Counted from the first letter of the stretch, positions 1 through 43,984 are shown. The stretch is DNA of 43,984 nt from a virus (IMGVR_UViG_3300013126_000066:1-43984); one strand, 5' to 3'. Notes: generated from the letters alone by a model not told the origin. Program-made: numbers and translations.

Positions 1-53
1 AACTCTGTAAAATGATCAATTCCCATAAATACTGTTATAGTATTCTTTTTCAT
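1..53 (-). CDS. Partial gene start, unknown product
   Basis: An ATG at position 53 opens a minus-strand frame that runs off the window after 17 codons, beginning MKKNTITVFMGIDHF. The ATG directly follows the TAA of the upstream gene (54..56), and a GAGG ribosome-binding-like sequence lies inside that gene's end. Too little is present to assign a function. The tight stop/start spacing suggests co-transcription with the two genes above it. Confidence 0.55.
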   Translation of the reverse strand, partial: MKKNTITVFMGIDHFTE

Positions 54-515
54 TTAGTTTACCTCGATAATTCCATTATCTATCGACACTACGCAAACTC
101 TTGAAATTCTATTTTCTCCCAAAACCTTTTCTCCATCCTTATTTGTCTTAATTATAAATATCATATCTCTATAATTATCTCAGTTAACTCTATGAGTAGG
201 GTCTTGTCTTCCAATTTCTTTTAAACAAATTCTATTTAATGCGTTTATCGAAAAGAAAGTATTTGTTCTTGCATTTCTATTTATAAAATATGTTCCATTA
301 ATTTTAGGTTCTTTTTGAGAATCGTCTACTGTAGCTTTATATGTAATAAATACCGATCTATTCCTATCATCTTTTTCGTAGGCATATAAACTTGTAGTAA
401 CGTCGTAATTGTCTATAATACTTTGCGATGTCTTAATTATCTTTTGCATAACATCTTCGCCAGAATCGTTAAATTCTGTTGGAACAAATGTAATAAGTGT
501 CCTTATTGAATCCAT
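54..515 (-). CDS. Hypothetical protein, 153 aa
   Basis: The ATG at 515 is preceded by a clear AAGGAG site. The frame reads through one TGA (180..182, read as Trp) and ends at TAA 54..56. The protein has no signal peptide or membrane segment that I can see. It mixes beta-prone stretches (TLITFVPTEF, SVFITYKATV) with a basic end, and I do not recognise the family. It sits 12 bp downstream of the polymerase-like gene and is probably in the same transcript. Under the standard code it would stop at 111 aa. Confidence 0.7.
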
Positions 516-527
516 AAATCGCTCTCC

Positions 528-1970
528 TTAATTTTTACTAACTTTAAACCAATTTTCAGCCTCTGTAACTCGATATGGAAATTTTTTATCGGCACATTGC
601 TTTATGATATTTTTTACAATTTCAATTTCATCTTGAGGACAATCAAAAATTATCTCATCATAGATTATGAATTTTATCTTTGTTCTAAGGTTATATAGTT
701 TAAGATTTCGCCAAATTTCACACAAAATATCAATCATTTCATCACTAAATTCAGATTGTGGAATATTGTTTAAGTATTTTGTTAAACTATTGTCTAACTT
801 AATTATTCTTTTGTATTTTGTTTGATAATACTCTGGAATATACCCTAAGTTATCGTGCGACAATTCTGGATATTGTGATTTTAAGGATTCTATAATTAGA
901 TTTTCGTCTGAATTGAACGATGTAGATCCGTATAACCACTTAATTATTGTTTCTTTGACTAATTCCCTATCGTTTGCCAGACTACACTTCGATATTAAAT
1001 AATTATACAGATCAAAATTATCATCTACAGTTATATCACTTAATATTTTTGTGCTTGTCTTAAATATATAAAAGACCTCTGCTGCTTTAATATCGAAAGA
1101 AACAAATTTATCATATTCTGGAATTATACATTCTCTTATATTTGTGTGCGGCAATGTAGTTATTGACAATCCAGTTTTGTTATCAAATATAATCCTTCCT
1201 GTTTTTGACCGTAAGTGCCTATATTCTACAGGAATTTTCGATGTTTTATTATTTATTATATACTTTGAAAGTGCGTCTAAGTGTTTAGATGGCTTCTTTA
1301 ACTTGACAAGCCTCAAAACTTTTTTCGGGTCTACATAAATATAATTCTTATTTATGTCACTTAACACGATACTTAACTCCGATAATCTGCTAAATAATGA
1401 TATCATGTCTAGCTTAATGCAGATGCTATATAGAATCTTACCATACAATACTGAGGATATCGCGTCCACTGACATACTTTTATATAAGATAGAATTTGGA
1501 ACACAAAAGTAAAACTCATCGCTTTTATACACTCTCCCTAAGAAAACATCTACTTGTTTTTTATAGGACGAACTTACGTCCAAATAACCATCCTTTTCGT
1601 TAGTTATTATATTATTTAATATTTGTGTGTCTATATACTTACTTGACTTAAAAAATTTACTAAGATGACTGGAGTTTCATAAATAAATTCTATCTACTTT
1701 TGTCTCTATCTTTAATAATGCCTCGGTTAAATTTATGTTCGATGATTTTATTTGATAAATAGTATCTTCTGAGAATATTGTCAGTATAAATAGCTTATTG
1801 TTTAAATATTTATATGACAAGCCTATGTCCGATTCTAAACTCAACCTATCTAGCTCGGATTCTGTTGTTATATTTAAATAGTTTCTAGAATACAGGTGCC
1901 AATTTGTGCTGTCCAAATTCAATTTTGATAGTATTGATAATATATGATTATATTGATCATTAATATTCAT
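528..1970 (-). CDS. Compact family-A DNA polymerase-like protein, 480 aa
   Basis: The frame starts at the ATG at 1970 (AAGGA upstream), reads one in-frame TGA (1677..1679) as Trp and ends at TAA. Three motifs match DNA polymerase I spacing. Motif A is FDIKAAE, with D293 and E298. Motif B is RELVKETIIKWLYG, with R335, K339, Y347 and G348; Ile replaces the usual Phe/Tyr at the nucleotide-selectivity position. Motif C is YDE, with D438 and E439, where the usual form is HDE. The catalytic acids are therefore intact. The N-terminal ~290 residues are too short for, and do not resemble, the exonuclease plus full thumb of typical PolA. It sits at the end of a tail-gene block rather than among replication genes. 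It is likely a divergent or minimal polymerase; gap filling or a specialised priming role is inference. Confidence 0.72.
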
Positions 1971-2101
1971 TATAACATTCCTTAATATTAACTATTTATT
2001 ATTTATTTATTTTATTAATATATATTATATTGCGCCCTTGCGGGCGCTTATTATATACTTATTATATAATAATATAACATATCAAATTCACATTGTCAAG
2101 T
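1971..2101. promoter_or_regulatory. AT-rich intergenic region with promoter-like boxes
   Basis: This 131-bp gap separates the giant tail gene from the polymerase-like gene. It holds a GC hairpin (2032..2047) and several minus-strand TATATAAT or ATATAAT boxes (plus-strand attatata near 2050 and 2062, attatattg at 2024..2032). No coding frame is evident. It probably contains the end of the tail transcript and a new start for the 1970 gene. Confidence 0.45.
2032..2047. terminator. GC hairpin, possible terminator or mRNA 3' structure
   Basis: A perfect 6-bp stem GCGCCC/GGGCGC has a TTGC loop, and it is the only GC-rich patch in a very AT-rich gap. Neither side carries a clean T run: the minus-strand downstream side is AATATAAT and the plus side is TTATTATATA. 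It may therefore be a weak terminator, a processing or protection hairpin, or an operator. Its place just after the TAG of the giant tail gene favours a 3'-end role. Confidence 0.45.
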
Positions 2102-5100
2102 CTAATTTGTACTGTTCTCTGAATTTTTTACCATTTTCTCATAAGTTCATCTGTCATCAATAAAAATTCTTATTCTTCCGTACTTGCTTTGGAAGTACTC
2201 CTTTGACTTTTCTAAAGAGTACTTTTGATTGTTGAAATTGTATATAACTTCATCCTTAAACTCTGACTTGTGTGATTGTAACTCAGCTCTTGTCTTAAAA
2301 AATTTTCAAAATCTGTCACTCTGTCTTCTTTTCTTAGCATTACTCTTCTCTTCTAAATAATTCTCTTTTCTAATATTATAATTCAGAACTTCTCTTATAG
2401 ATAGATTAGAAAAAAGCTCTCCTCCAAAGAGCCCTGATCCCTTGTCGTCGTAATTTCACCTAATTCCAGAAAATCTGACAGTATCTAATTTATTTCCTCG
2501 ATCAAGATCGTGGAATATGAAGTCGAAAGGTAATAATCTTCCGGCATTAAGTCAATCATTGCTCTGAATCTGCTGTGTGGCGAACGGAGCCGCTTTGTCA
2601 CTCAATCACTTATTTAAAAACTCTTGAAATTTGCCATTTAATATAATTGCCGAAAAGTCGTTTTTTAAGTCATGCTCCATAGATCTCACTAAATCGTTAA
2701 GATAGGACTCTGAGTGTCCAGTTATTGAATTTATTGTTGTCTCTATTTTTGCAAACACAACTTCGTTATATATACTCCTAAAATAGACATCTCAATAATT
2801 CGACTCAAATTTATCAGTATACTCAGAATATTCATTGTCTTTAATATCAAATTGACCATAATAATTATTATAAGATTCTATAGACGATACGCTTTGTTTC
2901 TGAAGAGCTATTTGAGACGCAGACCCTACTACACTTGCTACTATTTTTGATTTACTATAATTATACATGTAGTTTGCAATAAAGTTTCATGCAGATCTCA
3001 CAAAAGACTTTTTCATAAAATTATTAAGATCGACATCGCTCACATCACCATTTAACCCTCACTTGTCTAAATAAGAGTTTTCGGTACTAACTAAGTATTT
3101 ATAATCATTTCAAGAAGATAAAGAAATGTTTGATGGAGGCAACTCTATTTCCGTCATTATGTTTTTAAAGAAATTAATCATAGCAGAGGAGTCTAGTACT
3201 AAGTATTTTTCTACAGATTTTCAGCCAAAGTTAGTGTAGGTATTGTTTTTTATTTTAAACTTATCACAAGATGTAATTATGCTTGGAGTTATTAACTCCC
3301 CGTCAATCTCTAATTTTTGATAAGGAACCAAATTTCTCTCGTCAATAGAAGGATGTGAAAATCTCTGAATGTTGATAAATAACCCAGTTCCAAAATTAAA
3401 CTTACTTATTTTGCTCAACAAATCCTCTTCTGTTTCTATAAAATTATCATCCTTATTGGTAACATAAGAATAGCCATTATTAAAAACATTGCCAGAATTG
3501 AACTCGGCATCATCCGGAAAATTAGTATTAGAATAAAAGTTGTCTCAAATAAAGTTTTTACACGAATACAGAATCTTCTCAGGCTCCATATTATATTTTT
3601 TTAATGGCTCATAATGAAATCAATTGTTTCCAAATAAATAAATTAAACTCTCTTGTGTGCGATCCTTCGCTCTTGATAAAAAAACCTCAGACACATCAAC
3701 ATCATCAGAGTACTTTATTCATAATTTATTATTTAGCGTTATATTTTTAAAGTAATCATTTGTTTTATTTGTTAACCCAAACATTGAGTTGTAATTAAAT
3801 AATAGATTGTACAATGTCTTTTTCACGTTAGTTACAGTTAAGATATTATTTTCAAACTCAAATTTTTGAGCATACAACGAGTTTGTTTTGCTTACGAAAC
3901 TTGACGTGTCTTTGAACTCAAATTGCGTGCCTAACTTCATATCTAAATATAAATTATCAGCGCTGAGGGAGGTGTCGTTTCCTACGCTATTATATAAACT
4001 TTTGTCGACAGAATTGCTATACAAATTATTTTGTACTATAAAATTTGTAGATTGAAATGTGTTGTATTTTTTATTATACACTTCTATATTTGGTGACAAA
4101 TAAGAATCTTCTCTTGATGCAAACAATTGTTTATAGATAGTATTTACAAAACCATAATCATATTTTTTACCCTTTCATGATTGCGTAAAATTCCCAGAAT
4201 CGTCAATTTTATAACTCATTTCGTTTATATAATACATTCCACTTTGTGGTGATATTCTATTATGCAGATGACTAAGTAAATAAGAATCACTACTTACATC
4301 GTAATTTGGATTTGATACTATTTTATCAAATGTTGATTTTGTTTTATCTCCTCCGGTATAAAGCAAAAATGGTGTGAATGGTTGAAATTTTGGTACATAT
4401 CAGGAATCCACACTTATTTGATAATACAACAAATCGTACAATGACGACATCAACCTTTCCTTTGTTCCAACATTAGATATGTCATTTATAAAATAAGATC
4501 CAGAAATAGAATTAAATAAATTTATATCTTCTAGAGAGCTATTCGTTTTGCATGCTCACGACACTATATTTTTTATACTATCAGTTCTTTGTGCGCTAGA
4601 CTGAACTATAAGTTTCATCAGAGAAAGGCTGTTATCTATTTTGGCCTTATCCTCGTCAGATATTGTTGCCACTCCGTTTAAAACGTTTCTTATGTTTTGA
4701 ATTCTATTTGGGTAACTATCCTCTCCTACTATATGAGGATTAAAAACTCCCATTTGGTACGGCGCATCTGACACAGTTTCTGACGACGACTTAAACGATA
4801 TAATATTGTTATCATGTATTTGGTTCATCATTACAACATTTTTTGTATCAAGCCCTTTTATGACGTCATTTTGAATTTTCGCATAAATTTTTTGTTCGTG
4901 ATCGTTTAAAATAAAAGATTTAGTATCTGATATTTTAATTTCTAATCATACAACTTTGTCATTTAGTATATTTTTATCAATAAATTTTCTGGTTAAGCCG
5001 TCTAATTTTGATTCTTTAGTTCTTGGAATAACAGAAAACTTTAGTGATTCAAAATCGGATATCTGCTGAAATATTAATGACTCGTGCTTACCATCTTCGT

Positions 5101-7501
5101 TATATGTATAGTCAGAGTCTGAATCTTGATAAATCGTCCCTATATTTTTTTTACTCGCCTGTCAAACAAGTTTGTTTAAGTCTGTTAGCCCGTTAGAGCT
5201 TTCTATTTTATCATTAGATAAACTTATAAAAGACATTGCGCCCGGAGTTTTAAAATGAGCCTCGGAATTTTTTGTGTTATCGAAAAGATCTATCAATTGT
5301 GTTCTTATAAAATTATCAACAGACGTATCCAAATAACTCAACCACTTATCATCAGATACTGACATTTTTAATAATGGATAGTTGTAGTAAACATTTATAT
5401 GCCTTTTTGGCACAGGAGGCTCCTGCTCAACATTTATATTACTCTCGCTTTCTGAACTATTATAATTGTTATATCCCATATAATTTTGTTGTTTTACTCA
5501 ACCCTCAAGATCTTTTCCTACAAAAGAAAATTCATCTTTTCCAACTTTGTATCTCACAAGATTTGTTCCAAACAAATTTGCTATAACAATAGCCATCCCT
5601 ATATTTCCATTGTGGCTTATTTCTATATAATTAGAGTACCTTTTGTTATTCTCTGCTACTATTTTAGCTGTTCTTAATTGTGATTCAATATTTCTAAACC
5701 TAATACTTTCACGCATTACTTTTCTTGCAAGGAGATACTCTTTATCGTCTGCTGTTCCATTTACAAGATTTGCAACAGCATTTAAAGCGTTTGTATAATA
5801 ACTATCGAATTCCTCATTCGCTCTTTGATCAGTAGCATCAGCCTCACTCGATACATATTTAATATCTTCTTTAGTAAGAGCTTTAGGTATCGGAACTTCT
5901 GGTGTTTTAATTTCGACATTATCTTCGTTAGGTTTATTTAAGGAGGCCGATACGCTTTCAATAAAATTCTCCTGGTAAGCTTGTCTTATCAAAGACGACC
6001 ATAAATAACTATTTATATCATTATTAAATCCCTTTATTTGTAACTCTTTATTATAAATTTCAGTACCATTTAGATTTCATTGAAATACTTTAGACGAAGA
6101 TGCAGATAAAAAGTCAAAACAAACATCAGTATATTTATTTTCAAACAAACTCTTTGTTTTATTAAAATCAAAAAGTCCAATTGATTTATAATCTTTTTTT
6201 TGATTATTTGTTGATGTATTAATATAGGACATTAAACATCCATTATATCTCTCTCGTAAATTATTCTGGCTTTGTGGATCTGACATATCCATTTCAAAAG
6301 TAACAACAAACTGATTTGACATTTCTTGTTTATTTACATACCCTTCTGTTGAGTCATAATATTCTTTATACTTAATCGCATATAGTCACAACAAATATAT
6401 TATAAATCTACTTGCGTCGATAACCATGTATGTAGTTTTAGTAAGGTTTAAGTTAGAATTTTTTGACTTTGAGTTATCTCTATTATCAAGAGCAATTTTT
6501 GGAACGAAAGCCAATCCTCCTCCAACCTGATTTCCAAAATTTTTACCATCTGATATTTTAATAATATCGTTGTCATTAAAAAATTGAATCACTTCTTTTG
6601 TTAATAAATTTATTGGCTTAATAGTTTGAAATGATTTTTGCTGAAGAACCGGAACTGCATGTTTAACCAATTTAATCGACAACATCACGCCATCTTGATC
6701 ATCAAATTCGGTATCAAAATTATAAATAACTCAATCCGTATCTTTATTGTCATTTGAAGCATCAATGAATTTTTGATATTTACTTATAATATTGTTTTTC
6801 GGATCAGAAAAATCATATCCTAACGACTTAAGAAAAGATATTTTTATTTCATAAGAATCACCTAACGCTCCAAGAACATCATAAAATTTTGTTTGAACCT
6901 TAATTCTTTTATTTGGACGCATTAGTTCTTTAGCTAATTGAGTTTTTAACAATTGAAAATGCTCAAAATAAATGTTTAAAGTAGCTTCTTGCGTTAAAAA
7001 CGAATCTGTAATTCACTTTACTTCAAATGAGTCAATTCTTATTATATTTTTTAAATCCTGATGTCCGATTGGGTATTTTGGTATTGCTTGGTTTATGTTA
7101 TTGAGAACATTTTGAATATTCTCTATTTGTGTTTTATTAATATTTAAGTTTGCAGGAATAACATCATTCAGAATTAAATCAATTGAATTTTGAAAAGTAA
7201 TATTATCCCCCTCCTTTTCATTATTGCTAACGGTCAAAGCAATAGACGGAACAAACAGAATGCTGTTCAACACAGGACTTAGCTCATTTCGAAGATTCCA
7301 GTATTCCGGAGTTTCGGTATTAAGCGTGTTGAAATAAAAACCCCCATAACCAGCCAACTCCTCCGTGAAAGTGTCCCTGAGAGCTTGTAATGCGTTAGAA
7401 TCACCATTGTCAGACGCATCCAGCAACGCTCTCATTCTGCCTCTCTTATCTACCAAGCGAATCCATAAATTTGTATTATTAAAAATATCCGGAAGTTGCA
7501 T
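2102..7501 (-). CDS. Giant tail/baseplate-region protein, 1799 aa
   Basis: With TGA read as Trp, a single frame runs 5.4 kb from the ATG at 7501 (AGGAT upstream, just after the previous TAA) to TAG 2102..2104. It crosses many in-frame TGA codons, for example at 7013, 6731, 6386, 6077, 5498, 5162, 4556, 4175, 3719 and 3221. I checked each of these junctions and the frame holds. It opens MQLPDIFNNTNLW and contains alternating beta-prone and helical stretches and a Ser/Asn-rich middle, with no membrane segment. I do not recognise a specific fold. It follows the tape measure, tube-cap-like and gp53-like genes, so a baseplate hub, wedge or central tail-fibre role is inferred from context. Its size is well above any single T4 baseplate protein, so it may be a fusion of several. 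Confidence 0.75.
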
Positions 7502-7503
7502 AT

Positions 7504-7821
7504 TTATCCTAAGTTTTTCTTTGAAATTCAAGAAATTGCTTCTTGATAATTTTCCGGAACAATAAGATATTCTTTATTAAAAAACTCTAATGGAGACAAT
7601 ATATCATTAAATATACATAAAACCTTCCATCCAGAAAACGTTCCTGTTATTTCTTTTGTTAAATGATCTAGTCTAATGTATTTAATTGGCACATTTTTTG
7701 TTTCATAAGGATAATCATTCATAAAAGAATAATTTGTATAATAAGGCATCTCAATTTTTGTTTTATTTTGAGAATAAATATACTTTATACCTTGATTTAG
7801 TTGGATATGTAAATTTGACAT
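7504..7821 (-). CDS. Baseplate wedge protein, gp53/LysM-like, 105 aa
   Basis: The ATG at 7821 overlaps the TAA of the gene above (TAATG). One TGA near the end is read as Trp, and the gene stops at TAA 7504..7506, three bases before the next ATG. The C-terminal half carries IRLDHLTKEITGTFSGWKVL, then FNDILSPLEFF and EYLIVP. This resembles the 'D..L..I...YG....W..I...N.i..P......LliP' layout of gp53 or LysM-type baseplate proteins. That is pattern recognition rather than a database match. Its place between the tube-cap-like gene and the giant tail gene agrees. Confidence 0.55.
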
Positions 7822-9002
7822 TAAAACAAATTCCTTATACTAGATATTAAGCCACCAGCACTATCGTCTTCTGGATTTGTTGATCAATTATTTTCACTAT
7901 ATCTTAAATATTTGCCCATTTCTGTTTCAAAATATTGCCTATAATAATTATATGAAGTTGGATCTTCATTATCATATAAAACGTTTAAAGATAAAGAAAC
8001 ATCTACTTTGAATGGAAATTGTATATTTTTTCTTTTAAGAATAATATTCTCCATTTCATCACCCAACTCCCATTGATCTTCTATTGAATAATTGTTTCTT
8101 AATGATGTTATATAACATGGAAGTTCAACAAAAACAGTTCCTAATGTGACTTTCATAAATGGAAACTCTTTATACTCTACATTTTGAACAAATTTTGATT
8201 TATCGCCTCCTGGTAAAGTTCTTGATGTTTGAAATTCATCAAAGTTTTTCATAGAACCATAACAATGATCTGCTAATCAATTCAACCTTCATATATTGAA
8301 TTGTAGTTCACCAAAACTATCCGCATATAAAGTAAATCCTAATTCAATTGTTCTATCTGTCCTTTCATATCTATGAAGCTGCTGAACACTCCCTAAAATA
8401 TTATGTTGTGTTCATTTTGGAGAAATAGATTCGGACAATGTTGTTATTATAGGATTAAATCTAACAACACCTTTTGGAGCAAGTTTCTTTGTAATATCAG
8501 AATCGTTTTTTCAAATAGATGGTTTTAGTGACCTAAAATAAAATTGAAAATATTGACCTCTAGTAGAATCTGAATGCTTTGCTTTTGCGCTTGCAGATGG
8601 AAAGGAAGGTATTAAGGTTTGTTTAACTAATGCTGTCGGATCAACTCCTAAAATCAAAGGAAGATTTACGGCACCATAAAGCCCAAGTTGCGCCTCAAAT
8701 AAAAATTGCTCAGTCTTAAATTTTAATGTATTTACTGCTCAACTAATAGCAGAGTCAAAATAAGTATTGTTTGAATATAATTTTTCCATCAAGTATTTTG
8801 TAGATAGAGCAAATCCTAATGCCTGTAACTGCTGAGATTCTCCATAAACTCCTCCGAATAAAAACGCATCCATTTTTCTATAATTCCCATCCTCTTGCAT
8901 CGGCATAGATATCATGGGCATACCTTGAGTAACAACACCTAATGCTATTTTTGTTGCTTTTGACGCTATAATTAAAGTGTCCGATGCCTGTTTATTATTC
9001 AT
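7821..9002 (-). CDS. Baseplate/tail-tube-cap-like structural protein, 393 aa
   Basis: The frame starts at ATG 9002, just after the TAG of the tape measure gene. It reads in-frame TGA codons as Trp (8739..8741, others near 8275..8510, and near the C-terminus) and ends at TAA 7821..7823. The C-terminal part combines an RTDRTIELGFTLYADS stretch, a FNIWRLNWLADHCYG segment and a glycine/proline turn followed by beta strands. This layout recalls tail-tube initiator or baseplate proteins that cap the tube in contractile tails (T4 gp48/gp54 class). The assignment rests on position and general pattern; a baseplate wedge role is the alternative. Confidence 0.5.
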
Positions 9003-9005
9003 ACT

Positions 9006-11309
9006 CTATGTTCCCAAATCACACACTGGTATCATTTTTTTGCTTCTAAGAGCTTCGTTTTTGCTCATATATAATTTTCCAACTATTGCATTTGAAAGTG
9101 CTTCAATACTAGCATCATCTAACCTAACCTTCACTTCGTTCTGCAAAATATTATTTGTTTTCTTCTGTTCTTCTGAAGAGTCCTTGGACTTATTTGAAAA
9201 GGCTTTATATAAACCATATCCAGCCATCCCTAGGGTAATAGCAGTACCTACTACAGGTATAGCCCTTAACAAAAGGCCCCCAACCCCTCTTAATAACCCA
9301 CCAGCAGTAGCTAAACCCGCCCCTCTTGCGGCAACTCCGGCAACTCCGGCGCCTCCGGCAGCTAAACCCGCCCCTCTTGCGGCAACTCCGGCGCCTCCGG
9401 CAGCTAAACCCGCTGTTCTTGCCATATAATCCTTAACCACACTTGCAGACTTTGCGGCAACACCACCAGCTCCAGCAGCTCCAGCAGCTCCAGCAGCTCC
9501 AGCAGCTCCAGCAGCTCCAGCAGCAGCTCCACCTCCCCTTAACACCATCGCCTGAAAAGCTGCTATACCAAGACTAGTAGCCATTCGAGCAATACCTACC
9601 CCTATCAACAAAACTCAAGGATTTAACCTACTGAAAATATTAATAATCATCCCACCAATCTTTCAAATAGTTCCTGCCGCCTCTACCAAATTTGAAACAA
9701 ACTTTGAAATACTTTCAGTATCTATTTTTGAAATAAAATCAACAAATTGCCTTCCGTATTCAACCAAACTCTTTCCTATTGACTCCGCGTCGATTTTTTT
9801 TATAGCAATTGTTAATTTTTCAAAAATATTTTCTCGCATTATTCACCCGAGAATTGTTTCTCCTATAATAGCAACCTTATCTCCGAGTGCCTGAAACATT
9901 GGAATCATTTTTGAGACAAGAGAATTTTGCTCTCCTAAAAGAGATCCTCCGTTTCCAAAAACTGAATTTAATCTTTGTGCAGCAGGCAAAAATAATGCTT
10001 GGATTATTCTCACTCTTTCTTTTTCAAAAGCTAGAGATAAATCTTGAGCACTATTTATTTTTTGATTTTCACCAAATATAAACTTAAGATTTTTTAACCA
10101 AGGCTCTCATAAGCTTGCCTTTATTTGAATAAAATAAGTAGATCAGTTTGCCATCGTATCGCGCATAGCGGTTAACAGATTATTTTGATTTTCCATAGAT
10201 TTTGTCATTTGCTGCTGCGGAGATAGGGATTCCTCAGCTATATTTTTTTGTTTTCCTAACAAAATATTATTTGCCTTAACAAGATCACCACCCGCAATAG
10301 AATCTGCTACAATTTGTTGTTGTGCCAGAGTTAATTGCCCAAACTGAATACCTTGATCTTTTAATGAACGAACCATCATATTCATATTATCTAAATGCTT
10401 ACCTGTCTGAGCATTATACTGCATTTGTCTTGCGTTTAATTGAATTCCAAAACCTAATTGGAATTTTCTAGCCGTTTCGATAGCCTCTTCCGCTTTTGAT
10501 AATTTCATTGATGTCTGATAAATCTCATCAATTTCTATATTTCACTCATGAGCCTGAATTGCTATTTTTGATAAGGCGGCTAAATTTTTATCTTGATATA
10601 ATAAAATTGCAAAATTACTCGATGTTATCTTGCTTAAAACCTTGCTTGTTAATGCTTGTGATTTATACGCTCCATCAATAGAAGCGGCTAGTTTTTGTTG
10701 AAAATTAACAGCCTCCTTCACGCTAATTCCTGCCCTCGTCATGTAACCAACCATTTTTGCCGATTCTTCATTAGTAATTCCTAATGACATATTTTGTTTA
10801 TGTCAACTTAAAAGAAGCTTGCTAGACAATTGGCTTATCGTATCCGTAGAATTTGCTGCCAACTCTGTAGCCAACCTAATACCTTCAGCATAACCACCTC
10901 ATTCATTTCATTGCATCAACGTATCTTTCCCAAGCATGTGAGTTTTTGCCATAGAGCTATATATCTGTCAAGATCCTTTGGCTACCTGAGCAGCACTCTT
11001 ATAAATTCCGATCAAAGTCTGCTGCCAACTTATTTGCTCATCCGTTATAGTTTTGGTTAAACCAGCAATCTCTGACAACGTACCTGAATAACTCGTAATT
11101 TTCGTCAAATCAACGCTAGACAATTGCTGAACCATATTCTGAATTCCTTTTAATGGATCAGATAATTGGTTATTTGCAAAATTAAAGGCAGACGAAAAAG
11201 CTCCTTTTATACTTTGGGCAGTCCTCTCTATTGCGCCAAAAGTAGCCTGAATCTTTTTAGCTCTCAACTCCTGTTCTGGAGTTAACAAACTTATATTTAC
11301 ATTTGCCAC
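9006..11309 (-). CDS. Tail tape measure protein, 767 aa
   Basis: The frame uses a GTG start at 11309, two bases after the stop of the chaperone's shifted frame, and ends at TAG 9006..9008. Long helical, Gln/Ala-rich segments fill the first ~500 residues. Two hydrophobic stretches follow (PWVLLIGVGIARMATSLGI, and GLLLRAIPVVGTAITLGMAG). Between them lies a Gly/Ala tract made of AAG/GAA repeats. This is the usual tape-measure plan, and the gene directly follows a frameshifting chaperone, as in most long-tailed phages. The protein sets tail length and is ejected through the tube. Several Trp codons are TGA. The Gly/Ala tract is encoded by DNA repeats (9310..9423 and 9466..9531), so its length may vary between isolates. 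Confidence 0.85.
9310..9423 (-). repeat. Imperfect tandem repeat in tape measure gene
   Basis: A unit of about 40-50 bp starting gctaaacccgcccctcttgc (plus-strand spelling) occurs at 9310 and 9361, with a degenerate third copy from 9402. The copies differ by an internal 9-bp 'ggcaactcc' insertion. The repeat codes for Gly/Ala-rich stretches such as AARGAGLAAGGAG and is in frame. It is far more GC-rich than its surroundings. Confidence 0.75.
9466..9531 (-). repeat. 9-bp microsatellite coding for Ala-Ala-Gly
   Basis: The unit gctccagca (plus strand) is repeated about six to seven times almost perfectly, giving a run of Gly-Ala-Ala triplets in the tape measure protein. It lies 43 bp from the longer repeat. 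Slippage here would change tape length in steps of three residues. Confidence 0.8.
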
Positions 11310-11312
11310 ACT

Positions 11313-11493
11313 TTAATTCCCAAAGTTTTGTGATTCCTTTAAATTTTCTTGCAACAACTCTATATAATACTTTCTTATCGGAACAGGCAATCGTAAGCAC
11401 TCATTAAATCCAATAGATGTATATCTATTTAGGAAAAAAATTTCTTTATAAACATTTTCTTTTGTCTTACGATCTAGATCTAGGCCAAAAAAA
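11313..11493 (-). CDS. Frameshift extension of the tail assembly chaperone
   Basis: In the +1 frame relative to the upstream chaperone gene, a 57-codon stretch with no good start of its own runs from the T7 run (11487..11493) to TAA 11313..11315. It begins GLDLDRKTKENVYKEIFFL and contains RLPVPIRKYYIELL. This continues the FF...L and 'MP..R..Y' pattern expected at the C-terminus of this kind of protein. Joining it to the first 271 residues gives a product of about 328 aa. A TAA lies upstream in the same frame, so independent initiation is unlikely. It ends two bases before the GTG of the tape measure gene. Confidence 0.65.
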
Positions 11494-12300
11494 CTCTGTT
11501 GTTACTGGTACATATATTTTGGCAATATGATCGCAGCTTCTACACTTAAAATCATACGCCATATCATAATCCGGCTTATTATCATTAACATAATCAGCAA
11601 ATTCTTTAATTAACTTAACATCTAGATATTGCTTAACCAAAGTTTTTATATCATCTCTTGAAACAATTTCTTTTCCATTTTTATTTGTTATAGATAAAAT
11701 CATCTGGGAAATAACATCGGTCATAGATGACTCGTAATCAGCCTTCTTCTGAGCCTTTCTTATTCTCTCTTCTTCTTGGAGAATTTTTTGATCCCTATTT
11801 GTTAAGAATCTAAATTTAAACTTAAACCCATCATCTGAAACTCAAATAAATATATTTTTTCCAACTGTAATAGGATCAATTTCTAAGTACTTTTGTTTAA
11901 ATGTATTTAAGTCTATATCTTCGTCTTGTTTTTCGCCACATTCCTCGCATTGAATATTTACTCCATAATCCGATCCTAATGATATTGATCTGATTGCTGC
12001 AAATATTGTATTCATATCGCCATAAAGAAGTTCATCAAAGCCAATTCCATTCCATTCGGTTACACAATTTTGTAACAATAAATCAAACGCTCTTCCGTTT
12101 CTTACTAATTTTTGATTTGTAAGAATATCTTCTTCTACTCCTCGCATCGGCCTTACTTTTATTGATTTTGCTCCACATTCATAAACTTTACCGAGCGAAG
12201 GTAATATCACCTCCTCCTCCATAATATTTACAAATTCTTTTAAAGCATCCTCTCTTTGTTTTGCTAACGCATCCGCTAACATTGTTGAATTTTGTTCCAT
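11467..12300 (-). CDS. Tail assembly chaperone / gp26-gp51-like, 277 aa (short form)
   Basis: The frame opens at the ATG at 12300 with an AAGGAG site and ends at TAA 11467..11469. It carries two Cys pairs that could bind zinc: C118-x2-C121 (QCEECG) and C253-x2-C256 (KCRSCD). The N-terminus has ILPSLGKVYECG followed by VRPMRGVEED, the layout of T4-type gp26/gp51 baseplate-hub assembly proteins. One TGA is read as Trp. After residue 271 the reading frame meets a run of seven T and ends in the odd peptide WPRSRS. The +1 frame continues the family-like sequence. Its place immediately before the tape measure gene is the classic position of frameshifting tail chaperones (lambda G/GT type). Confidence 0.7.
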
Positions 12301-12323
12301 AAAATCTCCTTAAATTAACTATA

Positions 12324-12334
12324 ATTATATATTG
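12324..12334 (-). promoter_or_regulatory. Late-promoter-like box before the chaperone gene
   Basis: On the minus strand this reads CAATATATAAT, 24 bases before the ATG at 12300 and just after the tube-gene terminator. It is one of eight similar boxes in the window sharing TATATAAT. The single-box layout recalls T4 late promoters (TATAAATA), but the sequence is not the same. Confidence 0.5.
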
Positions 12335-12358
12335 AAAGTAATTATAATTTTACACAAT

Positions 12359-12383
12359 AAAAAAAGGCGGGATTCCCGCCTTT
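12359..12383 (-). terminator. Intrinsic terminator after the tail tube gene
   Basis: A 9-bp stem AAAGGCGGG/CCCGCCTTT with a 3-base loop (12363..12383) is followed on the minus strand by a run of seven T (plus-strand A run 12359..12365). It lies about 20 bp past the TAA of the tail tube gene. This is a strong minus-strand terminator, as expected after an abundant structural mRNA. Confidence 0.85.
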
Positions 12384-12403
12384 AATAAATGATAATACAA
12401 TGT

Positions 12404-12988
12404 TTATTTAGCAGAAAGAGGAAAAAGATCAAGACCTTGCCCCGGAGAAGCTGCTAGTACCAAATGCTCTGCTCTGTCATATTTTCATGTCAAAGAAAGT
12501 TCTAAGATATCATCGCTACCATAATCACCATCACCATACTTGATTGCTTTTGGATAAGCGCCCCTGAGAGTTCACTGTTCTAATTCTATACCAACAGAAT
12601 CAATTAAAATAATTTTAACATCGCCTTTTAAAATATTTCCATAAGCATGACGTCCAGTTTCTGGGTTAAACACTGATGTTTTTCATCAATTTCAAAGAGT
12701 TCTTGTTGAAGAAATACCAACAAAATCCGTGATCTTCATCTCGACTTCATCCCAAGTCCATTTTCCAGGAAAATTATATTTCATGTTGATATATTGAAGC
12801 TCTACGTCACCATGAGAACCTCCTGGAAATCCGGTTGATTTTATTGCAAAAGTTTGTAATCCAAGACCATTTCCCTGAATTGGGTCCAAATCTGGTTGGG
12901 AAAATTGAACAATTCAAAGATTTTTTGTCTTTGGTTGATAAACTCCATCCCCTTCCTGTAAAAATTCCTGATAATGCATTTTTGGCAT
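12404..12988 (-). CDS. Tail tube protein, gp19-like, 194 aa
   Basis: The frame starts at ATG 12988 and ends at TAA 12404..12406. It follows the sheath gene, as in T4 (18 then 19). The protein is beta-rich, with the tube-family pattern KYNFPGKWTWDEVEMKITDF ('W..v.i.f.D') and a late LELSLTWKYDRAE strand. TGA encodes Trp at six positions, including three in the WNWWK cluster (12680..12695), and TGG at two. The length is a little above T4 gp19 (163 aa). A terminator follows, so sheath and tube form the end of one transcript. Confidence 0.85.
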
Positions 12989-13003
12989 TTTTATTTTCTC
13001 CTA

Positions 13004-15442
13004 TTAAATTCCGTTAAAATCAACGCCAGAATTTGTAATAATAAAGTCGAAATAAACTTTTTCAATTGTCTTCGTTGGAGTGATAAATATCTTACCATAC
13101 ATCTCGTTTCGATCTCTTCTATCTGGCGTGTTTGTTGTAGCATCAATTACAACCCCAAATTCTTCAATACCATTCTTTGTTTTCATATCGCTTAATATGG
13201 TATTGATTTGATCAGCAGTTCTTCTTCAAATATCTGGAGTGTTGCCTTTAAACAGATTTTTCATTCCAATTTCTTTAATTGGCCTTTTTGCTGCAATAAG
13301 CAATCTTCTTACATTAATTCTATCTAAAGCAGTTGCTGTTTTTTGCAGAGTTTTTTGTCCTCAAATAATAGCTGGTGTGTTTTTAAAAGATGCAATTGGA
13401 TTGATTCTATTATCATATAGAGTATCTCTCTGATCTTGTGTTAGTTGATATTTTAATCTTTCAACATTTTTTCCAATACCAACAGCATATCCCGCTACCG
13501 CATCTCATTTCCATCCAACTCTATCATTATATGCATATCTTTCAATTGCAAGAACCGAAGGTGGATTTCATACATACTCTTTATTTTCAGAATCCCATGC
13601 TTGATACCAAGGTCAATAAGTAGCTCCATAATTTGTATCATAAGAATCTGTCTCATTATTTGGTTCTTCTGGATTATCTACCGTTTGTGCGAATAAATCA
13701 GCAATATAGAACGCATCACCTCTTTCTTCACAAAGATCTATTCCAGCCTCTATTACGTAAGAATGCGCTGGATTTGTGGCATCAGTTCCTGCAACTACCA
13801 GTAGATCGAAATCATAAATGTCAGCATTTTTTAACAACTGAGTTATCGCTGCATATTCTGCGCTCAACGAAGTCAACAGATCTTGTGAATCTAATGATTT
13901 TCTATACCCATCATGACCTCCAAAGAATGGGACAGTGAATTTAAACGAAAGTCCGCCTGACTTAATTCCGCTTGCATTAAAAACAGCCGTCATATCCGCC
14001 TCTGCGGGATAAATGGGAAGAATATGATAGCTCGCAGAAAGAGTAGATGCTGTCACTCCCATAATCTCATCCGCGCTTGAAGAAATTCCCAAACCTCCTC
14101 TGTCATAAAGAAGAACGCCTTTGCTTTGAATTGAATTATTCTCAGTATAAGCCTGAGTTACAGACTCTATACCAAGACCATCCCCTTCGAATCCAAAGAA
14201 TATTTTTGAATTATACTTAGTGCTACCAGAGATTTGGTTTATTTTCAGATTTCTTTGTGGATAAGCGGCCATTCCATCCCCATCTATCGATTTTAATCCT
14301 TCAAAACCACTAGGTCTTGCTTCTTGAGATATTGAAGCAGAAACTTCAACTCTTATATATCTTGAATTGTTTGGTCAGTCTCCATTTACGACAATTGAAT
14401 TATAGGTCTGATCAAATTCCTTGTACAAATCACCAATCTTCTTTACAATGTAGTTTTGGCTTGTTTTAATTAAGTTACAAGAAGTAAATCTCTCAAAAAC
14501 AACTTGACCATTTTTATCAGAGTCATTAATTTTTCTTACAAGAACATCAAATTCATAATAAGCATTTCCAATCGTATCCGTTTTCCTCCTGATATTATCG
14601 ATAGAAACCTTACATTGATCATTAGCAAATAAACCAGATTGTAGAGTATGAAACCTAAATAGTTGCGACACAACTCCTGCTGCATTTGGTGCGCTTACAA
14701 TTCATGGAGTTGATGCATAAGAATATGCTCCCTGAACGGACGTTCCTGATAATGAAGGGAGAGACACTGTTGAGAACCCAGAATAACTCACATCAGATAA
14801 TGTAGGAATAGAATCCGCAGCACTATCTTTTGCTTGTGAATAATATAAAATATCCAAATACAAACCTGTACAAGCTGGTGAGCTTGGGAATTCATAAGGA
14901 TCTCTTGTAAAATATCTTTCAATTGTAGATGGAGTAAATTGATATCCAGTTCCGTCTACGTAAACAGTTCATTTTAATTCTCCTGCTACAGATTCACATT
15001 TCGCAGAAACGGATGTTACATCTGCACCATCTCTTTTTCTTAATACGGCAAAAGGAAATGACGTAATTGAAGTTTGTGCGGTCATTGAAGAGAGCCCATC
15101 GGCAGATGGCTTAATATCAATTCATTGACCAGAAGCGGGAACTACCCATCCAGAATCAAACGATTGATTTGTTGAAGAAAATCCAGCAACTCTTACTACT
15201 AAGGCGTTAGATCCATTTTCTAAATAATTCTTTACCGCAAAAGGAGTATAATGATATTTACTTAATCCACCAAACAAAGGTCTGTAATCGTTATCATAAC
15301 TATTTATAATCACCGGATCAAATGCTGGGCCATTTGGAGTTGTTCCTATAAAGCAAGCGCCCACTGGAGTTGTTGCTTGTGGTGTATTTGATAAATCAAT
15401 TTCATTAAAAGAAACCCCAGGAGAAATTAATGTTCTTGCCAT
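13004..15442 (-). CDS. Contractile tail sheath protein, gp18-like, 812 aa
   Basis: The frame starts at ATG 15442 with MARTLISPGVSFNEIDLS, the conserved 'SPGV...E.D' opening of phage sheath proteins, and ends at TAA 13004..13006. The C-terminal domain shows KNTPAIIWGQKTLQ, then DRINVRRLLI and YGKIFITPTKTIEKVYFDF, all typical sheath C-terminal features (family knowledge). The length is above T4 gp18 (659 aa), with the extra sequence in the middle, where sheath proteins carry protruding domains. Several Trp codons are TGA, so the standard code would break it into five or more pieces. The upstream neighbour is the gp15-like gene and the downstream neighbour is the tube gene. Confidence 0.93.
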
Positions 15443-15454
15443 TTATTATTTTCC

Positions 15455-16126
15455 TTATCTTAAAATTTTATTCATTGTCACTGTGTTGATTCCTTGAATA
15501 ACCTGAACATTGTCCATTGTCATAAAATAACCACTACCTTCTAACTGAACAGGAACCTTAATCTCTCTCTTTTTTGACGTTCCCTCTGTATAATTATCAT
15601 TAACTTGAATTCCATTTTTTACGAATCAAACAACACTAAAAATATCAGACTTAAATCTTTCTGATTTTATTGGATAAATATTTTGATTTATCCTATTTAA
15701 AAATTGCATTTGAAATTCATTTGCATGTTTCATATACTCACAAAAGAACATTATTTGATAATTGCATTTAAAATAAACAGGAGGATAGTAATTATAAATC
15801 TCTAAGTTTATATTATTTGCGTCACTATTTATATACTTATCTTTTACGATTTGACGGAAAGTAACTCTTGCAGAATCAGTTTTTGGAGCGTTTCTTTCGT
15901 TTCTCAAGGTAAAACTATTTCCATCAATATTCTTGTTTATTATTAAAACGGGATATGTCACATCTCCAATTTCTGTAAAAATTTCTGAAATTGATCTATT
16001 ATCCATAGAACCCAAATAAAATTCTGTCTTAATTGGATTTCCGTCTATTTCAAAAGGTTCAACTTCTTTAAAATAGTTTAAAATAAACTTATCTAATTCT
16101 GATATTCAATTAAATTTACCTGCCAT
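15455..16126 (-). CDS. Tail completion / sheath stabiliser candidate (gp15-like), 223 aa
   Basis: The ATG at 16126 overlaps the upstream stop (TAATG), and the gene ends at TAA 15455..15457, 12 bp before the sheath start. The protein is beta-rich with a central YYPPVYFKCNYQIMFFCEYM segment and a KKREIKVPVQLEGS stretch. This layout is shared with tail terminator proteins that sit on top of the sheath and tube in T4-like phages. The identification rests mostly on gene order (just before sheath); sequence similarity to T4 gp15 is not obvious by eye. TGA is used for Trp near both ends. Confidence 0.5.
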
Positions 16127-16557
16127 TATTTAGCAATCGCAATATATTGTGAAAAAATCTGCCAATCAGGATTTCCTCAAACCTGCGATTCCTCTCCTGT
16201 TTTTTGTACAATTTGATACATAATTTGATTCCAATTAAAAAACTGTCCTATTTCTATTCCTAAACCATTCTCGGACTCATAATTTTTATGAACCATTACT
16301 ACGATACTTCTTAAATATCTACCGCCATATTCTGCTATAATATACTCCGGAACTTTTGTGTGAACGTATGCGTCTATTAAAATAGGATCATTGAAAACAA
16401 TTTCTTCTTTTGGCACTTCGTGATACATATCATCATACTCATCAACTGATTGAATATTTTTGGTTGTTACATATTCAACTTGTTGTAATATAAAGTTTGA
16501 CATAAGCTCTTCTTGAATAGATCTTATGAATTTTATATCTTTTTCTGAGACTAACAT
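16126..16557 (-). CDS. Head-tail connector candidate, 143 aa
   Basis: The frame starts at ATG 16557, reads TGA as Trp near position 16177 and ends at TAA 16126..16128, overlapping the next ATG. The middle and end (EIGQFFNWNQIMYQIVQKTG, then GNPDW) recall neck or head-tail joining proteins, in which a short beta motif 'iGd.f.w....YeI' is followed by a glycine/asparagine turn. Position between the capsid and sheath genes supports a neck role. Confidence in the specific family is low. Confidence 0.5.
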
Positions 16558-16609
16558 TTATACCTCTAATTTTTTTGTTTCTTCGTAAAGAATTTTAGGA
16601 TCTCGTCCA

Positions 16610-16951
16610 TTATATTTTTCCTTTAATAACCGAAAATAGATTTTTTACAAATCCAAGTTCTTCTTCGGACAAATCCTCATCAATATTATTTCCTGCTAAT
16701 TTTAAAGCGTTACTTGCCCTTAGTTTAGATTCTCCTCCAATTTTTGCAGCAGCGAGATCCGATAATTCTGTTGTTTTTTTTGCCGCAAGAATTTTGTTAT
16801 ATTCCGTAGATTCGTCTTTATTGAATCCAACCGAATTCTCTGCATTTGAATCTTTTTGACTAGGGGCCAATGTTGGATTATCAGGAGATGATCCACCCAT
16901 AAAACCTTCTAATATTTTAATTACTTTTTGTTTTAGAATATAATCTTTCAT
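16610..16951 (-). CDS. Hypothetical protein, 113 aa
   Basis: The ATG at 16951 lies one base after the stop of the upstream gene and the frame ends at TAA 16610..16612. It has a helical N-terminus (LKQKVIKILEGFM), a polar Ser/Asn/Ala middle and a helical C-terminus ending IKGKI. It contains no Trp codon and so is unaffected by recoding. No family was recognised. It sits in the neck gene cluster; an assembly or virion-internal role is a guess. Confidence 0.65.
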   Translation of the reverse strand: MKDYILKQKVIKILEGFMGGSSPDNPTLAPSQKDSNAENSVGFNKDESTEYNKILAAKKTTELSDLAAAKIGGESKLRASNALKLAGNNIDEDLSEEELGFVKNLFSVIKGKI

Positions 16952-16952
16952 A

Positions 16953-17429
16953 TTAAAATACTAATCTTTGAAACTCATCTCTTATTTTTTCTTCTTTTAT
17001 TACATTTTCTGTACTTTTGTTATATAAATTCTGCAAAATTTTATGATATTTCTTTGGAATAGGCTTACCAATAGCTTCTGCAAGCTTTAAACAATTATTA
17101 AATGACAAATTTTTATTATTTATTTCTTTGACAATTGTCTTAATAATTAAAATAGATTCATCCAAATCTATTTTTTCTTCCAAATCATCAATTGTTTTAT
17201 TTTCCATATCATCGTTTACCTGAGATACGTCTGTTGGAACCAAACCTTCATCCTTTATAGCAAGACCAGATGAATCTGTCATCTCTTTCATTTGCAATTT
17301 TACAAAACGACCAATAAGAGCCTCATCGGTCATATTGCTATATTTATTTTTTGATTCTTTTTGTACAGATCTTATTGTTTTTCTAACAAATTGTCTAAAC
17401 TGGTTTTCTGTCATTTTTACTTTCTTCAT
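16953..17429 (-). CDS. Hypothetical protein, 158 aa
   Basis: The frame starts at ATG 17429 with a good AGGAG site upstream and ends at TAA 16953..16955. The N-terminus is basic and helical (ENQFRQFVRKTIRSVQKE), and an acidic middle follows. It has no Trp, no Cys motif and no membrane segment. I do not recognise the family. Similar short basic-start proteins are frequent in the neck region of T4-like phages. Confidence 0.65.
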   Translation of the reverse strand: MKKVKMTENQFRQFVRKTIRSVQKESKNKYSNMTDEALIGRFVKLQMKEMTDSSGLAIKDEGLVPTDVSQVNDDMENKTIDDLEEKIDLDESILIIKTIVKEINNKNLSFNNCLKLAEAIGKPIPKKYHKILQNLYNKSTENVIKEEKIRDEFQRLVF

Positions 17430-17445
17430 TTAAATTTTCTCCTAA

Positions 17446-18594
17446 TTATCTAATATAAATAAATGTTGGCTCTCACGATAAAAGCTCATTCACACTTTTT
17501 GCAGACTCGGCATCTCTTTTCAATTGCTCAGAATGATTTAATAGCATATTTAAATCTTTATCAAGTTCTTCTTTTAGAGCATTTTTTTCTTCTCTTGAAT
17601 GAGCGTTGAGCATTTCATAATTAAGTTGAACTGTATTGTTTTCGGATGCTATTGGTATCGATTGAAACTTGCCTCTATTAAAAGCAAGAATTTCTTTGCA
17701 AATAGCCAATCCGTATGCCCTAACTCACCTCTTTGCTATAGCATTTAAACTGTTTCATTCAATTGGACTCGTTTTCAACTGAGTAAAATTGCCTATTCCA
17801 TCTTTTGTTCCAGTGACAGAACCACCATCAGATCCTGTTATAGATTCGTTAAGATCGGATGGATTTTGATATGCGTATCTGATAAACACTGTAGAACCAG
17901 CAGAAGGTTTTGGATAGATAACCAACGTCCTCCCCACTAACTCTCATGTGTACATACTAAGCCTTAATTTATTATTAAATTTTGTATGTTGCATCATCAT
18001 CACATTAGCGTTTACTGGCATCATAGCAAACATTGTATTGTAAAGAGCCGACTGGACTCCAAACTCTCCTGCCATAATATTATAATAAGATCATGTATCA
18101 ACATATCTCATTTGACTTACATAATCATTCTGCATAACCTCTAAAATTCTAATATCTTTATCTCAATTTACCTCGTTTCCTAATAGATCAACCATTGCTT
18201 CTGGTAAATAATATCTTTGTGACGCTGTTGTTACAGTGACCTTTCCTAATCACTCTCTTGTCCTTCCGCCGACGCCAATTTGATCTCCATAAGATAAAGA
18301 AATTTGATTTAAATAAGAAAAACTAAAATTCAAATTAGAGCTTAAAATGTCGGTATTTTTGCTTTGACCATAAAAATGACTCATCATATTTTTAGCTTGA
18401 GCCTTGGCAACAGCCGACGAAAATTCCATATCCGACTCGGACAAAGCAAATCAAATTTGTTCATTTGTTAATTCTACAGTTTGATTTTCGCTTTCCCCAA
18501 GTCTTGCCTTTACTCACATAGAAAAATCTGTCAATTCTCCAGATAATGAAATTGGTACTATATCACCAAAAATATTTCTCATTGTATCTGACAT
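17446..18594 (-). CDS. Neck / structural protein candidate, 382 aa
   Basis: The ATG at 18594 follows the previous TAA with no gap, and the gene ends at TAA 17446..17448. Seven or more TGA codons are read as Trp, so under the standard code it would appear as three or four fragments. Notable stretches are RYYLPEAMVDLLGNEV, a Met-rich segment (MMPVNANVMMMQH) and LVGRTLVIYPKPSAGSTVF followed by IRYAYQNP. The last, a beta pair with conserved YPKP, recalls structural proteins between capsid and sheath in large myophages. It may fill a gp13-type neck role, which is inferred from order. Confidence 0.6.
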
Positions 18595-18786
18595 TTATTT
18601 TAAATATTCCTTAATTAAGAGATCAAATAAATCATTGACATCTCCAACATTTTTTGTCATATCTGAATTTTCGACTCATCCTAATGACATATTTGCTTCT
18701 GGATTTGGTATAATTGGTACATATTGACCATACATTCCATCTACACTTAAATTTCCAATTGTCACTTCTTTTATTTTTCTTTTCAT
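18595..18786 (-). CDS. Small hypothetical protein, 63 aa
   Basis: This short gene starts at ATG 18786, about 20 bp after a promoter-like box, and ends at TAA 18595..18597, directly touching the next ATG. One TGA is read as Trp (SLGWVENS), so it is easily missed under the standard code. It starts MKRKIKEVTIGNLSVDGM and ends in an acidic helix. The function is unknown. It is the first gene of the neck/tail transcript. Confidence 0.65.
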
Positions 18787-18805
18787 ATAATCCTCTACAT
18801 ATATA

Positions 18806-18816
18806 ATTATATATGA
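18806..18816 (-). promoter_or_regulatory. Late-promoter-like box between divergent genes
   Basis: The minus-strand reading is TCATATATAAT, about 20 bp before the ATG at 18786. The same AT-rich patch (near-palindromic TATATAATTATATA) lies 26-40 bp upstream of the only plus-strand gene (ATG 18842). It may serve both directions. Confidence 0.5.
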
Positions 18817-18841
18817 AAGAATAGATAAATAAGGAGTTTAA

Positions 18842-19150
18842 ATGGGACTATTAGATTTTTTCAAGAAAAAAGAAGATGAAGATAAATTTATTCATGATTT
18901 TGATACAGAAAGTCCTGTATCTGCTGATTTTAAGATAGCTTATAAAAATATAAAATTTTATCAAGTTATAAATCAAAACGTTAAATTGAGAGGCTATTGC
19001 TGTAAAAAATGTGGAAAAATGGTATGATGCGAAGATGATCAGAAAGATTTTATAAACAAAAATGGATGTGTAGGTAATATTGAAATTGTAGAAGAGGTGA
19101 ATAAAAGAAAGAAGAAATGAGATCCTATTAGATGATATAATGAAACCTAG
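18842..19150 (+). CDS. Small zinc-ribbon-like protein, 102 aa (only plus-strand gene)
   Basis: The ATG at 18842 has a clear AAGGAG site and the frame ends at TAG 19148..19150. Three in-frame TGA codons are read as Trp, at VWCEDD, KKWDP and RWYNE. The middle carries GYCCKKCGKMVWC, a CxxC pair with further cysteines that could bind zinc. The ends are charged. It is convergent with the nuclease gene: the two TAG stops share the palindrome CTAG at 19147..19150. Its orientation against the whole block suggests a gene acquired with the nuclease, or one with separate control. Confidence 0.7.
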
Positions 19151-19650
19151 CCTCAGAGTCCATCTGTTCTCCAAAATGGGTTCTGAAGGCTTGGTGGCAA
19201 AACTAAATTAATGTCCTTCAACTCCGTTTCTTTTTCGTATAATGAATTAATAACATCCCGTCTTGCATAATTAAATTCGGCACATTTCATATCATTCAAA
19301 AATCTTTTGATTCCTAATTCACAAAAATAAGCAGGAAGCATAGCTTTTTTGTCTATAAAGCCATGTTTATAATTGCTGCCTTCTGGTTGAATAAAATACG
19401 GATATCTAATTATTTTATAGCCCATATTTTTATAAACTTCGTATTTCTTATAATCTGATAAAATGACTTTTGGATCGGAATAATGAGAATACCCATCAAA
19501 CTCATAAATCAACTTCAACTCATCGTTTCTAAAATCTGGCCTATTCTTAATTCCCGAATTTGGTACAATTTTATCTCTTATAAATTCGTAATTTGGATAG
19601 GTTTCTTTTAATCTTTGTTCTAAAATATCTTCTGTTAAATAATCGCTCAC
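19147..19650 (-). CDS. Stand-alone PD-(D/E)XK-type endonuclease (Vsr/DUF559-like), 167 aa
   Basis: The frame starts at ATG 19650 with AGGAG upstream, reads one TGA as Trp at the end and stops at TAG 19147..19149. The core NRPDF, then LIYEFDGYSHYSDP and YKIIRYPYFIQPEG matches phage endonucleases of the Vsr/DUF559-like restriction fold (D, E-F-D, and K/R-Y-P positions). These are often free-standing homing-type nucleases beside conserved structural genes. It sits between the capsid gene terminator and the neck genes, a typical intrusion site. A DNA repair nuclease is the alternative. Confidence 0.65.
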
Positions 19651-19690
19651 AATAATCTCCTTTTTAGAAGCAAGATAGCAAATCTAAATG

Positions 19691-19718
19691 AAAAAGGCAA
19701 CCCGAAGGTTGCCTTTTT
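19691..19718. terminator. Strong bidirectional terminator after the capsid gene
   Basis: A 12-bp perfect stem AAAAAGGCAACC/GGTTGCCTTTTT with a CGAA loop has A/T runs on both sides, so it should work on either strand. It lies about 20 bp past the capsid TAA (19740..19742) and 41 bp before the nuclease ATG. It likely sets the 3' end of the abundant scaffold/capsid mRNA. Confidence 0.9.
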
Positions 19719-19739
19719 GTTATGCTAAATAGTCATTAA

Positions 19740-21359
19740 CTATTTATTTTGCATTAATGCGACACTTGAGTCAATGAATGATGGTAAGTTGTTTACAATC
19801 ACGGCTCCATAGAAGTCATGACGAATCCAAACTTTTCCATATCTTGATAAGATACCTTTTCTTGGTACGAAAATTGTGTCTGGGTCAAAGATAACGGGTG
19901 ACATTACACCAATGATGTATGGACAATAAATATATCCAGCATCATAAACCTGATTACCTTTATATCCCATCAGAATCTTATTGTACTTGTTGGTTCCTGA
20001 CAATAGAGGATCTACGAAGATGTTCCATTTTCTTGACATGGTGCCAAGCTTTGTAATACCTACGTTATTCAATTGTCCTGAGCCATCGTTGTCAACAGTC
20101 ATTCCAGGAAGTGTTTCTAGGATTGTTGCAACCTCGGGTGAACATACTGCGAAGGAAGCTGGGCCTCTCTTTGTCGAAACCATGATCATGTTAGAAACCT
20201 TATTCATGGCTCTTAGGATACCTCTTTGATGCTCTTCGAATGTTGCGTAGAAACCTTGTCCGCTTGCTGTGGTATTATAATCCCAAGTTGCTTCCAATCT
20301 TGTGTCATATCCAATAAACAAGTCGTCTACGATTTCACGATCAATTTCTAAGGTCACATGCTCGGTTAAGAAGTCCGCAAGGGTTTTCTCAACATCTAGA
20401 CCATGATAAGCCTTAGCATCTTGCTCGATTTCAGTAGTCCAACTTACTTTCAGCTTACGAGATTTTGCTTCTACTGGCTTGCTCTTCATTTCAATGCTCA
20501 CTTCTGCAATTGTAGAAGTTCCCTCTGAAGAGTTCTTTGTTGCTCTTTGATACCACTCTGCCGTAATAGCTCCGTTTGCGGTCAAAGCAGTTGCCAACGC
20601 ATTTCCGGTTAACTCAACCTCAGCGCCTGCGGCACCACTCAAAGCTCTTGACAGGAACAGTCTATCTTGATAGAAAGATCCCATATATTGAGTTGGGGCA
20701 CCATAAGGATATGGTTGGGTTACACCATTATAGTTCCATTGAACGGTTGCTCATGCGGTAACGGATGCGGAGTTAGAAAGAGTTACTGTAGAGTTCCAAT
20801 TCGCATCAGCCGTCAGGGTTGAATTGGAAAGCAGCAGGTACTTTAGTCCGCTTGTGTTATCTGTGGTCAAAGTACCGGACATCGCAATAGAAGCTGAAGC
20901 CTTATATGCAGAGTAATCTCTGTCAAAAGCTGCGCTAGTGAAAGCGTCCGTTTCCAAGTGACCGTAAGGATAACCAGTAGTTGTTCCTGAGCTATTCACA
21001 TACTTGTAGTCAATATAGAATACAAGAGTCTGTGGCGCACTCATTGGTTGAACAGATACGATTTCCTTTGCGATTAAATTTCCATACACTCTACGAACTA
21101 ATGGGAAAGCAATCTTGTTAAAAGTTGCAATGTCAGAGGTGGTGGTGGTTTCTTTAAGAATTCCACCCAATTCTTTTAATGCGAGAGCTTGGTTTTCCAG
21201 AAGGATAGCTACGTTCATCGCCTCGCCAGCATCAAGTTTTTGAAGAATAGAGGTTCTTGACCACTTTTCAAAAATTCTTTGTCTACGAGAAGTTTCGTCT
21301 CTATGCTCTGCGCTCTCAATAAGATGACTTGTCATCTTAGATAATGCGTCTCTTGCCAT
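19740..21359 (-). CDS. Major capsid protein, gp23-like, 539 aa
   Basis: The frame starts at ATG 21359 with AAGGAG upstream and ends at TAA 19740..19742, followed by a strong terminator. It follows the protease and scaffold genes in T4 order (21, 22, 23). Family-like stretches include IATFNKIAFPLVRRVYGNLI, a MKSKPVEAKSRKLKVSWT segment, the KAYHGLDVEKTLADFL region and VRRVYGNLIAKEIVSVQPMS. The N-terminal ~65 helical residues may be the piece cleaved by the prohead protease. Trp is unusual here: eight codons are TGG and only one is TGA (20751..20753), the reverse of most genes nearby. Codons are also more GC-rich than elsewhere, as expected for the most expressed protein. Confidence 0.93.
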
Positions 21360-21381
21360 AAGAGTTATCTCCTTTTTTTGT

Positions 21382-22272
21382 TTACAGATTTAACAGATGA
21401 GCTAGTCTATTTTTTAATTCTTTTTGCTCATTTTCGTTCAAAACACCCTGCTTCGTATGTTTTTTTGGAAGCAATTGTTTTGACTCTAGTTTTTCCTCAA
21501 CCGTAACCTTTCTTACTGGTTTCTTTTTCTCATCATGGATGTTTGTAGAAAGTTCTTCAATAAGTTTCTTTCTAATTAACTGACGGTACTCTTCCAATAA
21601 ATCTTCTTTTGAAATACCAGCCTTGCTCTTTTTTGCAATTCTATTATGGATTTCTTTTCTTAATTTAAATTCATCTTCTTCCTCAAATTCATCTTCTGGA
21701 GATTCGTTTGGTTCAACATCAAACTCAAAATCCTCTTCCTCTTCTTCGGGCGATTCCAAATCATCAGAATGCATATCATCATCAAATTCGAAATCACCTC
21801 CTTCCTCTTCGCCGCCTTCTTCTGGATTAATAAATACAATTTTTTTATCACCAGGAGAATATTCGGCCTCAAAAGAAACTCCATCCACCTCAATTTTAAG
21901 AACATCAGCAACACCATCATCTAACTCAGATCCGGCAGGAGGGGCATCAATATTTTCATCTTCGCCATCCGGCATAGATTCAAAGCCTTCTTCGCCAAGA
22001 GATTCCTCTGCTTCACTACCTCTTTCTACATCAAGAGTGTCGTTGTCCTCAAAATCATCCTCTTCTGGAATTGGATTTTCAATATCATCTTCTATATCAG
22101 CCCTTAGCTCATGCAATCTTTGTTCGTTTCTCGCATGTTTTTCTATAGAACTTAGGATATGAGCCCTTACTTCTGGCTGAATAGCTTCATATACTTGATT
22201 TTCTATAGCAGCAGCCTGTAAGTTCCTAAATTCAGCAGCTTTTTCTACTAAACTTTTAATGTTCTTTGCCAT
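21382..22272 (-). CDS. Prohead scaffold core protein, gp22-like, 296 aa
   Basis: The frame starts at ATG 22272 and ends at TAA just before the capsid gene. The sequence is helical with a very acidic middle (runs such as EEEEEDFEFD, and GEEEGGDFEFDDD), then a basic helical end (KKKPVRKVTVEEK). There is no Trp and no Cys. Position between the gp21-like protease and the capsid gene, length and composition all fit the T4 gp22 scaffold, which fills the prohead and is degraded by the protease. A promoter-like box lies 28 bp upstream. Confidence 0.8.
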   Translation of the reverse strand: MAKNIKSLVEKAAEFRNLQAAAIENQVYEAIQPEVRAHILSSIEKHARNEQRLHELRADIEDDIENPIPEEDDFEDNDTLDVERGSEAEESLGEEGFESMPDGEDENIDAPPAGSELDDGVADVLKIEVDGVSFEAEYSPGDKKIVFINPEEGGEEEGGDFEFDDDMHSDDLESPEEEEEDFEFDVEPNESPEDEFEEEDEFKLRKEIHNRIAKKSKAGISKEDLLEEYRQLIRKKLIEELSTNIHDEKKKPVRKVTVEEKLESKQLLPKKHTKQGVLNENEQKELKNRLAHLLNL

Positions 22273-22299
22273 TTTTTATTCTCCTTATGAATATCTAAA

Positions 22300-22310
22300 A
22301 TTATATATTG
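22300..22310 (-). promoter_or_regulatory. Late-promoter-like box before scaffold/capsid genes
   Basis: The minus strand reads CAATATATAAT, 28 bp before the scaffold ATG. It is identical to the box at 12324..12334 before the tail chaperone. It would drive a short scaffold-capsid transcript ending at 19691..19718. Confidence 0.5.
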
Positions 22311-22332
22311 TATTTTTATAAACTAAACAAAA

Positions 22333-22830
22333 TTATATTAAATCTCCGTAATCCGCATTAGCTAAATTATCTATCATGTCATCTGTACTTGAATAATCAT
22401 CTGGATTACCTGATATTTCGTTTAGGTCAATTGGAGTTGGAGCAGGAAGTGTTCTTAATTGATCTGAATTTTTACCTCCCATCTTTATATCTTTTCTGAA
22501 CTCTTCAAGTATTCCTGTCGATAATTTTTCTCTTAAAGGACTTGATTTTGTCGAATCGTTTTTAATTAATTCTGCTCAATCATTGTTTAAATCATCATCT
22601 AAATAATCATTCTTACTTTGTACCTTTTCTTTTAAGGTTTTTTTTGTAAGAACCGTTTTTATTTTTTTATCAAGTTTAAGATCAACTGCCTCGTTAATAG
22701 CATCGGCTATTTCGTTCTCAAAATCCTCAAGTTTTTCATTAATTATATCGGAGATAGATCTTTTAAATTCCTCCTTTACAATTTTTCTGATCATAGATTG
22801 TAAAACTTCCTGTGTCAATTTTGTTGCCAT
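22333..22830 (-). CDS. Hypothetical prohead-region protein, 165 aa
   Basis: The ATG at 22830 follows the upstream TAG by 9 bp; one TGA (22576..22578) is read as Trp; the end is TAA 22333..22335. The first ~70 residues form charged helices (MIRKIVKEEFKRSISDIINE), then a polar, proline-containing tail. It has no recognised family. Position between protease and scaffold suggests a prohead core component. Confidence 0.65.
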
Positions 22831-22838
22831 ATAATCTC

Positions 22839-23471
22839 CTACTCAGATTTTCCAGATGTCATTTTTTCTCTCTTTGAGTCATACTCAATTTTTTCAGGAA
22901 CATCAACATCTATTTCTGATCCCTTTGGATTATAAATAAGAACTATAATATTCCCTTGTTTTGCCATCAATTTTCAATCACCGTTTTGATTAAATTCTTT
23001 ATCTAAAAATTCATCATATAAAAATTGAACTGTTTCTATAAAACTTCCACCATCTTCGTATAATTCTATAGTTAAAATTCTTTGAGAATCATCTATATTA
23101 AATCTTACATTCTCTACTTTATTTTTAATTTTATTTATCATTGAAGATGCGGCGGATTCAAATTTTGAATTTTGTTCCAATTTTTCTTTATCCAATTGTT
23201 CAAATAAAAATTTAGTATTTCTTTTACCATTTCTTCAATACATGTATAAATCGGCAATATCTGAATCGTTTGCTTTTTCTAAAATTTGTTTGACGAACAT
23301 TCTTAAATTTATTTCAAGTCTCTCATCTTCGTTTATTCTCTTTTCATTTAATTTTGAAGAAAATTTTGTTTTATGTACATAATCAAACAATTTCATCATT
23401 TCAAAATTAGAAATAAAAGAGAATTCTTCGTTTAATTCTTGCTTTATTTCTTTTATTGTCAATTTACTCAT
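22839..23471 (-). CDS. Hypothetical protein, 210 aa
   Basis: The frame starts at ATG 23471 and passes two TGA codons read as Trp (23235 and 22974); it stops at TAG 22839..22841. It is helical and charged in the first half, and beta-prone in the second (RILTIELYEDGGSFIETVQF, then GNIIVLIYNP). No family was recognised. It lies in the prohead gene run between protease and scaffold and is unique enough in layout to merit a structure search. Confidence 0.65.
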
Positions 23472-23485
23472 TTATTAATACTCCT

Positions 23486-24115
23486 TTATTCAAAAGTTAT
23501 ATAAGCTTCTGCGAACTGATTTTCATTTTTTGTTATCAAAACAACATTTCTTTCTTCGAAAACATCACTTATTATATTTACAACATTCTTAAAATTTTCT
23601 ACATTTGTTTCTCCTATTATAACTCCTATATTTTTTATATATTTTACATTATTCAAAGAAAGTTTAGATATTATAATATCTTTTTTAGATTCAATTCTTT
23701 CTATTGTATCTGGAAAAATTGAAAGTTTTCCTTGCTCATACATTATTTTAATTTTATCGAGTATTTCTAACTGTAACTCATTTATCTCATTTAATTTATT
23801 TTCACCAAATTCTGTTTGAATTTTTAATTTTATTTCTTTTATTTCTTTTAAAAATTCATGAACCTTATTAATTTTATTAATTCTTTTTGTTTCTGATAAA
23901 ATAGAATCTGTTATTTTATGAAGACCTAATTTTAGAGGTCTATTAAATAAATAAATATAATCGTAGTTAACATCAGACATCAAACCTTGAACTTTTTTTT
24001 GAAAAAACTCAAATAATAATTCTCTTATTTTTCTATGAGAATTATTGCTATTTCTTTGTTGTTTATAAATTTCTTCAATCAATTCATTGATATCGGATGT
24101 GGCTAAAATTCCCAT
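23486..24115 (-). CDS. Hypothetical coiled-coil protein, 209 aa
   Basis: The ATG at 24115 overlaps the end of the protease gene by 13 bp and the frame stops at TAA 23486..23488. It contains no Trp. Long charged helices (residues ~75-150, rich in Lys, Glu, Ile) suggest a coiled coil, and the last ~60 residues look alpha/beta (KYIKNIGVIIGETNVENF). The function is unknown; overlap with the protease gene suggests coupled translation and a head-assembly role. Confidence 0.65.
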   Translation of the reverse strand: MGILATSDINELIEEIYKQQRNSNNSHRKIRELLFEFFQKKVQGLMSDVNYDYIYLFNRPLKLGLHKITDSILSETKRINKINKVHEFLKEIKEIKLKIQTEFGENKLNEINELQLEILDKIKIMYEQGKLSIFPDTIERIESKKDIIISKLSLNNVKYIKNIGVIIGETNVENFKNVVNIISDVFEERNVVLITKNENQFAEAYITFE

Positions 24116-24786
24116 AAAAGATCTCTCACAATCTCGTCTATCTTATTCCGCTTTGTTTCTTTTGGCTTTATTATATTATTTTCAACACTTTCTTTAATCT
24201 TCTGAACAGGAATTTTCCTCATATAAGCAGAATGAGTAGATGGATCTGAGACAAGATCTCAGCAAACCATTTCATAATCTTCCTGTACCATATTGATTCC
24301 ATTTACATAAGAAAGACTACCTAATCCTCTTGAGGATATTCCCAACGGCATTCCCGCCTTTAGTATGGAATAGGCAATTCCAGCATTTGCATTATATTTT
24401 GGATCAAACAATTCAGCAATAGCTACTAGATCATTTCCTTCTCATCACAATTTTCTAATAGCAATTGATGAATTTTTCAATGATACAGCATTTGAATCCG
24501 AATGGTCTAATTCCCCTACTATTCCATATACACCACTTTCGATTAAATTTGTTAATCTTCTTCTTTCTTTTTCAAGAATATTTTTTGGATAGATTCTTCT
24601 ATTTTTATTTTCAACATCCGCTCTTTGAACCACTCCTTGAATCAAGATAGATTCATCTGTTATACCTTCTGGTAAATTTTGTAATTCACTCAGGGTTACG
24701 CTCTCTTTAATTAGTTGATCGTCTCTCTTAATTAATTTAGCGTTAGAAACTGGACTTTCTATTAAAAGAATTCTATTATCTTCCAT
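24103..24786 (-). CDS. Prohead maturation protease, gp21-like, 227 aa
   Basis: The frame runs from ATG 24786 to TAG 24103..24105. It carries the protease signatures of the T4 gp21 family: VGELDHSDS with catalytic His95, and GISSRGLGS with the candidate Ser at 151/152. IRKLWWEGN lies between them, where both Trp codons are TGA (24442..24447). The length fits T4 gp21 (212 aa). It cleaves scaffold and capsid precursors during head maturation. It overlaps both neighbours by 11-13 bp, and sits in T4 order between portal and scaffold. Confidence 0.9.
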
Positions 24787-25042
24787 CTGTATTATTTCCC
24801 ATCTTTCTTACTATAGGTATTTGAACATCTCAGTATAAAAGCGATAAATTATATCTACTCAAAACATCTTTCAATGGTTCGAGATTTATTTTAATAAAAC
24901 GATCATTAAACTCTATAGATGACATTGAATTTTCTAAAGTTTTATATATTTCTATTCTTATTCTTTCTTTTTCTTCATCATTTGGAAGATCTAATTGTTC
25001 AATAATTATTTTTTTTATTTTATCTATTAATAACTTGTTCAC
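24776..25042 (-). CDS. Small hypothetical protein, 88 aa
   Basis: The ATG at 25042 overlaps the membrane-protein gene above by 23 bp and the TAA at 24776..24778 overlaps the protease start by 11 bp. One TGA is read as Trp. It opens with an Ile/Lys-rich helix (LLIDKIKKIIIEQLDL) and ends in a basic tail. The family is unknown. Translational coupling on both sides suggests a prohead assembly protein. Confidence 0.6.
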
Positions 25043-25394
25043 TTTTTGCGCTTTCTTGTTGATTATGTTTTTCTTCTACATACTTATCAAATGAAAAGAA
25101 AATAACTTTTACCGTCATTACTAAAAATAATGGCAAAACAATATAATTTATTTTTTTATGTCATTTAACAGCAGATATAGTATCTGTTATATCATCTGGT
25201 TTTATATAAGATAATTGCTGTAAATTTTTGACATCAATAGATGTAAGTGGGGCGAGATCTACTTTGAAATCAGCAAAAGCTTCTGTTTGTCTTGCTATAT
25301 CTTTTCTCATTTCTTTAACCTCCTCTAATAAACTTGAGGCAATCATTCTATCAAAAATCGACCCATTTGCTTCTAAATGTTGGTTTTCTGACAT
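25020..25394 (-). CDS. Small protein with one membrane segment, 124 aa
   Basis: The ATG at 25394 overlaps the TAA of the gene above (TAATG). One TGA (25161..25163) is read as Trp. The first ~75 residues are soluble and helical. A hydrophobic segment INYIVLPLFLVMTVKVIFF (~82-100) follows, then a charged tail. A single C-terminal membrane anchor in the prohead gene group is unusual. T4 proheads start on the inner membrane, so a membrane-anchoring initiator is possible; a holin or other membrane role is the alternative. Confidence 0.65.
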
Positions 25395-26275
25395 TAATTA
25401 TTCTCCTGTTGTAGTACAAATTTTAATTCGATAGCCTCACAAAGTTTTTGCAATACGCTTTCATAATTATCATAATTAATACTTTTTTCAACATCACTCA
25501 TTTTTTTTGTGATTTCAAATATATTTTTTGTATCTATATTCTTTAGATTTTTTGCAATATTTTTAATTTCGTTGTTTGTTTCTTGAATTTTTAATCTTAT
25601 TAATTTAATAAATTCATCTGTGTTGGTGTGGTAAGCAAAATTTTCAATCAAATCTCTTATATCTGGGTTATATTCTTTTAACTCATCAGCAAAAGCGTTG
25701 TTGGTAAATTTTATTATACTAGGTGAGATATTGTTTGATTTTATAAATTCCGTAATTTCAGAAACGTTTGGTAGTTTTTGTTTTTGCTTAACTATCTCGT
25801 TGATTAAATATGACTTTATTTTAATTCTATTTTCTATGTTTTTAATATCTTTATTTATTTTTGAAGCAATACAATCTTCTAAAAATAAATGAGTAGACGC
25901 TATAATTTTATAATTATCCATTCTTTCAAGTAATAATAAATCTATGTCAAAAACTTTTTTAACTTCATTTAAAAAACAAATTTTATCTTTTATATATTCA
26001 TTATAATTTATAGATTCTCTAATATGATCTCTTATTTCCTGTAGCATTATATCAGCTTTTCCGTGATCAGATTCCTCTAATTTCCACTCAGAAATAACAA
26101 GAGCTGATTTGATATATTCATATAATGAGTTTTTCTTAAAATGGTTTTCTAATATAGATTTTGCTATTGACGCATCTCTTAAATTAGATTTTGTTTCAAA
26201 GATAATTGATTTTGATACGACCTTCATCAGTCGATCAAAAACCAAAAAAATATCTCCGCTTTTATTATGTCTCAT
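25394..26275 (-). CDS. Hypothetical helical protein, 293 aa
   Basis: The frame starts at ATG 26275 (AGGAG upstream, promoter-like box ~33 bp upstream) and ends at TAA 25394..25396. It is almost all helix, rich in Ile, Lys, Asn and Glu. The only Trp I see, in ISEWKLEES, is a TGG codon. I do not recognise the family. It is the first gene of the protease-side transcript. T4 has small core proteins gp67/gp68 at the matching place, but the sizes differ and no similarity is claimed. Confidence 0.65.
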   Translation of the reverse strand: MRHNKSGDIFLVFDRLMKVVSKSIIFETKSNLRDASIAKSILENHFKKNSLYEYIKSALVISEWKLEESDHGKADIMLQEIRDHIRESINYNEYIKDKICFLNEVKKVFDIDLLLLERMDNYKIIASTHLFLEDCIASKINKDIKNIENRIKIKSYLINEIVKQKQKLPNVSEITEFIKSNNISPSIIKFTNNAFADELKEYNPDIRDLIENFAYHTNTDEFIKLIRLKIQETNNEIKNIAKNLKNIDTKNIFEITKKMSDVEKSINYDNYESVLQKLCEAIELKFVLQQENN

Positions 26276-26307
26276 TAAATTACTCCTAATAAATTATTGC
26301 TATTATT

Positions 26308-26318
26308 ATTATATAGAT
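26308..26318 (-). promoter_or_regulatory. Late-promoter-like box before the prohead genes
   Basis: The minus-strand sequence ATCTATATAAT lies 33 bp before ATG 26275, in a 55-bp gap. It is identical to the boxes at 34172, 40611 and 41986. Confidence 0.5.
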
Positions 26319-26330
26319 AAAACTTGTAAA

Positions 26331-29300
26331 TTATTGCCTATTTTCAGGATTGGCAACTCCTCCCTTAATGCTTTTTTCATTACCTCATCTAAATGATGTT
26401 TTGTACTTAGATTTTTTATCTCCACCTTCAATTTGGCCTTTGACATCATCTATTAAATAGTCAACCTCATCAATTCATTGTATCATAGTATTCTTAACTT
26501 CTTTTTCTTCTGTTTCCAAAAAATGCCTCATTCTATGTAATCTTGTTTTTGGGTCTACCATTATAGACTCGTATTCTTGATATAATTTAATTGCTTTTTC
26601 TTGAAAATTTTGAAATGTTTTTCCTATAATATCATTATCTAATAAAGCTTTCAACTCCTCTCTGTATTCTTGAAGAATTTTTAAAGTCTTTTTTGCTTCT
26701 TCTGCTTTGCCTTTTTGTAAAATTGTATTTTTTATTCCATTTCATATATCTTCCAATATACCTTTTACAGCATCTCATATTGGTGTAATTAATGATGTGG
26801 TTACATTTTGCAAATCTCCTACAAGAGGAGAATCTCCTATAAAAGGAACCTGTGCGGCCTCATTTGTCTTTTGAGGTCTTCCTTTTCCTCTATTTGCTAA
26901 CAGTACATCTTGGATAGCATTTTTTCAGATTTGTTCTACTGCTTTTAAAAATCTATTTGATACAACATTTCAATTTGATCCATTAAATGTTAATAATTTA
27001 CTAAATTGATTAAACATATCTAAAAAATTTTGGCTATTTTGTTGAAATAAAAGCATAGCATTTGCTTCGAAATTTTCAAGAGTTAGTCCTTTAGAAACTT
27101 GTTTAATATTATCCTGAGTTACTTGTTTTTCTGGCTCATTTATCTGCTGTGGTTCTTTTTTATTTGTAATTAACCCAGAAACATCATCTTTTGTGAGAGT
27201 ACTTCCTTGTCTTTTTTGTAACTTAGCCTCTTGCTCCGCTTTCGTGGTTTCTGCCCTGTTTGCTCTTCTTGCCGCGCCTTCGTTTATCTTTTTAAGTTTT
27301 TCTTCTATAATAGATATTTTCACTTTACAAAATTCCTTGTTTTCTATAATTTTATTTATTGAAATTTTGTTTAAATCAATATTAGCAATCTTATTTAATT
27401 TAGATTTTATTATTGATTCTTTTTGAATATCACCTTCTTGATAAGTTTCATTAGAATCCACATTATCATCCCAAAGATTTATTTGATTTTTGTTTTTAAA
27501 TAATTTTTCATATTCGTTTCATAACTGTTTGTTTTCTTTTAATTTATCTTGTAAAATTCTATCTGTTTGAGGAAATATGAATTGCATATATAAAAATAAA
27601 TTTTCAAAATCATTCGTTTCCATTAAACGATCCTCTAACTCTTCTCATCTTTGAACTTTTTCTAACTTATCGCCTCTATAATCTGAGTTTGTCTCGATAA
27701 ATGTCTTAAGAATTTCAGTGTTGGAAATTATTGCTTTTTGATATATTTTATAAAAATCATGATTATACGTATTTTTAAATAAATTATCAGAGCTTTCAAC
27801 TCCATAACCCATTTTATTAATATTTGTATCGTTTAATAATTTTTTATATATTTTTTGATAATAATGAGTATATTCCTCATCCAAAGTTTGTTCAACAAAG
27901 TTTTTTAAATCAGAAACTCCTTTAATATCAGACGGCTTTTCTGTTAAACAAAAACAAGACTCTTCTTTTGTTGCTTGTTCATAATTAAGCCGAAGATCAT
28001 ACTCTGGATTTAAAAATATCATTTCTGAAAAATCTTTTATAACATCTTCATCATCTATGTCAGGCATATGATTGGAGGCATCTTTAAATTCGAATCTGCC
28101 GCTGTTATATCCGCCTATATTGATTGCTGCTAAATATTTTCTTTTTCCATTTTTGACAAACAAACAAAGATATCCGGGATATGGATTTTCATAAGTATCT
28201 TTATAAAATTCTAAAATTTTATCCGATATCTCATTCTCATTATCACTTACATACTGTTTAGCAAAACCTCTATATCAATTCGATATCGGATATGCATCTT
28301 CTATAATTTTAAATTCATTATTTACAGCATCTTCTATTCCATCAATATCTTTTCAATCATCTGGAATTTGTTTAAAAATAGAAACAAATGATAATTTTGC
28401 ATCATTCTCTTCTTCGTCAATTCACTCTTTATAATTTAATACAAGCTTATTTCTTCACTCACGACCTCAATCCTCGTCTCTTTTATTTTTCAAAAAATAA
28501 TCATTTAAATTTTCATTTTTATAATATAAAAAGTTTAAGATATCAGAAATGTCCAGTAATTCCTTGTCTATTTTTTCTTCAAGATATTCCAAATAATCAT
28601 CTCAATATTCTGATTGCATATTGTTTGAAATTAGGTCTTCATGGACTCTGCCCATATATTCTCTAAACTCATCATCTCAATCTATTGAATCATAATTAAT
28701 TTCTCCGTTGATATAATCATTTGCATAATTCTCTTTGCTAACACACCATACTGCTCCTTTTAATAACCCTAAACAAGAATCTACTTTATCGATTACATAT
28801 AATTTTCATGGACCATAAGTTGACTCTGGTTTGTATTTTTTATATGTATCCTGCATTGATATAATATCTTCATATTTTGATACGATGTTATTAATAGAAT
28901 TAAATGTATAGTTATCAATAACTTTATTTTCTGAAAAATCTTCCAATCTAGATGCTTTTGTAAAACTAGAAATTTTGAGTTTAAACATTTCTGCTAATCT
29001 ATTATTTTCGCCATTAAAATTGGTAGTTCTTCATATTTCATTTATATTTGATTTTAATTCTCTAAATATCCAATTCATATACTTACCCTTTGGATAAGTA
29101 GGATCTCCAACTGTTAATGCATTTATAATATTTTGTTTAACGTCTTTTTCGTATTCATCTGAATCTTTTTTATAATGTTGATCGAAAAAATCATTAAATC
29201 TTTCCTCGTTATCATTGAATTCATCTTTTAAAATAGTATCCATAACAGTTTTTACTATTTTATCAATAGCTGGCATTAAATAATTTAATTTAGAATCAGA

Positions 29301-29822
29301 GTCCTCATTTATTTTATCCCTTAATTGAATTTGAAATAATTTATCTTCTTTATTTGAAAAAGTCAATTCATCAGTTATGATAACATCAGAAAACTTTTTT
29401 CATTCCTTTAAATCATCTAAACCCAAACTCTCTTTTTTGATATAAGCTAGAGTACAATGGGCCTTATAATCAGGAAAACTATTTCCTGAACATTTTACAT
29501 TTTCTTTTATTAAATTATTTAATTGATGAAGATCGTGACTTAGAACTTTAATAATTAAAACGTCATAATCATCAGAATTAAAAATTCCGAAATCTCCAAA
29601 CTGAAGTTTTATGTTATCTTTTTCATATAATTTAATAGCTTTGCTTGTTTCAATTGGATCGTTTTCATCAATTCCATACATAACAGTAACATGATCACAA
29701 ATAGACTGACCCTCTTGATCTAAATTGTTTATTCCTTTTGATTTAATAAATGACTTTAATTTATCACAAATTGATCCATCAAAATAAGTCATTAAACAAG
29801 AAAAACTATTACCATCTTTCAT
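26331..29822 (-). CDS. Large protein with N-terminal 2H phosphoesterase domain, 1163 aa
   Basis: The ATG at 29822 overlaps the portal stop (TAATG). Reading TGA as Trp gives one frame to TAA 26331..26333, across many TGA codons that I checked (29400, 29031, 28806, 27645, 26970 and others). Residues 1-135 show the paired HxT motifs of 2H phosphoesterases: H44-V-T46 (HVTVMYG) and H122-C-T124 (HCTLAYI), with FGDFGIF and the YDVLII strand between. This family cleaves 2',3'-cyclic or 2'-5' linkages in RNA or nucleotides. The middle is long, acidic and unrecognised. The last ~300 residues are helical with KEEAKK-like charged runs. Similar domains occur in 'polyvalent' phage proteins thought to travel in the capsid, so ejection into the host is possible but not shown. 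Confidence 0.75.
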
Positions 29823-32800
29823 TATGCGTTATTATCCTCTATATCTTGATTAATTTCATCTGGACTTACCAGAGTATCTGGAGCTTCTACATCATTAAGA
29901 TCTAAATCTGGCGAAGGAGGCTCTTCCATACCTCCCATATCTCCTCCTCCCATATCTCCTCCTCCCATACCTCCATCTAATCCTGGCATTCCTCCGCCAC
30001 CTCCACCTAAACCACCTTCATCCATTCCTCCTCCACCTGCTTCTTTAGCAGCCTGAGCTTCTATTGAATTATAATCAAGAACATCTTTTACAGTTAAGAA
30101 TACTCCAGTTTCTCCTTGAGCAAATACGAAGTTTCTGATACTATCTCTAATTAATTGATTTTCTTCATCTTCAATATCTTGATCTGTCATTTTTCAAACA
30201 TTCTTTTTAATTCAATAAGACGAGAACGATTTACTATCCTTAGCATCTCTTTCTGCACTTAATCTTGCTTGGAAAATTTCTAATTCTTGTAATTCATTGA
30301 TATGTGATGGATTGGTTAAACTAATTTTGATATCAGTAATATCGTAGGTTTTATATCCACGAACAAACAAATGAATAAGCATTAACTTTTCAAGTTCTTG
30401 TAAGAATGATTTTTGAATTCTTTGAACATACTGAGAATAGCGAATATCTTCATTGCCCAAAGTTGAGTTCTTACAAACAATGTTAGCCGAGGTTAAGAAA
30501 TTGTGATTCTGTTGCTCATCAAAGACTTCCATATTATAAGTATCACTTTTCTCTTCTAATCACTCAACTTTTACGACTTTATGATTGTAACATTTTCCTC
30601 TCAACTCTTTGTTTCAACTTTCCTCGTTAAATTTATGATAAGCCAAAATAGAGTTAAATCTTTTTTCTGTAACATTAAACTTATTCTTAAATTGTTCTTT
30701 TGAGTCAACGTTAGCAGAAATATTCTTAAAATATTCCAATCTTGTTTCGCCTGCTCTCTGATGAATAAATCCAAAATGCTCATTAAAGAAAGATGGAACT
30801 GTTTTATAATCAGAATTTCTAATTGCATCTTGAACAACTCTTCAGTCATAGCCCATTTCTTTTGACATATCAACAAGCTTCGCTTGACCAGTATATGATT
30901 TTGCAAATTCTTCTATTTTTTCAATTGAAGGTCTTTCAACTCATCTAACACTATTTTCTCTTTGAAGATCAGGTCTTCCATCTGGGAATTTTTCTTTATA
31001 ACCTCTTGCTAAATCTTTATAAGACTCTCTTTGTTTGTTTAATTCTACCGTTTTTTCTCTTCTTTTTTCTCCAACCTCTCCTTGATATCCTCTTAATGCA
31101 ATCTCAGATCTCTCTTCTGGAGTTCTTTCGAGCATATAATTCTTAAGTCTATCTTTTCATTCTGGATTGTTATCTATATTTTTTCTAACAAGGTCTTTGT
31201 GATAAGCACTATGTTCATAAATTCCCATTCTTTGAAGGTTAATAGAAGAATTATTAAATTGATTAAAGTCTTTGTGATGAATTATTGTTAGATTTTTATT
31301 GCTGAAATTCCCATTTTCATCATATCCATTTTTTTCAATTATGCCGTTATAATAATTATCAACCATCTTATGAGTTCATACCCATTTATCTTTTGATGGC
31401 TGATAAACTTGCTCATATAAAGTTTCTCTTCCAAATCCTAAATGCCATTTTCTTCTATAACATGCCTGTAAACTATCACCTTCTTTTAAGTCTTGAGCTT
31501 CAATTTCCTCTCCACCTCTTAATATAAAATGGTGATCAGGAGTAGAAGTTATACTTTCTCCATTGTCTAAATGAACAACTACTAATTGAGCATCTAATCT
31601 TGTTTTTTCTGCAAATGTAATCTTACCAGGAATAATGGAATCTGAATTTACATCATAACTATAAACTTCAAGCTCATTTTCTTTTATTTCTCCAGATTCA
31701 AACATATCAGCAATTTGTTTAATAGTTAATTCTCTTCCATTCAATAAAGGAATTAAAGTATCTGGATGTAAACATTTACTATTTAGAGCTTCTTCATATC
31801 CTAAATAAGAATTTGGAACACCAAGAGATGTAATAAATTTTTGATGAATATAATTTACGTCATCAATTGCCGCTCATTCTTGCGATTCTAATGTATCAAT
31901 CTTATTTCCATCTTGATTGCCGCGCTTAGGTATCACATAATCCTCTTCGATGCTATTCAGAATTCTGATTCCACTATATCTATTGTAATGATCTTCTGTA
32001 TTCATGTCAAAAGGAATTACTGCAAAGTTGTGTCTATCATTTTCATCATTTGGTCCAACAACCGTCATACAATAAACATCTGCTCTTTCATGCCACTCAC
32101 TTACTGATTTAACTTTATGATTTAAAACTTTTTCTTCATTCAAAACATTGTTTCTAAATTCTTCATAAAGACAACCAAGCTCTCTTTTTATAATAACATT
32201 AAACGCATGTCTTTCGATCTTCTTTGTATTTTGAATTTTTTGACAATCTTTATTAATTTCAAGAATATAATCCATCAACTCATTATTTAAGAAGTTTATA
32301 GCATCATATTGTTTATAAATTTCTTTGCTTCTAAATTTTTCTTCTAATTTATTTCAAATAAAACTATCGAATTTAATAGATGGATTTATATGACCGCCAT
32401 TAGCTCAATGTTTCAACTGAGCTTCTCTTCTAATCTCATTATGTTCTTTATGTAAATCCGTTCCATTATACTTAGATCCCATTCTTCTACCTTTATCGAG
32501 AAGTTTGTTATAAAGTATTGTGTTTTGTCTATTTTCTTCTGTTTTATTTCATTTTATAAGATTTTCTCTTCCTACACTACTATGTAAAATTCTATGATCT
32601 AAAAATGTCATTGGAACAAGATTTGTTGGACTATTATTTAAAGAATTATTTTTTGATCCAACTCCCTTATGATGAACAATCGGAACTGTATTTTGAGTAT
32701 GATTAAAATTTTCATCCAATAATCTGAATTCTTCTCTATAAACATCTCTGGCTACGAACGTGTGCGTTTTTACGTCTTTATTAATTCCGGGATCATAAAC

Positions 32801-34147
32801 CTCTTCATAACCATTCTTATTAATTTTTGCATAAAAAGGCATTAAGCTCATATTTTCTTGCAAGTCTTTTGCTACCAAAGAAGATCCGTCTCTTAATATG
32901 AATGGGTGACTTGGATGTGACAATACATAACTTCCATCATCCAACTCTACTTTAAGAATTTCTGCATTTTCAAAGTTTCTACCGCACCACTTCACCTTGC
33001 CGGGAACATTTTTGTGAGTTTTGTCATCAATTGAATAAACTCAATTTTCTTTTCCTTCTTCATATTCTCTTGCTAATTCTTCAATAGTAATAGTTCTACC
33101 ATCCAATAAAGGAATTGAGCTATCCTTGTGAATTGGTTGAAGAGATAATCTATAATCAACAACTCCATCTTGATCGTAAATTCTATCTTTTTTGAACGAA
33201 TTTGCAAATTTATTGACAGCAGCTTCAATTTGATCTGATCTAATATTTCCAATATCAAAATAAAAAATTCTTCTTTGAGGAGCACGAACGAGACGATAAA
33301 TAATCATCGAATCTTCTAGAGTAATTAACTGTCTTCAGATTCTTCTTCCATTTTCAAGAATTGATTTTCCGTACTCATCAAAATCCATTGTTGTTTTCAA
33401 TCTAAAGTGAGCAATCTCATAAGGTTCAAGAGGATCTCCACCCATTGATGCTACTCTGTACCTATATGCAAATGGATTATTTTCATCAAAACCAACCTCT
33501 CTATCAACATGCTCTACCGGAAGTGGTACTAATTTTTTAATACCTTTTTTTGCATCCATATGAATCATATAATAAGAATCACCGTATTTCATGGTATCCC
33601 GTATATACTGAAAAGCATTGCTATTTAAATCTAAAATTTCATTAAATAAAAACTTAACTTCTTCCTCAAGTTTTTCGTTTGAACATTGAATTGTAACCAC
33701 ATTCCCATCTTGATTTATTGTAGTTGCATCTGCTGCAAGAACATCTAAAGCTCTTCCTACTTCCGGAGTCATTCATTCCATTCTATCATATTCCATATAA
33801 CGCAATCTTCTATCACCATCATTTCTTGTAATTCCTCAATTGATGGTAGATTGAATTCTTCTATAATAATTTTCTTGTCTTTCTATCTTTCTTAATTGAC
33901 TTTGAGAAAGGTTTGAGTTTAATTTTATATTTGTGTTTGGTATAACATCTGGCCCTAAAATAAGTTTTCTTAATTTATAAAACTTACCTTGCTCTTTTGT
34001 TACGCTTATTTTTTCATAATCTTTTTTTTGTATATCGTTTCTTATTGGGTCAATTTGCTTTGCATAATTAGAGTACATGCTTGACGGAAGCGGTTGTTGA
34101 GAATCTATAGGAGAATTTTTTATTTTAGTTACATTAATTTTTGCCAT
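29822..34147 (-). CDS. Portal protein precursor (gp20-like) with two inteins, 1441 aa
   Basis: With TGA as Trp, one frame runs from ATG 34147 to TAA 29822..29824. The extein parts add up to about 611 aa (337 + 60 + 214) and match T4-type portals. Matching stretches include MTPEVGRALDVLAADATTIN, then VPLPVEHVDREVGFD and IEEDYVIPKRG, and finally LNSK joined to STLGNEDIRYSQYVQRIQKS. The portal is the dodecameric ring at the capsid vertex through which the terminase pumps DNA. Two Hint/HNH inteins interrupt conserved portal segments. The C-terminal ~70 residues are Gly/Met/Asp-rich. The gene follows the terminase gene by 34 bp, with a promoter-like box in the gap. The splice junctions proposed below are inferred from alignment with each other and with portal families. 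Confidence 0.9.
29934..29980 (-). repeat. 15-bp repeat in the portal's Gly-rich tail
   Basis: The plus-strand unit cccatatctcctcct occurs nearly three times in tandem, coding GGGDMGGGDMGGM. The wider region 29925..30050 encodes a Gly/Met/Asp-rich, disordered end of the portal protein. Confidence 0.7.
30467..31774 (-). other. Intein 2 in portal, Hint + HNH nuclease, 436 aa
   Basis: The intein starts at Cys1 (CLHPDTLIPLLNGREL, codon 31772..31774) and ends ...NIVCKN, before Ser+1 of STLGNEDIRY. Splicing blocks visible: A at the start; B as TSTPDHHFIL with the TxxH pair; F as YNMEVFDEQQNHNF; G as NIVCKN with terminal Asn. The usual penultimate His is Lys. The nuclease part holds LTIIHHKDFNQFNNSSINLQ followed by a later His, the HNH layout, near 31210..31300. 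After it comes a charged and helical region that may bind DNA. Several Trp codons are TGA, so the intein has the same recoded usage as the host gene. Confidence 0.88.
31955..33136 (-). other. Intein 1 in portal, Hint + HNH nuclease, Pro1, 394 aa
   Basis: Ungapped alignment with intein 2 (IPLLDGRTITI against IPLLNGRELTI) puts the first intein residue at Pro, after ...YRLSLQ. Block B is LSHPSHPFIL with its His; block F is VYCMTVVGPNDENDRHNF; the nuclease shows PIVHHKGVGSKNNSLNNSPT followed by LVPM and a later His, an HNH layout. The best end is GIRILN, with Ser+1 of SIEEDYVIP. This restores an extein (RLSLQ-SIEEDYVIP) that fits the portal family. An alternative end is ...PFDMN with Thr+1 (32000), but that would leave 15 extra extein residues. 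The penultimate His is Leu. Confidence 0.82.
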
Positions 34148-34171
34148 TTTAACTTCCTTAATATTGTTTAA

Positions 34172-34182
34172 ATTATATAGAT
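34172..34182 (-). promoter_or_regulatory. Late-promoter-like box before the portal gene
   Basis: The minus-strand ATCTATATAAT box touches the terminase stop (34182..34184) and lies 25 bp before the portal ATG at 34147. The distance is right for a -10-type element feeding a short leader. Confidence 0.55.
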
Positions 34183-35873
34183 TATCTTATCAACTCTCTC
34201 AAATCTCACGTTCCGTCATCACCTTTATGAATCTGAGAATCTTGATACTGATAAATTCATGGATTCTTAGATTCTTTTAATTTTAATCTATTTTGTAGAA
34301 TTTCCATTTCTTTTACTTTTTCTTCTCTGTTATTTAATATTACATTAGTGATAGATGTAAATTTTTCTTCACTTATATTTTGCTCTTCCAATGATGTTTC
34401 ATATAAGTGAGTAAAGATAGCAGTTGACATCATTAAGTCGTCGTTACATCCATCATCATGTATAGCTTTTCCATCAATTCAAAGCCAAGATCAGCATTCA
34501 TTGATAAACCTTTTGCTTCTCATTATCAGCGTTTTTTGTCTAATAGCTTTTTCTAATGAATTCGGAATCAATCTTTGTCTATTGGCGACCGTTGTAGAAA
34601 ATCCGGGAACTGTACCTGTTGATTGAATATTGATGCTCTCTCATATAGAAACCTGCTTTGAGGCTCTGTCTGTATAATATAAATTTGGATAATCTCTTCT
34701 TACTATTTCATTAAGAACAGCAACTCCAAGTCCGTTATTTTCTGCAATCAATATTGCGTCATTGTATTTTTTGCCAATTATAGTTAACGCTTCTCCATAA
34801 ATATCTGTTTTAATCTTACCCTTAAATTCAGCAACTTGATATACAGTTCCTCCTTTTTCTATCTCCCTTGGCATTTTAAACACAGAAAATGCAGAAAAAT
34901 CTTCTCCATCTCCTCTTGCGGAGTCAGCAGAAATAATGTATTTGAATTGAGGATCTGGTTCCTCTCATATTCAAAATTCTTTTTCTTTGTTTAAAGTATG
35001 ACCCTTTTTATTTATTATATTTATCATATCAACCGGATCACTCTTGCAAAACTCTTCTACTCATGTTATATCTTTTGGATCAACAACAGTTCCTCCTGAC
35101 TGCTGGAAATCCACGGCAAATTCTTGAGCAAAGGATTTTTCCCCAAGATCCCTTATTTGTTCTTCCTTTCAGACATCATCTCTTTCAGGCATCTCGTTTC
35201 ACATAATAGTTTCTGCTTTGAAGCCATTTTCCGGTGCCCCAAAATATAAATTCGCAAAAAAATTACTTCTCCCATTAGGAGTTGATAGTGCAATAAAACT
35301 TCCCTGAGTTTTAGAAAGAGTGGGCTGGGCCGCTCTTCAAATACTCGAACTCTCACGAATGAAGGCACATTCGTCAAAAACCAACAATTTTGCAGAAAAT
35401 GAACGACCAGATTCTGTAGACGAAGCAAATGCCTGTATATAAGAACCGTTTGCAAATTCTATAGACTGTTTGTTATCTACAGTTTGTTTTGGATGGAGTC
35501 ACTCTGGCATATAATTAATCATTATCTGGACTTTTTTTATAAGCCCCTGTGCAGCTTCTTTATCTTTTGATATAATAATTGCGGAAAAATAATCTCTGAA
35601 GATCATGTTTCATAAAATATATCCGCCCACAATAGTAGAAACACCAGTCTGTCTTCCTTTTCCTATAACAACCCTTTTATGTTTTAAAAATGTTCTAATA
35701 CATTTATGTCTCTGAAAATCGTATAGCTTAAATGGTTGTGGACCATCTTTTTCTGTTAAGATTTTACAATAATTCTCAAGAAAATACTCAGGATTTTTTT
35801 TGCATTTAGCAATTTCTCTTGCTACGAATATGCTAATAACCTTTTTCTTTGCTATTTTTCAATCAAAATTCAT
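34182..35873 (-). CDS. terL: Terminase large subunit, gp17-like ATPase-nuclease, 563 aa
   Basis: The ATG at 35873 overlaps the polyvalent-protein stop (TAATG); the end is TAA 34182..34184. The N-terminal ATPase shows a Walker A-like GRQTGVSTIVGG, Walker B LLVFDECAFI and the coupling motif ALSTPNGRSNFF. The nuclease domain shows SADSARGDGEDFSAF, IAENNGLG and HDDGCNDDLMM, with the acidic metal-binding residues in place. TGA falls where T4 gp17 has Trp ('SIWRAAQPT' against T4 'DSWLAIQP', and 'IMWNEMPER' against 'AIWNSVKER'), which fixes TGA = Trp. By eye I count 14 TGA and 1 TGG Trp codons. The protein packs DNA through the portal encoded just downstream. Confidence 0.96.
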
Positions 35874-38131
35874 TAATCTACCTCATGTATTCCTGCTCTT
35901 TGATATAATTTATCAAGTCATTCATCTGATTGTTTGATTTGATCGGATTTATCTTGATGAGTTGCTTGCTTTTGAGATAATTGTTCTCATGTCATCAAAA
36001 CAGGTTTTCCTGATTTTGGAATATCTAAATAAATTTGATCATGATCTTTAAATCTTGTTAAAAAGTTAAATCAAATATTATGATATTTAAAAACATTCTC
36101 TCTCTGTCCTCTAAATGCTACTATATCATAATCTTTTCCGTACCAAAACCTTCCATCTAAGACTCTTTTTGATTTTCTTACTTTATAATTTAAGTCATTT
36201 CCCATAGATTTCATGATATTATGGGCATTATACATTAATATATGTTTTTTATAGCCTTTTTGTCTTGCGTAATCATCAATATTTCCTATTCAACCATGCT
36301 CATCATTTAACATTAAATCATATCCTTGATTTCATTTAAAAAGAACATCTCCTGTTGATAAAACAGAAAAAGAAACTTCTGCTTGTTGTCAACGCAATCC
36401 ATCAACTGTATTATCTGTTGATTCTGTTATTTTTTTTGAACTTGAATTGAATCTTTTGGAAAGAGGAATTATATTTCCTTTTTTATCATAAATTATAGAA
36501 TCTGCTAATTTAATTTGTCTTGGGTCAAAAACAACTCATGCATATTCCTTTACTTTAATAGTATCCGGCATATGCTGAATTGTTCATAACTTTCTCGTAT
36601 AGGCAAGAGGATGAGAGGATCTCGTTCATTCTTTGATCTCATCCTCCGTTGGTTCATATATTCTTTTTGGACTTAAAAAAACTTCATAAACTCTGCTTGG
36701 AGTTTCGTGCCCATGAGGTTCGGCATTAGATTTATCATTAGCAAACCAAATTCCAGAATCTTTTCATTTAAAAATAGTAATACTATCGGATTTTGATCCA
36801 TGATAAACAGGACCTATTGTATAGCCAGCGGAATTAGCTGCTTCTTTTACAATTTGATTCACCAACTCCATATTATTTTCTTTTATAGCTGACATATATC
36901 TTTGATCAAGATTTTCCAATTCTTCTTTTATTACCGACTCCAATTGAATGTTTTTATTCATCAACTTTGATAAAAATTGAGTATAATCTTTTAATAAATT
37001 ATGCTTTCTTTCCAAAATCATTTTAATAAGATTATCTCTTTCGCCAGGAGTTCTTTTTGCTTTTTCAACTTCTGTTGCATAAGGATAAACTCATCTTCTC
37101 AATTTATCATCCGGAATTTGTTGAATTTTTTTAATTGCAATTCCAAAGTCTTTTGGATCTAGATCAATTAATCCATCTCTTCAAGCTTCTAAAACAATGT
37201 TGATATAAGGTCTGGAATTGTTTGGTCAATAATTAATATCAAGTTTATCTTTTCCATAAAACTTAAATGATTGAGTTTTGTCAATCCCAATTAATTGACC
37301 ATCTTCGTTTCTTATAAATTGCTTCTTATTAGCGTCATGATTCCCCAGCATTCAATTTAAGACAGCATCTTGAACAATTGCTCTAAGATCATCTTTGGAT
37401 AGCTCTATGGGGTTCTCTGGCCTATATGGGGCGGCATTTAACATCTCTTGCTCTGACGCTACGCTTCCCTGAAAATTTCTTACTCTTGTGGCTGGATAAT
37501 TTGGATTAACTTGTTTTGCTATTTTCGAAGCTGCATAATCTGCTCATGGACCAAAAGGGAGATCGCTAGGCTTCGCCATATGTTTTTTTTTTAATTTATC
37601 AACACCAATATATTTTGGATGAATACCTCCCATATGAGTAGCATCTTCTATATCTGTTAATTCGGACTTCTTAAGAGCCTCTCGAATTAAATTTCCTTTT
37701 TTATCTCTTGATTCTTTTCAACTTATTCCGGTTAATGTCATTGATCTTCTGGTAAATAGATTTTGTAACCATCCTTCAAAAGCAGATAAGATTAATCTCT
37801 TAATAAGCTCTATATCTGATCTTGTCAAATCTTCTTTTATTATACTTTTTTCAAGAAGCTGATTTTTGATTGATTTATGCATTTCTATGTTCAATTTCTT
37901 TGCTTTTTTAAGAGCTTTTGGTTCGTCAACAAGACCTGCTTTTATAAGCTTTAAATAATAATTAGGAATTTCAGATAAGTGATCAGTTGCAATTTCTGTG
38001 GCTTCTTCTGTATCACTTGTATGTTCTTTTTCTACAGCAACACCAACTTTAAGTTCTTTTTGATTCAAAGATGAGGGATCTGTTTTATCACCTTTCCCTC
38101 CTTTTAATTTATTTACATTAATTCTTCTCAT
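35873..38131 (-). CDS. Polyvalent protein: kinase-like + ADP-ribosyltransferase-like domains, 752 aa
   Basis: The frame starts at ATG 38131 and, with TGA as Trp, runs to TAA 35873..35875. Residues ~165-300 hold a kinase-like core: LPFGPWADY..., then VLNWMLGNHDANKKQFI (HxD...N, residues ~263-268), then GIDKTQSFKFYGKDKLD (metal-binding Asp ~283). This layout is found in phage 'HipA-like' polyvalent proteins. Residues ~415-540 hold an ADP-ribosyltransferase-like domain with IGPVYHGSKSD, SGIWFANDKSNAEPHG and VYEVFLS, a pattern of the ART-PolyVal family. The last ~200 residues are unrecognised. Such proteins are proposed to be packaged in the head and to modify host targets on entry. It sits directly upstream of the terminase gene. 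Confidence 0.75.
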
Positions 38132-38134
38132 TTA

Positions 38135-38953
38135 TTACTGTCCTTGAAGTGAGTTCTTCTTCTCTTTCATCTTATTTTCCATTTCTGAACTATCTAACTC
38201 GGACTCTCCTTCTTGCCCATTCCGACTCGTTTCTGGCTCTGCTCCAAGATCAGGTTCTTCGCCTCCAATATCCGGAGGCATTTCTTCTCCACCTCCTAAA
38301 TCAACATCCTCTTCATATTCTTGTGGCTCTCTTAAGTTCGTTGTTGTATTTGCTAGAGTCCCTATAAATCTTTTTAATTGACCTATTTTTCTTGCATCAT
38401 CAAATTCATGAAGAATTCCAAGAATAATATCTTTAAATTCTTGAATATGCATTTGTTTACCTGTTTGATTTGCATACTCTTCAATAGCATTAAGTAAAGT
38501 TGTTTCTTCTGGTTTCATTTTTAAAGGATCGGGTCCGTTTAAATCATTTGCAGAAAGATCATCAAACTCGGTTGACATTTTTGCTTTTCTTGCAACAGTT
38601 TCTTGATCATCGACAGGCTTTTCATCTGGTCCCAAGGGCACCTCCGCTTCTGTCAATGATCTCTTTACAATACTATCAATAACCGATTGTATATCAATAT
38701 TAAATAGCTCTTTCATTGGAAATTCTCCTAGTTGATCTTCTCTTTGATTTAAATTTTGAATAATCTCATCTTCTGTCGGATTTTCATTTTCTTCCATATA
38801 TTCTTCAAAAGTATCCATAATAATATTTGATAAATCATGCTCAACTTTATTTCTTTGCTCTTTTGGAATAAAGTTATTTACCAAATATTCAGCAAAATCA
38901 TCTGTCGTTTTAACTACCGATTCTGGGTCTAGATTTTCTTTTAATTTTCTCAT
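38135..38953 (-). CDS. Acidic hypothetical protein, 272 aa
   Basis: The best start is ATG 38953; an in-frame TTG at 38965 lies inside the upstream gene. The end is TAA 38135..38137, followed 3 bp later by the polyvalent gene. There is no Trp codon. The sequence is acidic throughout, with an N-terminal helical part (DDFAEYLVNNFIPKEQRN) and an unstructured Glu/Gly/Asp-rich C-terminus. It resembles scaffold-like or virion-internal proteins in composition, but no family is recognised. Confidence 0.65.
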   Translation of the reverse strand: MRKLKENLDPESVVKTTDDFAEYLVNNFIPKEQRNKVEHDLSNIIMDTFEEYMEENENPTEDEIIQNLNQREDQLGEFPMKELFNIDIQSVIDSIVKRSLTEAEVPLGPDEKPVDDQETVARKAKMSTEFDDLSANDLNGPDPLKMKPEETTLLNAIEEYANQTGKQMHIQEFKDIILGILHEFDDARKIGQLKRFIGTLANTTTNLREPQEYEEDVDLGGGEEMPPDIGGEEPDLGAEPETSRNGQEGESELDSSEMENKMKEKKNSLQGQ

Positions 38954-38954
38954 A

Positions 38955-39707
38955 TTACAATCCAAACTTATTTAAATCTTTTGTAAATACCTTAATTTCG
39001 CTTAGATATTTGAAAATTCTATCTTGCATTTTCTTTTGAAGTTTCTTGTCACCAGTCTGCCTACCAATTAATGAAGTTCATTTTTTTACAACAGTAATCA
39101 ACTGTTCTTTTTTCATAGCAAGAACTTCTTTATTTTTAATAGAATGAGCAAAATCTTTTTCGTTTATTGTCAAATAAACAACCAAATGCTCTTCAAATTT
39201 TTCAATATATTTCATTACAGCAAATAAATGATGGCACATATGAACTCTTTGTAGCGAAGGATCATTGATCACAGGAGGTCTTTCTTCTGGAAAAATTGCA
39301 GCATCCATCTGTGTTAATTGATAAGATCTATAATATTGGTGACTTTCGCAGTTACAGTGAACTTTTATATCATCTTTTATTACATCTATAATTAAATCTC
39401 TAAGCTCAGACGAACTATCAAAAATTTTTCCACGAACCTTCTTTTTAGCATCTTGCATTTTTGTAAACTGAACATAAGATATATGCTCAAGCTTTGGCCT
39501 TGACACAGATCTTACTCTAAAAGCCAACACATTATATTTTGGAGAATAACCGACAATAGTAACTGTTGATTTTATCCAATCAGTTTTTTTTAGAATGTTT
39601 TTACTATCTTTTCCTGAGATGTGGTTTAGTTCTTTATAATTTAATTCAACTAAAGAATCTTTTTTATTTAAAGGAATAAGATCGTCTTTTATTTTTTCAA
39701 AATCCAT
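38955..39707 (-). CDS. SWIM-like zinc-binding protein, 250 aa
   Basis: The frame starts at ATG 39707 and reads one TGA (39078) as Trp; the end is TAA 38955..38957, two bases from the next ATG. Residues 118-160 show VHCNCESHQYYRSYQLTQ then HMCHHLFAVMKY, a CxC...CxH layout as in SWIM zinc fingers (C118, C120, C158, H160). A basic beta-rich N-terminal half precedes it. Similar proteins with 'C-x-C...YY..Y' and 'INDP....H.CHH' are known in large-phage structural blocks, but their role is unclear. DNA or protein binding during head assembly is inferred. Confidence 0.6.
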
Positions 39708-39741
39708 TTTTAAATCCTTGGCATATAGATGTTTATCTATT

Positions 39742-39752
39742 ATTATATATGA
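39742..39752 (-). promoter_or_regulatory. Late-promoter-like box before the SWIM-like gene
   Basis: The minus-strand TCATATATAAT lies 35 bp before ATG 39707 and just past the terminator at 39763..39787. It marks the start of the 39707-to-terminase transcript. Confidence 0.5.
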
Positions 39753-39762
39753 AAAATATAAT

Positions 39763-39787
39763 AAAAAAAGCCTCGGATTCCGAGGCT
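39763..39787 (-). terminator. Intrinsic terminator after the histone-H1-like gene
   Basis: The stem GCCTCGG/CCGAGGC (39770..39776 and 39780..39786) has an ATT loop, extended by one A-T pair, and a run of seven T on the minus strand (plus A run 39763..39769). It lies 23 bp past the TAA of the small basic gene. Confidence 0.88.
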
Positions 39788-39809
39788 CGTTTGTTTTACT
39801 AAAACTTAT

Positions 39810-40010
39810 TTATTTTGCTTTAGAAAATTGCAAAGTACTTTCTTTTCTGTACTCGCCCAAAAGCTTTCTTACTTGCTGAAGCTTGGTTCTAGCTCTTCTT
39901 GCTGCTGCCAAATTTCCTTTTTCCGCTGCCTTTTCGTGATCAATAGATGCATCCTCAAAAATTTCTCTTACTTGATCAAAAATTTCCACAAACTTAAATG
40001 TTTCGTTCAT
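39810..40010 (-). CDS. Small histone-H1-like protein, 66 aa
   Basis: The frame starts at ATG 40010 with GGAGG upstream and ends at TAA 39810..39812, before a strong terminator. The core DHEKAAEKGNLAAARRARTK then LQQVRKLLGEYRKE matches the 'K..GN..A..RAR..L..L..L....RKE' pattern of small bacterial and phage H1/Hc1-like proteins. These bind or compact DNA. It may bind packaged or replicating DNA. Having its own terminator suggests high expression. Confidence 0.6.
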   Translation of the reverse strand: MNETFKFVEIFDQVREIFEDASIDHEKAAEKGNLAAARRARTKLQQVRKLLGEYRKESTLQFSKAK

Positions 40011-40018
40011 AAATCCTC

Positions 40019-40420
40019 CTATAAATTGTTTGTTTGTCCATAATTTATTTTTTTCATTGATTCGATTTGTACTGAAGGTGGTTCATAAGAAAAAAGGTTA
40101 AAGAAAATAACATAAGTCCCACCAGAACCATCACTAATTGTTGCTGAAGTTGCTCCTTCCATATGAATCTTATCTTCGTCTAATTTAAAGTCCTTAAAAA
40201 ATTCTACAATTCCTTGTTTAATCTTTTGTTGCATAATAGCAGTTAACTCACTTTTACTAGGTCCCTCAAGAGGGTTTTTTGGACTCTTTAACGAGTTCAT
40301 TCCAATCTCAGCACCTTCTTTTACCAAGTTACTAATTGGCAAATTTAAGTCGATCATAGCTTCTAATACAGCTTTATTTAAATTTTGCTTTTCTCTTTTT
40401 ACAGGAATTGTTTTTGCCAT
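40019..40420 (-). CDS. Hypothetical protein, 133 aa
   Basis: I choose ATG 40420 (MAKTIPVKREKQ) over an upstream in-frame TTG at 40438. The end is TAG 40019..40021, one of the clear TAG stops in the window. Residues 1-80 are helical; a beta stretch follows (GGTYVIFFNLFSYEPPSVQI). There is no Trp. No family was recognised. It lies 8 bp before the histone-H1-like gene. Confidence 0.65.
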   Translation of the reverse strand: MAKTIPVKREKQNLNKAVLEAMIDLNLPISNLVKEGAEIGMNSLKSPKNPLEGPSKSELTAIMQQKIKQGIVEFFKDFKLDEDKIHMEGATSATISDGSGGTYVIFFNLFSYEPPSVQIESMKKINYGQTNNL

Positions 40421-40421
40421 T

Positions 40422-40607
40422 TTAAAAATTTTCCTCAATTTCTTTTTTTAATTCCAAAAGACATTTGTATTTTCCAAAATCAATTAATGAATTTGCGGTT
40501 CTTAACTCTATCATTTCTTTGTTTGTAAGAGTTTTGTTAAACATACAAAAATTTTCCATGAATAAAATTTTTTCTTCTAACTTATCTATCAAAATTTTTT
40601 TCATCAT
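40422..40607 (-). CDS. Small hypothetical protein, 61 aa
   Basis: The frame runs from ATG 40607 (or 40604, MMKK) to TAA 40422..40424. A promoter-like box (40611..40621) lies only 4 bp upstream, so the true start may instead be the internal ATG at 40559 (MENFCMF), preceded by AGAAGAA. The protein is helical and charged, with two Cys and no Trp. Function unknown. Confidence 0.5.
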   Translation of the reverse strand: MMKKILIDKLEEKILFMENFCMFNKTLTNKEMIELRTANSLIDFGKYKCLLELKKEIEENF

Positions 40608-40610
40608 ACC

Positions 40611-40621
40611 ATTATATAGAT
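40611..40621 (-). promoter_or_regulatory. Promoter-like box touching the glycosyltransferase stop
   Basis: ATCTATATAAT on the minus strand, identical to three other boxes. It overlaps the TAA of the glycosyltransferase gene by one base and lies unusually close (4 bp) to the next ATG. Confidence 0.45.
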
Positions 40622-41961
40622 TAAATTATCGTTTTTGCATATAAATCGTATCTTTTTTCGTTAACCTTTTCAATATCAAAAACTTCTGTCACATAATCTT
40701 TAAATATTTTTGATCACTTCTCTCTTTCGTCCTTATTATTTACTCAATAAACAATATTTTCAGCAAATTGATCGTCGTTCTCTGCTGCCATATGTTTTAG
40801 AGCAACAGATCTTAATTCATCCGGAAGGTTTGAGCAAAATTCCTCATATCCACCAAATTGAGTTCATACCGAAATTGCTCCCTTTTTAAAACCTTCTATC
40901 ACCTTAATTGCAGACTTTGATTTATTGAATCCACTTTTTTCTGCAAGATAAGCTAAATTTATATCATACTGATCATAAAACTCACCATAATTAAATAATC
41001 CTTTTACATCTTGAAAAGTACAAGATTCAGAGCCTAAAGTAGGAAGGTATCCTGGAAACTTGTCAAATCCATTCATTAATTTATATTTATAAGTAAGATG
41101 CTGTGGTGTTGGTACGTCAACTATTCTGCCATCAGGAAGTTTTTGATGCATAATATCCGTAACAGGCATACCAGATAAAATAAAATGAATAAGATCCTTA
41201 TCTACTTTTCCCTGTACTTTTTTGAATATATCAAGCATTTTCATTAAATCCGGAAAGTGTGATGTTAATCCTGCTCATCCAATTGTAGCCTTTCCTTTTG
41301 CCAAATCTGGTTTTGTACTTTCTTTTTCTTCTTTAGATAAATTTCTTCATTGATCATTTTTCCATTGAAAAGCATTAGGAACAATATAAACTTTATTTGA
41401 TTTATTTAAGTTACCAAATGTTCTTTTTAATGTCATTCCTGTTGTCGTGACAAAATCAGCATGAGTTAATTGCTTAATTGACATCTTATCTTTACCATGC
41501 TTAATTCATGCTTCTTTTAGTGGATGACTATCTGGTAGTGAAAATTCCTTATCATCAACATCGTGCTGAATTAATGGCTTGTTAAATCCTTTTGGTCACA
41601 TATTTATAACATCATTTAAATAAACATGCAGATCGCCAGCTCTATGTTGTACAATAATGTCGGTAAATTTAATCATATTTAAGTTAAAATTATCAGTAAA
41701 TATAATATAAAATTTATCTGCGTGATGTTTAAATAGATTATATAAAGGAATTCGTAGTCTGAAAAAATCCGTCCCCGTTTTTGATGGAGTTGAGAATACT
41801 ATAACAGGTCTATTTTCTGTTTTATAATCTAAATTATTTCACATTTCTGTAAAAAATCAATGAAGAAAATTTTCATCTTCTTCATTTCTATAAAGATCTG
41901 AACTTTCTACAACTTTTTCATAAAATTGTCTTTCAAAAGCAGTTAATTTGCTAAAATCCAT
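40621..41961 (-). CDS. Glycosyltransferase-like protein (GT-B fold), 446 aa
   Basis: The frame starts at ATG 41961 and ends at TAA 40621..40623, reading several TGA codons as Trp (for example in LHWFFTEMWNN and ATIGWAGL). The layout fits GT-B enzymes: an N-terminal domain with VIVFSTPSKTGTDFFRLRIP, a middle with TTTGMTLKRTFGN followed by KVYIVPNAFQWKND, and a second domain opening ATIGWAGLTSHFPDL, which is the typical 'igw.G...h..D' start of the donor-binding half. The C-terminal segment YDINLAYLAEKSGFNKSKSA fits the nucleotide-sugar site ('D..iaPl....fn..KS..K'). It may glycosylate a phage protein, host surface or modified base; which one is unknown. Confidence 0.75.
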
Positions 41962-41985
41962 AATTACCTCATTGTTTGTATTAAC

Positions 41986-41996
41986 ATTATATAGAT
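41986..41996 (-). promoter_or_regulatory. Promoter-like box before the glycosyltransferase gene
   Basis: ATCTATATAAT on the minus strand, 25 bp before ATG 41961, the same spacing as at the portal gene. Confidence 0.55.
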
Positions 41997-41999
41997 TGG

Positions 42000-42212
42000 T
42001 TAAAATATGTTTCCATCCATTTGTTTGTAGATTCTTTTTGATATATGCTTGATTTTTTTTGGACTCAATGAAAGGAGAAGGTTTTTATTTTTATCATTGA
42101 GTTTATGATATAAATTTATTATAATACAAGAATCATTGGATGAAAACATTTCTCCATCAATTATTATTTCTTGATTATAATCAAATGATTGTTGTAATTT
42201 ATTTATGTCCAC
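42000..42212 (-). CDS. Small hypothetical protein, 70 aa
   Basis: It uses a GTG start at 42212 that overlaps the end of the ADP-ribosyltransferase-like gene by 14 bp and ends at TAA 42000..42002. GGTGG just upstream may serve as a ribosome site. It is mixed helix/strand, with two Cys none of which form a motif. No Trp. Function unknown; overlap suggests coupling with the gene above. Confidence 0.55.
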   Translation of the reverse strand: MDINKLQQSFDYNQEIIIDGEMFSSNDSCIIINLYHKLNDKNKNLLLSLSPKKIKHISKRIYKQMDGNIF

Positions 42213-42981
42213 CTATTTTCTTTCCAAATCTATTTTTTTTGAGTGGCTTTCTATATTGATCATAATTTTGCACAACTCATCAAATGGCATTTTCTAGATT
42301 ATCATCAAAACTCATGTCTCTATCTTTTATAGTTAAATATCATATTCCACCTGAATTGTTTATAGGTATAATATTCTTTGCATTTGCTCCTCAAAAAATA
42401 ACTTGAGGCTCTTGATCTCCATAATGATATCATAGAGTTCCCGAAGATTGGAACATAACAGCTTCCTTTCCATATTTCCCCCTGCCTCTTTCTAGTCCAT
42501 ATCTTGTTGCGTGTTCTGGTAAGTATGCAAAATTATATCCACCATATTTTTTTACAGAAGATGTGTTTTTATAGTCGGTTGAAAATGGCAAATGCTCTCA
42601 TTCTTTTACACCATATTTAAAACCATTATATGCTATTGATTTTGCGTCATCTGTAAAATGAACAAGTCATTGAGGCTTTAAAAATCTCTGAAATTCCATA
42701 TTAGTAAATAATTGTTCTCTTTCTCTTTCATTAAAAATAGGAGATGTCATTAAATATTCTTTTTTTAAATCACTTGGAATATTTTTCGGATCATCAAATC
42801 GATCATAATCATCACCAAATTCTTCCTCAAGTCAATTATTAAAATCATCTATGTCAAAATAATAATCTTCCTGTTCTTGAGGAGATAGTTTTTCGTAAGA
42901 TTTTGCATATCGATACAATTCAGCATCATGCTGATCTAAATATTCTAAAAGTATTCTATCAAATTCTTCTTTTATATTCAT
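42199..42981 (-). CDS. ADP-ribosyltransferase-like protein, 260 aa
   Basis: The ATG at 42981 overlaps the end of the repeat-protein gene. TGA is Trp at about eight sites, including a WW pair near the C-terminus; the end is TAA 42199..42201. After an acidic ~95-aa N-terminus come WLVHFTDDAKSIAYNGFKYG, then YNFAYLPEHATRYG, then YGKEAVMFQSSG and GDQEPQVIFWGANAKNIIPI. This follows the ADP-ribosyltransferase fold: an H-x-T opening strand, an aromatic 'Y.FAY' strand and an acidic third motif (QE). Substrate unknown. With the polyvalent protein it is the second ART-like gene in this window. Confidence 0.62.
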
Positions 42982-43673
42982 TTTATATGCTTTAATTTAT
43001 CCTTATCCCTTAAAAATCTATTATACGCAGAATTTGAAATTGGATCTTTTTTTATTCCACTTAATATTATTTCTGGAACTTGTTTGTTTTTTACTATTAA
43101 AAATTTTGCAAAATTAAAAGAAAAATGAGCATCATCTGCTATACCATTTAAAATTATTTTATCAACTTCTTTATTATTTTCAATTAAAAATTTGGCAAAA
43201 CGATAAGCTTCACCTATATCTTGTGAAATGCCGCTTAAAATTATTTTATTTACTTGTATGTTATTCTCAATTAAAAAATGAGCGAACATTCTAGAGTGAA
43301 CTCCATCTTTTGCAATACTTTCTAAAAACCTTCTATCAATAAATTCATTATTTTTTATTAAATATATAGCATAAATCATAGATGATCAGTCATTTTCTGA
43401 AATTTTGTTTAAAACAAATTCACTAAAATTTACTTTTTCCGGATCGATGTTGCTTTTTGACAGAAATTTGATGAGTTGATCAAATACAGTTGGTTGATTT
43501 AGTATTTTAATTAAAAGTCTGTCATCAATTTGCTGATTATTTTTTATTAAAAATTTTGCAAATGAAAGACATGCAGATTCACCTTTTTTTATCGCTTTTA
43601 AAATTTGATTCTCTTTTGTAGCATCTTTCATTTCAAATAATTGATTCAAAATATAATTTTCTATTTTTTTCAT
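42972..43673 (-). CDS. Helical-repeat protein, 233 aa
   Basis: The frame starts at ATG 43673 and reads two TGA codons as Trp (43386 and 42978). The true stop is TAA 42972..42974, 10 bp into the next gene. It consists of about six repeats of ~35 residues built on 'FAKFLIENN..VDKIILNGI..D' (for example FAKFLIENNKEVDKIILNGI, and HFLIENNIQVNKIILSGI). Such alpha-alpha repeats form a solenoid and usually bind proteins. The target is unknown. The two neighbours downstream are the ART-like and glycosyltransferase genes. Confidence 0.7.
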
Positions 43674-43677
43674 TTTA

Positions 43678-43984
43678 TTAATTTACCTTTATTGTACCAG
43701 CTTCAACTGAATTTTTATATACAATTGTAGATCCGCTAGTTTTTATAAAATCAAGATATAAAGAATAAATTCCATTCAACCCAAGATCACCCTCTTTAAA
43801 TGTATAATGAATTTTATCAACAGATCCGGTTAAAGATTCATCAATAACTCCAGAAAATACTTCTTCATTTCTTGGATTAAATGCTCTTAATTTAATTGAT
43901 GAATAAGCCGATAGTGTTTCTGAATTATTGTTTGAATCAAAAACTTCGAATTCCAATTTTGTACCAAAGGTATTTCTTGGAATT
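43678..43984 (-). CDS. Partial beta-rich protein, C-terminal ~101 aa
   Basis: The frame is open to the window edge, so the N-terminus is missing; an internal TTG at 43956 is unlikely to be the real start. It ends at TAA, a few bases before the repeat-protein ATG. The sequence (for example TKLEFEVFDSNNN, YSSIKLRAFNPRNEEVF and GIYSLYLDFIKTSGST) is made of strands typical of an Ig-like or BppU-type fold. It could be the end of a fibre, adsorption or decoration protein. Confidence 0.55.
   Translation of the reverse strand, partial: IPRNTFGTKLEFEVFDSNNNSETLSAYSSIKLRAFNPRNEEVFSGVIDESLTGSVDKIHYTFKEGDLGLNGIYSLYLDFIKTSGSTIVYKNSVEAGTIKVN

Follow-up and report, generated by a model that had tools for sequence, protein, structure and literature searches.

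Two homologous HNH inteins in a T4-like phage portal gene, one of them from a Pro1/Cys F:4 family with putative class 3-like chemistry

The window, which is the whole stretch of DNA analysed here, is a 44-kb viral fragment (43,984 nucleotides) that carries T4-like head and tail genes on its minus strand and uses TGA as a sense codon. The ORFs listed for the window contain 165 in-frame TGA and 46 TGG codons and end exclusively in TAA or TAG. Under translation table 11 the portal ORF is interrupted by 16 TGA codons (6 in the exteins, 4 in the first intein, I1, and 6 in the second intein, I2), whereas under table 4 it is a single ORF of 1441 aa. In an alignment, two of the positions encoded here by TGA, W271 and W1312, are occupied by Trp in standard-code relatives, and TGA is therefore read as Trp. 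Broken genes and sequencing errors were ruled out, since TGA is the only internal stop and one code holds throughout the window. A tRNA search found none. Homology to Portal_T4 extends across the exteins in three stretches above the Pfam cut-off, which identifies the gene product as a T4-like portal protein (gp20). The portal gene is organized as follows:

29822..34147, minus strand: gp20-like portal gene, 1441 codons (Pfam Portal_T4, E=1.8e-58; open if TGA is Trp)
33137..34147, minus strand: N-extein, portal residues 1-337, ending ...YRLSLQ (empty-allele alignment)
31955..33136, minus strand: intein I1, 394 aa, Pro1...ILN/S, HNH type, class 3-like (Pfam, block alignment, AF2 Hint model with pLDDT 88.8)
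33134..33136, minus strand: I1 residue 1, Pro in the place of Cys1 (junction fixed by empty alleles)
32915..32917, minus strand: I1 B:7, His74, Thr in 27/27 Cys1 relatives (alignment)
32906..32908, minus strand: I1 B:10, His77, invariant (alignment)
32582..32674, minus strand: I1 HNH motif HHK...NN..NL......H...H, residues 155-185 (sequence; Pro1 profile against 1u3e, E=1e-4)
32069..32071, minus strand: I1 F:4, Cys356 (DVYCMTV), putative initiating nucleophile (invariant, 63/63 Pro1 inteins)
31952..31957, minus strand: I1 terminal Asn394 and +1 Ser (sequence)
31775..31954, minus strand: middle extein, 60 codons, SIEEDYVIP...EALNSK (empty-allele alignment)
30467..31774, minus strand: intein I2, 436 aa, Cys1...CKN/S, class 1, F:4 Asn, HNH type (Pfam, PHROG 7545)
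31199..31279, minus strand: I2 HNH motif, residues 166-192 (PHROG 7545; sequence)
29822..30466, minus strand: C-extein STLGNEDIRY..., with Gly-rich tail, stop included (sequence)

An initial sequence-only reading had placed two Hint/HNH cassettes in this portal gene, 60 codons apart. Recomputation returned exactly the same coordinates for I1 (31955-33136) and I2 (30467-31774) as well as the same spacing, and excision of both from the 1441-aa ORF leaves the 611-aa gp20-like portal that had been predicted. The search against Hint and HNH families proposed at that stage gave matches to Pfam Intein_splicing (E=4e-30, in two stretches of the portal ORF), NCBIfam intein_Nterm (E=2e-14) and PHROG 7545 (HNH endonuclease; two stretches, the strongest in I2). 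Taken singly, I1 and I2 each exceed the cut-off of Pfam PF14890, and a profile of the Pro1 inteins described below matches 1u3e, the structure of an HNH homing endonuclease, with E=1e-4. Judged by homology, by blocks A, B, F and G, by the terminal Asn and by the +1 nucleophile, both are HNH-type inteins with predicted splicing and nuclease activity, inserted at conserved positions of gp20. The suspected kinship of the two cassettes was borne out, as they are homologous with 29% identity (E=2e-32). Its residues make I2 a typical member of class 1, with Cys1, Thr B:7, His B:10, a terminal Asn and Ser at +1, while I1, which begins with Pro, lacks the residue 1 of that class.

Related portals in which TGA encodes Trp were recovered with a DNA pattern for RRIWRQLIT containing TGR and with protein searches. 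The suggested survey for empty sites succeeded for both insertions: sites 1 and 2 are empty in two such portals (L004 and L015) and in L012, which has the tail of a different intein before CKYGD, and site 1 is filled without a site 2 intein in L005, L007 (copy L006) and L013/L018. Because homologous portals lack these segments (both in L004 and L015, that of site 2 in L005, L007 and L013/L018), I1 and I2 are not constant domains of the portal, the alternative raised by the sequence-only reading. The insertion point of I2 is also exactly that of related inteins in LR756508, a phage of 484 kb, and in four phages with the standard code, L011, L117, L118 and L123.

The view that two inteins in one portal are unusual finds no support in related portals, which hold two, three and, by motif count, up to five. 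Two or more are present in L011, L025, L033, L036, L050 and L123; in L123/L124, sites 1 and 2 are filled exactly as here by one Pro1 and one Cys1 intein. Three inteins each occur in L019 (LR756508), L023, L031 and L034, and motif counts indicate four in L074 and five in L057, with about a dozen portal insertion sites seen in total. As the searches favoured intein-bearing portals, these numbers describe occurrence and not frequency. Portal inteins are already known from mycobacteriophages (PMC5050341), and the PORT inteins described from cluster C1 were compared with I1 and I2 at the level of the portal host gene.

The lasting interest of the locus is the Pro1/Cys F:4 intein family to which I1 belongs, not the two-in-one arrangement; Pro1 and Cys F:4, the unusual part of I1, had been overlooked in the sequence-only reading. 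I1 starts with PIHKDSSIPLL and its Cys1 relatives with C(L/V)xxDTxIPLL, so that in an ungapped alignment Pro occupies the nucleophile position, and with Pro as residue 1 the intein has no N-terminal nucleophile. Assignment of this Pro to the end of the N-extein was ruled out, as empty alleles run ...LQ/SVEED without an extra residue. Profile searches and extraction yielded at least 63 distinct Pro1 inteins including I1, all placed in portals by their flanks (five ORFs were checked with Pfam) and distributed over three sites: 50 at site 1, 10 before CKYGD and 3 before TGDIDD. Block F of I1 reads DVYCMTV, with Cys at F:4, and both Cys F:4 and His B:10 are present in 63/63 Pro1 inteins, in contrast to the 27 Cys1 relatives, in which F:4 is variable (T 9, D 9, C 6 and N 3). 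Thr B:7, found in all 27 Cys1 relatives, is absent from 62/63 Pro1 inteins (Ala 54, His 4, Ser 2, Glu 2 and Thr 1). Cys356 lies in one of 9 invariant columns among 57 inteins with a mean column identity of 28%, and the +1 residue is a nucleophile in all listed Pro1 cases. Thus I1 and 62 further inteins have the class 3 combination of Cys at F:4 with no Cys, Ser or Thr at residue 1, while the two other class 3 residues, which assist known class 3 inteins, are missing: B:12 is F in 46, I in 7, L in 4, V in 3, Y in 2, M in 1 and Trp in none, and G:5, which is Ile in I1, is V in 39, L in 12, I in 4 and T in 1 of the 58 inteins with safe ends.

One of the family search patterns, DVYCM[TS][VI], was biased toward Cys F:4. 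A scan with N-terminal patterns alone gave nine Pro1 inteins, of which 9/9 have Cys F:4; five Pro1 inteins without the block F pattern have this Cys all the same; and L123, reached via I2, is a Pro1 intein with DVYCMEV. By these controls, the association between Pro1 and Cys F:4 is no sampling effect. A search of the open-access literature, with subscription papers outside its scope, found no description of a Pro1/Cys F:4 portal intein family.

Several observations speak for functional Pro1 inteins. All of them have open frames. The HNH domain was lost in several branches that kept the splicing residues (L106, L109, L112, L115, L013, L113, L031, L097 and L104), leaving mini inteins of 157-228 aa, with 157 aa in L106 and 203 aa in L031. 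In the six closest pairs dN/dS is 0.06-0.27, and the Pro1 inteins are under purifying selection. The AF2 model of I1 has a Hint fold (pLDDT 88.8, and about 97 over the N-terminal splicing core), which in a fold search is closest to class 1 inteins (E about 1e-5), with class 3 DnaB inteins ranked lower (E about 1e-3). An earlier AF2 model from 6 sequences was poor (pLDDT 57), and its own fold search served solely to establish that the library contains class 3 structures.

An IQ-TREE tree confined to the Pro1 inteins and their Cys1 relatives was built with columns A1, B:7 and F:4 omitted. The Pro1 inteins form one clade among Cys1 HNH inteins (support 100/94), accounted for by one change, a result matched by 0/500 label shuffles. 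Since Cys1 inteins both adjoin the Pro1 clade and form the outer group, Cys1 is likely the ancestral state in this tree, whose root is not independently fixed. F:4 changed eight times, always outside the Pro1 clade, which makes up half of the total tree length; Cys F:4 is also scattered among the Cys1 relatives, for instance in L008/L009 and L033. Because Pro1 arose once, its link with Cys F:4 represents conservation within one clade and not a repeated coincidence. In two basal members, L101 and L113, B:7 is Glu and block F is spaced as tightly as in Cys1 inteins, and most other Pro1 inteins carry an insertion, G..xExDRHNF. Searched against the PDB, a Pro1-led profile found class 1 inteins, and class 3 DnaB inteins were unlisted at E up to 10; the structure library does contain class 3 DnaB structures, as seen in the fold search of the earlier model. 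The Pro1 clade looks like a second, independent transition from class 1 to a class 3-like state.

Established class 3 splicing starts with an attack of Cys F:4 on the N-junction (PMC5222942). One definition of the class is a WCT triplet (PMC5222942, PMC3196547), and a looser one is the lack of an N-terminal Cys together with Cys at C2:4 (PMC7891396); I1 fits the looser definition and lacks two parts of the triplet, and is therefore named class 3-like here rather than WCT class 3. The WCT class 3 inteins MP-Be DnaB, Dra Snf2, Msm DnaB-1 and MchDnaB1 share with the I1 family the absence of Cys, Ser or Thr at residue 1, Cys F:4, His B:10, the Asn end, Ser, Thr or Cys at +1 and the Hint fold. However, B:12 in the I1 family is mostly Phe, Ile or Leu and never Trp, Thr G:5 occurs in at most one case, the endonuclease is of HNH and not LAGLIDADG type, and the close relatives are Cys1 HNH inteins. 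AceL NrdHF (PMC7891396) resembles I1 in its class 3 logic, atypical triplet and lack of Trp B:12, but it retains the Thr (MCT), is a split intein and resides in another host gene, NrdHF. The class 1 HNH portal inteins (I2, L008, L033 and LR756508) have full-length homology, HNH layout, gene and partly the site in common with I1, and differ from it by Cys1, Thr B:7 and T, D, N or C at F:4.

Our main reading, to which we assign a probability of roughly 0.75, is that the 1441-aa precursor loses two homologous HNH inteins by splicing and so yields the 611-aa portal, with I2 acting as a class 1 intein and I1 using class 3 chemistry without Trp B:12 or Thr G:5, a chemistry that its lineage acquired independently, starting from a Cys1 HNH intein; splicing, the attacking residue and homing are what we infer from the comparisons above. 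The portal would be translated as a precursor containing both inteins. In I1, Cys356 would attack the Gln-Pro1 bond to form a branched thioester, the acyl group would then move to Ser +1, and cyclisation of Asn394 would free the intein. The HNH domains may once have carried, or may still carry, the inteins into empty portal alleles. Class 3 chemistry is the most likely mode for I1 in view of Pro1, Cys F:4 and His B:10 in 63/63, the loss of Thr B:7, the clade and the HNH-less minis, with conservation pointing to Cys F:4 as the attacker of the N-junction.

Cys F:4 of I1 could have a structural role instead. In a class 2-like mode, as in KlbA, the Ser, Thr or Cys at +1 would attack the N-junction directly and Cys F:4 would be structural or regulatory. 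This would suit inteins that lack an N-terminal nucleophile and Trp B:12, show no more than one Thr at G:5 and carry a +1 nucleophile wherever listed, but it leaves a Cys F:4 that is invariant in the Pro1 inteins and variable in their Cys1 relatives, and KlbA is the sole known source of class 2 inteins (PMC3196547); we consider it unlikely. It is also conceivable that I1 no longer splices, with cleavage only, or with a portal that works unspliced, trans-complemented or from re-assembled pieces. The portal is, however, essential in tailed phages, and 63 inteins, HNH-less minis included, retain intact frames and catalytic residues at low dN/dS. Loss of splicing therefore seems very unlikely, even though class 1 inteins stop splicing after every non-conservative replacement of residue 1 made in experiments (as quoted in PMC3196547) and a class 3 pseudogene intein is on record (PMC3196547).

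A different origin would make the Pro1 clade a divergent branch of WCT class 3 that lost Trp and Thr. The defining nucleophile position is identical, and the MCT of AceL NrdHF shows that a known class 3 intein can deviate from the triplet (PMC7891396). Yet Cys1/Thr B:7 inteins are homologous to the Pro1 clade over the full length, are likewise of HNH type and in part use the same insertion site, and the Pro1-led profile lists class 1 and, at E up to 10, no class 3 DnaB inteins, which makes such a descent rather improbable. We hold it reasonably probable that class 3 chemistry arose again in portal HNH inteins, straight from class 1 inteins that gave up their Cys1 and Thr B:7, with the Trp and Thr partners lacking, and from there reached three or more portal sites as well as dozens of phage lineages, phages with TGA as Trp among them. 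As to function, the sequence-only reading had proposed that two splicing events might serve as a checkpoint on head initiation. Portal function must come after splicing as a logical consequence alone, and a mycobacterial DnaB intein reacts to oxidative stress (PMC6195587), but close relatives differ in intein content, some having none and others several, which fits mobile elements better than conserved control; the checkpoint is unsupported and appears highly improbable.

The origin of inteins without an N-terminal nucleophile is a disputed question. Class 3 inteins have been reported to be monophyletic, with a single phage progenitor proposed (PMC3196547). A class 1 intein onto which WCT had been grafted failed to splice, and on this basis it was claimed that class 1 cannot be the direct source of class 3, whose ancestor may have been a protease (PMC7664689); this failure indicates that class 3 chemistry is not trivially reached. 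If its members splice, the Pro1 family is a natural counter-case to the claims of monophyly and of no direct origin. Its clade adjoins Cys1 relatives, some of which have Cys F:4 while others lack it and which in part share its insertion site, and includes basal members and HNH-less minis, a natural series in which the loss of Cys1, the loss of Thr B:7 and the dependence on Cys F:4 can each be tested in short proteins. The Pro1 inteins may also provide new splicing tools. Among 1701 class 3 inteins, deviations affect Trp in 6.1% and Thr in 4.6%, and LAGLIDADG motifs are present in 82.5% (PMC7891396); members of the Pro1 portal family could be hidden in the deviating minority of that set. One contig with a Pro1 intein (L116) is binned as Candidatus Wolfebacteria.

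Reading TGA as tryptophan is the only decoding that opens the whole structural module across the window (1-43984), in which in-frame TGA codons outnumber TGG codons by 165 to 46 and the stop codons used are TAA (29) and TAG (7). No tRNA genes were found in a search of the window (1-43984). An ORF of 1163 aa (26331-29822), containing 18 TGA codons and flanked by head genes, adjoins the portal gene on its downstream side. Among the related sequences, L012 (14312-14652) encodes a portal in which TGA is likewise read as tryptophan, and carries the C-terminal portion of a further intein, with Cys at block F position 4 and the terminus FVKN|CKYGD (bar, junction with the downstream extein); the N-terminal end of this intein lies outside the contig.

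Three other portals, L008, L009 and L010, are almost identical in sequence, and the same site is occupied by a 390-aa HNH intein in one (L008) and by a 148-aa mini-intein in two (L009 and L010), a difference that is a recent endonuclease loss.

Several related portals harbor more than one intein. The 2245-aa portal ORF of L057 (2-6736) contains five by motif count, namely four HN|S/T ends plus one intein with proline at residue 1 at site 1. In a huge phage of 484 kb (L019; LR756508.1, 144234-152607), the portal contains three inteins, for which the record gives no annotation, at the following insertion points (caret):
PYGK^SVLEGARR; RRTWKQL^TLLEDAM; site 2
In the L011 portal (1263-4709), PYGK^SMIESGRR is the insertion point of an intein that is LAGLIDADG-like, and site 2 is occupied by a relative of the window's site 2 intein (I2) from which the HNH motif is deleted.
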